In this document: in pieces, positions 1 to 64,000 of the stretch
Layout: every line of letters starts with the position of its first letter
Position numbering within the stretch: the first letter of the stretch is position 1
Source of the DNA: Auriscalpium vulgare
Taxonomy: Eukaryota > Basidiomycota > Agaricomycetes > Russulales > Auriscalpiaceae
Length of the DNA: 64,000 nt
Reading direction: 5' to 3'
Assembly (NCBI GenBank): GCA_019915015.1
Contig: JAHBBC010000023.1
Location: 620,001 to 684,000 of the forward strand
Position numbers and translations under genes: made by a program
Notes under the pieces: model-generated
The model's database searches: none
What the model was told of the DNA's origin: nothing
Seen by the model: the letters and a program-made list of their open reading frames with translations, nothing else

Positions 1-1
1 G

Positions 2-127
2 CTCTCCCAGGCAATGAAGAAGACTACGGGCTTGCGCGTGCTCGAACTGCACGGGAGCGCTCCAATAGCGCTCGCGGGAATGGCGTTGGAGGAGCTGTTC
101 CCGGAGACGGAGGTTCTGCGCCTGTAA
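2..127 (+). pseudogene. 3' end of a duplicated F-box/LRR gene (cut by window edge)
   Basis: The reading frame from base 2 encodes a stretch (LSQAMKKTTGLRVLELHGS and on) that is nearly identical to residues around 410-450 of the F-box protein at 518-2011. It then stops at TAA (125-127), where the complete paralog reads CAG and continues for about 50 more codons. DNA similarity to the complete gene continues to about 170 in the dead frame. The rest of this copy lies left of the window. It is a tandem paralog with a shortened C-terminus, either a pseudogene or a truncated protein. Confidence 0.6.
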
Positions 128-517
128 GCCGTGGAGGAGGCAGTGGCAGTGGCAGCTGCCGAGAGTGCAACTTTTTGTTGAGTGACTGCGGCCATTCAAT
201 AATCGCTGGACTGTACGGTGCCAGGTAAAGCCTATAAAAGTGGTAGTAGTGTCGAGCTACGTGGATTTTGTCCGCTGGCATCCTGAAGCCCATGAAGAGG
301 TTGAGAAAGTTGATAACAAAGAAGCTCGCTCGCGCAGGCGCTCATATATGTATTATCTTTGGCCCGCCGCTGTCGACGGGCGGCCAAAGTGCTCTATATT
401 ATTATACGGGTTGTTATCTAGTAATCCTATCCTATCATACTATCATTTCAGGCTGCGTTCATCGTCAGCACGCTGCGCCTCTGTCACACACTAGCAAGCT
501 GCAAGCCTGAACGCTAC
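128..517. other. Intergenic region between tandem F-box copies
   Basis: The first 40 bases are decayed homology to the F-box 3' end. The remainder is AT-richer and has no supported gene. It should hold the promoter of the F-box gene starting at 518; I see no clear TATA box. Confidence 0.4.
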
Positions 518-2011
518 ATGGATCGGCGCGCGCGCACGCACCACAACTCTCTTCAGCCCATCTGTCGTCTCGCTCCCTCCCTCCTGAGCGACATATTCAC
601 CTTCCTCATTCCTCCTACGCCCGCCCTCTGTCACACCAATTCATGGTTTACTATCACATTCGTCTGTTCCCACTTCCGGCGCGTGGCCCTCACCTCTCCC
701 CTGCTGTGGGCGCACATCGCCTTCCCGCTCGACCGCACGCTGCGCGAAACTATGCTCGTCCGCGCGCAAGCCGTACCTCTACGCCTCGATGCGCTGTGGC
801 CCGTCGGACCCGGCGACGCCCCATTCATCAGAAAGCACATCGGCCGTACCGCCGCGCTGCGGCTGGATGTCAGACGCCATCAAAACAACATCCTCATGCG
901 CTTGCTGAATGGGCACGCCGCACCCGTCCTGGAGTCCCTCGACTTTTCCAAGACAAACGCCGCGTCCAATGCGCCTGCGCTGCCTGTGGGATTTCTGGCG
1001 GACGGCGCACCGCGCCTCCGTCATCTGCGACTGCAGACGAAGTCGCTCGACGTATGGGCGTGTCCGCTCCTCCTCCGGGACCTGCGCTCGTTGGACATCA
1101 TGTACCAGTCAGACATGCCGAAGCTGCCATCGGTCGACGCGGTGCTTGGTGCGTTAGGTGGCCTCGCACACTGCCTGGTGAGGCTCAGCCTCGACATTGG
1201 ATACCCAACCGCAGATACGGAACAGGCACTCGGCTCGAAGACGTCCGAGATGGTGAACCTCCCTCGGCTCACTTCGATGCGTTTTCGCACACGCATGACG
1301 CGCGGCGCGAGCCTGCTACAGTATATTGCGTTGCCCCACACGGCGACGCTACGCATCGAGCTAGTCCCCAGTAGCGAGGCCAAAGCTGCTTCTCTCGAAG
1401 CGACCCTGCCGAAGTTCCTAAACTGGCCACGTATACAGGCCTATGGTCGATCGTTCGCCCCGACCGCCTTCAAGCGTTTCTCGGTAGCCCCATCCGAGCC
1501 AGCTCAGCGCGCCGTCAACATCGTAATCAAGGCATGGCATTCCCTGCATGGGACCGGCGAGCCTGATTTCTCGCTTCATTTGGACGCCCTCTCCGTCTGG
1601 TGTAGAAGGCGCACTTATGCCCCCATTCCGCCCCTAGCCCCTGCTGCGCTGGATGCGCTGGCGACCGCCCAACTCGAGGAGCTCATCATCGACGAGGTGT
1701 ACCAAGGCGCCGAGGCGGACGGTAGAGGAGATCTTGCAAGGCTCTCCAAGGCAATGAATAAGACTACGGGCTTGCGCGTGCTCCAAATGCACGGGAGCCT
1801 TTCAATCGCGCTCGCTGGAATGGCATTCGAGGAGCTGTTCCCGGAGTTGGAGGTGCTGAGGCTGCAGGCGGTGGAGGATGCAGTGGCAGCTCGCGAGAGT
1901 GCGCTGGCTGGGTATCGTGCGTGGGCGGCGGCGCGGAAGGAGGCGGGGCACGCGGTAGTGCTGGATCTGCATGCGACGTGGGAAGCGGACTCGGTGACGC
2001 TGGTTGGTTAG
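518..2011 (+). CDS. F-box / leucine-rich repeat-like protein
   Basis: Intronless ORF of 497 codons starting at ATG 518. Residues about 13-60 (ICRLAPSLLSDIFTFL, then a VCSHFRRVALTSPLLWAHI-type segment) match the degenerate F-box of Agaricomycetes, which binds Skp1 in SCF ubiquitin ligases. The rest has irregular leucine-rich strands (LRHLRLQTKSLDVWACPLL, VLRLQAV). F-box proteins of this type usually select substrates for ubiquitination; the substrate cannot be told from sequence. A truncated tandem copy lies immediately upstream. Family assignment is good; specific function is unknown. Confidence 0.8.
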   Translation: MDRRARTHHNSLQPICRLAPSLLSDIFTFLIPPTPALCHTNSWFTITFVCSHFRRVALTSPLLWAHIAFPLDRTLRETMLVRAQAVPLRLDALWPVGPGDAPFIRKHIGRTAALRLDVRRHQNNILMRLLNGHAAPVLESLDFSKTNAASNAPALPVGFLADGAPRLRHLRLQTKSLDVWACPLLLRDLRSLDIMYQSDMPKLPSVDAVLGALGGLAHCLVRLSLDIGYPTADTEQALGSKTSEMVNLPRLTSMRFRTRMTRGASLLQYIALPHTATLRIELVPSSEAKAASLEATLPKFLNWPRIQAYGRSFAPTAFKRFSVAPSEPAQRAVNIVIKAWHSLHGTGEPDFSLHLDALSVWCRRRTYAPIPPLAPAALDALATAQLEELIIDEVYQGAEADGRGDLARLSKAMNKTTGLRVLQMHGSLSIALAGMAFEELFPELEVLRLQAVEDAVAARESALAGYRAWAAARKEAGHAVVLDLHATWEADSVTLVG

Positions 2012-3500
2012 GCTGGGGCTGCAAAGCCAGGCGAGGTGTGTGGATTCTAGGGAGACGATCTTGGTGGCTACATCAGGAAAAGCCTCCCGCGTTAAGCGGG
2101 TGTGAGCCACTGTGAGGTTCACAATAAATTATCCGGCGGTTGTGAACACAGATAATGCAAAATAAGCGAGATACCGTCGACAGTCACATACGTGACAAGG
2201 GTGACTCGGACAGAGAACATAGCCAATACACGCTCACAATGACCCTTCGTATCTGAAAACTTCTGCACAGGCTTAGAATAACCGTTGTATATATCGTAGA
2301 AAGTTTCGTGCACTAAATCGACAGGATCATCAGTGCAGGATGCTCCTTACGAAGATGCGCGAGACGCGTACGTTAAGGTTGAATCTTGCCGGCCCTAAAC
2401 GATCTCGTGACCGCATGTTGAATTTTGACTCTCAGTGCTTCCGCCCCGTTTGCTGTCGTCACATCCAACTTCTCCACCTAGCTCTGCGGCAACAACCTGT
2501 ACACCTCGCGCGCGCGCAAACATGCCCCTCACATCCTTTCCTCCATTCACGGGCCACGGCAATCCCTCATCAGTTGAAGTCCCTCGAACAAGAACAGCGA
2601 CGTGGAGAATACAGAGACGCTCTCGGTGCTGGGTTTGATGCATAAGCTCTCGGCTTCGGTGAGCCCCTCCAGTGCGATGCTCCGCGTTCTCGAGCCATCC
2701 TAACACCCATATCCGACAGTTCTTCGGGCACATCTTGGTGCTGCCTGTGGTCGGGGCGTCGGACTCTTACTGGGTGTGCGAGGGGAGTCGGCTACGCGTG
2801 TTGAAGCGCCCTTCCGAGCCACAGGTGTACGCGCTTGTACGCGGTGCGCGTGAGCCGCGGGTGCTCAGTGCGGCAGAACACATTTCTCTCTCACAGCAGG
2901 TGCGTGACGTGCTCGTGCTCGGCCTTCCAGTCATTTGCTCGCACCACGCTCGCCACACTTCCTTGTGCTCTGCGGCCGCTCGCACTCGCCGTGCCTTCCA
3001 CTCCCCGCTTTCGGCTTGCGAGCGCCTCCTCCGTGCATCGTGTGTATTCCGGGGAGCTGTGCTGTGTGCGAGCTGTCAATGAGCTGACACAAGCGCAGAC
3101 GGCGGCGCTCGTTTCCCTCATCTCGGCCTGCCCGCGTCTCCTCTGGCGCTCCTGTGGCCTCACGTCTCTTCGCTCGTACTCGCTTTCCGCTTTGGCTACG
3201 GTACCATCTCCGCACAATAGAGCACCCGACATCCCGCGCAATACATACGCCCAGCCAGCGGGTTCTCGTTCTGACTTTCATTCGTCGCGCGATGGTCCTA
3301 TACATACCGTAGGCTAGTAGAAATGAATATATCTTATTTGCTCCACCATCGAGAAAATCTCATGAGGCTACGACAAAATTATCTAGAATTTAGTATCGGT
3401 TACGAGCGTGACAACAGGCAGTGTGGTCCGTGAATATGCGATAATTTATCACTAGCATACGAGTAAGGAGCATTGGACTTAACTAATTCGTTAATTTGCT

Positions 3501-3540
3501 AATTCATGTGAATTCACGGAAATTCATGTGAATTCAGAGG
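3501..3540. repeat. Two-unit 20-bp direct repeat, AATTCATGTGAATTCA core
   Basis: The 16-bp core occurs at 3501-3516 and again at 3521-3536, so the period is 20 bp. Each core is itself nearly palindromic around ATGTG. It lies about 210 bp upstream of the oxygenase start and could be a regulatory site, but no factor can be named. Confidence 0.7.
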
Positions 3541-3680
3541 GGAGGCTTTTGCTGATGTAACAGCTCATCTACTCTCACACGCTAGGGTGACTCGCGCGGG
3601 AAGCTTCACTCGCACATGAGTCGACACGAGCTCAACGCCGGGGCCTTTGTGACCTAACGACAATCGATCTTACGTCTGAC

Positions 3681-3716
3681 GCCTCGCACGAGGCGGATGA
3701 AGGCCTCATAAAATAC
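3681..3716 (+). promoter_or_regulatory. Palindrome plus TATA-like box upstream of oxygenase copy 1
   Basis: GCCTCG-CA-CGAGGC (3681-3694) is a perfect inverted repeat with a 2-bp spacer. It is followed by CATAAAATA (3707-3715), about 35 bp before ATG 3749. The same arrangement is partly kept in front of copy 2 (5680-5717), which argues for function. Confidence 0.45.
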
Positions 3717-3748
3717 CTTCAGAGCACCTAGTAACGTCCGCCCCAACC

Positions 3749-5250
3749 ATGGATGCACTCGCTACCTCTGAGATGTTGAAACGCCTCCGCGACTCCGTTG
3801 TACACAAGCCACCCTACGAGAGCGGAACTCTACCCGTTACTCCCAGGGACTTGATTCTCTACTTCGGCAAAGACAAAATTGCACAGTACGTCCTCGCCAC
3901 ATGCCCATCCCACCGCGAGCTCATCAGCATCCTCGAAGGCGGATAGATTTTGCCGCGCCCGACGCAGCGCAGCTCGTAGAACTCGAAAAAGCATGCGACC
4001 GAGCCTCCTTTGGCCTGAACAATGCCGACGTCATCGACGAGAGCTACCGCAAGGCAGGCAAGCTAGACGCTGAGCACTTCGCAACGCTGCTCACGACAGA
4101 GCGCCTCGTCGAGATTGTGCACAACCAACTCCTCGAAGGCGAGTCTGCGCAGCGCCCACTCAAGCTCGAGCTCTACAAGCTCAACGTATACGGTGAGTTG
4201 CCACATATTCAGGTATTGTGGAACAACGTGGATTGATGCCGTACTCACCTAGGCGAGGGCTCGTTTTTCAAGTCGCACAAGGATACTCCACGCGGCGAGA
4301 GCATGTTCGGCTCGCTCGTTGTGACGCTGCCAACTCCGCACGAAGGCGGCGCGCTCGTCTTGCGCCATGGTGGAGAGGAGTGGACGGTCGACGCGGCCAA
4401 TGCCCTCGCGGAGGCACCGCCGCCCTCCGTTGCCTTCGTCACGTTCTTCAGCGACGTCGAGCACGAAGTCCACCCAGTCACGTCCGGGCATCGTGTCACC
4501 CTCACCTACAACCTGTCGTACGGCGACATCGCCTCTACTGTCGGACCTCCGGCGGACCCTATCCCTCCCATTGCGCCGCCAATAGGGGAGGTGCCGTTCC
4601 GCACAGCACTGGAGGCATTGCTCGCCGACCCAGACTTTCTACGCGACGGCGGGAAGCTGGGGTTTGGACTTCGCCACGTTTACCCGGTGCATCAGAAAGT
4701 GCTGACGGGGTCTACATGGAAGCAAGGGTCACTGAGCCACGTGTACAAACTGCTCAAAGGCCCCGACGCACTTGTCCACCGCGTGTGTACGGCGCTTGGC
4801 CTACGGGTGAAGCTGTACCTTGCTTATAAGGACTACTATGAAGATGAAGACGACGAACACGATGATAGGGACAAGGACGTCAAGGACGAGGACAAAAAGG
4901 ACGGGCTCTTCGGCGTCGATATAGGCGGTGTACCTTTGGTTCTCGTGCCAGACGTTCCGGATGTCTACATCCTGGACGGCAGTTTGGCTGAGAGGCTGGG
5001 CGGCAAATTAACCAATCATCCAAACCCCCGCCGGGTGAAGATTGACCATCATGTGCAATGGGTGACGGAGCCAAAATCGGTGACGAAGCACGCAACGCCG
5101 GTCATTGCGTTTGGAAACGAAGCGCAACTGGATTGGGAGTATGCTGATCTCTGCATGATTGTATCTGTGGGGAAGGCCGACAGCCGGTTGGAAATGCCTG
5201 AGGATGGAGACGTCAATTCAGATTCAGACGTAGACTCAAATTGGAACTAG
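3749..5250 (+). CDS. 2OG-Fe(II) oxygenase (prolyl-4-hydroxylase-like), copy 1
   Basis: Three exons, 3749-3885, 3939-4192 and 4253-5250, give 462 residues; introns are GTACGT..AAG and GTGAGT..TAG. Exon 3 opens with GEGSFFKSHKDTPRGESMFG, the double-stranded beta-helix segment carrying the iron-binding H-x-D (His codon 4276, Asp codon 4282). The distal His-Arg is in SGHRVTLTYNL (His codon 4489), giving the facial triad and the 2-oxoglutarate-binding Arg. A very acidic insert (YYEDEDDEHDDRDKD) lies near residue 340. Such enzymes couple 2-oxoglutarate decarboxylation to hydroxylation; the substrate is unknown. A degraded copy of the 3' tail follows at 5336, and a second, damaged gene starts at 5790. 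Confidence 0.85.
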
Positions 5251-5335
5251 CTCGATTTTCATTTCCATTTCCTGTGTTTTTGATATTTATCTGGGTCCTG
5301 GGTGGTTAGGAATCACAGGATGAAGGGGCAGGCTA

Positions 5336-5503
5336 CACTAATGGGCGACGGAGCCAAAGTCGTTGACGAAGCGCAACGCCGGTCATTGCGTTCGGAAATC
5401 AAGCGCAGCTGGATTGAGAGTACGCCGATTTGCGCTTGATTGTATCGGTTGGGGAGGCCGACAAGCGGTCGGAAATGCCTGAGGAGGGAGGCGTATGTCT
5501 TTG
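5336..5503 (+). pseudogene. Duplicated 3' tail of the 2OG oxygenase gene
   Basis: This stretch repeats the last part of copy 1 (corresponding to about 5057-5215) at clear DNA identity, for example the segment encoding VIAFGN, SVGEADKRSEMPEEGG. It contains a TGA where copy 1 has a Trp codon, a deletion near 5376, and no upstream exons. It is therefore a pseudogene fragment left by unequal exchange. Confidence 0.75.
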
Positions 5504-5679
5504 ATTATACGTACTCGAGTCGGACCTCGGAGGCGAACTGCCGAGCGGCGTGACCGTGACTGTGACTATGAGTCACTATCGGTGACCGTGCGCGTTCAGC
5601 CCAGTTCAACCTCACCCACGAGTCACGACGACAATGGGCTCAACGCCCCGGCCTCCCTAGCGATAATCATTTTTACGTC

Positions 5680-5720
5680 TGACGTGTCTCACATGAGGCG
5701 TACGAAGGTTCCATAAATTT
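5680..5720 (+). promoter_or_regulatory. Promoter element of oxygenase copy 2
   Basis: ACGTCTGACG, then a shorter palindrome CTCA-CA-TGAG, then CCATAAATT. This parallels the element before copy 1 in order and spacing, with a weaker palindrome. Confidence 0.35.
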
Positions 5721-5772
5721 CTCAGCTTTTCCGGGCACCCGGTAAACCCGCCCTCCACTGACCGTGACCAGC

Positions 5773-5806
5773 ATGGATGCACCCGCTACATGGATGCACC
5801 CGCTAC
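5773..5806 (+). repeat. 17-bp tandem duplication over the start codon
   Basis: ATGGATGCACCCGCTAC occurs twice head to tail (5773-5789 and 5790-5806). Because 17 is not a multiple of 3, the first ATG is out of frame and ends at TGA about 15 codons later. Only the second ATG (5790) opens the oxygenase frame. Confidence 0.9.
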
Positions 5807-7191
5807 ATCTGAGATGTTGAAGCGCCTCCGCGACTCCATTGTACGAAAACCACCATACGAGAGCGGAACGCTCCCCATTACACCCAAGGATCTGATTCTC
5901 TACTTCGGTAAAGACAAAATCGCAAAGTACGTCCCTCGCCACACTGTCACAGTGTCCACCTCATTGCAGCTCACCATCGTCCCTTAAGGCGGATCGACTT
6001 CTCCGCGCCTGACGATGCGCAGCTCGAAGAACTCGCAAAATCATGCGAGCCAGCCTCGTTTGGTCTAAACAACACGGACGTCATCGACGAGGACTACCGT
6101 AAGGCAGGCAAGCTCGACGCTGAGCACTTCGCGACGTTGCTTGTGCCCGAGCGCACCCGCCTCGTTGACATCGTACGCAACCAGCTCCTAGAGGGTGAGG
6201 CTGCGCAGCGGCCGCTCGAGCTTGAGCTCTACAAGCTCAATGTCTATGGCGAGTTGCCAAATTCAATGCTTAATGCAGATTGTACTTAATGGCATGCCGT
6301 ACTCGTGTAGGCGAGGGGTCGTTCTTCAAGTCGCATAAGGATACGCCCCGCGGAGAGAGCATGTTCGGCTCGCTCGTCATAACGCTTCCAACTCCCCATG
6401 AAGGTGGTGCGCTCGTCCTGCGCCATGGTGGAGAGGAGTGGACCGTCGACGCGGCCACGGCTCTCGTTGAGGCGACGGCGCCCTCCATTGCGTTCGTCAC
6501 GTTCTTCAGCGACGTCGAGCACGAGGTCCTCCCTGTTACGTCTGGGCACCGCGTTACCATCACCTACAACCTGTCGTACGGAGACATCGCCTCTCCTGCC
6601 GGATCTCCTGCGGGCGCTATCCCTCCTGTCGTGCCGCCAGTGGGCGAGGCGTCGTTCCGCACAGCATTGGAGGCGTTGCTCGCCGACACAAACTTCCTGA
6701 AATATGGCGGGAAGCTGGGATTTGGGCTGCGCCACGTATACCCGGTGCATTCGCAAGTGCTGACGGGGTCTACATGGAAGCAAGGTTCACTAAACCACGT
6801 GTACAAGCTGCTCAAAGGCCCCGACGCACTTGTGCACCGGGTGTGTACGGCGCTTCGCCTACGGGTGAAGCTATACCTGGCTTATGAGGACGACCACGAT
6901 GACGACTATGACCCAGACGATTATGAAGACGAGGACGTCGAGGACGAGGACAGAGAGGGCGGACTCTTCGGCGTCAATTTAGGCGGTGTTCCTTTGGTTC
7001 TTGTGCCAGACATTCCACGCGCCAACTGCGAACCTGACGGCAACTTGGCTGAGAGACTGGGCGGCAAGTTCACCAATCATCCAGACCCGAGCCGGGTGGA
7101 GATTGACGATCATGTGCAATGGGTTACCGAGCCCAAGTCGTTGACGAAGCATGCACATCAGTACTTGTGTCCGACCCCTGAAATGCCCTGA
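5790..7191 (+). pseudogene. 2OG-Fe(II) oxygenase copy 2, 3' end displaced
   Basis: Paralog of 3749-5250 with the same exon plan: 5790-5926, 5989-6248, 6311-7191. The H-x-D (SHKDTPR) and distal His-Arg (SGHRVTITYNL) are present, so the catalytic core is preserved. Three lesions are visible. The start is doubled. The second intron has a GC donor (GCGAGT at 6249) where copy 1 has GTGAGT. After KSLTKHA (about 7152) homology stops and the frame runs into about 12 foreign codons. The missing tail lies at 9188-9299. It may still make a C-terminally altered protein, but is probably decaying. Confidence 0.8.
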
Positions 7192-7208
7192 AATAGCAAT
7201 TTCAGGGC
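7185..7208. repeat. Hairpin GCCCTGAAAT / ATTTCAGGGC
   Basis: Perfect 10-bp inverted repeat with an AGCA loop. The flanks are rich in TTCAG/CTGAA words down to 7275. It lies just inside the left edge of the insertion and could be part of an element terminus. Confidence 0.75.
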
Positions 7209-7387
7209 TTTTCAGCTCTTTCCAGGCTGTTCAGCGCAGTTCAGAGGTTTTCAGGCAAAGCAGTTATTTCAGAGCGTTGGCCTGAGCCCTTTCTCAGTTT
7301 CCTCACATCCTCACATTTTGTAGCTACCACGACTACTGACACATAGAGATATATACAATCAATGCAGGATGCGCCGGCCTGCCTCCC

Positions 7388-7885
7388 TCGCCGCTGGACG
7401 CCTCTCACCCGCAGCCTTTTCCTTCAACCTGGACACCGCCGCGTCGTCGAGGTCCTGTTCGTGCGAGGCGTTCATGTATCGAGCGTACGCAGCAGCTGCT
7501 GGACGCGGGCCGCCTGCTTACCCGTGTCGCTAGACGCGGCCTTTCCGCTTCCCCGCATCGCCGGACGCCCCCTACGCGCCTCTGCACCGCGCTGGACGCG
7601 CCCGCTCGCTTTATTCGTCGCTGGACGCCTCCCACCCACGTCGCTTTCCTTCGACCTGGACGCGGCCGTTCGTGGCGCGACACTCGTTTGTGTTGGCGAG
7701 CACGGCCACGCGCATATCGGTGGACGCGTGCGCACACTGCTTTCGATGTGTCCCGCACGGTGGGTGTATTCCCGGGGGCGCGCGACTTTGATGGGCGGAG
7801 GTGTGCGGGACAGCCTGGATGCCGCCGTGCGCGTTCGTGTTGGCAAGCACGGCGCGGGTGCCAACGAGGGTTGGTGGACGCGGCG
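7388..7885. repeat. Degenerate CTGGACGC-type repeats
   Basis: The word TGGACGC or near forms (TGGACAC, TAGACGC, CGGACGC, TGGATGC) recurs around a dozen times in a GC-rich tract at irregular 20-90 bp intervals. Long Arg/Pro/His-rich ORFs on both strands across 7400-8330 are best read as by-products of this composition, not as genes. Confidence 0.5.
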
Positions 7886-8982
7886 CGCAACTTTGACGGC
7901 CTGCGGGCACACAATCGATGAGTACAACATGTAGCGCGCGTAGAGCACTTGCACGTACGTGCGTCGAATATGCAGATCGTGACAGGCGGCATCGAGCGAG
8001 CGAGCACGGGCAGCTGCTGGACAGGCGTTGTTGGTAGCGCAGTGTTCACGCGGTGTTGGCGGCGGGCATGGGCGGCGCGAGGCGAAGTGTACGCAGAGGG
8101 CAGCGTTTGTGCGGGGAGATGGGTGTAGACAGCGCGGGCATACGTTGCAGGCGGCGTGGCGGCGGCATGAGGCGTGTGGCGAGGGCGGCGCGAGGTGACA
8201 GATGTGGGTGACGCACAAGACGGGTGGTGGCGTTGCGGGGCGGCAGGCAGCGGCGATGCAGAGCAGGCGCGGCGTCTCGGGGTGGTGGTGTTGTGGGCGA
8301 ACGCGGCGCGAGGTGAGGGCGTGTCCATGCGCGATTACTCGTTAGAAGAAGGAGGTGCAGGGTCATATTTGCGATGCTGCTCACCGATATCAGCTCTCCA
8401 TCTCCACCCTTCGTGCAGATTGTTCGGTGAGTCTTTTCTCCTGACTTGCGCAAGAGAGTGACGTGGTGTGCGCGTCACGCAGTTGAAGTGAGATGGGTCT
8501 ATCAAAGAGGAAGCAGTGGGCGTGGTGATAAAAGTGCCATTGCGAGAAGGTACAGGTGTGTGTCGGGAGATGGGTGAGTTCGTGAAGGCGAGGAGTCGGG
8601 AGACGCCCCGGGGCGGCATCCTCCACCGAGCGGTCTGGCAGAATCTCGGCCATGCGCATCTGCTCCTCCAGGTGCGCTATGACCCACGGCCTGCGCACCC
8701 ATTGCCGTCTCGCACGTGTTGAGGGCAGCCTGCGAGCAAGTAGACCCCGGCCCGCCTAGCCAATCACAATCGTACGTTAGAGATAACGTACTAGTGTTAA
8801 CGCGTCCCCGTATTTCTGAGCTGCTTGCATGCCGGTGATGGAAATGCTATCCATGATACCGGCTAAGTTGTCCATTTTGCTGAGTAGTCTTTTGGAGGAG
8901 TACAAGGATAATAGGAGAGGAGGATAAGGATGCAACCCGCAAAGAGTCGGATGAATCCTAACCCTAGGAGCGGTGGCTGTGC

Positions 8983-9059
8983 GCACATAAGCGCTGGGGT
9001 ACAAATCTTGTGATGTCGACAGTCGACATCACAAGATTTGTACCCCAGCGCTTATGTGC
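8983..9059. repeat. 38-bp perfect inverted repeat with 1-bp spacer
   Basis: The arm at 8983-9020 (starts GCACATAAGCGCTGGGG, ends GATGTCGAC) is followed by a single A (9021) and its exact reverse complement at 9022-9059. This would extrude as a cruciform or fold as a 38-bp RNA hairpin. Such loop-less palindromes are unstable; it may be the scar of a hairpin-end or fold-back event. Confidence 0.95.
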
Positions 9060-9187
9060 ACATGTCGAGATCTCCCTATTTAGAATTTAGCGTTGTCTCC
9101 GTTTCCCATCTGGCCACTTCGTCTTTCAGTCATGCCGCACCAATCATCCTGCATCACAACTAATCGCGCGAACGCGCTCAGCACCTT

Positions 9188-9299
9188 GGCAACGCCGGTC
9201 CTTGCGTTCGGAAATGAAGCCCAGCTGGAATGGCAGTATGCTGATCTGTGCATGGTCGTATCGGTGGGGAGGGCTAACAGGCGGTCAAAAACACGTTAA
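9188..9299 (+). pseudogene. Displaced 3' tail of oxygenase copy 2
   Basis: Encodes ATPVLAFGNEAQLEWQYAD followed by LCMVVSVGRANRR, aligning with copy 1 residues just after KSVTKH. It ends at TAA 9297-9299. It has no exons of its own and is the piece separated from 5790-7191 by the insertion. Confidence 0.8.
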
Positions 9300-11523
9300 T
9301 GACGGCCGTGAATTTAGAAAGGATATAGAGTATCCCCGTTGCTTAGTACTTACTCTGCATGTGGTGTCGGTAACAGTCACTGGCATACTCTAGCTCTCCA
9401 ATCTAACAGCCCCATAGCTGTAGCTCCAATACGGCCGACTGCTCTAGTGAGACTTTAGTTTCTTGGATTGGGATAACTTGAAAGAGCGATGCGCGAATTG
9501 CGCGCGACGATAAAAGCGAGATCCCGCCACGCCACTCCGAGTTCCGCCAGGACAGTACCTGCCTGCCGCTGCACCAGTAGCCTCGTCTGCCTTCTTCCGA
9601 ACGACGACGGCTGTTTTCAACCCCTGCCCCGACTCCTCAACGCTGGACCGCCATCTCAACGCTGTGCTCGCAATCGCCAACTGTCCCGCCTATTCGCAAT
9701 CCACGCTATCGTCCTGAAGAGCTCCTGGTGAGCTTCACTTTTATTTGCCTACGCCTGGCACGACCTCACGCCGCCCTTCAAGCTTCAAGCTTCCTGTCCA
9801 AATTGACACCGCTGCAACGCTGCGTACGTCGTAGTGCGCCGCCAGGCTTAAACAATCTCGTTTCTTCAGTACAGAGGGTATATGTCGGTGTAAGGCTTGA
9901 TTCATGGAGACAGGCTGGGTGAGTGCCGCGGCCATATGTAGCTGGTGAGCACTTTCGACATCGGAACATTCTCTGCTTCCTAATAGTATTCAGCGCACAC
10001 ACTTTCTCCTTGGCATTCAACACCGTCTGCTACGCCCAACGCCCTCGTCTGTGGTCTGCGAAGCCTTCCGCGAGATGTGTGGGCGAGGAAGTGGGCGAGG
10101 ACAAGAGGAGCGGTAGTCGACGTTGGTGGCCGCCTGGGAGCAGGGTCATGGCGGTGCAGGGGGAAAAATACTGATTCTGTCATGCTGTGAGTCTTGATTT
10201 CCACGCGACCACTTACGAGGAGGCTGATGGTTAACTTGCCAGTCATCCAATACTGACGGCGGACGCGTCGCATCAACAGGTTGGGACAGTGCAAGTCTCG
10301 CCCGATAATTGACTAGGGAGCCATACGTTGTACGGGAATACAGCTACTGTCTGACAATGCCGCGGATTCCCTGACACATCCTCTGTCTTGGTGAGCGCGA
10401 TGCTTTCCTCACGCTCACGCCCCCATTCATGCTTCGACGTTAGCTATGACGTTTTCTGAAACGAGGCGCATCCTCAGAAAGGCTGGCGATGCGCAAGAGG
10501 TGCAGCGCGTTGGTAGGAGAGGCAGGGTCGGACACGGGGGCCGTATGCTCGATGCCTGATAGTGGTACTCACTTTGGATATTGCTGCTTATCATCTGACA
10601 TCCAGAGCAGGAATCGTCCCCTAGCGTCCAACACCATCTGCCGCGCCCATATTTATCGCCCGTCTACGAAGCCGCCCCAAGATGCGCGCGTGCGAGAACA
10701 CGATGAGCCGCGGCGGAGGCTGGAAAGTGTTGAGCCCCCTCCGTATCATCATGGTGCGCTGCCGCCTTGTTGTTGTCCTGACGCCGACAGCGGGCACTTG
10801 CAAGGCCTCTTTTTGTTCCTCAAGTCCACTTTGAGCGTTTGGCGCCCGCTCCCATGCGATCACTCCCTGTTGTTTTCGGGTTTCTGCTGTGGCGACGCTT
10901 ACTTCTGTTTCCTTCCCCCTCTTCCAACGCAAACGTTTGCTTCCTGCCATGGCTTCTGAACACCATATGACCGCGCACTGATTCCAAATCATTCCATGAC
11001 TCTGAGGTTACCAGCGTCAGACAGGAAAAGATATCTGGCGTTCAGGTTTTGCTGAGTGACTGCGGGGTGATCTACCGTATGCGCGCTACTAAGCGCTCCT
11101 ACTCTTCAGAAATGGCATTGAATGCCTTGGCTCACAGATGGCCTCTTCTGGTGTTTCTGCACGCCGATAAGCGGCATGCACGGACCCGCCATCAGATGGA
11201 CAGGCGCGGATGTCGATGCAGGTTCACTTAGCTTCACGTACAGTTTCAGATGGGCTTCTAGCTACCTTCTATAGATGATAAGCGCAGGCATGCTATATCG
11301 CCAGCTACATTATTATCTGTTTCGCGCAGCTCTTGAGAAAACTCTCGCAACAATGTTCGTTTCAGACTACTGGTATTAGCTATACAATCCAATATAAATA
11401 GGTATCATACAACAAACCAGCGCGATAACTAGGCCAGCCAAGTAACAGTACCGTACATATTTTGAACGATCTTGTAACCCGATAACAGCGAGGCACCGGG
11501 CACGCAGAGGTAGAGACAATCGT
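9300..11523. other. Gene-poor region with a diverged internal repeat
   Basis: No supported gene. About 110 bp around 10020-10075 and 10626-10672 are alike (both read CAACACC-TCTGC-CGCCCA then TCGTC and CGAAGCC), a diverged dispersed repeat. 11250-11500 is AT-rich and probably contains the 3' flank of the following reverse gene. Confidence 0.4.
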
Positions 11524-13034
11524 TTACAAAGAATCGGCCTCGATACCGATATTGAGGGTTTCGACGACTTCGTAGGTATTCAGACTCACACACTCTGCGC
11601 TTTCATAGTCACCGGAGGAGTCAGTGCTAAGGCTCGGACCGTCGGAATCGGAAGCATCAAAAGAGACGCCGTCAGAGGTATCCGCGGCATCTGACCGTGC
11701 ATCCGTCTCCGGGCGGCGGGCGTGAATTCTCGGGGCGTTCGGCTTGTGGACAGTCTACAAAGAGGAGCGAACTGTCAGCAAAATGCAGTACGCGCTGTGA
11801 GAACAAACTTACCGCGGCTTTCTTGGCTGCTCCAGATCCACCGAGACCCTTGCGAACACGCTAGAAAGCCGAGCGAAGTATCAGCAAAAGGCAGTGTGCA
11901 CGGTAATTACAAACCCACAGCCGTAGCCTTGGCAGCTCCAGATCCGCGGACAGTGGGAACCTTGTAGACATGCTATATAGCCGAAGAAACTGTCAGCAAA
12001 GGCAATGCGCTCGGTGACAATAAACGCACCGCTTCTTCCTTGGATGCTCCAGATCTGTCGCCGCGGTGAAGCTCGGCATATACAGTGGTTTCAGTTCTAA
12101 TTCTGTCTGTGTTATGCGCAATCCCGCGTGCATCAGATCCTCGCACATGCCACGCAACGTAGGGCTCAGCTTACAAGTTGGAACGAACGTCCCGGTTGTA
12201 GCGTCGTGCATGTCCTTGATTTCGCTATTTCGTTTAGTAAATGTTGCGGTGTACAGATGGTTTTCGTCATTTTCCACGATGGCCTGCATCGCAATTTTTG
12301 TATCTGTAAGCCCCTATGAGTTCGGCACCCACTGCAAGCAAGAGAACATCGATGCTTACCACCGGATGGAGAATTTTCAGTGGCAATGAAGGAGAATTTG
12401 GTGTGGCTGCCAGTGTCCGAGTTCGGCAGCGCCGGCTCTGGCTCCGTCGCCGGCTCAGACTCTGGCTCCATCACCGGCTCTGGCTCCGTCGGGGCTTCAG
12501 AGTTGCCTTCAGCTTGTCCAGAGGCATCATTTAGGTTCTGTTGCCGTAATAATTCCTGCATCTCTACAATTCTGGCATAATCTGATGCTACCTGTCAAAG
12601 ACGAAGTCAGTACCGCACGCGTCATTGTGAAAGCTCCCAGCGGCCGCACGTACCCGGACACGCTCTTTCATGTCTTGCGTCGCCTTCTGGTACCTACGAA
12701 CCTTCCTATACTTACGAACCGTTAGAACACCCAGGAAGCCGCTGTCTTTAACATTGATTTTAAGCCTCTCCAGGTCAAGACTGCGGGCTCATTGTTTTAG
12801 AATCAAGGAATAAGTAATGAATTTGTTAGCGTACTCTCCAAGTCCGGTTATAATTTCGGTGCGCTCCTCGTCGAGCATGGATTTTGAGTAGCGGTCCACC
12901 TGATCCCTCATCCACTCTTGATCGTTTGTTGCCTTGTCGTAGCGACGTCTGATCGAGAGTTTGTGCGCGACAGCAGTGATGAACTCAGCAGTAAGAGTCG
13001 AGACGAGTTTGTCTCCTTCTGACGGGAAAACCAT
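11524..13034 (-). CDS. Unrecognised protein with acidic Pro-Glu tract and tandem mini-exons
   Basis: Reverse gene; model exons 13034-12835, 12780-12654, 12591-12360, 12303-12030, 11972-11919, 11860-11813, 11754-11524. ATG 13034 begins MVFPSEGDKLVSTLTAEF. Then come a basic, probably coiled segment (KYRKVRRYQKATQDMKERVR), a Glu-Pro tract (TEPEPVMEPESEPATEPEP), a globular-looking part (HLYTATFTKRNSEIKDMHD), and three short Gly-Ser-Gly-Ala-Ala-Lys repeats in the last small exons. All later exons are open in two frames. The frame of exon 4 gives a stop at 11586. The other, with a plausible Ser/Asp-rich tail ending at 11524, would need a 29-nt intron at about 12051-12079. The family is unknown to me; the overall gene is convincing, the C-terminus is not settled. 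Confidence 0.6.
11813..12065 (-). repeat. Tandem exon-intron duplications
   Basis: Three successive reverse-strand exon pieces carry GGATCTGGAGC(A/T)GCCAAG-like cores at about 12038-12052, 11930-11944 and 11819-11835. Each is followed by an intron with GCTGACAG or CTGATAC near its 3' end. Unit length is about 110 bp. Exon and intron were duplicated together. Confidence 0.75.
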
Positions 13035-13500
13035 AATGCTGACTGTACGTGCGGCGAATGTGGTGGTGCGAGGAAGACGAAGCGACGGACCACTTGGAGA
13101 GAGTGTAGGACGGTGAGTGTCAGCAGCGGGGAATCGGATGAACGAAAGGTGGGTTCTGTGAGGACTTACATATGCCAGATAAGTTCAGCATCCGGGGTCA
13201 ATCTCTCGGGTCCTCTGCTCCTGATACAATAAGTTCAGAACAAGGGTTCGCCAAGCTTGGAAATCAAACAGCGTGTATCAGCGTGTATCGCTTCTGACCT
13301 TGCGACTCCCGCACTACCCACCACCCGCCAGAGAGCCCCCTGAGCGCCGTTACTTAAGTATTCTCGTTGCGTCACCGCGCTGGCACGGGACGGCATTGTT
13401 GTTCACGCTCCGACAACACGCCTTCATCTGGCATCTCCAACTCGTTCAACTGGAATCGCGCCGCTTCCTACCCCTCCTGCAACCTCTCCTCTGCTCAAGC
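13035..13500. promoter_or_regulatory. Shared intergenic region between divergent genes
   Basis: 466 bp separate ATG 13034 (reverse) from ATG 13501 (forward), so both promoters must lie here. I see no clear TATA box. A possible upstream in-frame reading on the plus strand from 13273 is unlikely to be the start, because the segment 13501 onward alone has typical protein composition. Confidence 0.4.
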
Positions 13501-14884
13501 ATGGGCACTGTCGATGAAGAGGGTGAATTGGCGCGCCGGATTGCCTTGCAGAAAGAAGAGTCTGCCGCATTGGCCCGTCGCAAGCTCGCAGACCCTGGGC
13601 ACCGTGGACCTGGTGAAAGCTACTGGACTCGGCATCAGAAGAAATTAGAGGCAGCTGGTTACATGCTTCGCCCTCGCTATCGTGACGATTGGAAGTTTTC
13701 TCAGCCTCGGTGGAATCTGCCGCGCAGCTGGTTCGAGGATTGGCAAGTCACCCAGATCGTAAGTGACCATGAAACATCCGAGTTCATGCAACTGACCCTC
13801 TCAGTCTCCGCTCGTCATGGATGCCACACGTATATTGGATGGGAAGCAGGTTATACTGAAACGGATGCCTGACAAGGACACGGGCGAGGAACTTGTCACG
13901 TTGAGGCTGTTCTCCTTGGAGCAGTCCCTGAGGGATAATCCCAAGAACCACTGCATCCCCCTCATAGACACAATACGCGTGGAGGAGAGTCAATTGACTC
14001 TCCTCGTCATTCCAAGGATGCGCCCCTACAACAATCCACGATTCAGGACGTTCGGAGAGGTCGTTGCATTCGCCACGCAGATAATTGAGGTCCGCGATCA
14101 CATCCGTCGAAGTGTGACAACGATGCTGATCATGCATCACAGGGCATTGAACTAATGCACGAGCGCAACATCGCTCACAGGTCAGTAAGGTGTACTCAAC
14201 ACACTGGAATCTTCTGACTGCGCACAGGGACTGCACTGGTCAAAACATCGTCCTCGATCCGAGCGGGATGTACCCGAACTCCTTTCACCCGGTCCGATTG
14301 AATCGCACCAAGAACTTTCACTCGTTCGCAAAGTCGTACACACGCACACAGCGCCCTCCACGCTACTACCTCATCGACTTTGGCTTGTCCCGGTATTATG
14401 ATCCTGCACGCGGGACTCCGGTGGACGTTGCTGTCCGTGGCGGCGACAAGTCTGTGCCGGAATTTCGCGATTATCTCAATCACCCGCGCCACAATCCCTT
14501 CCAGACCGACATCTACTACATCGGAAACATGCTGCGTACAGATTTCATACAGGTGAGACTCTCGTACGCATACACGGGCATGAGCGTTCTCAATGATCCC
14601 ACCAGAAATACTATGGCTTTGAATGGCTCGAGCCTCTCGTTGCGGACATGTGCCACGAAGAACCGAGTATGCGGCCGACTATCGGCGTCGTCGCGTCCAG
14701 ATTTGCGGAGGTGAGCGGGGCGCTGACGAGCTGGAAGCTCCGCTCTCGCCTTGTTGGCAGGAAGGATTCTTTCATTTTGGGTCCTTTCAGGTGGATTCGC
14801 CATGTCTACCGCACGACCGGGTACATAACGACGCGTACACCGGCTGTACCGATGCCTCGAGATGAACCCGAATCGAAAGCGTGA
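13501..14884 (+). CDS. Protein kinase domain protein
   Basis: Five exons, 13501-13758, 13805-14089, 14143-14180, 14228-14552, 14606-14884; 394 residues, all junctions in frame. The candidate ATP-binding Lys is in GKQVILKRMPD. The catalytic loop is IAHRDCTGQNIVLD (the HRD is split by intron 3) and the metal-binding motif is YLIDFGLSRYY. A DIYYIG segment fits the alpha-F Asp and MRPTIG the C-lobe Arg. No glycine-rich loop is obvious. Such short basidiomycete kinases form large families of unknown substrate. Key catalytic residues are present, so it is probably active. The tail (GRKDSFILGPFRWIRHVYR) is basic. Confidence 0.85.
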
Positions 14885-16192
14885 CAGCCTACGGCGCGTT
14901 TGGTTTGCATTTAATCAACACCCACTACTTACTGTCCTCACTGTCCTGCCCAGGTTATCATCTCTCATTGAATATGTTTTCGAGCTTTACTAGGAAATTT
15001 CTTTCTGTCGGCCAACGCACGTACGTGTGAATTTATTCAAAGGCGACAGTTGAAAGATCGCTCCGCCGCGTTTTCGGCGCGTCTCCACTTGTCATGGGCC
15101 CGCTACCACTCGGCTCAGTCTTGGTGAACGCGGAGCCCCCTTTCGCGCCTCCAAGTAATCACCGCGCTTCTCTGGTTGCTTCCGCTCGTTCTATATAACT
15201 TGTTCTTTTGCTCAAAAGCGCCTCGAGGTGAACACGCTGACCAGATCCAGGGGGACCCTGCCGTGAACGTTTCAGCTTGCGGTCTCCGAGAACCTTGTAC
15301 CGTTGCGCTGCCGACTCTGAAGAATCGCGGCAGAAGCTCGTGGCATCTTTGTTTGGAGGTAGTAGTGCGTCCACTTTCCTCCGCCCCAACTTTTGCGGTG
15401 CACAGATGCACAGGACGGTGGGCAAAATGCGCAATGTCAGCGTGCTTCACGCGATCGCCTGACTTCTCATTGTCCGTCTTCAGACATACCATACATTCAT
15501 CTCGGCGATCGTCTCATAGATAGGTAAATGCCATTGATCGGGGACCTTGCGCAGCTTCTGGTACTTAGCTGGCGAGCCGTGATGATCGCGCTGCAAAGGC
15601 GGCGGTCCGAATAGAATGGTGTCTACGTCGCCCTACTACGCATTCTTCTTCTTCCATCATGAACAAACCGTGGGATCGTGAACTGCAACGTCCCATCTTC
15701 TTGATTCAATGTTACTGTCCACCGATCGTTCTCATGCAGACCTAGCAGACGGCGAGCTCGGCCGTTTTCAGCTTCACGGTGATGTAGTTCACGCGACCGC
15801 ATCCCGGCGCCATGTGACAATTGTGCCACTCCAGCAGAAGTGCTCTTGTCCGGCCTGCGAGGTCATCGCACGCGCCATGCCCACACGTTCATGTACATAG
15901 CTATGCGAATGGCACAGTAAAAGCCTGGTCACCGGTCACCAGTCTAGTCCGACACGGTAGGCGCGCGTGCTGCCGGCGCGCTTACCCGTCGTGACCGCGC
16001 TCTTCCGAATTTCTCGTTCAACGTTCAACCCAACCACCACCTTCTCATTCTCGCCTGAAGCCTCTTGTCCGCACTCTCGCTCATTTGACGGTTAAACGCA
16101 GCGTCAAGTGGCTCGAGGATAGGATAGGGAGCGCTTGGTGACGCGGACGTCGTCGCTCTTAAATAGAGCTTCCCACTGCCCCTGGGCATCCA
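14885..16192. other. Intergenic region; possible gene remnant at 15626-15835 (reverse)
   Basis: No complete gene. On the reverse strand about 15730-15835 reads HMAPGCGRVNYITVKLKTAE, and in another frame 15640-15730 reads DRWTVTLNQEDGTLQFTIPR. These two protein-like pieces are separated by a frame change and a stop, which suggests a small decayed gene. The rest shows nothing convincing. Confidence 0.3.
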
Positions 16193-16243
16193 GTGAGTAT
16201 CCTGTGCGCAATGGGCTCGTCAACTGTCTGACACGTTCATCAG
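16193..16243 (+). other. Probable 5'-UTR intron of GPI13
   Basis: GTGAGT donor (16193), CTGAC branch-like site and CAG acceptor (16243), 51 bp, directly before ATG 16251. It contains an ATG (16211) that splicing would remove. Confidence 0.5.
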
Positions 16244-16250
16244 TCTAGAT

Positions 16251-19200
16251 ATGTCGCTCAGAACGACTTGGGTGCTGTTGTACCTTACTCTTTTGCACCT
16301 GTCAGGTATCTACCTCTTCACGCGTGGCTTCCTCCTCAGTCGTCTTTCCCTTGCCTCCACCACGACATGCGACCCCGCTTCACACATTCCCTGTACTCTT
16401 CCGCCCACGCACAAGCGTGCCGTTCTCCTGGTCGTCGACGCGCTCCGATTTGACTTCATCTCTCCGCACCCTCCTGAACCTCACTCTCCCTACCACCACA
16501 ACGTCATCACGTTGCCGCGAGAGCTTACGCTCAAACACCCACGAAACTCGTTTCTATTCAACACGCATGCCGACCCGCCGACGGCAACGCTTCAGCGCAT
16601 CAAAGGCCTCGTGACGGGCTCCCTGCCCACTTTCGTGGACGCAGGCCACAACTTCGGCGGCTCTTCTATTATGGAGGACTCCATCGTGCAGCAACTGCGC
16701 GCTGCAAACAAAAGTGTACGTCTGCATACCTGGCTTCTGCTCGATCGAGCCCAACTTTTACGATAGCGTTTTAGATTGCATTCATGGGCGACGACACGTG
16801 GATGACGGTCTTTCCAGACTCGTTCGGCCCTAATATCACGCATCCTTTCGACTCATTCAACGTCGAGGACCTACACACCGTCGACAACGGTGTCATCTCC
16901 AATCTGCTCCCACTGCTCTCCAACTCGCCGCATGCCAAGTCCTGGGATTTCCTCATTGGGCACTTTCTGGGAGTCGACCATGTCGGGCATCGCGTCGGAC
17001 CAGACCACCCCAGCATGAAGGCGAAGCAAGAACAGATGAACGACGTATTTCAACGCGTTGTGGACCTTCTTGACAAGGACACGCTCCTCATCGTCCTTGG
17101 AGATCATGGCATGGACAGGAGGGGCGATCACGGGGGCGACAGCGATCTCGAAGTCTCCGCCGGCATGTGGGTGTACTCGAAGGGCTCTGCCCTCTCCGTC
17201 TACACGGAGCGCATACCGGTATCTGTTCAGCAGACGGCCACCTTCCCTGGTGAAACTCAGCCGCACCGGTGGATCCAGCAGATCGACCTCGTCCCTACCC
17301 TGTCCCTCCTCCTCGGCCTGCCCATCCCATTCAACAACCTCGGTACCGTCATCCCCGAACTTTTCTGGCGCGACAAGAATGGCAAGGACTACGCCAAAGC
17401 GCTAGAGATCAACGCGAAGCAGGTCAACGACTACCTAGCAGCCTACCGCGCTAGTGGTTCCGGCAGCGAGCTCGACGCGGCATGGGCACCTCTCCAAGCA
17501 TCCTATGCGAAAGTGCAAGAATCGCACGCGGGGGCGAAGTTACAGGCCACAATCGAGTACACACGGTTCGCGCTGGAGACGTGCCGCTCGCTGTGGGCAC
17601 AGTTCAACGTCGGCCTGATGGGCTTCGGGCTCACGACGCTGTTCCTGGGCGTGTTTGCCGGATGGGGCATATACATACGCAGTGCCGAGCTCGTGGGATG
17701 GGATACGTGGGCCGCGGCCCTAGGCACCAAGGTTGCGCTGTCTGCCGCGGCAGGCACCGGAGTCGCGGGGGTCGCGTACATGCCGTCGCAGGCGTTCGCT
17801 CTGTTCCGAGGCATCTCCATATTGCAGTTCCTCTTATTTGGCGCATCTGCGAGCTCTGCGCTTGCCGTCGTTGCCGCGGCGCCACCGAAGATACAATTCT
17901 CATGGTCGACGCTCACCCTCGTTCTTCATTCGCTCGCATTCCTCTCAAACTCGTACACATTCTGGGAGGACCGCGCCGTGCCCTTCTTCCTCCTCACATC
18001 GCTGGTTCCCGCGCTTCTCACTGCATTTTCCGCGCCGACCGCCCGCCTCCGCCATCGAATCTTGTTCTTTACCACCACGTTCGCCGTATGTGTGCGTCTC
18101 ATGGCAATGAGCTCCGTGTGCAGAGAAGAGCAGCAGCCGTGGTGCAGCGTCACATTCTTCGCGGGAGCGACCGTCGCCGAACCTCCCAAACTCGTCATCG
18201 CCCTTGCCATCCCTACGTGCCTTGTCCTCCCATACATTGCCAAGCGCCTTCTTGCCATCTCCAAATCGGACAATGGCATCGCCACGATCTTTATCCCGTA
18301 CATATTCGCGCCCTCCCTGCTCGGCGGTACTGCGTACTGGCTGCTAGAGTGGGTCGACAGTTCACACGTGCTTGGCGCCGACGTTGACTTGCGGCTCGCG
18401 CGCACGCTCGTCGCATGGTGCGCCATGTGCGCAATCGTCGTCGCCGGCGGTGTGCTTTGGACGCTCGTCCCCGTGTGCCTGCAAATCGTCACCGAACGCG
18501 TTCCCAATGGCCCAGGCGAGCACGATCACAAGACCCAGGTTATCGTGCTGGGCTTTGCCAATGCATTCGGCTCTCCGTACTTCATCTTCTGGTGCATCGC
18601 ATTTGGCGCGGTGTGGCTGACGACGCAGCTGACCGGCCAGGTCGCCCTCGGGCTCGCCACGGTCGCGCTGCTCGCACATTTAGAACTCGTGGACAGCATG
18701 CGCGACGCAGCTGCGGTTCTCGACGCTTTCGAGACGAATCCAACGGCCGCGCTCGAACTGCTGCAGGCACAGTCCGATGCTGCGTCCGGCGCGCCGTCCA
18801 CCATCCTCAGCAAAGTGAAGTTCGACGAAGTAGCTCCCCTGGCACTCCTCGCGCTGCACACCTTCTACACGACCGGCCATCAGTCCACACTTTCCTCCAT
18901 CCAATGGAAAACCGCATTCGTGTTGACGTCGACCGTGACGTGCCCACTATCCCCCCTTCTCGTGGCCCTCAACAACTTTGGCCCGGTGTTCCTCTTCGCG
19001 CTCGCCGTGCCGCTCCTCGCTCTGTGGAACGTCGCGCCTGTGCGTCTCACCTCGTCCGGGCAGCCCGCACCATCTTCTCCGGTTCCCGCGGTAATGCTGG
19101 GCGCCGTGCGAGCGGGCGTAGGTGCGATGGCGTATTTCAGTGTGCTGCTCGTGGGCAGCGCGGTGAGCGCGGCGTGGTTGAGGCGACATTTGATGGTGTG

Positions 19201-19339
19201 GAAGGTGTTCGCGCCACGGTACATGTTCGGCGCGGCAGAGCTTGTGCTTGTTGACCTTGCGGTGCTGTTTGGCGTCTGGGTGGGCGCGGGTAGGGTGACC
19301 ACCAGGATTAGGAACATGTTCCAAGAGAAGATACGTTAG
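16251..19339 (+). CDS. GPI13: GPI ethanolamine phosphate transferase 3 (PIG-O/GPI13)
   Basis: Exons 16251-16715 and 16775-19339 give 1009 residues, the normal family length. This ER-membrane enzyme adds ethanolamine phosphate to the third mannose of the GPI precursor, the bridge to protein. An N-terminal membrane anchor (residues 6-30) leads into an alkaline-phosphatase-fold catalytic domain: LLVVDALRFDF (metal Asp), GLVTGSLPTFVDAG (nucleophile Thr), FMGDDTW, HFLGVDHVGHRVGP and VLGDHGM/GDHGG. The C-terminal two thirds is a series of membrane segments. The single intron falls between NKS and IAFMGDD. A broken partial copy of 17803-19250 lies at 27543-28542. Assignment is firm. Confidence 0.95.
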
Positions 19340-19768
19340 ATCGAATATCATACCGCGCAACATAAATCGCCACAGCTTAACGCGGAGAAATACTTATGCA
19401 GCACGCAACACGCGTACACTACTCAGCATCGGTTTAATTTGCTATATCTCATGTTGAGTGCAATTGATCGTGATGTCGATCTAGGGATAGGGTACATCTC
19501 GTCGGAATATAGCGTTGCTAGAAAATGAGCAATTGGTCGTTCTTGTGTTTCCTGTCAGATTTGGTGCATGTGGACAGTAATCGCGGCCGACATGGTCCCG
19601 CTAGCTTGCACTCTCAGTGTGTGCCATCGACTAAGATACCCAACTGGGCGACAACGTAGACGAAAAGCAAATGCGCTGGTTCATTAATAATGCATAATAC
19701 TTCATACTATGGTATACAGAGGAGGCGACCTCATCATATGGTGGTAATACAGTCTTTAACTTGGGGAT
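19340..19768. other. Convergent 3' region
   Basis: AT-rich spacer between the 3' ends of GPI13 (forward) and formate dehydrogenase (reverse). No gene seen. Confidence 0.5.
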
Positions 19769-21347
19769 TTAGCGTTGGCCATCTGGAAGCACAGGTCAGA
19801 TAGGGAGCTTAGAGCAGTAAGATTCGAAAAGACTTACAAGAAGCGCTCTCGATCTTGCCTGTTCACCAACAACGAACCATCAGTACCTCCAAACATGTCT
19901 GATCGGGAAGCCACTCACCGACGCCGACAATCACATTGCCCGGATCCTGCGGCTTGCCCTCAAAGTAGTTCTGCAGGATCTGTTTCGTGCCCTCCGCATA
20001 GCGTGTCTGCGCGTCGAGCGTCGTGCCGGAGTAATGAGGCGTCATGCCGTTGCCGCCGCCAAGCGGGTTGCGCATCGAGCGCCATGGGTGGTCGACGGGC
20101 GCGGGCTGCTGGTTCCACACATCACCAGCGTAGCCGCGGAGCTGCCCGGACTTGAGGGCCGCAGCGACGTCGTCGGCGTTGCAGATGGCGCCGCGGGCGG
20201 TGTTGACGAGCCAGGCTCCCTGGGGGGCTGGGGTCAGCGGATGCGAGCAGGCGGAACAGAGTACACGTACTGGCTTGAAGTGCTGGAGGAGGTCCTTGTT
20301 GATGAGCCCCTTGGTGCCCTCGTGGAGGGGGGCGTTGACGGTGACAACGTCGCACTGCGACACGAATTCCTACAAGTCCAAGAGTTTAGCATCTGCGTTG
20401 GAGAGACAGCTTCTCCGCCACTGACCTTGAGGTCCTCGACCCTCCGCGCCCCCACCGCCTGCTCCGCGTCCTTCGGCAGCCCCTTGTAGTCAAAGTACAG
20501 CAGCTCCTTCGTGTTAAACGGCACGAGGCGCTGCAGCACGCGGTGGCCGATACGCCCCGCGCCAAGGGTGCCAACGACCTTGCCCTCGAGATCGAACGCA
20601 TTGCGCGCGATGTCCGACACCTGCCAGTTGCCGCTGACGGCCTGCTCGTGCGCGGGCACGAAGTTGCGCACGAGGAGCAGGATGGACATCATCACCTGCT
20701 CCGCGACGGAGACGACATTCGAGCCGGAGACCTCGAGCACCTGGATCTTGCGGTCGACGGCGGCGTTGAGGTCGACATGGTCGGAGCCGACGCCGGCGGT
20801 GACGCAGACCTTCAGGTTCTTGGCCTATGGATTGATTGTTAGCGATGCGCGGAGGTCAGTCGGTCTATAATATTTACCTTGGCCATGAGTTCCTTGGTAA
20901 GGTATCCAGGGTGGAAAGGTGTCGTGATGAGGATGTCAGTCTGAGAGCATGGTCAGTCTATGACCTGTACCGTCAGATGAAGTAGATAATTTACGTCGGC
21001 GATGTGCTTTTGGAAGTCACTGTCGGGGCCTTCCTTGGAACTCGTCACCTAACCAGACGATGTGTCAGTAAGAAAAGAGATGTCAGGTAGGACGTCGACA
21101 TACAATGTACTCGTGGCCCTGGGATTCGAGGTAGGCGCGAAGACCGAGCTAACATCGGAGTCAAAATCAAAAGGTGTTTGAGCGCGCGAAGCACAGAACT
21201 GCATACCTCATTCTCAACGGTGCCGAGGAGACGAGGCTCAGCCTTGGCCGCCTTGAAGCCGTTGTAAAGGATAGCGAGGACCTATAAAACGACAGTCAGA
21301 CCAATTGTTGAAGACAAGTTCAAAGGCTACCGTCAACTTGCCTTCAT
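19769..21347 (-). CDS. NAD-dependent formate dehydrogenase
   Basis: Ten exons: 21347-21342, 21281-21207, 21148-21104, 21048-20995, 20940-20878, 20824-20426, 20369-20271, 20219-19919, 19858-19838, 19782-19769; they sum to exactly 358 codons plus stop. Exon 1 is only ATG-AAG and its intron uses a GC donor (GCAAGT). The D-2-hydroxyacid dehydrogenase fold is clear: PFHPGYLT substrate loop, NVVSVAEQ, the NAD-binding GAGRIG, NTARGAI, and catalytic His in MTPHYSGTT. The C-terminus ends ASYGQR, close to fungal formate dehydrogenases. It oxidises formate to CO2 with NAD+, in wood-rot fungi linked to oxalate and C1 disposal. Firm assignment. Confidence 0.95.
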
Positions 21348-21469
21348 GTTGAGTATGGGCTGTTAGAGCGAAGGTACGTAGGTATGTGTGTGTGTGTGCG
21401 GGGGAGTGGTCTGGATGCAATGGATGGAAGGGCGAGGTTGATGCTGGACCTAAGCCGAGAACGTCGTCC

Positions 21470-21476
21470 TTTTATA
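21470..21476 (-). promoter_or_regulatory. TATA box of formate dehydrogenase
   Basis: Reverse-strand TATAAAA (followed by GGAC) lies about 125 bp upstream of ATG 21347. Between them is a short CA/GT microsatellite (21382-21397) in the presumed 5' UTR. Confidence 0.7.
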
Positions 21477-21479
21477 CAG

Positions 21480-22836
21480 AGTGCCTCTTCGCCGTAGGGC
21501 TACTTCGGAAGCCAGACCAGGGATAAGTATTGCTCCCGTTTACCCCGCCAACAGTGACATCACAGACGCTGGGGGCGGATACACGTCTTTGCCGCCCATG
21601 TCGAGGAACACTCCTGACATCTCCGATGCGCTGCCCAAGAATTCGGGAGGAGGAGGACGGAGCACATCGTCGGCACGGCACGTGAGCGCCCGGCACCTCC
21701 CCGTTGTACTCCGGCAGCCGCAGTGCCGCGATGCCGCAGCGACGGAACGCGCGGAAGACATCCTGGTGGCAAGTACGAGCAGCGAGAGGCAGCGAGGTGG
21801 TCCGGATAGACGTCCTGAGATGAGTCGGTTACGCATCCAGTCGCGGCCGTTTTATGGGAATCGTGCTGTTGTGCACAAGGAGCCCGAGTGTCAGTAGCAT
21901 TCTAGTCGTACATAGTCACTCACCTTTGGTTTGTCGAGGAAATAAGTTTAAGATAATTGTAGTGCAGTCCGAGATGTCGAGGTTGCGAGAGGAGGACTAA
22001 GTACAGTATAGTATGTAGTAGCGGACGAGCGGCGGGTGCGTCCGGTGCGTCCCGATACCCGATACAAGGAAGGACCCCAAGGACCCCCGGAAGACTGCTT
22101 CACCCATCTTCCGGCACCTCACGGTCGAGTGTGTGGCAACGTGGCCTGTCATTACCTCCACGGCCGTTTGATCAGCGAGCGTCCGGAGGAGCGACTCAAC
22201 AAATTTTGGAGGACTCTCAACCCAAATATTCGTTAGAGCAATCAATTTCATATTTATTTTATCTCCTCGTGCTTCTTCATACGACCGATCCTACCGAGTC
22301 CAGAACTTGTCCAGAACAGCCCCGGGTCGCAGGAAAATGAGCTAATGTTTGCCCCGTACAATCCCTGTGCTTCCGGCAAGATGCTTAGTATGTTAGGGAG
22401 CGTAAGTATGGTAGCGAGCATGAGGACGACGAGGGACGACGTCGGAGGAAGGCGCGTGGGAACTTCAACTGGGAAGCTTCAAGCTCAAGTTTGTCAGCTA
22501 CGGAGACTACATCGCACACATCCTCTGACCTCTCGCATCACGCTTATCGGTCAGTGTTACGTCTCTCAACAGCCTGGCCATTTGACTGACTTTGTTTATA
22601 TAGCAGGTTGTTTGTGGGATCTCTCCGAGCCTACATGATCCTGGGATACCGCGTTGGTGGGCTGATCAACTCGTATTGGACGAGTTAGCTTTGAAAGCGG
22701 ACGTGTGGGCCTCCCTTCTCTGTGCGTAGTTCGCATCTGCCATTCTCCTCGATGCTCACCTTCTCACGTCTAGGTTCGACTAAAATCAACAGCAACGAGT
22801 CCGCGATCGATCCTCCTTGGCACCGACCCAGCCTTC
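21480..22836. other. Upstream region of formate dehydrogenase and F-box gene
   Basis: No supported gene. On the reverse strand 21540-21700 encodes a protein-like stretch containing EFLGSASEMSGVFLDMGG without a start, matching exons or known motif; it may be a remnant. The rest holds divergent promoter DNA. Confidence 0.3.
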
Positions 22837-23935
22837 ATGGCGACAGAACTTCCTGCGGACGTCCAGATCCTCGTCATTGAATGGGTATTTCGGTCGTCCC
22901 AACACAAGCTCATTGATTCTGCCACCCTCTGCGCATGTGCGCTTGTCTGCCGAGCATGGACTCCCACCGCCCAGCGCCTCCTCTTCCGCCGCATCCGGTG
23001 CTTGTTTTTGCAGGACCGCATGTGCAATATTCAGCTCCTCGTCAGTACCCTCAGCATCTGCCCGCACCTCGCCGCGCACGTCCGGAACATTCAGATCGCA
23101 TGGCCAGCGCATCCGCCCGACTATGGCAACGTCTGCCTCCGTCTGCTGGAACTCTGCCGCCACGTCGAGGGTATATCGTTCTCGTACGGGGTTCATAATA
23201 ACAAGGCCTTGAGCGCCGAATTGGACGCACGCATGCACGCCATCCAGCTGAGGCCCGCGCTCCTCTACGTGGGCGGTCTGGACAAGTTCATTGGCAGAAC
23301 CATTGTGAGGATGTGCCCGGGCGTGCGCGTGCTCGTGTTCCAAGCACTTTACCAGCACCCGCTGCCTCCCACGGTAGAGGCTCTCGAAATATACGCGGGC
23401 GAGTTTCTGGCGCTTTCGAAGCCCATCCTCCCGTTGCTGCGCCATCTCTGTTTGATAATCCCCATGTGGTCCGACAAAGAGCTGGGCGAGCACCTCATCT
23501 CTGCGGGCTTTCTCCCGCAGCTTCAATCGCTCCAGCTGCGATCGCTCAATCTCGAGAACGTGTTCCCGCCGTCGGAAATTCTGGAGCAGCTCACCCAGCT
23601 CAAGACCCTCGTCGTGAGTACGCTTCCCGAACAACACATCACGCTACCTCCGTCGTTGCGGCACGTTGGATTCCACGACCTTGGCTACCGCGGATCAGGG
23701 GTGAGCGTGCGCGCCGAGCTTGCGGTTGACCCTCTTCGCGCGCTGCCGGAGCTGCGGCTTGTCACTGTGACGCGCAGTGTCGAACAGCATGTGCGTGCTG
23801 CATTGGAAGGGATGTGCCGCGACAAATGTGTCGATTTTGGGACCTATGAATCGGATGATTGCTTCCAGGTGCGTATCTCTTGGTCATTGGACGGCATGTG
23901 CTGACGCGCAGCCCACAGAAACCTCAAAATATTGA
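22837..23935 (+). CDS. F-box-like protein
   Basis: Exons 22837-23868 and 23912-23935; 351 residues. The N-terminus LPADVQILVIEWVFRSSQ followed by SATLCACALVCRAWTP is the F-box pattern of basidiomycete F-box-like proteins. The remainder has LRR-like strands (LQSLQLRSLNLENVFPP, LKTLVVSTLPE). The last intron (GTGCGT..GCTGACGCGCAG) is supported by its branch site; if retained, the protein simply ends about ten residues later. Likely an SCF substrate receptor of unknown target. Confidence 0.75.
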
Positions 23936-24712
23936 CTGGATTTGAGGCAATGCAAGCCGCCCGCTCAAGTGACCGCCGGACTCGATGTTCCGACTTGTTA
24001 CCTACCACCATGGAAGTTTTGCATCTCGATGCTCCCATATCCCCTTCGCCTGTCGCGCGGTGTGCGTGCGCCGTGCCGACCGCCGCTATCGGGGCATGCC
24101 GTCATTGATGACATTTGTCCTGGGACTCGAGCTCCCCACAATGGTAGATCAGCTCGAGCTCATCTGGCACGCATATCGGCCTGCAAACTTGGATACGCGG
24201 TGAAGCGGGTATGGACTGGAGCTGTAGTGCGATGTGGGTGTGGGCAGCCCCGAAGACTCGGAGCTCGAGAAAGAGCTAGAGCCCATCGTTCTCTTTTATT
24301 GCAGATACCTGTCACCATGTCACCGCTGTAGTATCCGCCTGTCACCGTCCCTATCATTGTTGGGTTTAGTACTGTACTGTAGAGCCATTCCGTCTGGACG
24401 CTGTTCGGACAATTCGTTGCGCAGAAGTCTCGGCAAGGCCACGCCGCCACGGACGGTGACGGCCGAGATCAAAGTCACGAGGTTTACTGTGTTCCAGCGG
24501 GTTGGATTTTCTTCCGTCGGGACAGATCCTCCTTCGGCCTGCATGGAACAGTTTATTCAAGGCGGAAGAGACAATGTTGGCGGCAGCGGGCCACAAATCC
24601 TATAGCGTGCTCCATCAATATGAGTCAAACCGCAGTACAGTGCCGACGGAACGCAAACATGGGGTGGTCCTTCAGCGTCGCTGCGCCTTGGACGTCTCAC
24701 TGAGGGACTCGG
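23936..24712. other. Intergenic region
   Basis: No supported gene. From about 24600 the DNA is homologous to 28885-28985 (upstream of the second MFS copy), which marks the left limit of the duplicated transporter unit. Confidence 0.45.
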
Positions 24713-24719
24713 TATAAAT
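24713..24719 (+). promoter_or_regulatory. TATA box, MFS copy 1
   Basis: GG-TATAAAT-GGG about 60 bp before ATG 24778; the same sequence stands before copy 2. Confidence 0.7.
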
Positions 24720-24777
24720 GGGGAGCACTGCTGGAGCATCGGTGCGTCGGCTTTCCCACCTCTTCTCATCAACGCTC

Positions 24778-26990
24778 ATGACAGAGACAGAGACACCCCC
24801 ATCGGTCAGCGCGCCCGTTCACGCCGACGACGCGCATGCAGGCGCCGGCTCCGACCACAAGACCTCCGCAGATTTAGGCGCGCGAACTCTCAGCTCAGAC
24901 GAAAAGACAACGCATGGAGGAGACTTGCAGGAAATCATCGTTGATTGGGAAGGGCCTGATGATCCCGAGAATCCGCGCAAGTGAGTGGTCGACATTTTAG
25001 TTGTTTTGATTGTCATGCTCACGTCGGGCTCAGCTGGAGTTTCAAGAAGAAGTGGGGCGCGGCGCTCATCGTCTCCTCATTCACCTTCATCAGTCCTGTA
25101 TCGTCATCTATGGTCGCCCCCGCCTCCCAGCAGATATCCGATCAGTTTGGTATAACGAGCACAGTAATCACAGCCATGACCACCTCCATTTTCGTGCTCG
25201 CGTACGGTATGTACCATGTTAGTTTTGTACAAGCTATATTTGATTGCCACCGTTACAGCATTCGGACCTCTGTTTCTTGGACCACTAAGTGAAATCTACG
25301 GCCGTACACGCGTTCTCCAAATATCCAACATGTGGTACTTCGGTGAGTCGAGCAACGCTACGAAGAGTCTCAGTTGAGACCTAAGACGTGTCTAGCTTGG
25401 AATTTAGGCTGCGGGTTTGCCCAGAATACGGGTCAGCTCATTGCTTTTCGGTTTCTGGCGGGACTCGGAGGCTCTGCGCCGTTAGCTGTGAGTTTCTCCA
25501 GCCACGCTTTGGCCATACCTTGACTTTGAACAGGTCGGTGGCGGAACGGTCGGGGATCTCTTCTCCCCAGACCAGAGAGGGAGGGCAATGTCCGTCTACA
25601 CGATGGCGCCATTGCTCGGTCCCATCATAGGACCCATCGCTGGCGCCTGGATTGCTGAAAGATCGACCTGGAGATGGGTGGTAAGCACGTCCGCCTATAT
25701 CTTGTATCATTGCTGATGTATATGTCTGCAGTTCTACTCCACGACTATAGCAGACGGCGTTGTCCAAGCCATGGGTTTGCTATTCTTACGAGAGAGTCAG
25801 TTATATATGCTTCGCTCTCTTCCGGGACTTTGTCATATTAACACATGCCTGTAGCATACGCACCGCGATTACTCCAGTACAAGGCGCAGCGCATTCGTCT
25901 TGGCATGGACGAGGAAAAGGCTAACCGCGTCAAGGTGCGCACGGTTTTCGAGACAGCTGACCGAACGTGCGTATTCAGTCGATACCATAGGCTGCATATA
26001 ATGACCGTTTTCTTCAGGCCGAGGGCTCTCTTCCGTAAGGCCATCGTGCGCTCATTTGTGCTGTTCGGGACGGAGCCCATCGTGCAGCTGCTCGGCATCT
26101 ACATGGCCTTCGTGTACGGCATCCTATACCGTACGCATATTCCACACGAGACTCTCGCAATATACGATAATAACCCAGGCCCCCAGTCTTCCTCACCACG
26201 ATTCCAAGTATATTTCGCGAAAATTACCTCGAAAGCACGGGTATCCTCGGCCTGCATTACATCTCACTGGGCCTGGGTCTGTTCATTGCATCGCAAGTCA
26301 ACGCTCGGGTACTCGATAGGACGTATGCGCACTTCAAGGCAAAAAATGGAGGTGTTGGGAAACCGGAGTTCCGTCTTCGTAAGTGCCTGATCGTTCATCG
26401 TGCTCTGCGCCCCAACTCACGCGCTTGCAGCTCCGGCGGTTCCAGGTACCTTTATCTTGCCGGTCGGTATCTTGATCGCGGGTTGGGCTGCACAGAAACA
26501 TGTCCATTGGATCGTTGTGGATATAGTAAGCATCAATTTCTGCTATCCTTACCGTGGGTTGTGATGGACTGTCCTTCTAGGGTATCTTCCTTGTCGGGGC
26601 GGGAACAATTGTAGTATTTCAGGGCATTCAGACATACGTGGTGGATGCCTTCGCCCTACACGCGGCTTCAGGTGAGCCTTTCCGAATTGAACGTTCATGT
26701 TCGAACTGACGTGTGTGCGTCGGAACATAGCGTTGGCTGCGGTGTCGTTCCTGCGCTCTCTGGCAGGGTTCGGATTCCCGCTCTTCGGTCCGTCGATGTA
26801 TAAGGCACTGGGATTCGGCAAGGGAGACACCATTTTGGCTGTAGTGGCGATTGTTTTGGGCATACCAGCGTGCGCAAGTTTGTGACGTTCATTGTGGCTA
26901 CGCTAACTATTAGTCTGCAGTCCGTGGCTGTTCTGGAGGTACGGAGAACGGATCCGAAATGCCAGCCCGAATGCGCGCCGGTCATCATAG
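24778..26990 (+). CDS. MFS transporter, DHA1/polyamine-type, copy 1
   Basis: Thirteen exons, about 500 residues, all readable. The N-terminal cytosolic segment ends in DWEGPDDPENPRNWSFKKKW, the typical DHA1 (TPO1/FLU1-like) lead into TM1. MFS motif A is GPLSEIYGRTRVL after TM2. Later motifs include AGLGGSAPLAVGGG, DLFSPDQRGRAM, LLGPIIGPIAGAWIAE and, near the end, RSLAGFGFPLFGP. The last exon gives PWLFWRYGERIRN and stops at 26988-26990. The family consists of proton-driven plasma-membrane exporters of drugs, polyamines or metabolites; the substrate is unknown. In-frame ATG 24718 overlaps the TATA box, so 24778 is the start. Confidence 0.85.
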
Positions 26991-27129
26991 CGTCTAGGTT
27001 CGAGCATCGGTATCGTATCCTCATAATACCATTATAATCTTAGATGCGAAGTGCCATTCGGCGCTCACTAGGTACTGGTGGAGTTGGCCACGTATTTTTA
27101 TTGGGGGGCTGCAAATACAATTTTCCGGA

Positions 27130-27540
27130 CAGTTCTCTACGCTACCGCTCACACTGACATCAAGAATGAATTGCGATTTCTTCTGAAAGGTTGTGAATGC
27201 GCTCGGGCACAATATCAAACAAGCGACTCTGGTGCTCTCTGGTGATTCATCGCCCTTCTGTCTACTGAACGACTTGGGCCTGCGAATCGCGCTGAGGAAG
27301 ACCTCTGACCCAGACTAGGGTACTTATAATCCGTTTGGATGAAAATTGCAGCGCTTCAAGTTGGCTTAATGGGACCGTCCTCGAGTCCTCGCTGCAGCGT
27401 GTGGTCAGCACCGCGACACGAGGATACAGATCGTGACCCTCGGGATCAATGCATTGATATTCTATGTGAAGCTCAGCATTACATGTACAGTAATCGGCTA
27501 TACCGTAGAGTTGGTGTGCCAGTGGCGAATCATGGCCGCG
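27130..27540. repeat. Segmental-duplication remnants (shared with 31498-31590 and 32137-32300)
   Basis: 27163-27246 repeats in 31498-31588 (core GAAAGGTTGTGAATGCGCTC). 27375-27540 repeats in 32137-32300 (cores CTCGAGTCCTCGCTGCAGCG and GTGACCCTCGGGATCAATGC). All in the same orientation. They are flanks copied along with the transporter unit and then reshuffled. Confidence 0.8.
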
Positions 27541-27542
27541 AC

Positions 27543-28542
27543 TGTTCCGGGCATCTCCGCATTGCAGTTCCTGCGACTCGCGAGCTCTGCACTTGCGGTC
27601 GTTGCCGCGGCGCCACCGAAGATACAATTCTCATGGTCGACGCTCACCCTCGTTCTTCATTCGCTCGCATTCCTCTCAAACTCGTACACATTCTGGGAGG
27701 ACCGCATCGTGCCATTCTTCCTCCTCACATCGCTGGTTCCCGCGCTTCTCACTGCATTTTCCGCGCCGACCGCCTGCCTCCGCCGTCGAATCTTGTTCTT
27801 GACCACCACGTTCGCCGTATGTGTGCGCCTCATGGCAATGAGCTCCGTGTGCAGAGAAGAGCAGCAGCCGCGGTGCAGCGTCACATTTTTCGCGGGAGCG
27901 ACCGTCGCCGAACCTCCCAAACTCGTCATCGCCCTTGCCATCCCTACGTGCCTTGTCCTCCCATACATTGCCAAGCGCCTTCTTGCCATCTCCAAATCGG
28001 ACAATGGCATCGCCGTGACCTTCATCCCGTACATATTCGCGCCCTCCCTGCTCGGCGGTACAGGTTGCTGGAGTGGGTCGACAGTTCACAAGTGCTCGGC
28101 GTTGACTTGCGGCTCGCGCGCACGCTCGTTGCGTGGTGCGCCATGTGCGCAATCTGCGTCGCCGGCGGTGTGCTTTGGACGCTCGTCCCCGTGTGCCTGC
28201 AAATCGTCACCGAACGCGTTCCCAATGGCCCAGGCGAGCACGATCACAAGACACCGGGTATCGTGCTGGGCTTTGCCAATACATTCGGCTCTCCGTACTT
28301 CATCTTCTCGTGCATCGCATTTGGTGCGGTGTGGCTGACGACGCAGCTGACCGGCCAGGTCGCCCTCGGGCTCGCCGCGGTTGCGCTGCTCGCGTAGGTG
28401 CGATGGCGTATTAAAGCGTGCTGCTCGTGGGCAGCGCGGGGAGCGCGGCGTGGTTGGGGCGGCATCTGATGGTTTGGAAGGTATTCGCGCCACGGTACAT
28501 GTTCGGCTCGGCGGAGCTCATGCTTGTTGATCTTGCGGTGCT
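27543..28542 (+). pseudogene. Partial duplicate of GPI13 (C-terminal half)
   Basis: Over 90% identical by eye to GPI13 17803-18675, then joined to 19113-19250; about 440 bp are missing at the join (CTGCTCGC / GTAGGTGCG). Further lesions: a small deletion at about 28057 that shifts the frame, a 3-bp loss at 28097, and a TAA in the GATGGCGTATTAAAG segment. There are no N-terminal catalytic exons, so it cannot encode an enzyme. It sits between two MFS copies and shares no promoter with GPI13. Confidence 0.92.
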
Positions 28543-28984
28543 GAACGGTCACTTACAGATGAGGGCCCCCCACAGCCGGAGGATGCACAACGCGCGAACT
28601 CTCAGATAACATATCCATCGAGCGTCTGGTATAATTTCGGGAGGGAAAGCACCAGCCGAAATCGCTGCTGAAGTACCTCGTAGTAACCCCAGCGGACAGC
28701 CACAGACAAGCCACAGGTGAATCAGCACAGTACAAAGCACATCAGTCAGCGTGGCAACTCAGCTCTCAGAGTCTCACAAATCTTAGGCGCAGTGGTGGCG
28801 CCGCTAGCTCAAGGATCCAATCAGAGACGAAAAAGAAGAGCTGTGTAATGACAGGGAAGAACTAGCCTAGCGGACCAGGAATAGCGTGCTCCATCAAGGT
28901 CAAACCGCAGTACAGTGACGGAATGCACACACGGGGTGGTCCTTCAGCGTCGCTGCGCCTTGGAGGCCTTGCTGAGGGACTCGG

Positions 28985-28991
28985 TATAAAT
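28985..28991 (+). promoter_or_regulatory. TATA box, MFS copy 2
   Basis: TATAAAT in the same context as 24713-24719, 59 bp before ATG 29050. Confidence 0.7.
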
Positions 28992-29049
28992 GGGAAGTAT
29001 CGCTGGAGCATCGGTGCGTCGGCTTTCCCACCTCTTTTCATCAACGTTC

Positions 29050-31257
29050 ATGGCAGAGACAGAAACACCCCCATCGGTCAGCGCGCCCGTTCACGTCGAC
29101 GACGCGCATGCAGGCACCGGCTCCGACTACAAGACCTCCGCAGATTTAGGCGCGCGAACTCTCAGCGCAGACGAAAAGACAACGCATGGTGGAGACTTGC
29201 AGGAGATCATCGTTGATTGGGAAGGGCCTGATGATCCCGAGAATCCGCGCAAGTGAGTGGTCGACACTTCAGTTGTTTTGGTTGTCACGCTCACGTCGGA
29301 CTCAGCTGGAGTTTCAAGCAGAAGTGGGGCGCGGCGCTCATCGTCTCCTCATTCACCTTCATCAGTCCTGTATCGTCATCTATGGTCGCCCCCGCCTCCC
29401 AGCAGATATCCGATCAGTTTGGTATAACGAGCACAATAATCACAGCCATGATCACCTCCATTTTCGTGCTCGCGTACGGTATGTACCATGTTATCTTTGT
29501 TCAATCAATATTTGATTGCCACCGTTACAGCATTTGGACCTCTGTTTCTCGGACCACTAAGCGAAATCTACGGCCGTACACGCGTTCTCCAAATATCCAA
29601 CATGTGGTTCTTCGGTGAGTCGAGCAACGCTACGAAGAGTCTCAGCTAAGACCTAAGACGCGTCTAGCTTGGAATTTAGGCTGTGGCTTTGCTCAGAATC
29701 CGGGTCAGCTTATCGCCTTTCGGTTCCTGGCGGGACTCGGAGGCTCTGCACCGTTAGCTGTGAGTTTCTCCAGCCACGCTTTGGCCATACTTTGACTTTG
29801 CACAGGTCGGTGGCGGAACGGTCGGGGATCTCTTTTCCCCAGACCAGAGAGGCAGGGCAATGTCCGTCTACACGATGGCACCATTGCTGGGTCCTATCAT
29901 AGGGCCCATCGCTGGCGCCTGGATCGCTGAAAAATCGACTTGGAGATGGGTCGTAAGCACGTCCGCATATATTCGCTGCATCTGCTCATGAACATGTCGG
30001 CAGTTCTACTCCACGACTATTGCAGACGGCATCATCCAAGTCATGGGCTTTCTGTTCTTACGAGAGAGTCAGTGCCATATGCTCCGCTCTCTTTCGGAAA
30101 TTTGTTATATCATGCCTATAGCATACGCACCGCGATTGCTCCAGTACAAGGCGCAGCGCATTCGTCTCGGTATGAACGAGGAAAAGGCTAACCGCGTCAA
30201 GGTGCGGACGGTTTTCGAGACTGCTGACCGAACGTGCGTATTCAGTCGACACCGTAGCCCGCGTGAGATAACCGTTTTCTTTAGGCCGAGGGCTCTCTTC
30301 CGCAAGGCCATCGTGCGCTCATTTGTGCTGTTAGGAACAGAGCCCATCGTGCAGCTGCTCGGCATCTATATGGCCTTCGTGTACGGCATCCTATACCGTA
30401 CGCATTTTCCGCACGAGCCGCTCGCAATCTACGACAATAACCCACGACCCAGTCTTCCTCACAACGATTCCAAGTATATTTGGCGAAAAGTACCACGAAA
30501 GCACGGGTATCCTCGGCCTGCACTACATCCCACTTGGCTTGGGTCTGTACATTGCATCGCAAGTGAACGCTCGGGTACTTGATAAGACGTATGCGCACTT
30601 CAAGGCAAAAAATGGAGGTGTTGGGAAGCCGGAGTACCGTCTTCGTAAGTGCCTGATCGTTCATCGTGCTCTTCGCCCCAATCACGCGCCAGCAGCTCCG
30701 GCGGTTCCAGGTACCTTGATGTTGCCGATCGGTGTCTTGATCGCGGGTTGGGCTGCACAAAAACATGTCCATTGGATCGTTGTGGACATAGTAAGCATCA
30801 ATTCCTCCTATCCTTACCGTGGTTTGTGATCGAATGTCCTTACTAGGGTATCTTCCTTGTCGGGGCGGGGACAATTGTAGTATTTCAGGGCATTCAGACA
30901 TACGTGGTGGATGCCTTCGCCCTACACGCGGCTTCCGGTGAGCCTGTCCGAATTAAACGTTCATGATGGGACTGACGCGTGTGCTGTTGGAATATAGCGT
31001 TGGCTGCGGTGTCGTTCCTGCGCTCTCTGGCAGGGTTCGGATTCCCGCTCTTCGGCCCGGCGATGTACAATGCGCTGGGATTCGGCAAGGGAGACACAAT
31101 TTTGGCTGTAGTGGCGATTGTTTTGGGCATACCAGCGTGCGCAATTTCGTGACCTTCATTGTGGCTACGCTGATTATCAGTCTGCAGTCCGTGGCTGTTC
31201 TGGAGATACGGAGAACGGATCCGAAATGCCAGCCCGAATGCGCGCCGGTCATCATAG
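29050..31257 (+). CDS. MFS transporter, DHA1/polyamine-type, copy 2
   Basis: Direct-repeat paralog of 24778-26990, with the same exons, nearly identical exon DNA and closely similar introns. It starts MAETETPPSVSAP. Motif A GPLSEIYGRTRVL, the SPDQRGRAM loop and the C-terminal PWLFWRYGERIRN (stop 31255-31257) are intact, and no frameshift was found across all exons. Differences from copy 1 are scattered (for example GIIQVMGFLFLRE for GVVQAMGLLFLRE). Recent tandem duplicate, presumably the same transport function. Confidence 0.85.
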
Positions 31258-31708
31258 CGTCGAGCTTCGAGCATCAGTACTAGTATCCTCATATACCATT
31301 AAAATCTTAGATGTGAAGTGCCCGCGCCGTATGGCGCTGGGAGTTGGCCACGTAGTTTTATCGGGATAGCGCTGTAAATATAAGCGACGATTTCCGGACG
31401 CTACTGCTCACACAGACAACAACACCGCACTGTGGTTCATCGCGGAAACTTTGCAGCCGACCCTCCAGTACATTCAGACCTTCGCTGGCAAGGTTTGATG
31501 AATTGCGATTCTTTCTGAAAGGTTGTGAATGCGCTCGGGTAGCCGAGCACAATATTAAAAACGCGACTCTGGTGCTCTCTGGTGACTCCCACAAATTGGA
31601 TGCAACGGGGTATTCGTGTAAAAGTGTTACATGTCCCATCCCTTTCCTCGCCCTTTTGTCATTTGGGCATGAAAAGATCGGCACAAGCCGCATGTAATTC
31701 AAATTATT

Positions 31709-31794
31709 TGGACGAAGTGGGGATTGAACCCACGACCTCATGCAACTTACATCAGATGTGCGAAGCAAGCGCGCTACCACTGTGCCATCCGCCC
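31709..31794 (-). tRNA. tRNA-Ala (CGC) with 14-nt intron
   Basis: Reverse strand: acceptor GGGCGGA pairs with TTCGTCC plus discriminator A. The third pair is G3-U70, the alanine identity element. The D-arm (GCAC..AGTGGTA..GCGC) and T-arm GTGGG-TTCAATC-CCCAC are perfect enough. The anticodon loop reads TT-CGC-A, then an intron of about 14 nt (CATCTGATGTAAGT) in the canonical position after base 37, then T-GCATG. The anticodon stem has one T-T mismatch. It lies between MFS copies 2 and 3, at a breakpoint of the inverted duplication. Confidence 0.85.
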
Positions 31795-32272
31795 ATGTGA
31801 CATGGAAACACCCAGCGTGACACAGACTCCTGGCCTTAGTCCTTTTTGAAATTCCTCGAGATGGCCGATTACAGTATAGTACATATTGTGCACATCTTCG
31901 TGGTATCAGACAAGTCGCAGTCCATCAGCTTGTCCACAGGCCCAACGCCCTCCGGAATGTCCGCCTTGCCTCAGCCGTTTGCTCATCACTCTACCGCGTG
32001 CTCAAACAAAGCCGCCGCCTCCGCTGCAAGTGAGTCTAGGCACACTCGCAGAGTGCGACACATACCGCCGAAGGCGTTGGACAAGGGTATAGTCTGTTTG
32101 GTTGAAGCCAGCAATTGCTTCAAGTTCGCAGAATTGAGCAGTCCTCGAGTCCTCGCTGCAGCGTGTGATCAGCATTGCGACAACATGATACAGATCGTGA
32201 CCCTCGGGATCAATGCATTGATATCATATGTGAAGCTCAGCAATTAGGGTATACGTAGAGTTGGTGTGGTAT

Positions 32273-34507
32273 CTAACTTGGTCGTGGCGGATCATGGCGT
32301 GCATTGCGGCTAGCGTTTCGTATCCGTTCACCGTATATCCAGAACACCCACGGACTGCATACACGAATCGGTTAGCTACAGGACGGTAACAATTGACGCC
32401 ACGGGATATGACGCACGCTGGTATGCCCAAAACGATTGCGACCACAGCCAGAATCGTGTCGCCCTTGCCAAATCCCAGTGCATTGTACATCGCCGGACCG
32501 AAGAGCGGGAATCCGAATCCTGCCAGAGAGCGCAAAAACGACACCGCGGCCAACGCTGTAGTCCAGCATTGCTCGCGTCAGCCTGGTCAAAAACGTTGGA
32601 TGTCAGAGAAGCTAACCTGAAGCCGCGTGTAGGGTGAAGGCGTCCACCACATATGTCTGAAAGCCCTGAAAGATGACGATTACGCTGGCCCCGACGAGGA
32701 AAATACCCTAAGGACGATTGGTAACGGTCATGATCGGAAAGTGTGGGATGCGAACTTACAATGTCTACAACGATCCAATGGACATGTTTCTGTGCAGCCC
32801 AACCAGCGATCAAGATGCCGATCGGCAGGACGCAGGTACCTGGCATAGCCGAAGCTGAAAGCGCGTGAGCTTGGATGCAGAGCACGACGAGCCAACAGGG
32901 CGCTTACGAAGACGGAACTCAGGCTTCCCAACACCTCCATTTTTTGCCTTGAAGTGCGCATACGTCTTATCAAGCAGCCGAGAGTTCAATTGCGATGCAG
33001 TGAAGAGACCCAAGCCAAGTGGAATGTAATGCAGGCCGAGAATACCCGTGCTTTCGTGGTAGTTTTCGCGAAATATACTTGGAATCGTTGTGAGGAAGAC
33101 TGGAATGGGTTATTACCGTAGATTGCGAAAGGCTCGTGGTGAATGTGCGTACGGTATAGGATTCCGTACACGAAGGCCATGTAGATGCCAAACAGCTGTA
33201 CGATGGGTTCTGTCCCGAACAGCACAAACGCGCGCACGATGGCCTTGCGGAAGAGAGCTCTCGGCCTGATAAAAAACGGTCATTATATGCGGCCTATGGT
33301 GTCGACTGAATACGCACGTTCGGTCAGCTGTCTCGAAAACCGTGCGGACCTTGACATGGTTAGCCTTTTCCTCGTCCATGTCGAGACGAATGCGCTGCGC
33401 CTTGTACTGGAGTAATCGCGGTGCGTATGCTACAGGCATGTGTTAATATGACAAAGTCCCGGAAGAGAGCGAAGCATATATAACTGACTCTCTCGTAAGA
33501 ATAGCAAACCCATGGCTTGGACAACGCCGTCTGCTATAGTCGTAGAGTAGAACTGCAGGCATATACATCAGCAATGATTCAAGCGAATATAGGCGGACGT
33601 GCTTACCACCCACCTCCAAGTCGATCTTTCAGCAATCCAGGCGCCAGCGATGGGCCCTATGATAGGACCCAGCAATGGCGCCATCGAATAGAGAGCCATT
33701 GCCTTGCCTCTCTGATCTGGGCTGAACAAATCTCCGACTGTTCCACCGCCGACCTGCTGACAGTCAAGACATGGCCAAAGCATAGCTGGGGAAACTCACG
33801 GCCAACGGAGCAGAGCCTCCGAGTCCCGCCAGAAACCGAAAGGCGATAAGCTGGCCCGTATTCTGGGCAAACCCGCAGCCTAAATTCCAAGCTGTCGTAG
33901 TGCTTAGCGGAGGCTCAGCTCTTTGTAGCGTAGCTCGACTCACCGAAGTACCACATGTTGGATATTTGGAGAACGGGTGCACGGCCATACATTTCGCTCA
34001 GTGGTCCAAGAAACAACGGGCCGACAGCTGCAGTAATAATCAGCCACAGCCTACACAGAGATGGCATAGCTCGGCGTACCATACGCCAGCACGAAGACAG
34101 ATATGGTCATAGCTGCGATTGCTGAGCTCGTTATGCCAAACTGATCGGATATCTGCTGGGCGGCGGGGGCGACCATAGATGACGAGACAGGACTGATAAA
34201 AGTGAACGCCGAGACGATCAACATAGCGCTCCATTTCTTCCTGAAAGTCCAGCTGAACTTGGCGTGAGCATGAATCAGCATATGAGAGAGTAACGGCGCA
34301 CTTCTTTGGGTTCTCGGGATCATCGGGCCCTTCCCAATCGACAATTTGGACGATTTCCTTCAAGTCTCCGTCAAGCGCCGTCTTTTCAGGCTCGTCCGAG
34401 CTGGTCCGCGCGCCAAAATCCGCAGAGTTCTTGAGGTCGGAGCCCGCGCCTGTATGCGCCTCGTCGGTGGGAGCCCCGCCGCTGACCGGTCGTGCTGTCT
34501 CCGACAT
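32273..34507 (-). CDS. MFS transporter, DHA1/polyamine-type, copy 3 (inverted)
   Basis: Third paralog on the opposite strand, with the same thirteen-exon plan from ATG 34507 (MSETARPVSGGAP) to TAG 32273. Motif A reads GPLSEMYGRAPVL, so the usual Arg-Thr-Arg is altered. SPDQRGKAM, AGLGGSAPLA and PWVFWIYGERIRN are present and no frameshift is seen. It is more diverged than copies 1 and 2 at both ends, but exon/intron DNA around 33430-33600 is identical or nearly so to copy 1, including one whole intron. The C-terminus differs (ends RPS). A substrate different from copies 1-2 is possible. Confidence 0.83.
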
Positions 34508-34570
34508 GAGCGTGAGCGGAACAACGTGTGGTGGGAAAACCTACGCACCGGTGATCCAGGGATGCTTCCT

Positions 34571-34577
34571 TTTTATA
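34571..34577 (-). promoter_or_regulatory. TATA box, MFS copy 3
   Basis: Reverse-strand TATAAAA about 65 bp before ATG 34507, the same spacing as the other two copies. Confidence 0.65.
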
Positions 34578-35192
34578 CTGCGTCATCCGATCATTGAGGC
34601 CTGAGGGCGGGGTATTGTAGCCCGTCGGCATTGTTCTGCAGATCGAGACCAACCGATGTCGATGAAGCGGGCGAGTTGTCTGCGGGCTAAATTGAAGACT
34701 ATCTTCCAATACAAGGTCTTGCAAAGCATTGGAGACCTTGTCGTGAAGGCTGCCGAAGGATCATGAAGTCATCCCGCCGGAAGGAATCTTCCCGACGGCA
34801 CAACCTGGCCGGCCGTGTCCGGTCAGCCCGCGAGCAGAAAGCAAGCAGAAAGACATCCTCGCTACTTACCTGTAAGTAGGTAGGTAGTTGGCCATAGTAG
34901 AGTTCACCCACAGCTTTAGTTTTCGCCTGCGGATCTGCGCGGAGTCAGATTGGTTGGTCAAACACTTCACCGCGAGCATTGCCATGCTACCATGCACTGG
35001 CAGGGCAAACCGCTCTCTCATACTGCGAGTGATCGTTGCTCCGAATGGGTTGCTTATACGTTGTTCAGAGTAAGTACCAAGTATCATTCACACTAAAGTA
35101 TACTGTACATATCAAGACTAGGTAATCTCGAGCCCCGACTGTTAGTTGTCTGAGGAGGCGAACGAAACAATAAGAGCACGACATCGGCGACA
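34578..35192. other. Intergenic region
   Basis: Upstream region of MFS copy 3 and 3' flank of the reverse F-box gene. No gene seen. A TAAGTAGGTAGGTAG short repeat occurs at about 34873. Confidence 0.4.
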
Positions 35193-37182
35193 TCATATGA
35201 AGATAGGCAATGCATCCACTCCATGTTCAACTCGAGGAACGCACTCCTTGACTTGGTTCAGCCAAGGAGCGTCTTTGTAAAGTTGAGGAAGCTCGATAAT
35301 GTCGAGGATAGCGCCGCGAGCCCGACGCGCCTGCAGGCAGCCGATCAAAATCCCTACGGTGACAGACTCTTCGGTCCATTCCGGAGCTGGGCCGCCTTCA
35401 TGAAAGCGAACGTAGCGGATAGCCAAGCTCCGGAGCGCCGGAAGGGGCACGCTGGAGGTCCCAGCTGTGTCTGTCGATTCCAGCGGCGTCAGCATCGACA
35501 GGCATTCGCCAGTGGTGATGCCAATGAGCACCATGCGGTTAATGTTGACCGCGCTGCTGAGGAGTGTGGACCACTGCTCCCTGCTCCAGCCAACGCGGTC
35601 GTCCCAAGCACCCGATTGGACCATCAGATCTTGCACCTGACTGAAGTCGAGGGGATACAAATTTACGACGTCGGGAATAGTGCGCGCCAGCTGATGGACA
35701 CATAGCATGTAATGGGCACCTTCGTCTTCCCACTCGTCTTCCTCCTCCATAGGATCAATGTAGGGAGATGGTGACGTAAGCCATTCCTGTGGCTCGGTCC
35801 AGTACGAGAGGTACACGCGGTCTCCGGCGAAGGCGCTGCGGATGCTGAGTGATCGTGCGGGTAAGGAGACGGCGCCAAGGTCATAGAGAGAGGGCAGTTC
35901 ATCCATCGGATGCTCGTCATCCAAAATATCTTGAATGACAGCGCGCCGAGCGGTGGACGGGATGGAGACATGGCGCATGAGGTACCCGCATTTGACGATG
36001 CTTCCCCTCACCAAGATGAACGTGAGGTGTGGCAGGGGAGTAACGGTTGTATCGGCGTCTTCCGGGGTCAACGTGTCGATAACGCCGGAAAGAGAGAGGT
36101 GCTCGAGTTTTGGGCACGCTGCGAGAACGGCGCGGAGCTGACGTATGGATGGACGGTGGCTCGACGGTACAGTCCTGTCAAAATCTCGCGTTACAGACAG
36201 GTCAAGATGGACGAGATTTCGGAGAAGAGGGGAGTCCCATTGAATTGCGCAGTGGTTGAGGGTGAGAGATTTCAGGCGCGGCGTCTCGGTGGCAAGAAAA
36301 TCCGAAGGCAAGATGAGGTTGAAGGCCCGCTTGGATTGCATGGTGAGAGACTCCAAGAAAGGCGCTGGGCCGCGTCTGCGACCGTTAAACAGGATGTTGA
36401 CAATTTCGCTCTCGCGGCCTGCATGCGGGTCGCCGGGCTCGTGGTACAGCGTCAGATTCCGAAGACGGAGATTGTGCAGGGCGATTTTGATAGCAGGGGG
36501 CACCTTTCTGCGGTACTGATACCAGTCAACAGAGACAGAAAGCAGCGTTCCAGCCTTCGAAGTGCGCTTGACAATGAAGTCGAACCAAAGGCGGGACAAA
36601 TTGAAGCTGTCAAGATTGGTCCAAAGGCCGGGGTCATCGACGGCGACCTTTCAATGGTTGAGCATTCCGAGTCAATATGAGGAAATAATGAAACGCACCT
36701 GGCGCCATCGTTTGCAAACATGCGTCACGCCCATCCATCCAAGCCTGTAGCCAACAGCGACTTCGGTGAGTTGCATTGCGATTTTCTTCCCGATTCGAGT
36801 CGGCGGGTCCACTGCCGCCAGATACGCGAAGATGAGGGACAGTATCTCGGGCGGGAGACGGAGGACGCCTGGCGTTGCAGCGTTGCGCGCCGCGCGTGCG
36901 GAGAGTATGACCTCCAGAAGGCCGTCGATCTCCTCGTCCCACACCTTCCACCTCCCGTCTCTGCTGCCAAACACCGTTTCGCGGCCGCTCTCGTTGCGCT
37001 CGGCCCACTCCTTGAGCCGCGACGCAATCCGCAAGTCGACTGTCGACTTCCAGTAGTCCCTGCATGAGATATAGTTAGTAACGTGGGTGCTACTGGAAGA
37101 CGTCTACGTGCCTCGAAGTTTGCACCTCCATGTTGTCAATCTCAGGCAAGAAGACCTCGAGGTAGGGAGTAGAATAGAAGCG
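35193..37182 (-). CDS. F-box / LRR-like protein (5' end not resolved)
   Basis: The main exons 37059-36699 and 36647-35193 are joined by a GTGCGT..AAG intron, giving CKRWRQ-VAVDDPGLWTNLD. The F-box is VLRLPPEILSLIFAYLAAVD with VCKRWRQ. LRR-like strands follow (PKLEHLSLSGVIDTLTPED, LKSLTLNHCAIQ), with an acidic patch (PMEEEDEWEDEG). There is no ATG before the F-box in the main exon. An upstream piece, 37182-37112 (YLEVFLPEIDNMEVQTSR), can be joined by a GC donor (GCACGT) to DYWKSTVDLRIASRL, but the start codon beyond it is uncertain. Likely an SCF receptor of unknown target. Confidence 0.75.
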
Positions 37183-37736
37183 CTGCGAATTAGACGTCCA
37201 TTTAAAGCCGATATGGAAGACAAGACCTTATACTTGGTATTAAAGTGAGACAACCCGTGTCAGGGCAGGCTGCGTTCTCACGCTTCACAACCTTGTCCTG
37301 GAAGTGCACGACACAGTGATGAATAATTAATGACTTTCAACGAAGGTCGTGTGGCGAGAGGACGATGAGAGCAGGTTGAAGCTAAGTACAATTGTACGTG
37401 ATCGCGGAGGCCGCGCTGTAAGTATTAAAGTAACGTGTAAGTGAGTATGGCACATATCATACAGCAGTTCCGGTTCTGACGTGCGCCAACGCGTAGCACT
37501 GCCAAGAAACAGACTAGGGTTTGACAACGAAACACAGAAACTTGAAGAGAAAACAAGACGAAATCTTCTCGGCGACTGGAGAAGGTACAGCTAGTATTCT
37601 GCAAGCACCACTATGGGACACGTGTACGAAGCCTAGAATGGTCGATCGGGCTATCGAGACCCCCAGCTTCTTTTCAGCACATTAATAATGTCGATCATGT
37701 TAGCTTTTCACTAGATATACAAGCGCGAGGGCTTAC

Positions 37737-38139
37737 CTTGTCCTTGAAGTACCTTTGGATGTAGCGAGCGGCGCTGCAAATGATCTGAACTTGTAGCGTG
37801 CGATTCGATGAGTTGATCTGGTATCTCTCCGTTTCCATTCCTCGAATCTGAAAGGGACCTGATCAGACGTGGCCGGTTGGGTGCACTATACCACTTACTG
37901 AAATTTGCAGCTTGATGGACGCCTTCGCTTCAAAAGGATGGGAATCGGCGCGCAGCGCCTTCACAGATTGACTGGGTAAGGCGTCAGTCACTCGGATCCC
38001 CTGAAAGCCTCCCTTCTGCAAAATGAAGATTGGGTCGCACCCCTCGATCGCGCTCTTTGGAATAGCGAACTCTACCACCCCGCGGCCGAAACGAATATTG
38101 CATGATAATTTTCGCAGCACTGGTGCAATTGAACCGGCG
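37737..38139 (-). CDS. Spliced exons of unclear ownership
   Basis: Reverse exons 38139-37899 (KLSCNIRFGRGVVEFAIPK, FILQKGGFQGIRVTDALP) and 37847-37737 (YQINSSNRTLQVQIICSA, YIQRYFKDK) have good intron borders, and a third may continue to about 37516. No ATG starts the frame. The upstream membrane-protein frame ends in AGGAT-GTAAGT at about 38228, a perfect donor, so these may be its 3' exons; a separate small gene is the alternative. No family recognised. Confidence 0.45.
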
Positions 38140-38227
38140 CTCGATGCAATCGTCAATTAAATGTAAATGTAGATACAGCGCAGATTACGACGTGACAAAT
38201 GGATAGCGGCCGGCACGCTCCCCTAAC

Positions 38228-40270
38228 TTACATCCTGCCGTCCTCCATGGCCGCCAATCGCTGATCAATGCCCACAGCCCACGCAAAGTCCTCGTCTTCA
38301 GTGACTGCACCGAACATCGTCGGGCTCGTTGCCGCATTCCCATCCCGTTGGCTGTAGCTCTTCGCAACGATCTCCCCGACCTTGCTGAGCGCCGTCTGTC
38401 GCGCAGCGTGGCGCTCCGCCGGCGAGCGGTGCGGCACGGCGATGCTGCTGACGTTCGATGTTTCACTGGGCGCGCGCTCCGGTGCATCGTCATGAGGCGG
38501 CGGGGGCTTGGAGAGGCGGTGGCGGTAAGGGGACGACGAGCTTTTCGAAGGGAGAGGCAGCTTCGGCGGGGTTGGGGCTTGCAGCTTGCGCGTCGCGCGT
38601 GTCGTTGGGCCCGTGCCGGCACCTGAGCTGTGCTCCTTGGGCGGCCGCGCACTGGCCTTCCCAGGAGGGGGATTAAACAGGAGCTTCGACTCGAGGGGAG
38701 GGGACAAAATCTGCGGCGGGCTGAGGGGGAGCATCGACGACTCAGACCGCGCTATCGATGCCGCTGTCCGCGGCGACGCAAACGATGCCACCAGACTCTT
38801 CTTGTCAACCGTCGACTTGCGCGAGGGCATCGCGGTGAAGCCATCTTCGGTTGGCGGGTAGGAGGACGCGGGGGACCAAGCCTGCGTCCATGCCATCCAG
38901 TTGTCGCTCGACCTGTGCTGCAGAGCGCTGCGCAGGTCTTCCTGCGTGTGCCACGGGCTGTGCTGCTGGGAAAGAGGCAGCGGGGATGCGTCCTCCTCAA
39001 CGATGCGGAAGCCGCCGTTGGGCACCCATGCTGTATCCTTCCGATGCCCTGGGCCCGAGGCGCTAGGACCTGGCTGGTCACCTGGGGAGAGCAGCGTGGA
39101 GTAGTTGCGCCTTGTGGACGGAGGCTCGCCAGCCGCCAGCCGTTCGCGGGTCGGGATCAATGGTGGTACAGGCTCGTCCGCCTTCAGCTTCTGAAGGATG
39201 TCCTTTCGGATGGACTGGTGGCGGATTGACTCGTACGGCACATCCGCTGATTGGGGGCTGAGCATCGTCGATGGATCGGGAGAGACCGCGCGCGTGCTCG
39301 CGCGACTCTGGCTACGCGCAGTAGATGATGCTGTGGGCGAGACGGGTGGTATCGCCAGATTGTCGCGGGACGCCTTCGTACCCTCCGAAGAGCGGGTGTG
39401 TCCGTTCGCGGTGGTGGACAGCCACGAGGTGCCCATGCTCGACGCACGCGATCCATGTCGGGTGTATTTGCTGGGGCTGCCGACGCCACCAAGGTCTACC
39501 TCCTGCATGTCTGACGCAGGCGGCGCGCGGGGGCTGCCGTTGAACGAGTTCGCCGCTGGGAGGTACCGCGGGCCAAATTGGAAAGAGGGCTCACGGACGC
39601 GTCGTGCACGGCGCCGGGTGTTCCAGCGGAAGGCGAGGACGGAGAGAAGCGCACCGAGGGCAAGGCCGACGACGATGAAGACGGGGAGAAGGTAGAGGAG
39701 GTTAAATGGTTGGGCGGTCGCATTGTTACGGAGACCATTGGGCGGGTCTGTGGAGCTCGACGGCGGTAGCGCGGAGATGGTGATCACGGAGGCTGACGAC
39801 GAAGGGCTGGACGAGGTGGGGGTAGGGGAGGATGACGAGTCGGTGGTCGAGCTCGACAAGGCTGCGCTGTCGGTGCTGAGGTCGTCGGTGCTGGGGTCGT
39901 CGAGCGGGGTGATGGCTGCGGCTGTCTGGCCCCATGACGGATACGGCCACCAGTTGATGCTCGTAGTGTCATAAGGTCCTAGAACCAAAGGCGCACCTTG
40001 CCGTGGTCTGTAATTGATGTTCCAGTGGCTGATGGGCTGCTGACGACCGCGCATATCATAGTCGGGAGGGAGAGGAGAGGGCGGAGAGGGAGCGGGTGTT
40101 GGAAGATCACCGCGGCGGTTGACATTAGGACGGTCGAGTATGTCGCGCCATAATACTTCGGACGCCCCGTGGACAGAGTCAACGGAAGCCGTGGGTGCGG
40201 TGCCTCCGTAGGTGCGAGGGATTGGCTGGTAGTCGGGATGGACGATCCGAGCCTCCAAGGAAGTTGTCAT
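38228..40270 (-). CDS. Single-pass membrane protein with long Ser/Pro-rich cytosolic tail
   Basis: ATG 40270 (MTTSLEARIVHPDYQP) opens about 680 residues without introns. There is no N-terminal signal peptide. A Ser/Thr-rich stretch (residues about 125-175) precedes one strong membrane span (FNLLYLLPVFIVVGLALGAL), then Arg-rich stop-transfer (RWNTRRRARRVR) and a long low-complexity Ser/Pro/Arg tail ending FAWAVGIDQRLAAMEDGR. This layout resembles fungal cell-surface sensor or adaptor proteins, but no domain is recognised. The final codons overlap a perfect GTAAGT donor, so the tail may continue into exons at 38139-37737. High GC3 supports coding. Confidence 0.7.
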   Translation of the reverse strand: MTTSLEARIVHPDYQPIPRTYGGTAPTASVDSVHGASEVLWRDILDRPNVNRRGDLPTPAPSPPSPLPPDYDMRGRQQPISHWNINYRPRQGAPLVLGPYDTTSINWWPYPSWGQTAAAITPLDDPSTDDLSTDSAALSSSTTDSSSSPTPTSSSPSSSASVITISALPPSSSTDPPNGLRNNATAQPFNLLYLLPVFIVVGLALGALLSVLAFRWNTRRRARRVREPSFQFGPRYLPAANSFNGSPRAPPASDMQEVDLGGVGSPSKYTRHGSRASSMGTSWLSTTANGHTRSSEGTKASRDNLAIPPVSPTASSTARSQSRASTRAVSPDPSTMLSPQSADVPYESIRHQSIRKDILQKLKADEPVPPLIPTRERLAAGEPPSTRRNYSTLLSPGDQPGPSASGPGHRKDTAWVPNGGFRIVEEDASPLPLSQQHSPWHTQEDLRSALQHRSSDNWMAWTQAWSPASSYPPTEDGFTAMPSRKSTVDKKSLVASFASPRTAASIARSESSMLPLSPPQILSPPLESKLLFNPPPGKASARPPKEHSSGAGTGPTTRATRKLQAPTPPKLPLPSKSSSSPYRHRLSKPPPPHDDAPERAPSETSNVSSIAVPHRSPAERHAARQTALSKVGEIVAKSYSQRDGNAATSPTMFGAVTEDEDFAWAVGIDQRLAAMEDGRM

Positions 40271-40333
40271 GAGACGTCCGCAGATGCTTTTAAGGGCAAG
40301 AATTCGCAGAAACGCTACGCGTGCCTCTTTCAA

Positions 40334-41457
40334 TCGAGCTCGCGACTGGAAAAGGAGTAACGTGAGGCCTCGTACGCTGACGGATGAGAAGGGTCACGTA
40401 CTGATCGATAATAACCCCCAACAGCGAGCACACTGCTATGGTAAAGTATGGATGTGTGCGTCGCCAGAGGCGAAATGGTGAGAGCAATGAGACACCACAT
40501 ACTGCTTGAAGTATCACGAATTCTGGCCGTGACTAGCAGCCTCGGGCTGAAGTGCGACTCCAGTCAACGCCAGACCACTGGCCAGGCTGTAAACCAGCTC
40601 AAACCAGTGCCATGCTCCTATGCCAAGTACAGATGGCGCTATGGACCATACGGTTTCACGACCCCAGCCACGCCAATAAAGTGTGCAGACAGCGGCATGC
40701 TGCCGTTGAATGGTGGCGAATTAGTCTCCGTAGCTTGACCTTATGGTATCAGAAGATAGTCGTTCTGAATATAAGGTCTGCTTCCAAATCTGGGGGTCTC
40801 GCGGGAGGGTCCCCTTTCGCATTTTGCCGAAGAAATGATGGGACTTGCTCACACTGCCGAGACGTGCCGTGCCCTGGCCGAGATGCCGTTGACCCGGCGC
40901 ATGCAAGGCCAAAGCGCAAGGGGTGCAAGGATCGCGATGCGAGAGGACTATGCTATGCACTATCATACCAGCCAGGAGAGTCCTTGTGTTCCTCAGGACA
41001 TCAGACTTCGTGTCAAAATGGTGTGTCCGATATGCGGGAGTCGCGCGTTGGTATGACTTTCTTCCCATTGCGAAGGTAGACAAAGGCAGCTTTATATTAA
41101 AGTAGTCATGGCTCAGACACATACTAGTGTAATAACGAACACCTCGACAAAGGCAAGGTTCCCTCATTGCGTACCCTCCGAAGTCTGACCTGCCTGCGCG
41201 CGATGCGGGGGTGCGGGGGCGTCGAGCAGCGCGATGCGGAGCGTCGATTGACCGTGCTCACACCTGAGAAGGTGGCACTTACGCGAGAGATTAGTATGAC
41301 CCGCGCTGTGAGAGTAGGGGATGACCGTCTAGGGGGTCTTCAGTGCGGAGGTGCTGGGATTAAGACCGTGTCCCCAGCGCGCAAGCCCCGCTCGGGGACA
41401 CCGACGCCGCTCACGCGTACACGTCTCGCTGACAACCCTCGGCCCGTCTTCCGCTAA
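40334..41457. other. Intergenic region
   Basis: Promoter side of the membrane protein. Only weak ORFs; the plus-strand piece at 41270-41457 (VALTREISMTRAVRVGDDR) is the most protein-like but has no family or exon partners. Confidence 0.3.
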
Positions 41458-41805
41458 ACACACACTCCGCACGGCAACGTACTTGAGGCGCGCTCGTCCA
41501 CGAAAATGGCTGTGGTGCCCCAATCGAGGTCGTGCGCGAGCCACAGCGACGCGACCCGGTCGACAGCGTACCGCCGGAATTCCCGACACGCGTCCCGCGC
41601 AGCGCTGGCGTCGGCAGGGTCCACGGTGTTGATGCGCAGATACCAATGTGTTGGGAGGGCGAGGGGGACCGGCGTGTGGGACCGTTGGGTGAAGACCGAG
41701 TCGCAGCGCCGTGACGGGCAGATGGGTGGCGAGCGTGTCCAGGACGCGTTGAGGAGCGTTCTAGCTGAGGGAAGCGGAGTCAGCTATGTAGTTGCACGGC
41801 CAACT
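41458..41805 (-). pseudogene. Probable F-box/LRR gene remnant
   Basis: Reverse strand, two protein-like segments in different frames: RVLDTLATHLPVTALRLGLH, then, after a frame change near 41665, HWYLRINTVDPADASAARDA with REFRRYAVDRVASLWLAHDL to a TAG at 41458. Both are GC3-rich and leucine/arginine patterned like C-terminal parts of the F-box genes here. The frame change and absence of upstream exons suggest a relic. Confidence 0.35.
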
Positions 41806-41809
41806 GCGT

Positions 41810-42865
41810 AGGACGCACAGCACCTGGGGCCACCGCGCGGCCGTACGTGTTCGCAGCCGCATCACCTCCCGCACATAGCTTAGCGACGACGGAAGAAGTC
41901 CCGGGGACACAAGACTCACAAGTACTGGCCTTGGCAAGTCGATTGGAACATCTTCGCGCGACTGTCAATGCTGTCACGGAGAGTACTTCAAGCTAATAGC
42001 ATCGCCAGGACTTAACGCAGGAAGGGAGGCCGAGAGTCTCAGACACATTGTTGTGCGAGCAGCGAGGTCATCGAATCGCGGGCACGCTTACGCAGCCACC
42101 TGAGATACAAACTGCGATACACTCCGCCTCGCCGGCCTTCGGCATCCCACTGCCCCGCGAGGCCCCCCCTTTTGGATACAGACTAGTGGCGAATGCCTCG
42201 AAAGAGATGAGAGGAACGTTTGAGCGCGCGTCGAACGCTGGGACTCGCGAGGCGGAAATACCGGCCCGGCCCGCCTGAGCGGCCCGAACATCCCGCAGTC
42301 TGCTCGCTGAGGCACAGTCGACTTCACGCCATCACGCTGCACGCAGAAGAACAGCACAATTGAAAGCTTGAACGCGGGGAAATGCTTATCCATTGAATCT
42401 GGTTCATTTACAAAGATGCCGTTGTTACTAGGTACACCTATGTACCTAAGTACTGTAGATCCCCGCAATCTCGGCGCAGCGCCGGCTGATACATGCAACG
42501 TGTGCGATCAAGACCTCCTGCACTACCTGCACAAATGCGAGTCGGATATATGCCGCCTTCTCCATCGGTAATGGTGCACGGCGACCATGGCCGTCGCTTC
42601 TCGCCTGCGGTCTTCCGCGTGCACTTGGGTGGCCGCGGCATGCGCCACTCGGCGCTGGACTATGCAGCGCGGGAGAAAAGGCGGGCATATGGATGTGGAA
42701 GGCGCTGCCATACGTCCATTCAACGCCGGACGTGCTGATGTGATCATAGAACGATGGGGCAGGGCAAGTTGAATGGGTTTCGGCGATTGATGGGCGGTCG
42801 TCTCGGGACTCCGAGTCGGGAGTGCGAGGTCGTGCGAGATCGACCTGGGCAGGGTCGATGGGAGT
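41810..42865. other. Intergenic region
   Basis: No supported gene. Many short overlapping ORFs on both strands without splice logic. Confidence 0.4.
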
Positions 42866-42889
42866 AGGGTGCTATACTGGAGGGAGGGT

Positions 42890-43506
42890 AACGAGATCGA
42901 TGCGCGATTCGACGGCGAATACGGATAGATCGGCATACGGCCGTTTCATGTCGAGGCCTGCGGCGATGAACGTAGACCTGCGCACGACCGGGACGGACTG
43001 AGCGCAGCATGAAGTCGTGTTGTCGGAGCGCGCATTGTGCCTCCAAAACGCCTGTGGGCGCACTGCTCGACAATGTTATTAGTGCCTGACCTTAAATGCG
43101 ACGTTACGAGGCAGGACTCACGTAGTGGAGGCGCAGGTCGAACAAGTTCTGGCGGAGCTCGACAAGGCGAGAAGGCCCGTGAACGTGGACGCGGAAGTGG
43201 GAACACCGGCACTGAGAAGGTTGTTCGTCGCGCCGAAGGGGATTCTGGAGGCGCTGATGCGGGACGCGGAGGTCGGCGTGAGGAACTACGGGTCGGTGGC
43301 GAGAGCAGGGCATCATCTCGGGCCCTGAGAGGCGATCTGGGCATGTTGAGGGCGTCATCGACGAACTCGAGCGTGATCATGGGCGTGACTTTGGATACGG
43401 GTGTGAGGAGGGGAGGTGTGGCGGGCTTCCCGTTGAAGAGGAGACGTAGACCCGACCGGCGGGATCGTACGGGGTGCGGTTCGTATAGAACGGTGAGATC
43501 GGCCAT
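42890..43506 (-). CDS. Unresolved reverse gene or relic
   Basis: ATG 43506 begins MADLTVLYEPHPVRSRRSGL, with LRLLFNGKPATPPLLTP and MITLEFVDDALNMPRSP, a well-formed N-terminus. After about 60 codons several frames compete. A GTGAGT donor at about 43125 and CAG acceptor at about 43065 could lead to VRRSTFIAAGLDMKRPYADL with VFAVESRIDLVTLPP before a TAG near 42881, but the frames do not join cleanly. The plus strand across 43125-43328 is also GC3-rich (VEQVLAELDKARRPVNVDAE). Either a pseudogene or an unusual splice pattern; family unknown. Confidence 0.3.
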
Positions 43507-43740
43507 GAGTGATATCAAAGAGTGACTGGGAGAGAACAAAGAGAGAACAGCGACGTGGTGTGAGACAAGGGCATACGTTCGCCCGTTGGCGCCAAGGGGA
43601 CAGGAATACATACGTAAAAATAGCGACGGTGCCTTTGCTCGACATCGCGTTCCTCGAAGCTCTGCGCACGCCGCAACGACGGTCATTGGTTTCCTGTTAT
43701 CTTGGGCGTGCGTTCGAAGTTTGAAGAAGATGATGCCTAT

Positions 43741-43993
43741 CATTTGTCTCGGCCACTACAGCCCGACGCGCAACCACGGTTGAACCGACGCGCCAGCGCC
43801 AACGACGGAGCACCGTGCGGCGGCATTATTGAGGCGATCGTAAAGCGGCAGCAGTAGACGGTCCAGAGGCGATGAGATGAAGGCCGCAGAGATAATGAAG
43901 GTCAAGATAGATGTTGATGGTGTGGTACGTGCACTAACCAGGGTGGCCCGGGCAGCTTCGGTCGGTTCCCATCGGCCGACATCAGCCGACACG
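43741..43993. repeat. Duplicated segment, partner 56741-56990
   Basis: Both contain GACGCGCCAGCGCCAACG-like sequence, GTAGACGGTCCAGA, and end in GGCCGACA..GGCCGACAC. Same orientation, moderate divergence. In this copy the segment lies 3' of the secreted-protein gene; in the other it lies 5' of it. Confidence 0.7.
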
Positions 43994-44491
43994 TTCGCCT
44001 GGCACAACCGCCTTGCCAATGCCACAGGCCCATGATCATGCCACCAACTCTCCAAATGTACCCTCCCCGTTGATAGCGGCGGCAGCACAAACTGAAGCCG
44101 TACGTTCGAAATTCCAACAAATTGAGCAGCGACTCGGAAGTCTGACAGTTTGCGGGCTCATGCAGTTGCACAAACAAGCTGACACGACTGGGATGAGTTC
44201 GCCCGCGGCCTTGCTCAGCACGCCCTTCTGCCTAGGATGCTGCGTGCGACAATGCAGTCAGGAGGGCAGAAGGCGTCTCTGGGTGTTGGTCCCAGGCATC
44301 GTAGTCATCGGGCCGACGAGAGATGCGTGTGCTCGGACTTGCTGGCCGCGGACTACTTCGAAAACCAGATACTATTCGGATTGAGCCGATTGTGAAGGAA
44401 CGTGGGTATCGTAGTAAGTATCTAACACAATATTTCCCAGCCAACATTGGCATAGAATGAAGAATAAAACTGTCGAACTCTCGTCGGCGGT

Positions 44492-45325
44492 CTACAGCAC
44501 GAGCACCCCCGCCAGGCTAATTGCCACACCCAGCACGCCAACGGCCAACGCACCCGCGCCACGCGCTGACGCGCCGCCCGTGAAGCCAGCCCCGATCCAC
44601 GAGCCGCTCGTGCTCGCAGGCACTTTCACCGTGACGCCAGACGACGTAGACCAGGTGCCGCGGGCGACGCGATCGGAGCACCTGCGGGGATGGAACTCGC
44701 TGTCGCCAGGGGGAAGACGGAGGAGGGCGGGGTGGCGGTCGCGTCTGCGGCGGTGCCAGTACCAAAGGGGACGATGGACTATGAGGGTCACGATGAGCAA
44801 GCGTCGTGTCGGTGGGCTGCGAGGGATGTGACGCACCATCGGCCCGCTGACGGGGAGCTCGCCTTGGGCACAAAAATCCTGTGTATACGCTGCGCTCGAT
44901 TGATTATGAGCAGACGTCGCAGAAAGCAAGTAGAAAGCAAGGGCCCGGTGCACGCACCGTCAAGCGCGGCGTTCTCCTCCGCAGAGTCGGACCCGTAGGC
45001 GCACCCGTAGCAGCTCTTCAACCCGGCCAAGGTCGAAGCACTGCAGACGCACGCCACAGTGCCTTCACATGCCTGTATTCAGCGCGTTAACATCTGGCTG
45101 CGCTCGTAGCGGCGTAGGAGTGCATACGTCGATCGCGTTGAGAGCGGTCTCGCAAACTGATTGGCACTGCGCGAGGAAACCGGCAGTGCTCGGGTCGAAC
45201 TGGCGCCCCTCCAATGAGCGCGCAGAGAGCGGGGAAAGCAGAGCGGGAAGAGGAAGGGGGTTCGGAGACGCTATCGTCAGGACGGGAAAGACAGTGAATG
45301 AGAGCAGGACGATGAAGGACGCCAT
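44492..45325 (-). pseudogene. Secreted Cys-rich GPI-anchored protein, copy 1 (frameshift near C-terminus)
   Basis: Reverse exons 45325-45128, 45072-44958, 44889-44837, 44778 onward. A signal peptide (MASFIVLLSFTVFPVLTIAS) is followed by a Cys domain (CQSVCETALNAID, ACEGTVACVCSAS, KSCYGCAYG, TQDFCAQGELP), a Ser/Thr/Pro/Ala spacer, and coding for a GPI-attachment tail (GAGALAVGVLGVAISLAGVL) ending at 44492. One base is missing at about 44652-44660 relative to copy 2 (55178-56014), so the frame ends at TGA 44626 and loses the GPI signal. As read, the product would be secreted rather than anchored. Surface proteins of this design are common in basidiomycetes; role unknown. Confidence 0.65.
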
Positions 45326-45389
45326 GGCAGAGAATTTGGAAAGGAAGATTACTTTGGGGCAGAAGCAGTTTTGCTCTTATAGACTGACC

Positions 45390-45860
45390 GTACTGATTCA
45401 TCATCCAGAAATACTCTGTCGTGAGGCATGCGGACAGAGAGCGCGCTGCAGTGATGGACGTCCTGAGAAGAAGAGATTCAGAGGTGTTCTCGACTGTCGC
45501 CCAGGTAAGCCACGGCGGTGATACCTGCACGGCAGAGGAACAACGAAAATGTAGCAAAAGGAAACAAAAGGGATGCAGCAGACGACAAGGCCCCATTCAG
45601 AGGAACATCACCAGTGAGCCGCACCTTAAATGCCAGGATGAGTGGTTGATGGACAGCTGAGGCAATAGAAACACTGGCAGATCCACAGGCGATCAATCGA
45701 TCAAGCCCACAATCACCGCACACCCTGTCAAGGGCTGACAGCCTACTAAGTCGCCTTATTGGCAGCTGCGAAATCAGCCATGTGAGAAGGACCTCGACAT
45801 GGTCTCGGTCCATGGGCGGCAAGGGGAAAATCTGAGCAAAATCTGAGCTTTCTTGCACTC
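45390..45860. other. Upstream region duplicated with 56050-56400
   Basis: Parts of 45410-45740 match 56070-56390 (cores GACTGACCG, ACTCTGTC..TGAGGC, GCAAAAGGAAACAAAAG-like, and CACCCTGTCAGGGGCTGACAG). The whole gene-plus-promoter block of the secreted protein was therefore duplicated. No gene of its own. Confidence 0.6.
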
Positions 45861-46436
45861 GTACGCAGATGAAATTGGCGTGATTACGGTGGTGCGGAGA
45901 AAAGAGATAAGTCCATCGGCAAAAGTGAGAAAAAATTATAGCGATTATAAGCGATTATGATGCTTCTCTCCCCGTCATAATTATGGGGCATTTCGCAATC
46001 TACGTAGGTGATATGTCCTGAAAGTTATCACGAACATGCGGGAGGTCCAGCTTAGTAGATTAGTGAGGATATCCTGTTGTATAACCTAAATAAGGCAGCT
46101 ACAGGCTGGATATCATGCCTGGGAGAGCTTTGTGATAACCGGTTATAATGATCCTAATAATTCTCTGATTTTGCTGATGTCGGCCACGGGGGCATGGGGG
46201 CATGCTAGATCCAATGAACGTGCTGAAAAGCACAATATGACTACGGATCAGTATTGATGCACACGAGTAAGTGCGAGCACCGACTCACCCTGAACATATC
46301 TGGGGATGCTGGAGGAAATCCAAGAGCCTGTGCGTTCGGCTCTGATAAACCCTCCTTCCATACTCCGTGGGACGTCGTGGATGTGCTATGCTTATTTGTG
46401 ACGATAAGAAGGACTGGAACCGCAAGTCATTTGAAT
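45861..46436. other. AT-rich intergenic region
   Basis: No gene seen. Contains GCGATTATAAGCGATTAT, a short tandem repeat at 45940-45957. Confidence 0.4.
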
Positions 46437-48290
46437 TCAGAAATCAATCGGAGCTACATCTGCGACTGCATCCGTCGGGAATTCGTCACCGGGAAATAAG
46501 CGGAACTCCACAGCATCCATAATAGCTTCGTCCTCAGCTGTCGACGGTACCAACGTCTGCGCGCGGTCTATAGACGACTGGACACAGACAGTCATGAACT
46601 CTGCGAGAGATCCAAGAGCACCTCGTGTCCGGGCCTGGGGGAACATCAGAATTTGAATGACACAGCAAATCCAGGGCAAATATCTGAATGCTCACCTCCG
46701 TGAGTACCTCGAAATATTGTTCTTTCATGTGAGCCGGAACAGATAGCGGCGGAAACCCGGCCATGGTAAGCGGTATAGACGCCAGCAGTCGCGCAACCCT
46801 TCCATTTCCATCCTGTTATATTCGGATCAGCCAAATCACGGTGAAGAGCGCCAAATGTGAGAACCTCGAATGGATGGCAGACAATGAATTCAGTATGAAT
46901 CCAGCTAGCTATCAGGAACGGTTTGTCGGCATGATCTATCAATAAACGCTATGCTGACCTCAGTGAAGTGACTAGGGAACAGCGACTAAGTCTCACCTCG
47001 AGGTGCAGCAAGATCCCGTTGAGCTGCTCGGCGACCTTGTCAAATGGACAGAATTGGACGAGGGTTCTAGGTTTCTTCCGGATGGCAACATTGGTCTTTG
47101 TACTGGAGCGCAGAACGCCGGGGGCAATGTACTGGTTCAGCTCGCCAGTGAGGCTTACAGAAACATGGCAAGACTTGAGGAGAAGAGTGTGAAGCTGGCA
47201 TAGCCACGGCGTATCGATGCGTATTGGACGCGATCCCGATACCATGTACACCATGCGTAATGCCTCAAAATGTCGTCAGTTCCTCACAGAACATGATCAC
47301 AGCAGAAAACGGACCTCGTGCGTGTCCCGTAGGACATCGATTACCTCTCGTCTGTCACCCATTCGGCTTCCCAGGGAGAAAGACGATATAGCTGAAGCAA
47401 AGAACCCAGTGCGCACCAGGTTCTCGCCCGACTGCAGATACACATTCTCAGTATGACGGACAGCACCGGACAGTTGAAGGCCGACGCACCTGGGAACAGA
47501 TAGAGAAGACACTTTCAAGCAAGTTTGTATCCACACACAATAGTCGGAAATAACGCTGTACAACGGATGTGGGCATGCTGTGCTGCACATTATCCATGCG
47601 CAAGTGGGACCATCTGCCGCGGAGGGAATCCTCTTCTGGTTGACCTGTGACGCCGGCGGAAGTAAAGGGAGTCCAAGACCGCCACTCCTCTTTGTCGGTG
47701 CCAAGGGCCCACATATCAACTGAGACGAGAAGTGTAAGTGGCGATCCCATGCAGAGACGGCGTGACCGACTGTGCTTCTGTTCTCTTTTGAGACATCGAG
47801 ACTGAAAATTGGTCAAGAAGGCGTCGAACACTTGATCAGCACCTAAGCCTATGCAACTTTGAAGCTTCGGCGTTGTCAATTCCGGCTGACTTGCACATCA
47901 TGATACCGATCACTGACCTCTCTGTACAATGCAAGAGCGCCGGTGAATTGACCTCCACAGGCGTAGATATCGCCCACTAGAAGCAGCAAATAGGGACACG
48001 GGAACCGCTGAAGCAGGTTCTCCCAGGTAGAGACGATGTAAGAAGTGTCCCGCTCCGAGCACCAAAGACTAGCCACGTATTCTTCGTAGGCGTCAGGATG
48101 CAGATGAGTCTTGGAAAATGAGCAGCGTTAGAGTGGGTGAGACGTCTGGGGCCAAGATAAGAGTACTACACATGGTCCGTTCGGGGTGTGTTTGGAGAAA
48201 ATGAGGTGCCCGAGGCGAAGATCTGCGATCTCGGTCAGTTTTAGAATCTCACCGGGAACGCGGAAAGAGACGTGTGGCCTCACTGTTGAC
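46437..48290 (-). CDS. Fic-domain protein A (probable AMP transferase)
   Basis: Multi-exon reverse gene. Exons readable from RLGHLIFSKHTPNGPC (about 48205) to TGA 46437; the start codon is unresolved (no ATG in frame before it). The N-terminal part looks TPR-like (TWENLLQRFPCPYLLLLVGD, FTGALALYRE). It is followed by LLCVDTNLLESVF, matching the Fic inhibitory motif (S/T)xxxE(G/N) but with Ser in the last place, then the Fic core. HPFE (46876-46865) is cut by an intron from DGNGRVARLLASIP (46812 on), giving a full HPFx(D/E)GNGRxxR. Fic enzymes transfer AMP from ATP to hydroxyl side chains; the TPR-Fic layout recalls FICD/HYPE. Head-to-head with copy B. Catalytic motif certain; substrate unknown. 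Confidence 0.8.
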
Positions 48291-48354
48291 TATCATCGTC
48301 AAGGTGTTCCGAGACTAAGGTAGATTGGCTTAGTCTGGGCTGAAGGGGGTGGAC

Positions 48355-50351
48355 ATGACTGCATGTGGGCTTGTTCATTCGCACTGGCAGTTCAACTCGC
48401 GTCACGCGCGCGGCGTCACCGGATTGCGTCACCACCGCTCACCGTCGCTGGTCACGGTCACACAAAAGGCTCTTGAAACCTCCGGCGAGTCCCTCAGTTC
48501 TGCTCGACGTCCCGGACCACCATCAGGATGCCTTCCGACTTACACTTTGAGTTGTTTAGGTGCGCTCTATACGACTCAGATGGACCATGTGTAAGTGCTG
48601 TAATCCGTATACCTGAGTCAGTCACTCATCTCATATTATCATCAGGGCCAGTTGCCCGCTTCAATGAGCTACAGTGATCGTCGCGAGTTCAGGTTGTCGA
48701 CCAACCGTGTATAAACCCGTCCCGATGCAGCCCTAAGGATATGGCAAGAAATCCTGAGTTCTGACCGCTCGCCCTTCCTGCTGGTACGGATTGGTGACGC
48801 CTGGGCGCGATTCGGCTATCCCTTCTGGGCGTTAGGCTTCTACGAGCAAGTTAGTGACCTAGTGCCTGGTTTATGCCATTAAATGTGCGGGCAGCGACTC
48901 ACCTTGATCCAGGCTCAGTCACTAATGGGCGTAGGGACTGATCTTGTGTTCGACGATTTTCTCGGACGATTCAGATCGAAGGCCGCCGCCGACGAAAGTA
49001 GCCAGCGTGCGTCTGTCTCCCCGCCACAGGAAATCCCCCGGCATTGATATATCCAAAACAGGGATACTCTGGTGCTCAGGGAAAATATACCGAAGATGGA
49101 AAGCAACATCAAGCTATCCTGTGTCAAATGGGTCCGATTCCGGAGACCCGAGTCTCCGCGAACCCTTGCCGTCCATGCCCGTCGCAAGCGGAAACACGCC
49201 CGGTCTCGTGGCCGAGAGGTATATGGATGCTACCGTCATCTTTGGACACATGACGGACGGCACAATATCACTATCTAACCCTGTGCGTTATCGTCTACCT
49301 CGCTTATTTTCTGACGTTACTGACCATTGCCAGGTTGTGCAAAAACTGTTAACCTATGGTTGCATAGACGACGCCCTAACTCATGTTTTGCCCGACAGCC
49401 AAATCACAGTCGCGGCGGAGATAGTCGATGTGCTCTGGGGCAATAAAGAGGTAACAGCTTACGGACTTTTAGAGTCGCACATCGCTCACGAGTCATAGGC
49501 TGTCTTTCTCGTTCACAGACAAGTACAAAACGGGCTGCCACTTACAGTGAAATTTCTTTGCGACTTACATTCCGCGTTGGCTCGGGATGTGGCGTTCTCC
49601 GGCGCTGGTGGCGCAGACGCAGTTCACAAGGCTGCTCAACGGGATTGCATCGCTGTTCCTGTCGGCGTTACTCGGACGGCTACAAGGACTAACCTAGTAA
49701 ACTCCAATCGCAAGGGAAAAACCCAGCACTGCCCTTTCGAACTCGTAGACTCCGAACTGGAGACGATTCTCTCCACCTATGATGTGAGCAATCGCATCTT
49801 ACAGCGTACCACGTTGCGTTGACTGACAACAACAGCTGAGTGCACAGATGATGTCACCGTTCATAGCTTCCAGCTGGCTTTACGCAATGATCGTGAACTG
49901 TGCGCCTTTCGAAGTATGTCGCTCAGCACGTTGCTCTCTTTCGTTTGTTCTCAAAGCTCTAGACCATGAATAGCGCCGTAGCTCGCTTGGTTGCATCCAT
50001 ACCCCTAATTAGCAACTTTTTACCTCCCTTGTGCATTGTTCCACATCTCCGAAACGACCTTGTCCGAGCTTGCGATGAAGTTGGTCGTCCATATTGCTTC
50101 TTGTCCCTGACCTGTCTGACCACGTCATAGGCAATCGCCAGCGCACGATACGCGTCACTGGCTCGACTGTTCCGCACCAGCTGTATAGACGCACTGAAAG
50201 TTGTCAATCAGCTCCCACCGCCCATATACAACGGCTGGGAATGTTCGTTCTGCATCTAGGCCACCTAATGCATTGACTAATGATGACATTCGAACAGTCG
50301 CCTTCCCGGACTTCCCCCATCCTACCTTCAGCGAACGGTGGTTGATATAGA
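48355..50351 (+). pseudogene. Fic-domain gene B (dead motif, nonsense codon)
   Basis: Near-duplicate of copy C (50713-52655), unit spacing 2358 bp. The TPR-like exon has GTA-TAA (stop 48712-48714) where C reads TTA-TCA. The rest remains readable (LLVRIGDAWARFGYPFWALG, ERYMDATVIFGHMTDGTISL, CIAVPVGVTRTATRTNLV). The Fic motif reads APFE (49903-49914), intron, TMNSAVAR (49973 on): catalytic His to Ala, DGNGR to TMNSA. Intron position inside the motif is conserved. It cannot AMPylate, and as written would be truncated. Confidence 0.8.
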
Positions 50352-50712
50352 AGACGAGCCGCGTTTGCATACATAAACAGCATCCTGAACCCCTTTCGTG
50401 ATCATGGTCGTGGCGTTCTCTTGTCGACGCGCACCCTGCGTAGGTGCTTTAGGTCCTACTGCATTACAACACTGTACTTTCCGCAAGCTTCCCTTCTTTC
50501 CTCGTAGCTTTAATTCTATTTGTTGGTGTTATCGTCCGGACATATCCGGTCGCAGAGAACTAGCTCATTTCTTGACGTCGACGCACATCGGATCTCACTC
50601 ATCCCCTCATTCTGGTCTTCTAGCACTTGCGATTCACCCAATTCCTTTCGATACTGCCATTTTGAGCCGAGACTTGAGGTGGGCTGGGTTAGTCTGGGCT
50701 GAAGGGGTGGAC

Positions 50713-52655
50713 ATGTCTGCATGTGGGCTTCTTGAAGTTGGTCTATCAACTCGCGTCACGCGCGCGGCGTCACTGGTCACGGTCACACAAAAGGCTCTTG
50801 AGACCTCCGGCGACGTCCCTCAGTTCTGCTCGACGTCCCGGACCACCATCAGGATGCCTTCCGACTTACACTTTGAGCTGTTTAGGTGCGCTCTATACGA
50901 CTCAGATGGACCATGTGTAAGTGCTGTAATCCGTATCCTTGAGTCAGTCACTCATCGCATATTATCATCAGGGCCAGTTGCCCGCTTCGATGAGCTCCAG
51001 TGATCGTCGCGAGTTCAGGTTGTCGACCAACCGTTTATCAACCCGTCCCGATGCAGCCCTAAGGATATGGCAAGAAATCCTGAGTTCTGACCGCTCGCCC
51101 TTCCTGCTGGTACGGATTGGTGACGCCTGGGCGCGATTCGGCTATTCCTTCTGGGCGTTAGGCTTCTACGAGCAAGTTAGTGACCTAGTGCCTGGTTTAT
51201 GCCATTGGTTGTGCGCGCAGCGACTCACCTTGATCCAGGCTCAGTCACTAATGGGCGTAGGGACTGATCTTGTGTTCGACGATTTTCTCGGACGATTCAG
51301 ATCGAAGGCCGCCGCCGACGAAAGCAGCCAGCGTTCGTCTGTCTCCCCGCCATAGGAAATCCACTGACACTGATATATTCAAACCAGGGATACTCTGGTG
51401 CTCAGGGAAAATCTACCGAAGATGGAAAGCAACGTCAAACTATCCTGTGTCAAATGGGTCCGATTCCGGAGACCCGAGTCTTCGTGAGCCATTGCCGTCC
51501 GTGTCCCTCGCAAGCGGAAACACGCCCAGTCTTGTTGCCGAGAGGTATATGGATGCTGCTGTCATCTATGGGCACTTGATGGATGGCACAATATCACTGT
51601 CTAGCCCTGTGCGTTGTCTTCTACCTCGCTTACTTTCTAACGTTGCTGACGATTGCCAGACTGTGGAAGACCTGTTAAACTATGGTTGCAGAGAGGATGC
51701 GCTAATTCATGTTTCACCCGACAGCCAAATTATGGACCGGGCGGAGATAGTTGACGTGCTGTGGGGCAACAAAGAGGTAACAGCTCTACAGACTTCCGAG
51801 TTGCACATAGCTCACAAGTTCTAGGCTCTCTTCCTCCTTCACCGACAAATACAAGATGGGCGGCCACTTTCAATGAAATTTCTCTGCGAATTACATTCCG
51901 TACTGGCACGGGATGTGGCGTTCTCTGGTTCCGGCGGCAAGGCTGCTCAACGGAATTGTATCGCTGTCCCTGTCGGCGTCACTCGAACTGCTACAAGGAC
52001 TAACCTGGTAATCTCTAATCGCAAGGGAAAAACTCAGCACTGCCCTTTCAAACTCGTAGACTCCGAACTCGAAACGATTCTTTCCACCTATGAAGTAAGC
52101 AATCACATCTCACTGTGATCACGTTGACTGACAACAACAGGTGAGCGCGCCGTCGGTGTCACCAGTCATAGCGTCCAGCTGGCTTTACGTGATGCTCGTG
52201 AACTGTGCGCCTTTCGAAGTATGTCACGCAGTATTGTTCTTTTGTTTTTGTTTTCTCAAAGCACTAGACCATGAACGGCGCCGTAGCTCGATTGGTTGCC
52301 TCCGTACCTCTTATCCGAAATCGTCTGCCCCCCTTGTGCATCGCTCCGCAGCTCCGTGGCGACCTTGTTCAGGCTTACGATGAAGTGCGTCTTCTACGTT
52401 GCTGCTCTTCCACTAACTCGTGTGACCGTTTCTCAGGCAATTTCCAGCGGTCGATACGCGTCGCTGGCGCTATTCTTCCGCACCAGCTGTATCGCCTCGC
52501 TCAATGTTGTCGCTAAGCTCGCAGCGCCCGTGTACAATAGCTGGGAATGTTCGTTATGCATCTACACCGCTTCGGCCATCACTAAAGATGACATTCGAAC
52601 AGTTGACTTCCCGGACTTCCGCCATCCTACTTTCCGCGAAAGATGGTTGATATAG
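50713..52655 (+). CDS. Fic-domain protein C (catalytically dead paralog)
   Basis: About nine exons, open throughout. The TPR-like piece (RIWQEILSSDRSPFLLVRIG, WALGFYEQ) leads to VFDDFLGRFRSKAAADE, ERYMDAAVIYGHLMDGTISL, CIAVPVGVTRTATRTNLV, the Fic segment and a tail ending DFRHPTFRERWLI (TAG 52653-52655). The motif reads APFE (52207-52218), intron, TMNGAVARLVASVPL (52268 on): His, Asp, first Gly and Arg are all replaced. The position homologous to D's start (CCATCATGAC) reads CCATTTTGAG at 50661-50670, so the ancestral ATG is lost; ATG 50713 may substitute. Potential pseudoenzyme, or a gene at the start of decay. Confidence 0.7.
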
Positions 52656-53005
52656 AAGAACATAAACAGCGTCCTGAACCCCTTGTGATCGATTGATCGT
52701 TGTTTACCCATACCCTGCGTAGGTGCCTTAGCTTTTGTTCCTACTGTAACATAATCGGATTGGATCTTCTTTCATGCCCTTGTACTTTCCGCGAGCTTCG
52801 TTCTCATGCCCTTCTTCTCTCCTTTCCTCTCCGCGTAGGTTTGATTCTCGTCAATGTGTCGGTGTTCTTGTTGAACAGATCCGGTCGATTTCTGTCGCAT
52901 ACTTAAGGTGGGACTCGCTCACTTCTTGACGTACAACCGTTCTTCGCCTCATTCCAAAAATTCCTCACGCTCGCGATTCACCAGACTCCTTTTGATACTG
53001 CCATC

Positions 53006-54769
53006 ATGACCCTTCCTGTAGTGGGCCACATAGAGCTCTTTCGTCCGGACGATCGACCATCATTGGGGCTTGAGCTCGATGTGAGTGGCGCCAGTCTACC
53101 AGGAGTACATGTGCTTATAGACTCGTGCTTGACTACATAAAGATTTGACACTCCTGGACTCTCCCAGGACGAGGCGACGAAACTATATGAGACCTTTCAG
53201 AAGGCAGGAGAACCCTACCCTGCTGCATTGATCGCCGGGCGTCTGTGGGAAGACATCCTTGAACGTGCTCCTCTTCCGTTTCTCATGTTGCGTGTTGCCG
53301 ACATGCGCAATGTCCTGAACAGCAAGGCGACAGCGCTGAAGCTGTATCGTGAGGTAAATCTGGAGCTGTCAATCAATGTAAGACACCACTCACCGCATCA
53401 GGTCGAGCAAGGCCTCCGGATGCCCCTCCCTCATTTTAGCAATTGGATTCAAGATTTCATAGAGGAGAAAGTCGACCCCATGACCAAGAAATATCGTACG
53501 TGAATGAATGTTTGCGATGGCATTGTGTGCAATTAAGCAACTATTCCGGCGGGTGATTTTTGGGCTGACCGTCATGATGTTCCTGTGGGACAGCGATGGA
53601 GGACGACGGTTCAAGCACCATTGCCCTATGTTCTCATGGACTCAAAAAGGCTCTCAAAGACTTAAGGGTCAAATGGAGTGGCAATATGAAGACATCGAAA
53701 CAGTTTGCCGAGGCATTTTTTAACCTTCACTGCGTCGAGACGAACGTCCTTGAAGGGACTTTCTGGATAGATGCATCAGTAAGTGTTCAATTAGCGTTCA
53801 TTCTTCGTCTCCGAAGTAACTCGTCGCATGTGTCGTGTGACAGGACAGTACTCGCTTGATCAACGTCGGCTTCTTCCGACAGCAATCAGCGGAAATCCTC
53901 CCCGCGCGACTTGACGGTGCTAATAACGTAGGCCAAGTTAAAGATAGAGGCGAGGTCCTTGAGATCCTGAGAGACACATATCGTGTGAGTCCGCAAATCC
54001 GCAGTAACTTGTTTGTCGGTCTCATTGTTTCCCGCTCACAGGCACTAGAAATCGTATTTCAGCTGCTTGCGGAAGATGAGATGAAGCTCGACGTTGATGT
54101 CCTTTGCAGAATGCATCGGGTCCTCATGAAATCTTCACGTCTCCAGCTCTTCATGGTGAGGGGTAATCAACACCTGAAATACACTAATATCGGCGTCACG
54201 CGCCAAACCACTTGTACCAATGTCACCATTGAAGCCGGCAAGAACACTCTGAGACCGATTCGGGTACAGTTCTGTCCGTTCGAACAAGTGGACGCAGAGC
54301 TCAAGAGCCTCTGTGAACGGATCTTGGTTCGTCGTCATCTCCCGACTAGGATTGCCTACTCACGTCACGCTTTTAGACCGAGCTTTCAAATAAGCACGAC
54401 CCCTTCTGTCTTGCTGCTTGGATCAGTGACATGTTCATCTCCATCCATCCTTTTGAGGTGAGCATCTATTTCGTCGATGCCCAGTCGTATTAAGTCATTG
54501 TGTAGGACGGGAATGGCCGTTTGTCTAGGATCATAGCCTCAATCCCCCTGATCAAAGCTGGCTATCCGCCGTTGTGCATACCCTCGACCCAGAAGGCAAC
54601 GTACAACGGTCTTCTAAACACCGTAAGTAAAGTTTCATCGAACACGTGAAATGGTTTTCTGATGGCTCCAAAGGTGCGAGCCGACCGCAATGGTGACTAT
54701 GAGTTACTCGCCAAATGTCTTTTAGAGGCCACCACCAAGTCATTTGACGACTTGATCGCCAAGACTTGA
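53006..54769 (+). CDS. Fic-domain protein D (canonical AMP transferase motif)
   Basis: ATG 53006 (MTLPVVGHIELFRPDDRP). The TPR-like region (GRLWEDILERAPLPFLMLRV, ATALKLYRE) is followed by VETNVLEGTF (about 53737-53763), a perfect (S/T)xxxE(G/N) inhibitory motif. Then come LCRMHRVLMKSSRLQLFM, the RGNQ..YTNIGVTRQTTCTNV flap-like segment, and HPFE (54446-54457), intron 54458-54505, DGNGRLSRIIASIPLIKAGY (54506 on). The last exon has ADRNGDYELLAKCL and stops at 54769. All Fic residues (His, Asp, GNGR, second Arg) are present. The junction of exon 1 and exon 2 (about 53079-53140) does not keep frame with the sites I can see. Expected to be an autoinhibited AMPylase, comparable to FICD. Confidence 0.82.
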
Positions 54770-55177
54770 TGCACGGATAAGATATGTTGATTACGGAGAA
54801 TACATAGCTACAAGTTACGACTCGCAACGGCTGAATACAGAGTCTAAATGGGTTGAGTCATGTCGGCGCACACTGGCAGGCTCCAGGCGATTCCAATCAA
54901 TCAACCCTTGGTCTTGATCCTGATTGAATGGCAACAAAGGGCGGGTGGCGGTCACGTCCGCTGCATTAAAGGTGGATGACTCTGGCTCGTGAGGAGTAAG
55001 CTGGTGCCGTGCAGGCGATCAGAACCTATGCCAGTGCGTTCAAAACCAGACAATTGAATCAGCTTGTATTTTATTCGAACAGTGACTGACCTACGAGGCG
55101 ATGCTAAGTACCGATAAATCTGCCCAGCCAAAATTGGCATGGAATGAAGATCAAACCATCGAACTCTCATCGACGGT
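54770..55177. other. Intergenic region
   Basis: Spacer between Fic D and the reverse secreted-protein copy. No gene seen. Confidence 0.45.
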
Positions 55178-56014
55178 CTACAGCACGAGCACACCCGCCA
55201 GGCTGATTGCCACACCCAGCACACCAACGGCCAACGCACCCGCGCCACACGCTGACGCGCCGCCCGTGAAGCCAGAACCGAGCCCGGAGCCGCCTGTGCT
55301 TGCAGGCACACTCACCGTGACGCCAGACGACTTGGCACCAGGCGCCACGGGCGACGCGACCGGAGCAGGGATCCCTGTCGGCGCGGCGGGGGTCGAATTC
55401 GCTGTCACCGGGGGCAAGGCGACGGAGAGCGGGGTGGCGGTCTCGACTGCGGGGTGGCCGGTGTCTGCGGGGATGCCGCCGGCCTAAGAGGGGTGACGTT
55501 GTGTGAGCAGGTGTCGTGTCTGTGTGTTGTGGGGATGTCACGCACCGTCTTCCCGCTGACGGGGAGCCCGGCTTGGGCGCATTCCTGTGTGAAGTCTGCG
55601 CGCGAATGAGGATGAGTACGGAATATCGCGTAACGCGTGGGGCACGCACCGTCGAGGACGTTCTGGCCATCTTGGCCTTGAGCAGGGTCGAGTCCGACGA
55701 GGCAGCCGACGCAGCTCGTCAGGTCGTCAGCGTTCGAAGCACTGCAGGTGCACGTCGCAGTGGTACACGCCTGCAACCAGCGCGTTGGCATCTGGCTGCG
55801 GCCCTCGGAGGGGCGGAGGAGTACATACGCTGACCGTGATGACGCAAGCTGATTGGCACTGCGTGAGGATACTTAGTGCTCAGGTCGAACTGGCGCCTCT
55901 CCAGTGCGCGCGCAAAAAGCGGGGACGAGCGGGAAAAGGAAGGGGGTTCGGAGAGGCTCAGAGTTACAGGACGGGAAAGACAGCGAATGAGAGCAGGACG
56001 ATGGTGAACACCAT
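55178..56014 (-). pseudogene. Secreted Cys-rich GPI-anchored protein, copy 2 (broken first exon)
   Basis: Paralog of 44492-45325 with the same introns. ATG 56014 gives a hydrophobic signal-like stretch (MVFTIVLLSFAVFPVL) that hits TAA (55974-55976) where copy 1 continues, and more indels follow in exon 1. The later exons are intact: ACTTATCTCSASNADDLTSC, DFTQECAQAGLPVSGKT, a Pro/Ala/Thr spacer (VTANSTPAAPTGIPAP), and the GPI tail GAGALAVGVLGVAISLAGVL to 55178. The damage is complementary to that in copy 1. Confidence 0.7.
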
Positions 56015-56399
56015 AGCGGATGACTGGTTTGGGGCAGAGCCTGCTGTCTTCTTATATGGCTGACCGCGCTGATCCATCCCCAGCGAGTACTCTGTCATGA
56101 GGCGCCGCGTGCGGACAGATGGGCGCTGTATTGATGGACGTCTTGAATGACACACTGATGTTAAGTGCACGGATGAGAGACGTCGGGAATGCAGCAAAAA
56201 GAAGAAACAAAAAGAAATGGCAGCAGACGGCGAGGCCCCATGGGCCAGAGGAACAACACCCTGAGTGAGCCCAGACTGACCCTCGTTTGTAAGGCCGGCA
56301 TGAGTGGTACAGACTGGCATCGGAGCGACCAACAGGCGACCAAGCCCACAACTCACAGGGTCGCACACCCTGTCAGGGGCTGACAGATGGAACCCTGCG

Positions 56400-56720
56400 A
56401 GGAAGATGAAAAGGGACACGTCGTCGGGGAGGGGAGCAGGATCGTCGGCCTCGATGGCAGTGAGTTTGACGCTGTGGACGTATGGCCCGAGCAGCGGCTT
56501 GGCACGGACATCGCGCACACGAGGCGAGAGCACGAGTTTGTGCGCGGATGGTGACAGTGTTGCTCCAAGGTCGACGAAAGGGGAGCCGCTGGGCGAGGTA
56601 CCTTGTGCACAAGGGGAGAGAGTCTGTAGGTCCTGGTTCGGCAAGTCAGTGCATGCTGAGAACCTCGACATACCCAGTCAATGATTTCGACCGCGACGTC
56701 GAATGCTTGTGTGAGCATGA
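56400..56720 (-). pseudogene. F-box-like fragment
   Basis: Reverse strand: MLTQAFDVAVEIIDW resembles the start of an F-box, then a possible GTATGT..CAG intron. Further on LLGPYVHSVKLTAIEADDPA and DDVSLFIFLAGFHLSAPD look like the following part of an F-box-like protein, but the frames do not join through the F-box and the gene has no end. Probable relic just upstream of the secreted-protein copy. Confidence 0.4.
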
Positions 56721-56990
56721 CGGGAAGTTCGAAGTCTGAAGAAGAAGAAGACTCAATGTATCATATGCTGGCGCGCCAGCGCCAACGGCGGAACAGCGTG
56801 CAGAGCCATTGAAAGTGATCGCGAAGCAGTAGCGGTAGACGGTCCAGAAACAAATATAAGATGCATGTAGGCTGCGGAGAGATGATGACTCGGAGCTGGG
56901 TCAACATAGAACGTTGTGGTTCTACGTCCAGGTTCAATTGGTGTGGCTTTACCCGTCGGCCTCCGTCGGCCGACACCGGCCGACACCAGC

Positions 56991-57858
56991 GATCCGAAGG
57001 ACAAGTTTGCCGCGGTGACTCGGATTCTTGGAGTGTAACAAGCGCTTACTGATGTAATCTATAAGGGTAATCTAGTAGATGGGCTACACTGAGCGGCTTG
57101 ATAGGACTCGCGGTGACTGCAAAACCTCAGATAAAAACCGTACTAACGAAAGAAGCCGCGCGTTTTCTTCAACAAACAGCTCGGCGTCCCGGTGATGCAC
57201 AGTCGCTTTCAGGCCTTGCGTTCATCATTTCAACCGTGACTTCATGATCAAGCTCGCGCGGTTCCCCGTATCCCTCGCGTCCCCTCAATGTGAATCATAC
57301 GTCATCACTTTCTATACCAACTACGACATGCACGGGGAAGAGCGGCGCAGCGACAGTGAGCAGTTATACATGTCAAAGGGGAGCCGGGAGATTCGGAACG
57401 ATGCATGTGGTACAGAGCGAGCAGGCATAGTCGAGACCATCCGTTCTGAAATTGCTACAGCACTAAGTCTACAGCGTAGAACGATGCATCAAATCGACTG
57501 GATGCCGCCGTGCCAGCTTGCAGAGATAGGCAGATCCGCAGGCGAGCATTCCGGCGTAAAACGCGAGACCTTCAACAAGTGCATCGTGCCAACACACGAC
57601 CACCTCGCCATCACCAGCCCCGCCGAGCACACGACAGCAGCCCACGGCCAGCATCAGCACGCTCGCACCAGCCCCGCACATATAAGTATTCAATAGCACA
57701 AGCAACATGCATAGCCAAATCTTTAGATCAAAGCAGATCTTCGCGAACAGGAACCAACCCGGGCAAGCCAACCAAGCGCCGAGCAAGACGGAAAGCAAAA
57801 GCGGCAACGAGCAGACTACACGGACGCAACGCAAACAGGAATTTTAATCACCAACGCT
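56991..57858. other. Intergenic region
   Basis: No supported gene. A hydrophobic reverse ORF (about 57469-57720, containing KIWLCMLLVLLNTYMCGAGA) has no family or splice partners and probably lies in the 3' flank of the SR-like gene. Confidence 0.35.
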
Positions 57859-59748
57859 TCACGGCCGGCGGTAGTCCACCGCGCCGTGCGGGGAGGGGTA
57901 GCCCCGGCCGGCGTTCGGCGGCGGCGGCGGCGGCCCACCGTAGCCCGGCGTCGGGCCGGGCGCGTACGCCTCGTACGCAGCCGGCGGCGGGCGCGCCGGC
58001 GGGCTCTGCGAGCGGCGGCTGTGCAGCGCATGGACGTTAGCCTCGACCAGACAGACAGCGCAGCAGGGAGACGGCCTACCGGGGACGTGCGTCCGCGCTG
58101 CGCGGGGGCGGGTACTCCGCGTAGCGGCTGCCGGGCGGCGTCGCGGGGCGGCCGCGGTACTCGCCCGGGGGCGGGATGTATTCCCTGCAACAGTCCATGA
58201 GCATTGCACTGCGGAGGTGGCGGACAGGTCTACGTACCGAACCGGCGGCCTGTCGAACTCCTCCGGCGGGGGGCGCGCGGGCAGCGCAGGGGTGCGCGGA
58301 CGCGCACCGGGCGGCGGAGGGTACGGTGCGTACCTGGCGTCGCTCGGGGGCGGGGGCGGCGGGTGCCTGTCATGGCGTGCGTAGTCGTGCGGGGGGTACC
58401 CACGGGGGGCATAGCGCGCGGCGTCGTCGGGCGGGTAGCGCGCGTCGTAGCGGGGCGGCGGCGGCGGCCCCCCGCGCATTCGGTAGTCGTCCACGTCGCG
58501 CGGCGGCGGCATCGGCGGGTAGTCCCGGTGGTCGCGCGGAGGCGAGATCGCGCGGCGCGGCGGGGGGTAGTCGTACGCGTACCGGCCATCGCGCGGGGGC
58601 GGCGCATAGCTCCGTGGAGCGTACTCTTCGCGGTAGGGCGGGTAGTCCCTAGGGGGCGGGGGCGGGTAGTCTCTGGACGAGTGGGACCGATCTACGAGGA
58701 CAGCGTCACCAGGGGGACCACCGCGCCGGGGACTGGTATCGTGGTGAGTATGCGACATATGTAGGATGAAGATCGACGCACGCTGAGACGACGTGGTTGG
58801 GGCAGTCCCTATAGTGTGGCGCAGGTCAATACGGGGACACGAGGAGGTGATCCACGCGACGAACCTGGCCCAATGGCCCGTCTCTCCGCACTTGAAGCAC
58901 GCGTCCGGGTCACCGCGGAACTTCGCAGATCGCCCTCCACCACGCGACATCTCCACGCGGATCTTGCTGCCCATGAAAACGCCATCATTGTACTTGGCGA
59001 CGCTCGCCTCGGCAGCCTCTTTCGTGTCGAACTCCTACAACATCCATCAACAATCGGTGCTTCGCCAAGTTGGCGGCGGACGTACGACGAAACCAAAGCC
59101 CACTCTGCCGACAGGTCGTCAGTGATTTCCCCCGCGGGCACGCCGAGGAGATACTCACTTGAGTTCGATGTTGCTGATGTTGCCCATCTCGCCGAAGCAG
59201 TTTTGCAGGTCTTCTTGGCGGGTGTGGTCGGGGAGGCCACCGATGTAGACCTTGTTGGGCTGTGGAGCACAGAGGTAAACGCCGGTCCAGAACAACACGG
59301 GGCACAGGGTGAAGACGACGTGTCAGCGAGGGCTGCGCACGAGCCCCGAGCCGCGGGTCCACGTCCACAGTCAGCCACAGGCAGCCCAGCAAGAAGCGTG
59401 CACACGGACAGTCACTGGATTTAAAGCGCGCATCGCATGAGGGGAGAGAAAATACACACGACGAAGACGCGGGTGGGGCGCGGGCATAGCCGTAGCGAGC
59501 GACGCTAGGGAGAACAGTGACGGAGAAGACCTAAGCACCTTGATTTCCTTCTCTCGGTAGATGAGAGACCCAGATGTGCTGGCGGGGGCAGGCTCGCCGC
59601 GGACGTGGTCTGGGTTGCCAGCGCCAGGGTCGCCTGCGCGCCCGCCACGGTGGTCGTCAGACACGTCGTGTATGGGTCCGGGCCCAGCTTCGTGGTCCCA
59701 TTTGCGTGCTTGAGGCTCGCTGAGATCAGCGTGAGGGGAGGCAGCCAT
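57859..59748 (-). CDS. SR-like RNA-binding protein: RRM, CCHC zinc knuckle, Arg/Pro/Tyr-rich tail
   Basis: Seven exons: 59748-59539, 59259-59159, 59104-59086, 59034-58865, 58807-58238, 58184-58080, 58018-57859; exactly 444 codons plus stop. The start MAASPHADLSEPQARKWDHE follows ATG 59748. The RRM has RNP2 VYIGGL and RNP1 VGFGFVEF; the 19-nt third exon encodes most of RNP1. The zinc knuckle CFKCGETGHWARDC is split by an intron before the last Cys. The tail repeats RDYPP, RYAPRGYPP, PPPPP motifs. The layout matches SR splicing factors with a zinc knuckle (SRSF7/RSZ-like), nuclear, binding pre-mRNA. The first intron (59260-59538) is unusually long for the window and could carry regulation. Confidence 0.85.
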
Positions 59749-60164
59749 AGCCAGTGCAGTGCAGGAGGAAAGAGGGGGTCGCTAAGTTCAAAGTCCACCG
59801 TGGGCAGTTTTACCGGCGGGGTCCGAAAATTGCTGCCGGGAGGGCACGTGATGACTTCCGCATCGCTTTTCTTTCAAGTTGCCTTTCGCTCAATGGCCAC
59901 TTGAACATACCGCATGGGACGTTCAATTGTCATTGCACCGGTTCTGGCTTAACAAAGAGCTAGCTGTGCGCTGGTAATGACTTCTCAATTATATCCTACA
60001 TTTACATTTGTTCTCTATCCTACAAATCGATTTGGAGTTGGAAAGATATACAGGACCCCCTAGTCGTGAAAAGGACGAAGAAGATCGAAAATCGGTGCGT
60101 AAGGTACAGATATTAGATGCGTGCGGTACCATCATTAGGTCGTTGATATCATAGCGCGACATGC
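59749..60164. other. Promoter of the SR-like gene and 3' flank of the sugar transporter
   Basis: 416 bp without a gene; GC-rich near the SR-like start, AT-rich near 60000. Confidence 0.45.
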
Positions 60165-62219
60165 TCAGTGCGTGAGCGGCTTCTCCGAGATGTGCTCCCC
60201 CTCGTGGAACGAGCCGTTGCTGCCGGTGCTCGTGCGCTGCGTCGCCTCCGCGTGCGCGGCGGTGAGCGGCTTCTTCGCCTCCTCCTCGCGGATCTTCTGG
60301 CGGAGCTCGTCGCGGTTCGCGTAGCCCTCGGGCGCCCAGGTCGAGCTCGTCCACGGCTTGCACGCGGGGTCGTTGTACATCTGGTCGACCATCTCCAGCG
60401 AGATGCCGGAAGACTCGTACAGGAAGAAGAACACGAACACCGCCGCGGCCAGATTGCATGCTGCACACGCACACGTCAGTCGGCAACCATGAATGCGAGA
60501 AGGAGAGGCACGCACAAGCAAAGATGAACCCGTAGCGGAAGCCAATGTCGCGCGTGATGAACGGCGTGAAGAACGCGAGGAGGAAGTTCCACATCCAGTT
60601 GGACGCGGTGGCGAGCGCGCCCTGCTTAGCGCGCGTCGCGGTCGGGAACGTCTCGCCGATGAGGATCCAGATACACGGGCCCCACGTCGTCGCGAAGCCG
60701 AGGATGAAGAGGCACGTCGACACGATCATGAGGTCGCCGATGCTCTTGCTGGTCTTCGGGTCCTTCGCCGTGCCCGCGATCGCGTACACAAACAGCCAGA
60801 ACGACTGCCACGACGCGCCGATGATGAGCACCTTTCGGCGACCGAACTGCACAGCGTGTAAGCGTCTGTTGTCGCGAGAAGAGAAGAAGGGAGACGGACC
60901 CTGTTGTTGATCCACAGCCCGAGGAACGTGCAGCCGAAGTTCACGCCGCCGAGGATGATCTGCGTGACGAACGAGTCTGCAATGCCGACGGACTGGAAGA
61001 TCGTCGTCCCGTAGTAGAAGAAGTAGTTGGCTCCCGTGAGCTGCTGCAGCGACTGCAGCATCATGCCGAGGAGCGTGCGGTAGAGGATCATATGGCGCGG
61101 GCGGAAGCAGTCGATCCAGCCCTTGCGCACGGAGCGTTCGTACTCGACGCTCGCGCGGATCTCCTCAACCTCGCGCTTGATGATGTAGTCCGAGGCCGCG
61201 GCATCAGCCGGCAGCCCGCGCGTGACGGCGATGGCGCGTTCCGCCTTGGCGATGTGCCCGTGCGCGGCGAGCCAACGCGGGGACTCAGGCATGAATTGGA
61301 TGCCGACGATGAGGAGCGCGGGCCAGATGAAGCCAATGCCCACGACGATGCGCCAGGAGCTCCCGCCGGACGCGTGGCGCGTGCCGATGGAAATGCAGTC
61401 TAGGATAGCGGGTGAGTGACAGGTGATGCAGATGACGGAAGAGGCGTACATGCGACGAGGATGCCGAGGGTGATGAAGAGCTGATAAGTGGCGCTGCATG
61501 GGGTGGTCAGATGTGAGGTCGCAGGAGATGCCGACACGACTCACGTCATGGCTCCGCGAATCTGTGGTGGGGCGGTCTCTGCCTGGTACATGGGGACGGC
61601 GGCGCTGAGGGCACCGACACCAAGACCTGCGATGAGACGGCCGACGGCGAACTGCGCCCACGAGGACTGGGTGACTATCTGGACGATGACACCGACGCAG
61701 AATACGAGCGCTTCAATCTGCATGGCGCGGCGACGGCCGAGGAAGTCGGCGATGCTGAAGTCGAAGGGTAAGCGCTAGGTGGAGATGAGAGAGGTACGGA
61801 AGTGACGTACGGAGCGCCGAGGAGAGCGCCGATGAGGGTGCCGATGGAGAGGAGGGCGACGATGAGGCCTTCGCGGACGGTGGAGAATTTGCAGGTGGCA
61901 ACGTCGCCGGGTGTGCCGCACTGGGCGAAGCGGAGGAGGAAGTCGTCCATGAGGAGGATATCTGAGATCTGGCCTGTGTCGTACTGTCGGGGCAAGGGTC
62001 AGGCGGTGTGGGGTAGATGAAGCGCTGCGGGGCACGTACGCCGAAGATGAACTGGGGAAAGAAAGTCAGTGTGAGCGCAGCAAGCAACGGCGGGGACGAC
62101 GTACCCCTCCCATGGAGGCGATGACGGCGAGCATGATGGCGGTGTACCCTATGGGCACGCCTTGTCTGTGGACGGTGTGAGCGCAATGCAGGCAGGGGAT
62201 ATGCTAGACACGAACACAT
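60165..62219 (-). CDS. MFS hexose transporter
   Basis: Exons 62219-62212, 62165-62105, 62051-62040, 61983-61811, 61754-61545, 61493-61450, 61399-60900, 60846-60516, 60460-60165. The model starts MCSQGVPIGYTAIMLAVIAS; the first codons are uncertain. The third exon is 12 nt and encodes FIFG of GGFIFGYDTGQISDIL, the sugar-porter TM1 signature. Further signatures: FLGRRRAMQ, GRLIAGLGVGALSA, FMPESPRWLA, LQQLTGANYFFYYGT, NNRFGRRKVL, and ETFP after TM10. Twelve membrane spans, with an acidic/Lys-rich cytosolic tail. A proton symporter for glucose-type sugars at the plasma membrane is the normal role of this subgroup; exact substrate unknown. Confidence 0.9.
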
Positions 62220-64000
62220 GGAACAAAGCCATAGCGGTGAAGTGGTGTGCTCAGAAGGTGGTGGGGAAGGTGGTGGGGAAACTGAGTTCGACGGAGCGTC
62301 TGGAGGGAGCTTATGTAGGCCGAGGGAGGAGGTGGGTGAGACCAGGCATGACATCACCCATGCACAAGGTCCGTTCCACCGACCGCCCGCCCGCGCCTAT
62401 CCTGCGGGTCTCTTCTCCGGGTCCGCCAGTCCCCAGCCAGGAAATTTTCGTCGCGTCGGCCCGCCTCGTTGCGCAGCACGCCCTCTCCGCCGCGCTGCCC
62501 AGGAGGCTGGGCGCGACGCATGTTGGTTGGGAGGGCGGAAGGCGGGAGGCGAGAGGGCGCTTGGCTTGGCAGCTCCTGAGCTCCACGGGGAGGAGACAAG
62601 AGGCACGACGCGCGCCACAACGCCTACGAACGTTAGGCGCCCGGACCAGCGCTCCATCTCTCTCCCGCGCCCACTCCCATCCCCGCACCGTCCCCGACGC
62701 AATTGCCTGTGCTGACTGACCCCGTACGACGCGTTCCCGCCGGATCTCACCCCGCCTGCTCTACATACCGTCTGCGGTCAGCACACGCTTCTCCCGGAAC
62801 ATCGCGGTGCGCGTACCCGTTTGGCACGGTCGAACTTGAAGCTTGCGGAGACTCCGAGTCGCGTCGGGAATAGCGACTTCCCCGCGGAGCTCGCGCACCT
62901 GCCCTCGCATCAAACTCCTTGTCTCCGTGCACGGAAGACACTCGTCCTGTTATCACCCTCCCATCGCGCTCACTCGGCCCCGGCCCGCCCCGTCGACGTC
63001 TCGCAGCTTACAAGTACTGTACAGTAATCCCGCCAGCCTGCTACCTACCACACGGCTCGCGCTGCGTGCTTCGGTCCGCACATCCCCACCGTGCCTGCTT
63101 CTTTCGAATGCGCACCGTCCTCTCGGTGCGTTGCGCGCAATGCTCATGACAGACTCGGCGTCCCCGCGCAAACGCCAATGACAAACGCGTTTCAACTTTT
63201 TCCCTTGGCCGGAGAGGTCTCACCGTACCTTGAGTTTATAGAACGGTTAACCTCCCCGCCCCCGCTGTCTCTCATCCCCGCATTGCCGGGGGGAAATTTT
63301 CGCGTCGACTGGGCTCCGAGTCGAGGCTCGCCGTCGAGCCTAGGTCCCGACGTTTCGATCAACATGAAACGAAACTGTCGGGTACAAGAGGGTACAAGGG
63401 CCCGGCGGAGAGGAGCAAGTCGCGTCGATTGCTTCCTCCCCTCATTTTAGGTTGCCGGTTCGCAACCAATACAGTATGATTTGCTTCCGTCTAGCGTCCA
63501 CTGCAGTCTGGATGGTGGAGTACGGGCGAGTGCTTGGCAAACCGATCACCCCGCTGCAAGGAAGACCCGCAGCCAGTCGCTGCTTTGTTCATGCCTTGCA
63601 TGCTTTCCGCGGTCCAAGGTCTCTTGCCAGTCTCACGCATAAAGTGGCTGCTTTGCGGTCAACCGCAAGCGGATAGTACTCAGCCAAGTACTTCCGCGCG
63701 GGCATGTGGCAACGGAGTAAATTCGGCTCGCGCGGACATCCGGCCTCCTTCATTGGCCCCATATATGTGCGCGCATTACGTTCTACGAACATGTTGGTTA
63801 GTAGAGCGCGATCTGATAGGGTCGGATCCGGAGCCGGGGATGGATTGTGATCATGAGCTACGTTCTCCCGCTCCATTCATGCTGGCCTCGGCTCAGACAC
63901 AGCACCCAGGCGGCGGGAGTAGTCGTATCGCAAGCTCACGTACGTCTCATTGGCTGGGGCGGCGTGCTCTGGGCTGAGTTGAAAAAAGGCATCGGTCGAG
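62220..64000. other. Intergenic region to window end
   Basis: Promoter of the sugar transporter, then GC-rich DNA with no supported gene. A reverse ORF at 63589-63790 (MPARKYLAEYYPLAVDRKAA) is the most protein-like piece, with no family or exon partners. Confidence 0.35.

Follow-up and report, generated by a model that had tools for sequence, protein, structure and literature searches.

Gene C, one of four clustered Fic-family genes in the 64,000-nt stretch of the Auriscalpium vulgare genome analyzed here (the window), may well be a maintained pseudoenzyme, a reading to which we give about even chances: its predicted role is to bind its neighbors' targets, or the neighboring Fic proteins themselves, without transferring AMP. 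Its active-site motif is ruined in the same way as that of its tandem neighbor B, B is now broken and C remains open, and the changes that separate the two copies point to selection on the protein.

The four paralogues (A to D) lie at 46437-54769, as the earlier note had placed them, and were found by homology-guided splicing with GT-AG junctions and introns of 46-98 nt (Table 1). Gene A is on the minus strand and B, C, and D are on the plus strand, so that the tandem pair B and C sits between A and D, both of which carry complete motifs. In A-D, a phase-0 intron of 48-52 nt directly follows the E of the HPFE position, and the same motif-splitting position recurs in 8/8 Fic genes (A-D and four other loci of the genome). 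Because this intron cuts the motif, the full motif is visible only in the spliced product and exon-by-exon Pfam scans miss the family; ten single-exon frames gave one Fic match only, which was sub-threshold, and a Fic-profile scan of the genome (51.6 Mb, 96 contigs) gave no match for the same reason. A splicing error as the source of the ruined motif in B and C was considered and rejected, since by eye no alternative acceptor nearby gives DGNGR and the intron position shared by all eight genes also speaks against it. Around the cluster, two paralogous stretches (44436-45620 and 55123-56271) lie 10.7 kb apart and share one orientation, with 74% DNA identity over 1077 columns plus one 106-column block. 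In our own reading, their minus-strand frames resemble a secreted protein ending in a GPI-anchor-like tail, and one hand-joined translation of a flanking-gene piece matched no Pfam family. ARAGORN placed a tRNA-Arg (TCG) at 31708-31795 on the minus strand.

Table 1. Features of the Fic cluster, in window coordinates; a hyphen within a motif marks the position of the intron.
Feature	Position	Strand	Remarks
Gene A, Fic paralogue	46437..48247	-	8 exons modelled; HPFE-DGNGRVAR; inhibitory-type motif TNLLES
A active-site motif	HPFE 46876-46865, DGNGRVAR 46812-46789	-	52-nt intron between the halves
Gene B, broken Fic copy with dead motif	48528..50350	+	
5' part of B near-identical to C	48421..49020	+	95-100% in 100-column windows, introns 1-2 included
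B premature stop TAA	48712..48714	+	Codon 44, exon 2
B ruined motif	APFE 49902-49913, TMNSAVAR 49963-49986	+	49-nt intron between the halves
B second premature stop TAG	50257..50259	+	Codon 436, exon 9; more stops beyond in that frame
Gene C, predicted Fic pseudoenzyme	50854..52655	+	460 aa in 9 exons; free of internal stops; 8 introns GT-AG
C former inhibitory motif site (T182G ... E186D)	51570..51584	+	Reads GHLMD
C flap residues GVTR, kept	51975..51986	+	Residues 284-287
C ruined motif	APFE 52207-52218, TMNGAVAR 52268-52291	+	49-nt intron between the halves
Gene D, Fic paralogue	53006..54769	+	9 exons, 419 aa; HPFE-DGNGRLSR; inhibitory motif TNVLEG
D active-site motif	HPFE 54446-54457, DGNGRLSR 54506-54529	+	48-nt intron between the halves

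Genes A and D retain after splicing the complete HPFEDGNGRxxR that had been read in them, and they conform to the motif of AMPylating Fic proteins, HxFx(D/E)GN(G/K)RxxR (PMC7842960; PMC2686095). Ahead of the Fic core they also carry the motif reported for class II (autoinhibited) members, (S/T)xxxE(G/N) in a helix (PMC5651007), fully in D and in A with a last position that is not G/N. The earlier statement that the active-site motif is sufficient for AMP transfer is too strong for A and D. The database protein P0001 (named Auriscalpium vulgare; 42% identical to D) was folded, and its predicted structure places the inhibitory motif at the end of helix 177-194. Compared with human FICD, this structure aligns only from about residue 156, leaving the N-terminal helical part unmatched, and the longer Foldseek alignments have an rmsd near 19-20 Å. 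The modelled first exon of A lacks a start codon. Gene D is complete from the ATG at 53006 with intron 1 at 53081-53167, and a broken first junction was rejected for it because a CAG/GAC acceptor at 53167/53168 resolves that junction. The Pfam scan of D, its protein search, and one genome search used a 402-aa model that is without exon 1 and includes 8 residues now assigned to the intron. At 81% identity, the 43 nt up to the D start codon (52970-53012) match a segment that lies upstream of C (50626-50668), a likeness that appears to be a trace of a common 5' flank.

Against Pfam Fic (PF02661), the search proposed in the earlier note separated the genes. A (45.5 bits, E 1.4e-11) and D (50.1 bits, E 5.3e-13) exceeded the curated cut-off of 24 bits, and C remained below it, with 13.2 bits and E 0.17 over profile positions 2-91/93. 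B and C are nevertheless Fic-derived, since a profile-profile comparison of the B+C pair with 22 Fic relatives gave a probability of 99.9% (E 1.4e-36, 408 columns). The TPR-like parts that had been described as readable proved weak, A alone among A, C, and D matching TPR (E 0.2, under the cut-off); the flap that had been described with them is present in C as GVTR.

Both B and C have the expected APFETMN(S/G)A motif, and the spliced APFETMN(S/G)AVAR departs from that of AMPylating Fic proteins. The class II motif is also absent from both, the aligned residues being GHLMDG in C and GHMTDG in B. The inhibitory T and E are thereby gone from both copies (TxxxE to GxxxD; T182G, E186D), a loss that the first reading had missed. 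Compared with 22 active relatives, C keeps 3/9 site positions (N352, G353, and R357) and has lost T182, E186, H346, D350, G351, and R354, and the replacements A, T, M, and A, together with the kept N, are identical between B and C. The prediction of dead enzymes is supported by these losses, which take in the H, the D, the R, and the first G of the motif as well as the inhibitory Glu. Elsewhere C keeps 31/51 conserved positions, including G284, T286, and R287 of the flap and the C306-P307 pair, with further losses at D230, T231, Y280, and Y382. A position was counted as conserved at ≥19/22 rows for C and, leave-one-out, at ≥18/21 rows for the paralogues. The six active paralogues of the genome keep 9/9 site positions each and, outside the site, 36/56 and 37/58 (two genes on contig C14, C14m and C14p), 41/54 (C16), 44/57 (A), 48/53 (D), and 48/52 (C1). 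Outside the site, C therefore resembles the two active copies that are most distant and is less conserved than the other four; taken within C alone, site positions do not differ significantly from the rest (Fisher p 0.16).

A protein search with D gave 39 relatives with E values no worse than 3.6e-37, the majority from mushrooms by name. All 39 fido-domain relatives (P0001-P0039) have HPFE(D/N)GNGR and none has the B/C motif, a sample in which dead relatives are under-represented because the bait was an active copy. With C as the only query, no relative was found at E up to 10 among 7998 candidates scored, and a mixed-profile search of the same number of scored candidates gave one match, P0049, with HPFDDGNGR. 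In Pholiota molesta (P0006/P0011) and Agrocybe pediades (P0025/P0026), the two matches of each pair come from contigs of equal length, which suggests that loci with several Fic copies occur repeatedly among mushrooms. The genome itself has four further Fic loci, all of which keep H and DGNGR; no B/C-type copy was found elsewhere in it, the matches outside the window (E up to 0.1) comprising at least those on C1, C14 (two), and C16. The C1 gene (L054, G000:C1:2825542-2827007) has a variant first half, HPYE-DGNGR, and its hand-joined exons are 95% identical over 436 columns to an Auriscalpium vulgare protein. On C14 (L055, G000:C14:722885-726259), two divergent genes with matched parts ~2.2 kb apart both read HPFE-DGNGR, and the C16 gene (L056, G000:C16:969301-969534) has another variant first half, HAFE-DGNGR.

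The earlier note had taken A and D as the parents of B and C, which the tree of 24 proteins does not bear out. The tree took in 16/49 found relatives (the P0001 alignment, 22/49); in it, B/C group weakly with A (86/61), on long branches flagged by the program, and together they belong to a group supported at 100/99 that also takes in C16, P0037, and the two C14 loci. Gene D falls in the other fungal branch, which is larger and also contains P0001 and C1. Given this placement, the cluster seems to mix two Fic branches and not to be a simple one-parent array.

Besides its two premature stops, B has one extra base in exon 9, the last, and B is best read as a lost copy, so the earlier view of two equal pseudoenzymes had to be given up. 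GT-AG is preserved at all 8 introns of both genes, and their exons differ by two indels, an in-frame 15-nt one in exon 6 and a 1-nt one in exon 9. Identity between the copies is 94-99% in exons 1-3 and introns 1 and 2, as against 77-90% in exons 4-9 and 65-88% in introns 4-8, indicating that the 5' part was homogenized or duplicated later. When 48250-49220 is compared with 50580-51520, identity is 95-100% up to about 49020, in intron 3, and 75-90% beyond, so that this point appears to be the boundary of a gene conversion or a younger duplication. The stop at codon 44 lies inside this 5' part and is therefore likely younger than its homogenization or duplication. The wreck of the motif, in contrast, is common to both copies and lies in exons 7 and 8, which have diverged by 17-23%, and so predates the B/C split. 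The two proteins differ at 68 amino acids; C is closer to the active relatives at 31 of these and B is closer at 19, the other 18 being ties, as expected with B freer from constraint.

To the extent that two sequences allow, the divergence between B and C has the character of selected genes. Over exons 4-9 (310 codons), dN is 0.112, dS 0.415, and dN/dS 0.27 (bootstrap 0.185-0.402), and the Fic core has 0.195, values that average over the B and C branches. Single-exon values lie at 0.15-0.48 (exon 8, 0.15); exons 1-3 hold 3 synonymous and 3 other changes, too few to judge (exon 2 alone, 0.94). The count covered 429 codon pairs after B stop codon 44, B codons after 435, and 5 indel codons had been dropped. 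When the same changes were placed at random in 500 runs, dN/dS was 0.436-1.455 (median 0.78), with a mean of 4.3 stops and none in 0.4% of the runs; no stop was observed in the compared codons of either copy. Since the wreck predates the split, this constraint would have acted on an already dead protein, in agreement with the purifying selection on C that the earlier note had set as a check. The pair appears to have changed like protein-coding genes under selection, and the dead copy C likely still has a job. A pseudoenzyme is defined by (i) the absence of the conserved catalytic motif, which holds for C, (ii) maintenance by selection, for which the evidence comes from the B-C pair only, with C open and B now broken, and (iii) expression with a role other than catalysis, which C would presumably have.

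We consider it rather unlikely that B and C are plain pseudogenes, with C merely not yet struck by a stop. The two stops and the extra base in B agree with such decay, as do the missing catalytic residues of C, its Pfam score below the cut-off, and the lack of a C relative among the 7998 candidates scored, but a dN/dS of 0.27 falls below the neutral range of 0.44-1.46. Moreover, exons 4-9 between the B lesions are stop-free in both copies where 4.3 stops were expected, the 15-nt indel is in-frame, and every intron of both copies keeps its GT-AG. Two facts count against a maintained C as well: the locus tolerates the loss of one dead copy, as B is broken, and outside the site C keeps fewer conserved positions than A, D, C16, and C1.

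Another account holds that the chemistry of C was changed and not lost, the Fic fold with its new A, T, M, and A using another donor. The Fido protein AvrB, reported as a rhamnosyltransferase (PMC10866546) and described in PMC7842960 as being without any residue needed for Fic activity, offers a parallel, and both the identical replacements (with the kept N) in B and C and the dN/dS of 0.15 in exon 8 would fit. We hold this to be unlikely, since His, the nest Gly, and Arg were lost together with no new charged residue in the motif instead, and the 7998 scored candidates yielded no homologue for comparison. In a third account, C has a structural or scaffolding role that does not involve the targets of A and D, and only the N-terminal helical part and the fold matter. 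We consider this unlikely as well: many fold positions are preserved and B and C together can be aligned with the family across nearly their full length, yet the flap signature GVTR, needless for a pure scaffold, has been kept.

A maintained pseudoenzyme could have arisen as follows. An active Fic gene would have been duplicated, and one copy would have lost catalysis and autoinhibition, with the fold and the flap that docks the target strand staying in place. The dead copy may then have been duplicated again into B and C, both kept under selection; exons 1-3 of the two would subsequently have been homogenized, and B later knocked out, leaving C. The Arg of the Fic motif has a phosphate role. 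C has lost the catalytic His and the Mg-binding Asp, the first anion-nest Gly and the Arg after it, and the inhibitory Thr/Glu, and we infer from this that it would be unable to bind ATP or to catalyze. In FICD, a strand of the substrate pairs with the flap; Glu234 acts as the gate for AMPylation and also positions the water used in deAMPylation, and the general acid is putatively His363 (PMC8373988); the acidic residue of the motif is reported to hold Mg (PMC7842960). With the equivalents of these functional residues lost, AMPylation and deAMPylation are both predicted to be gone from C.

The His-to-Ala change in the C motif is the same as in FICD H363A, a mutant that traps BiP in its AMPylated form; how active FICD is also depends on whether it is a monomer or a dimer (PMC6826200). 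For C, a trap that holds the product as tightly as H363A appears less likely; because Gly351 and Arg354 are also lost, competition for the unmodified target or mixed dimers are favored. More broadly, the FICD trap and dimer state, together with the BepC and Campylobacter fetus Fic precedents, favor binding of targets or siblings without chemistry. C would then presumably be made as a protein and act through competition or mixed dimers; the regulator or decoy role suggested earlier for B and C is likewise conjectural. A more specific version, which we offer only tentatively, is that C is a natural eukaryotic anti-Fic, which gave up autoinhibition along with catalysis and now competes or mixed-dimerizes with its active siblings in the cluster, so that the ratio of live to dead protein sets the level of AMPylation.

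Known systems resemble this arrangement in part. Compared with the class II proteins human FICD/HYPE and C. elegans FIC-1, B and C are without the inhibitory Thr/Glu as well as the catalytic residues. Non-catalytic function of a Fic domain is already known from a bacterial effector, Bartonella BepC, which binds GEF-H1 despite a quadruple active-site mutant and retains its cellular function with the site mutated to AxFxAGNGAxxA (PMC7842960). The natural BepC motif is, however, reported as nearly intact (HxFxKGNGRxxR), whereas the wreck in C is natural, larger, fungal, and beside canonical siblings. In Campylobacter fetus, too, a single locus pairs a canonical Fic gene with a degenerate one, and Fic1 binds and counteracts Fic2 (PMC5651007). 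Fic2 is reported there as changed only at the second Gly and the final Arg and is itself toxic, in contrast to B and C, which have lost H, D, and the first G and R of GNGR. C would also be like AvrB in having a Fido fold without the Fic motif, AvrB itself being a bacterial effector.

Among the matches listed in the open-licence literature searched, none describes a fungal Fic pseudoenzyme and none is a study of fungal Fic genes. What would be new here is a natural Fic protein, in a fungus, with catalysis and autoinhibition both disabled and kept by selection beside canonical siblings. If this is true, the locus would be a natural test of whether eukaryotes can use a dedicated inactive partner to tune AMPylation, with the open C and the broken B as a built-in comparison. 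The cluster also draws attention to the fungal Fic family, which has at least eight loci in this genome.
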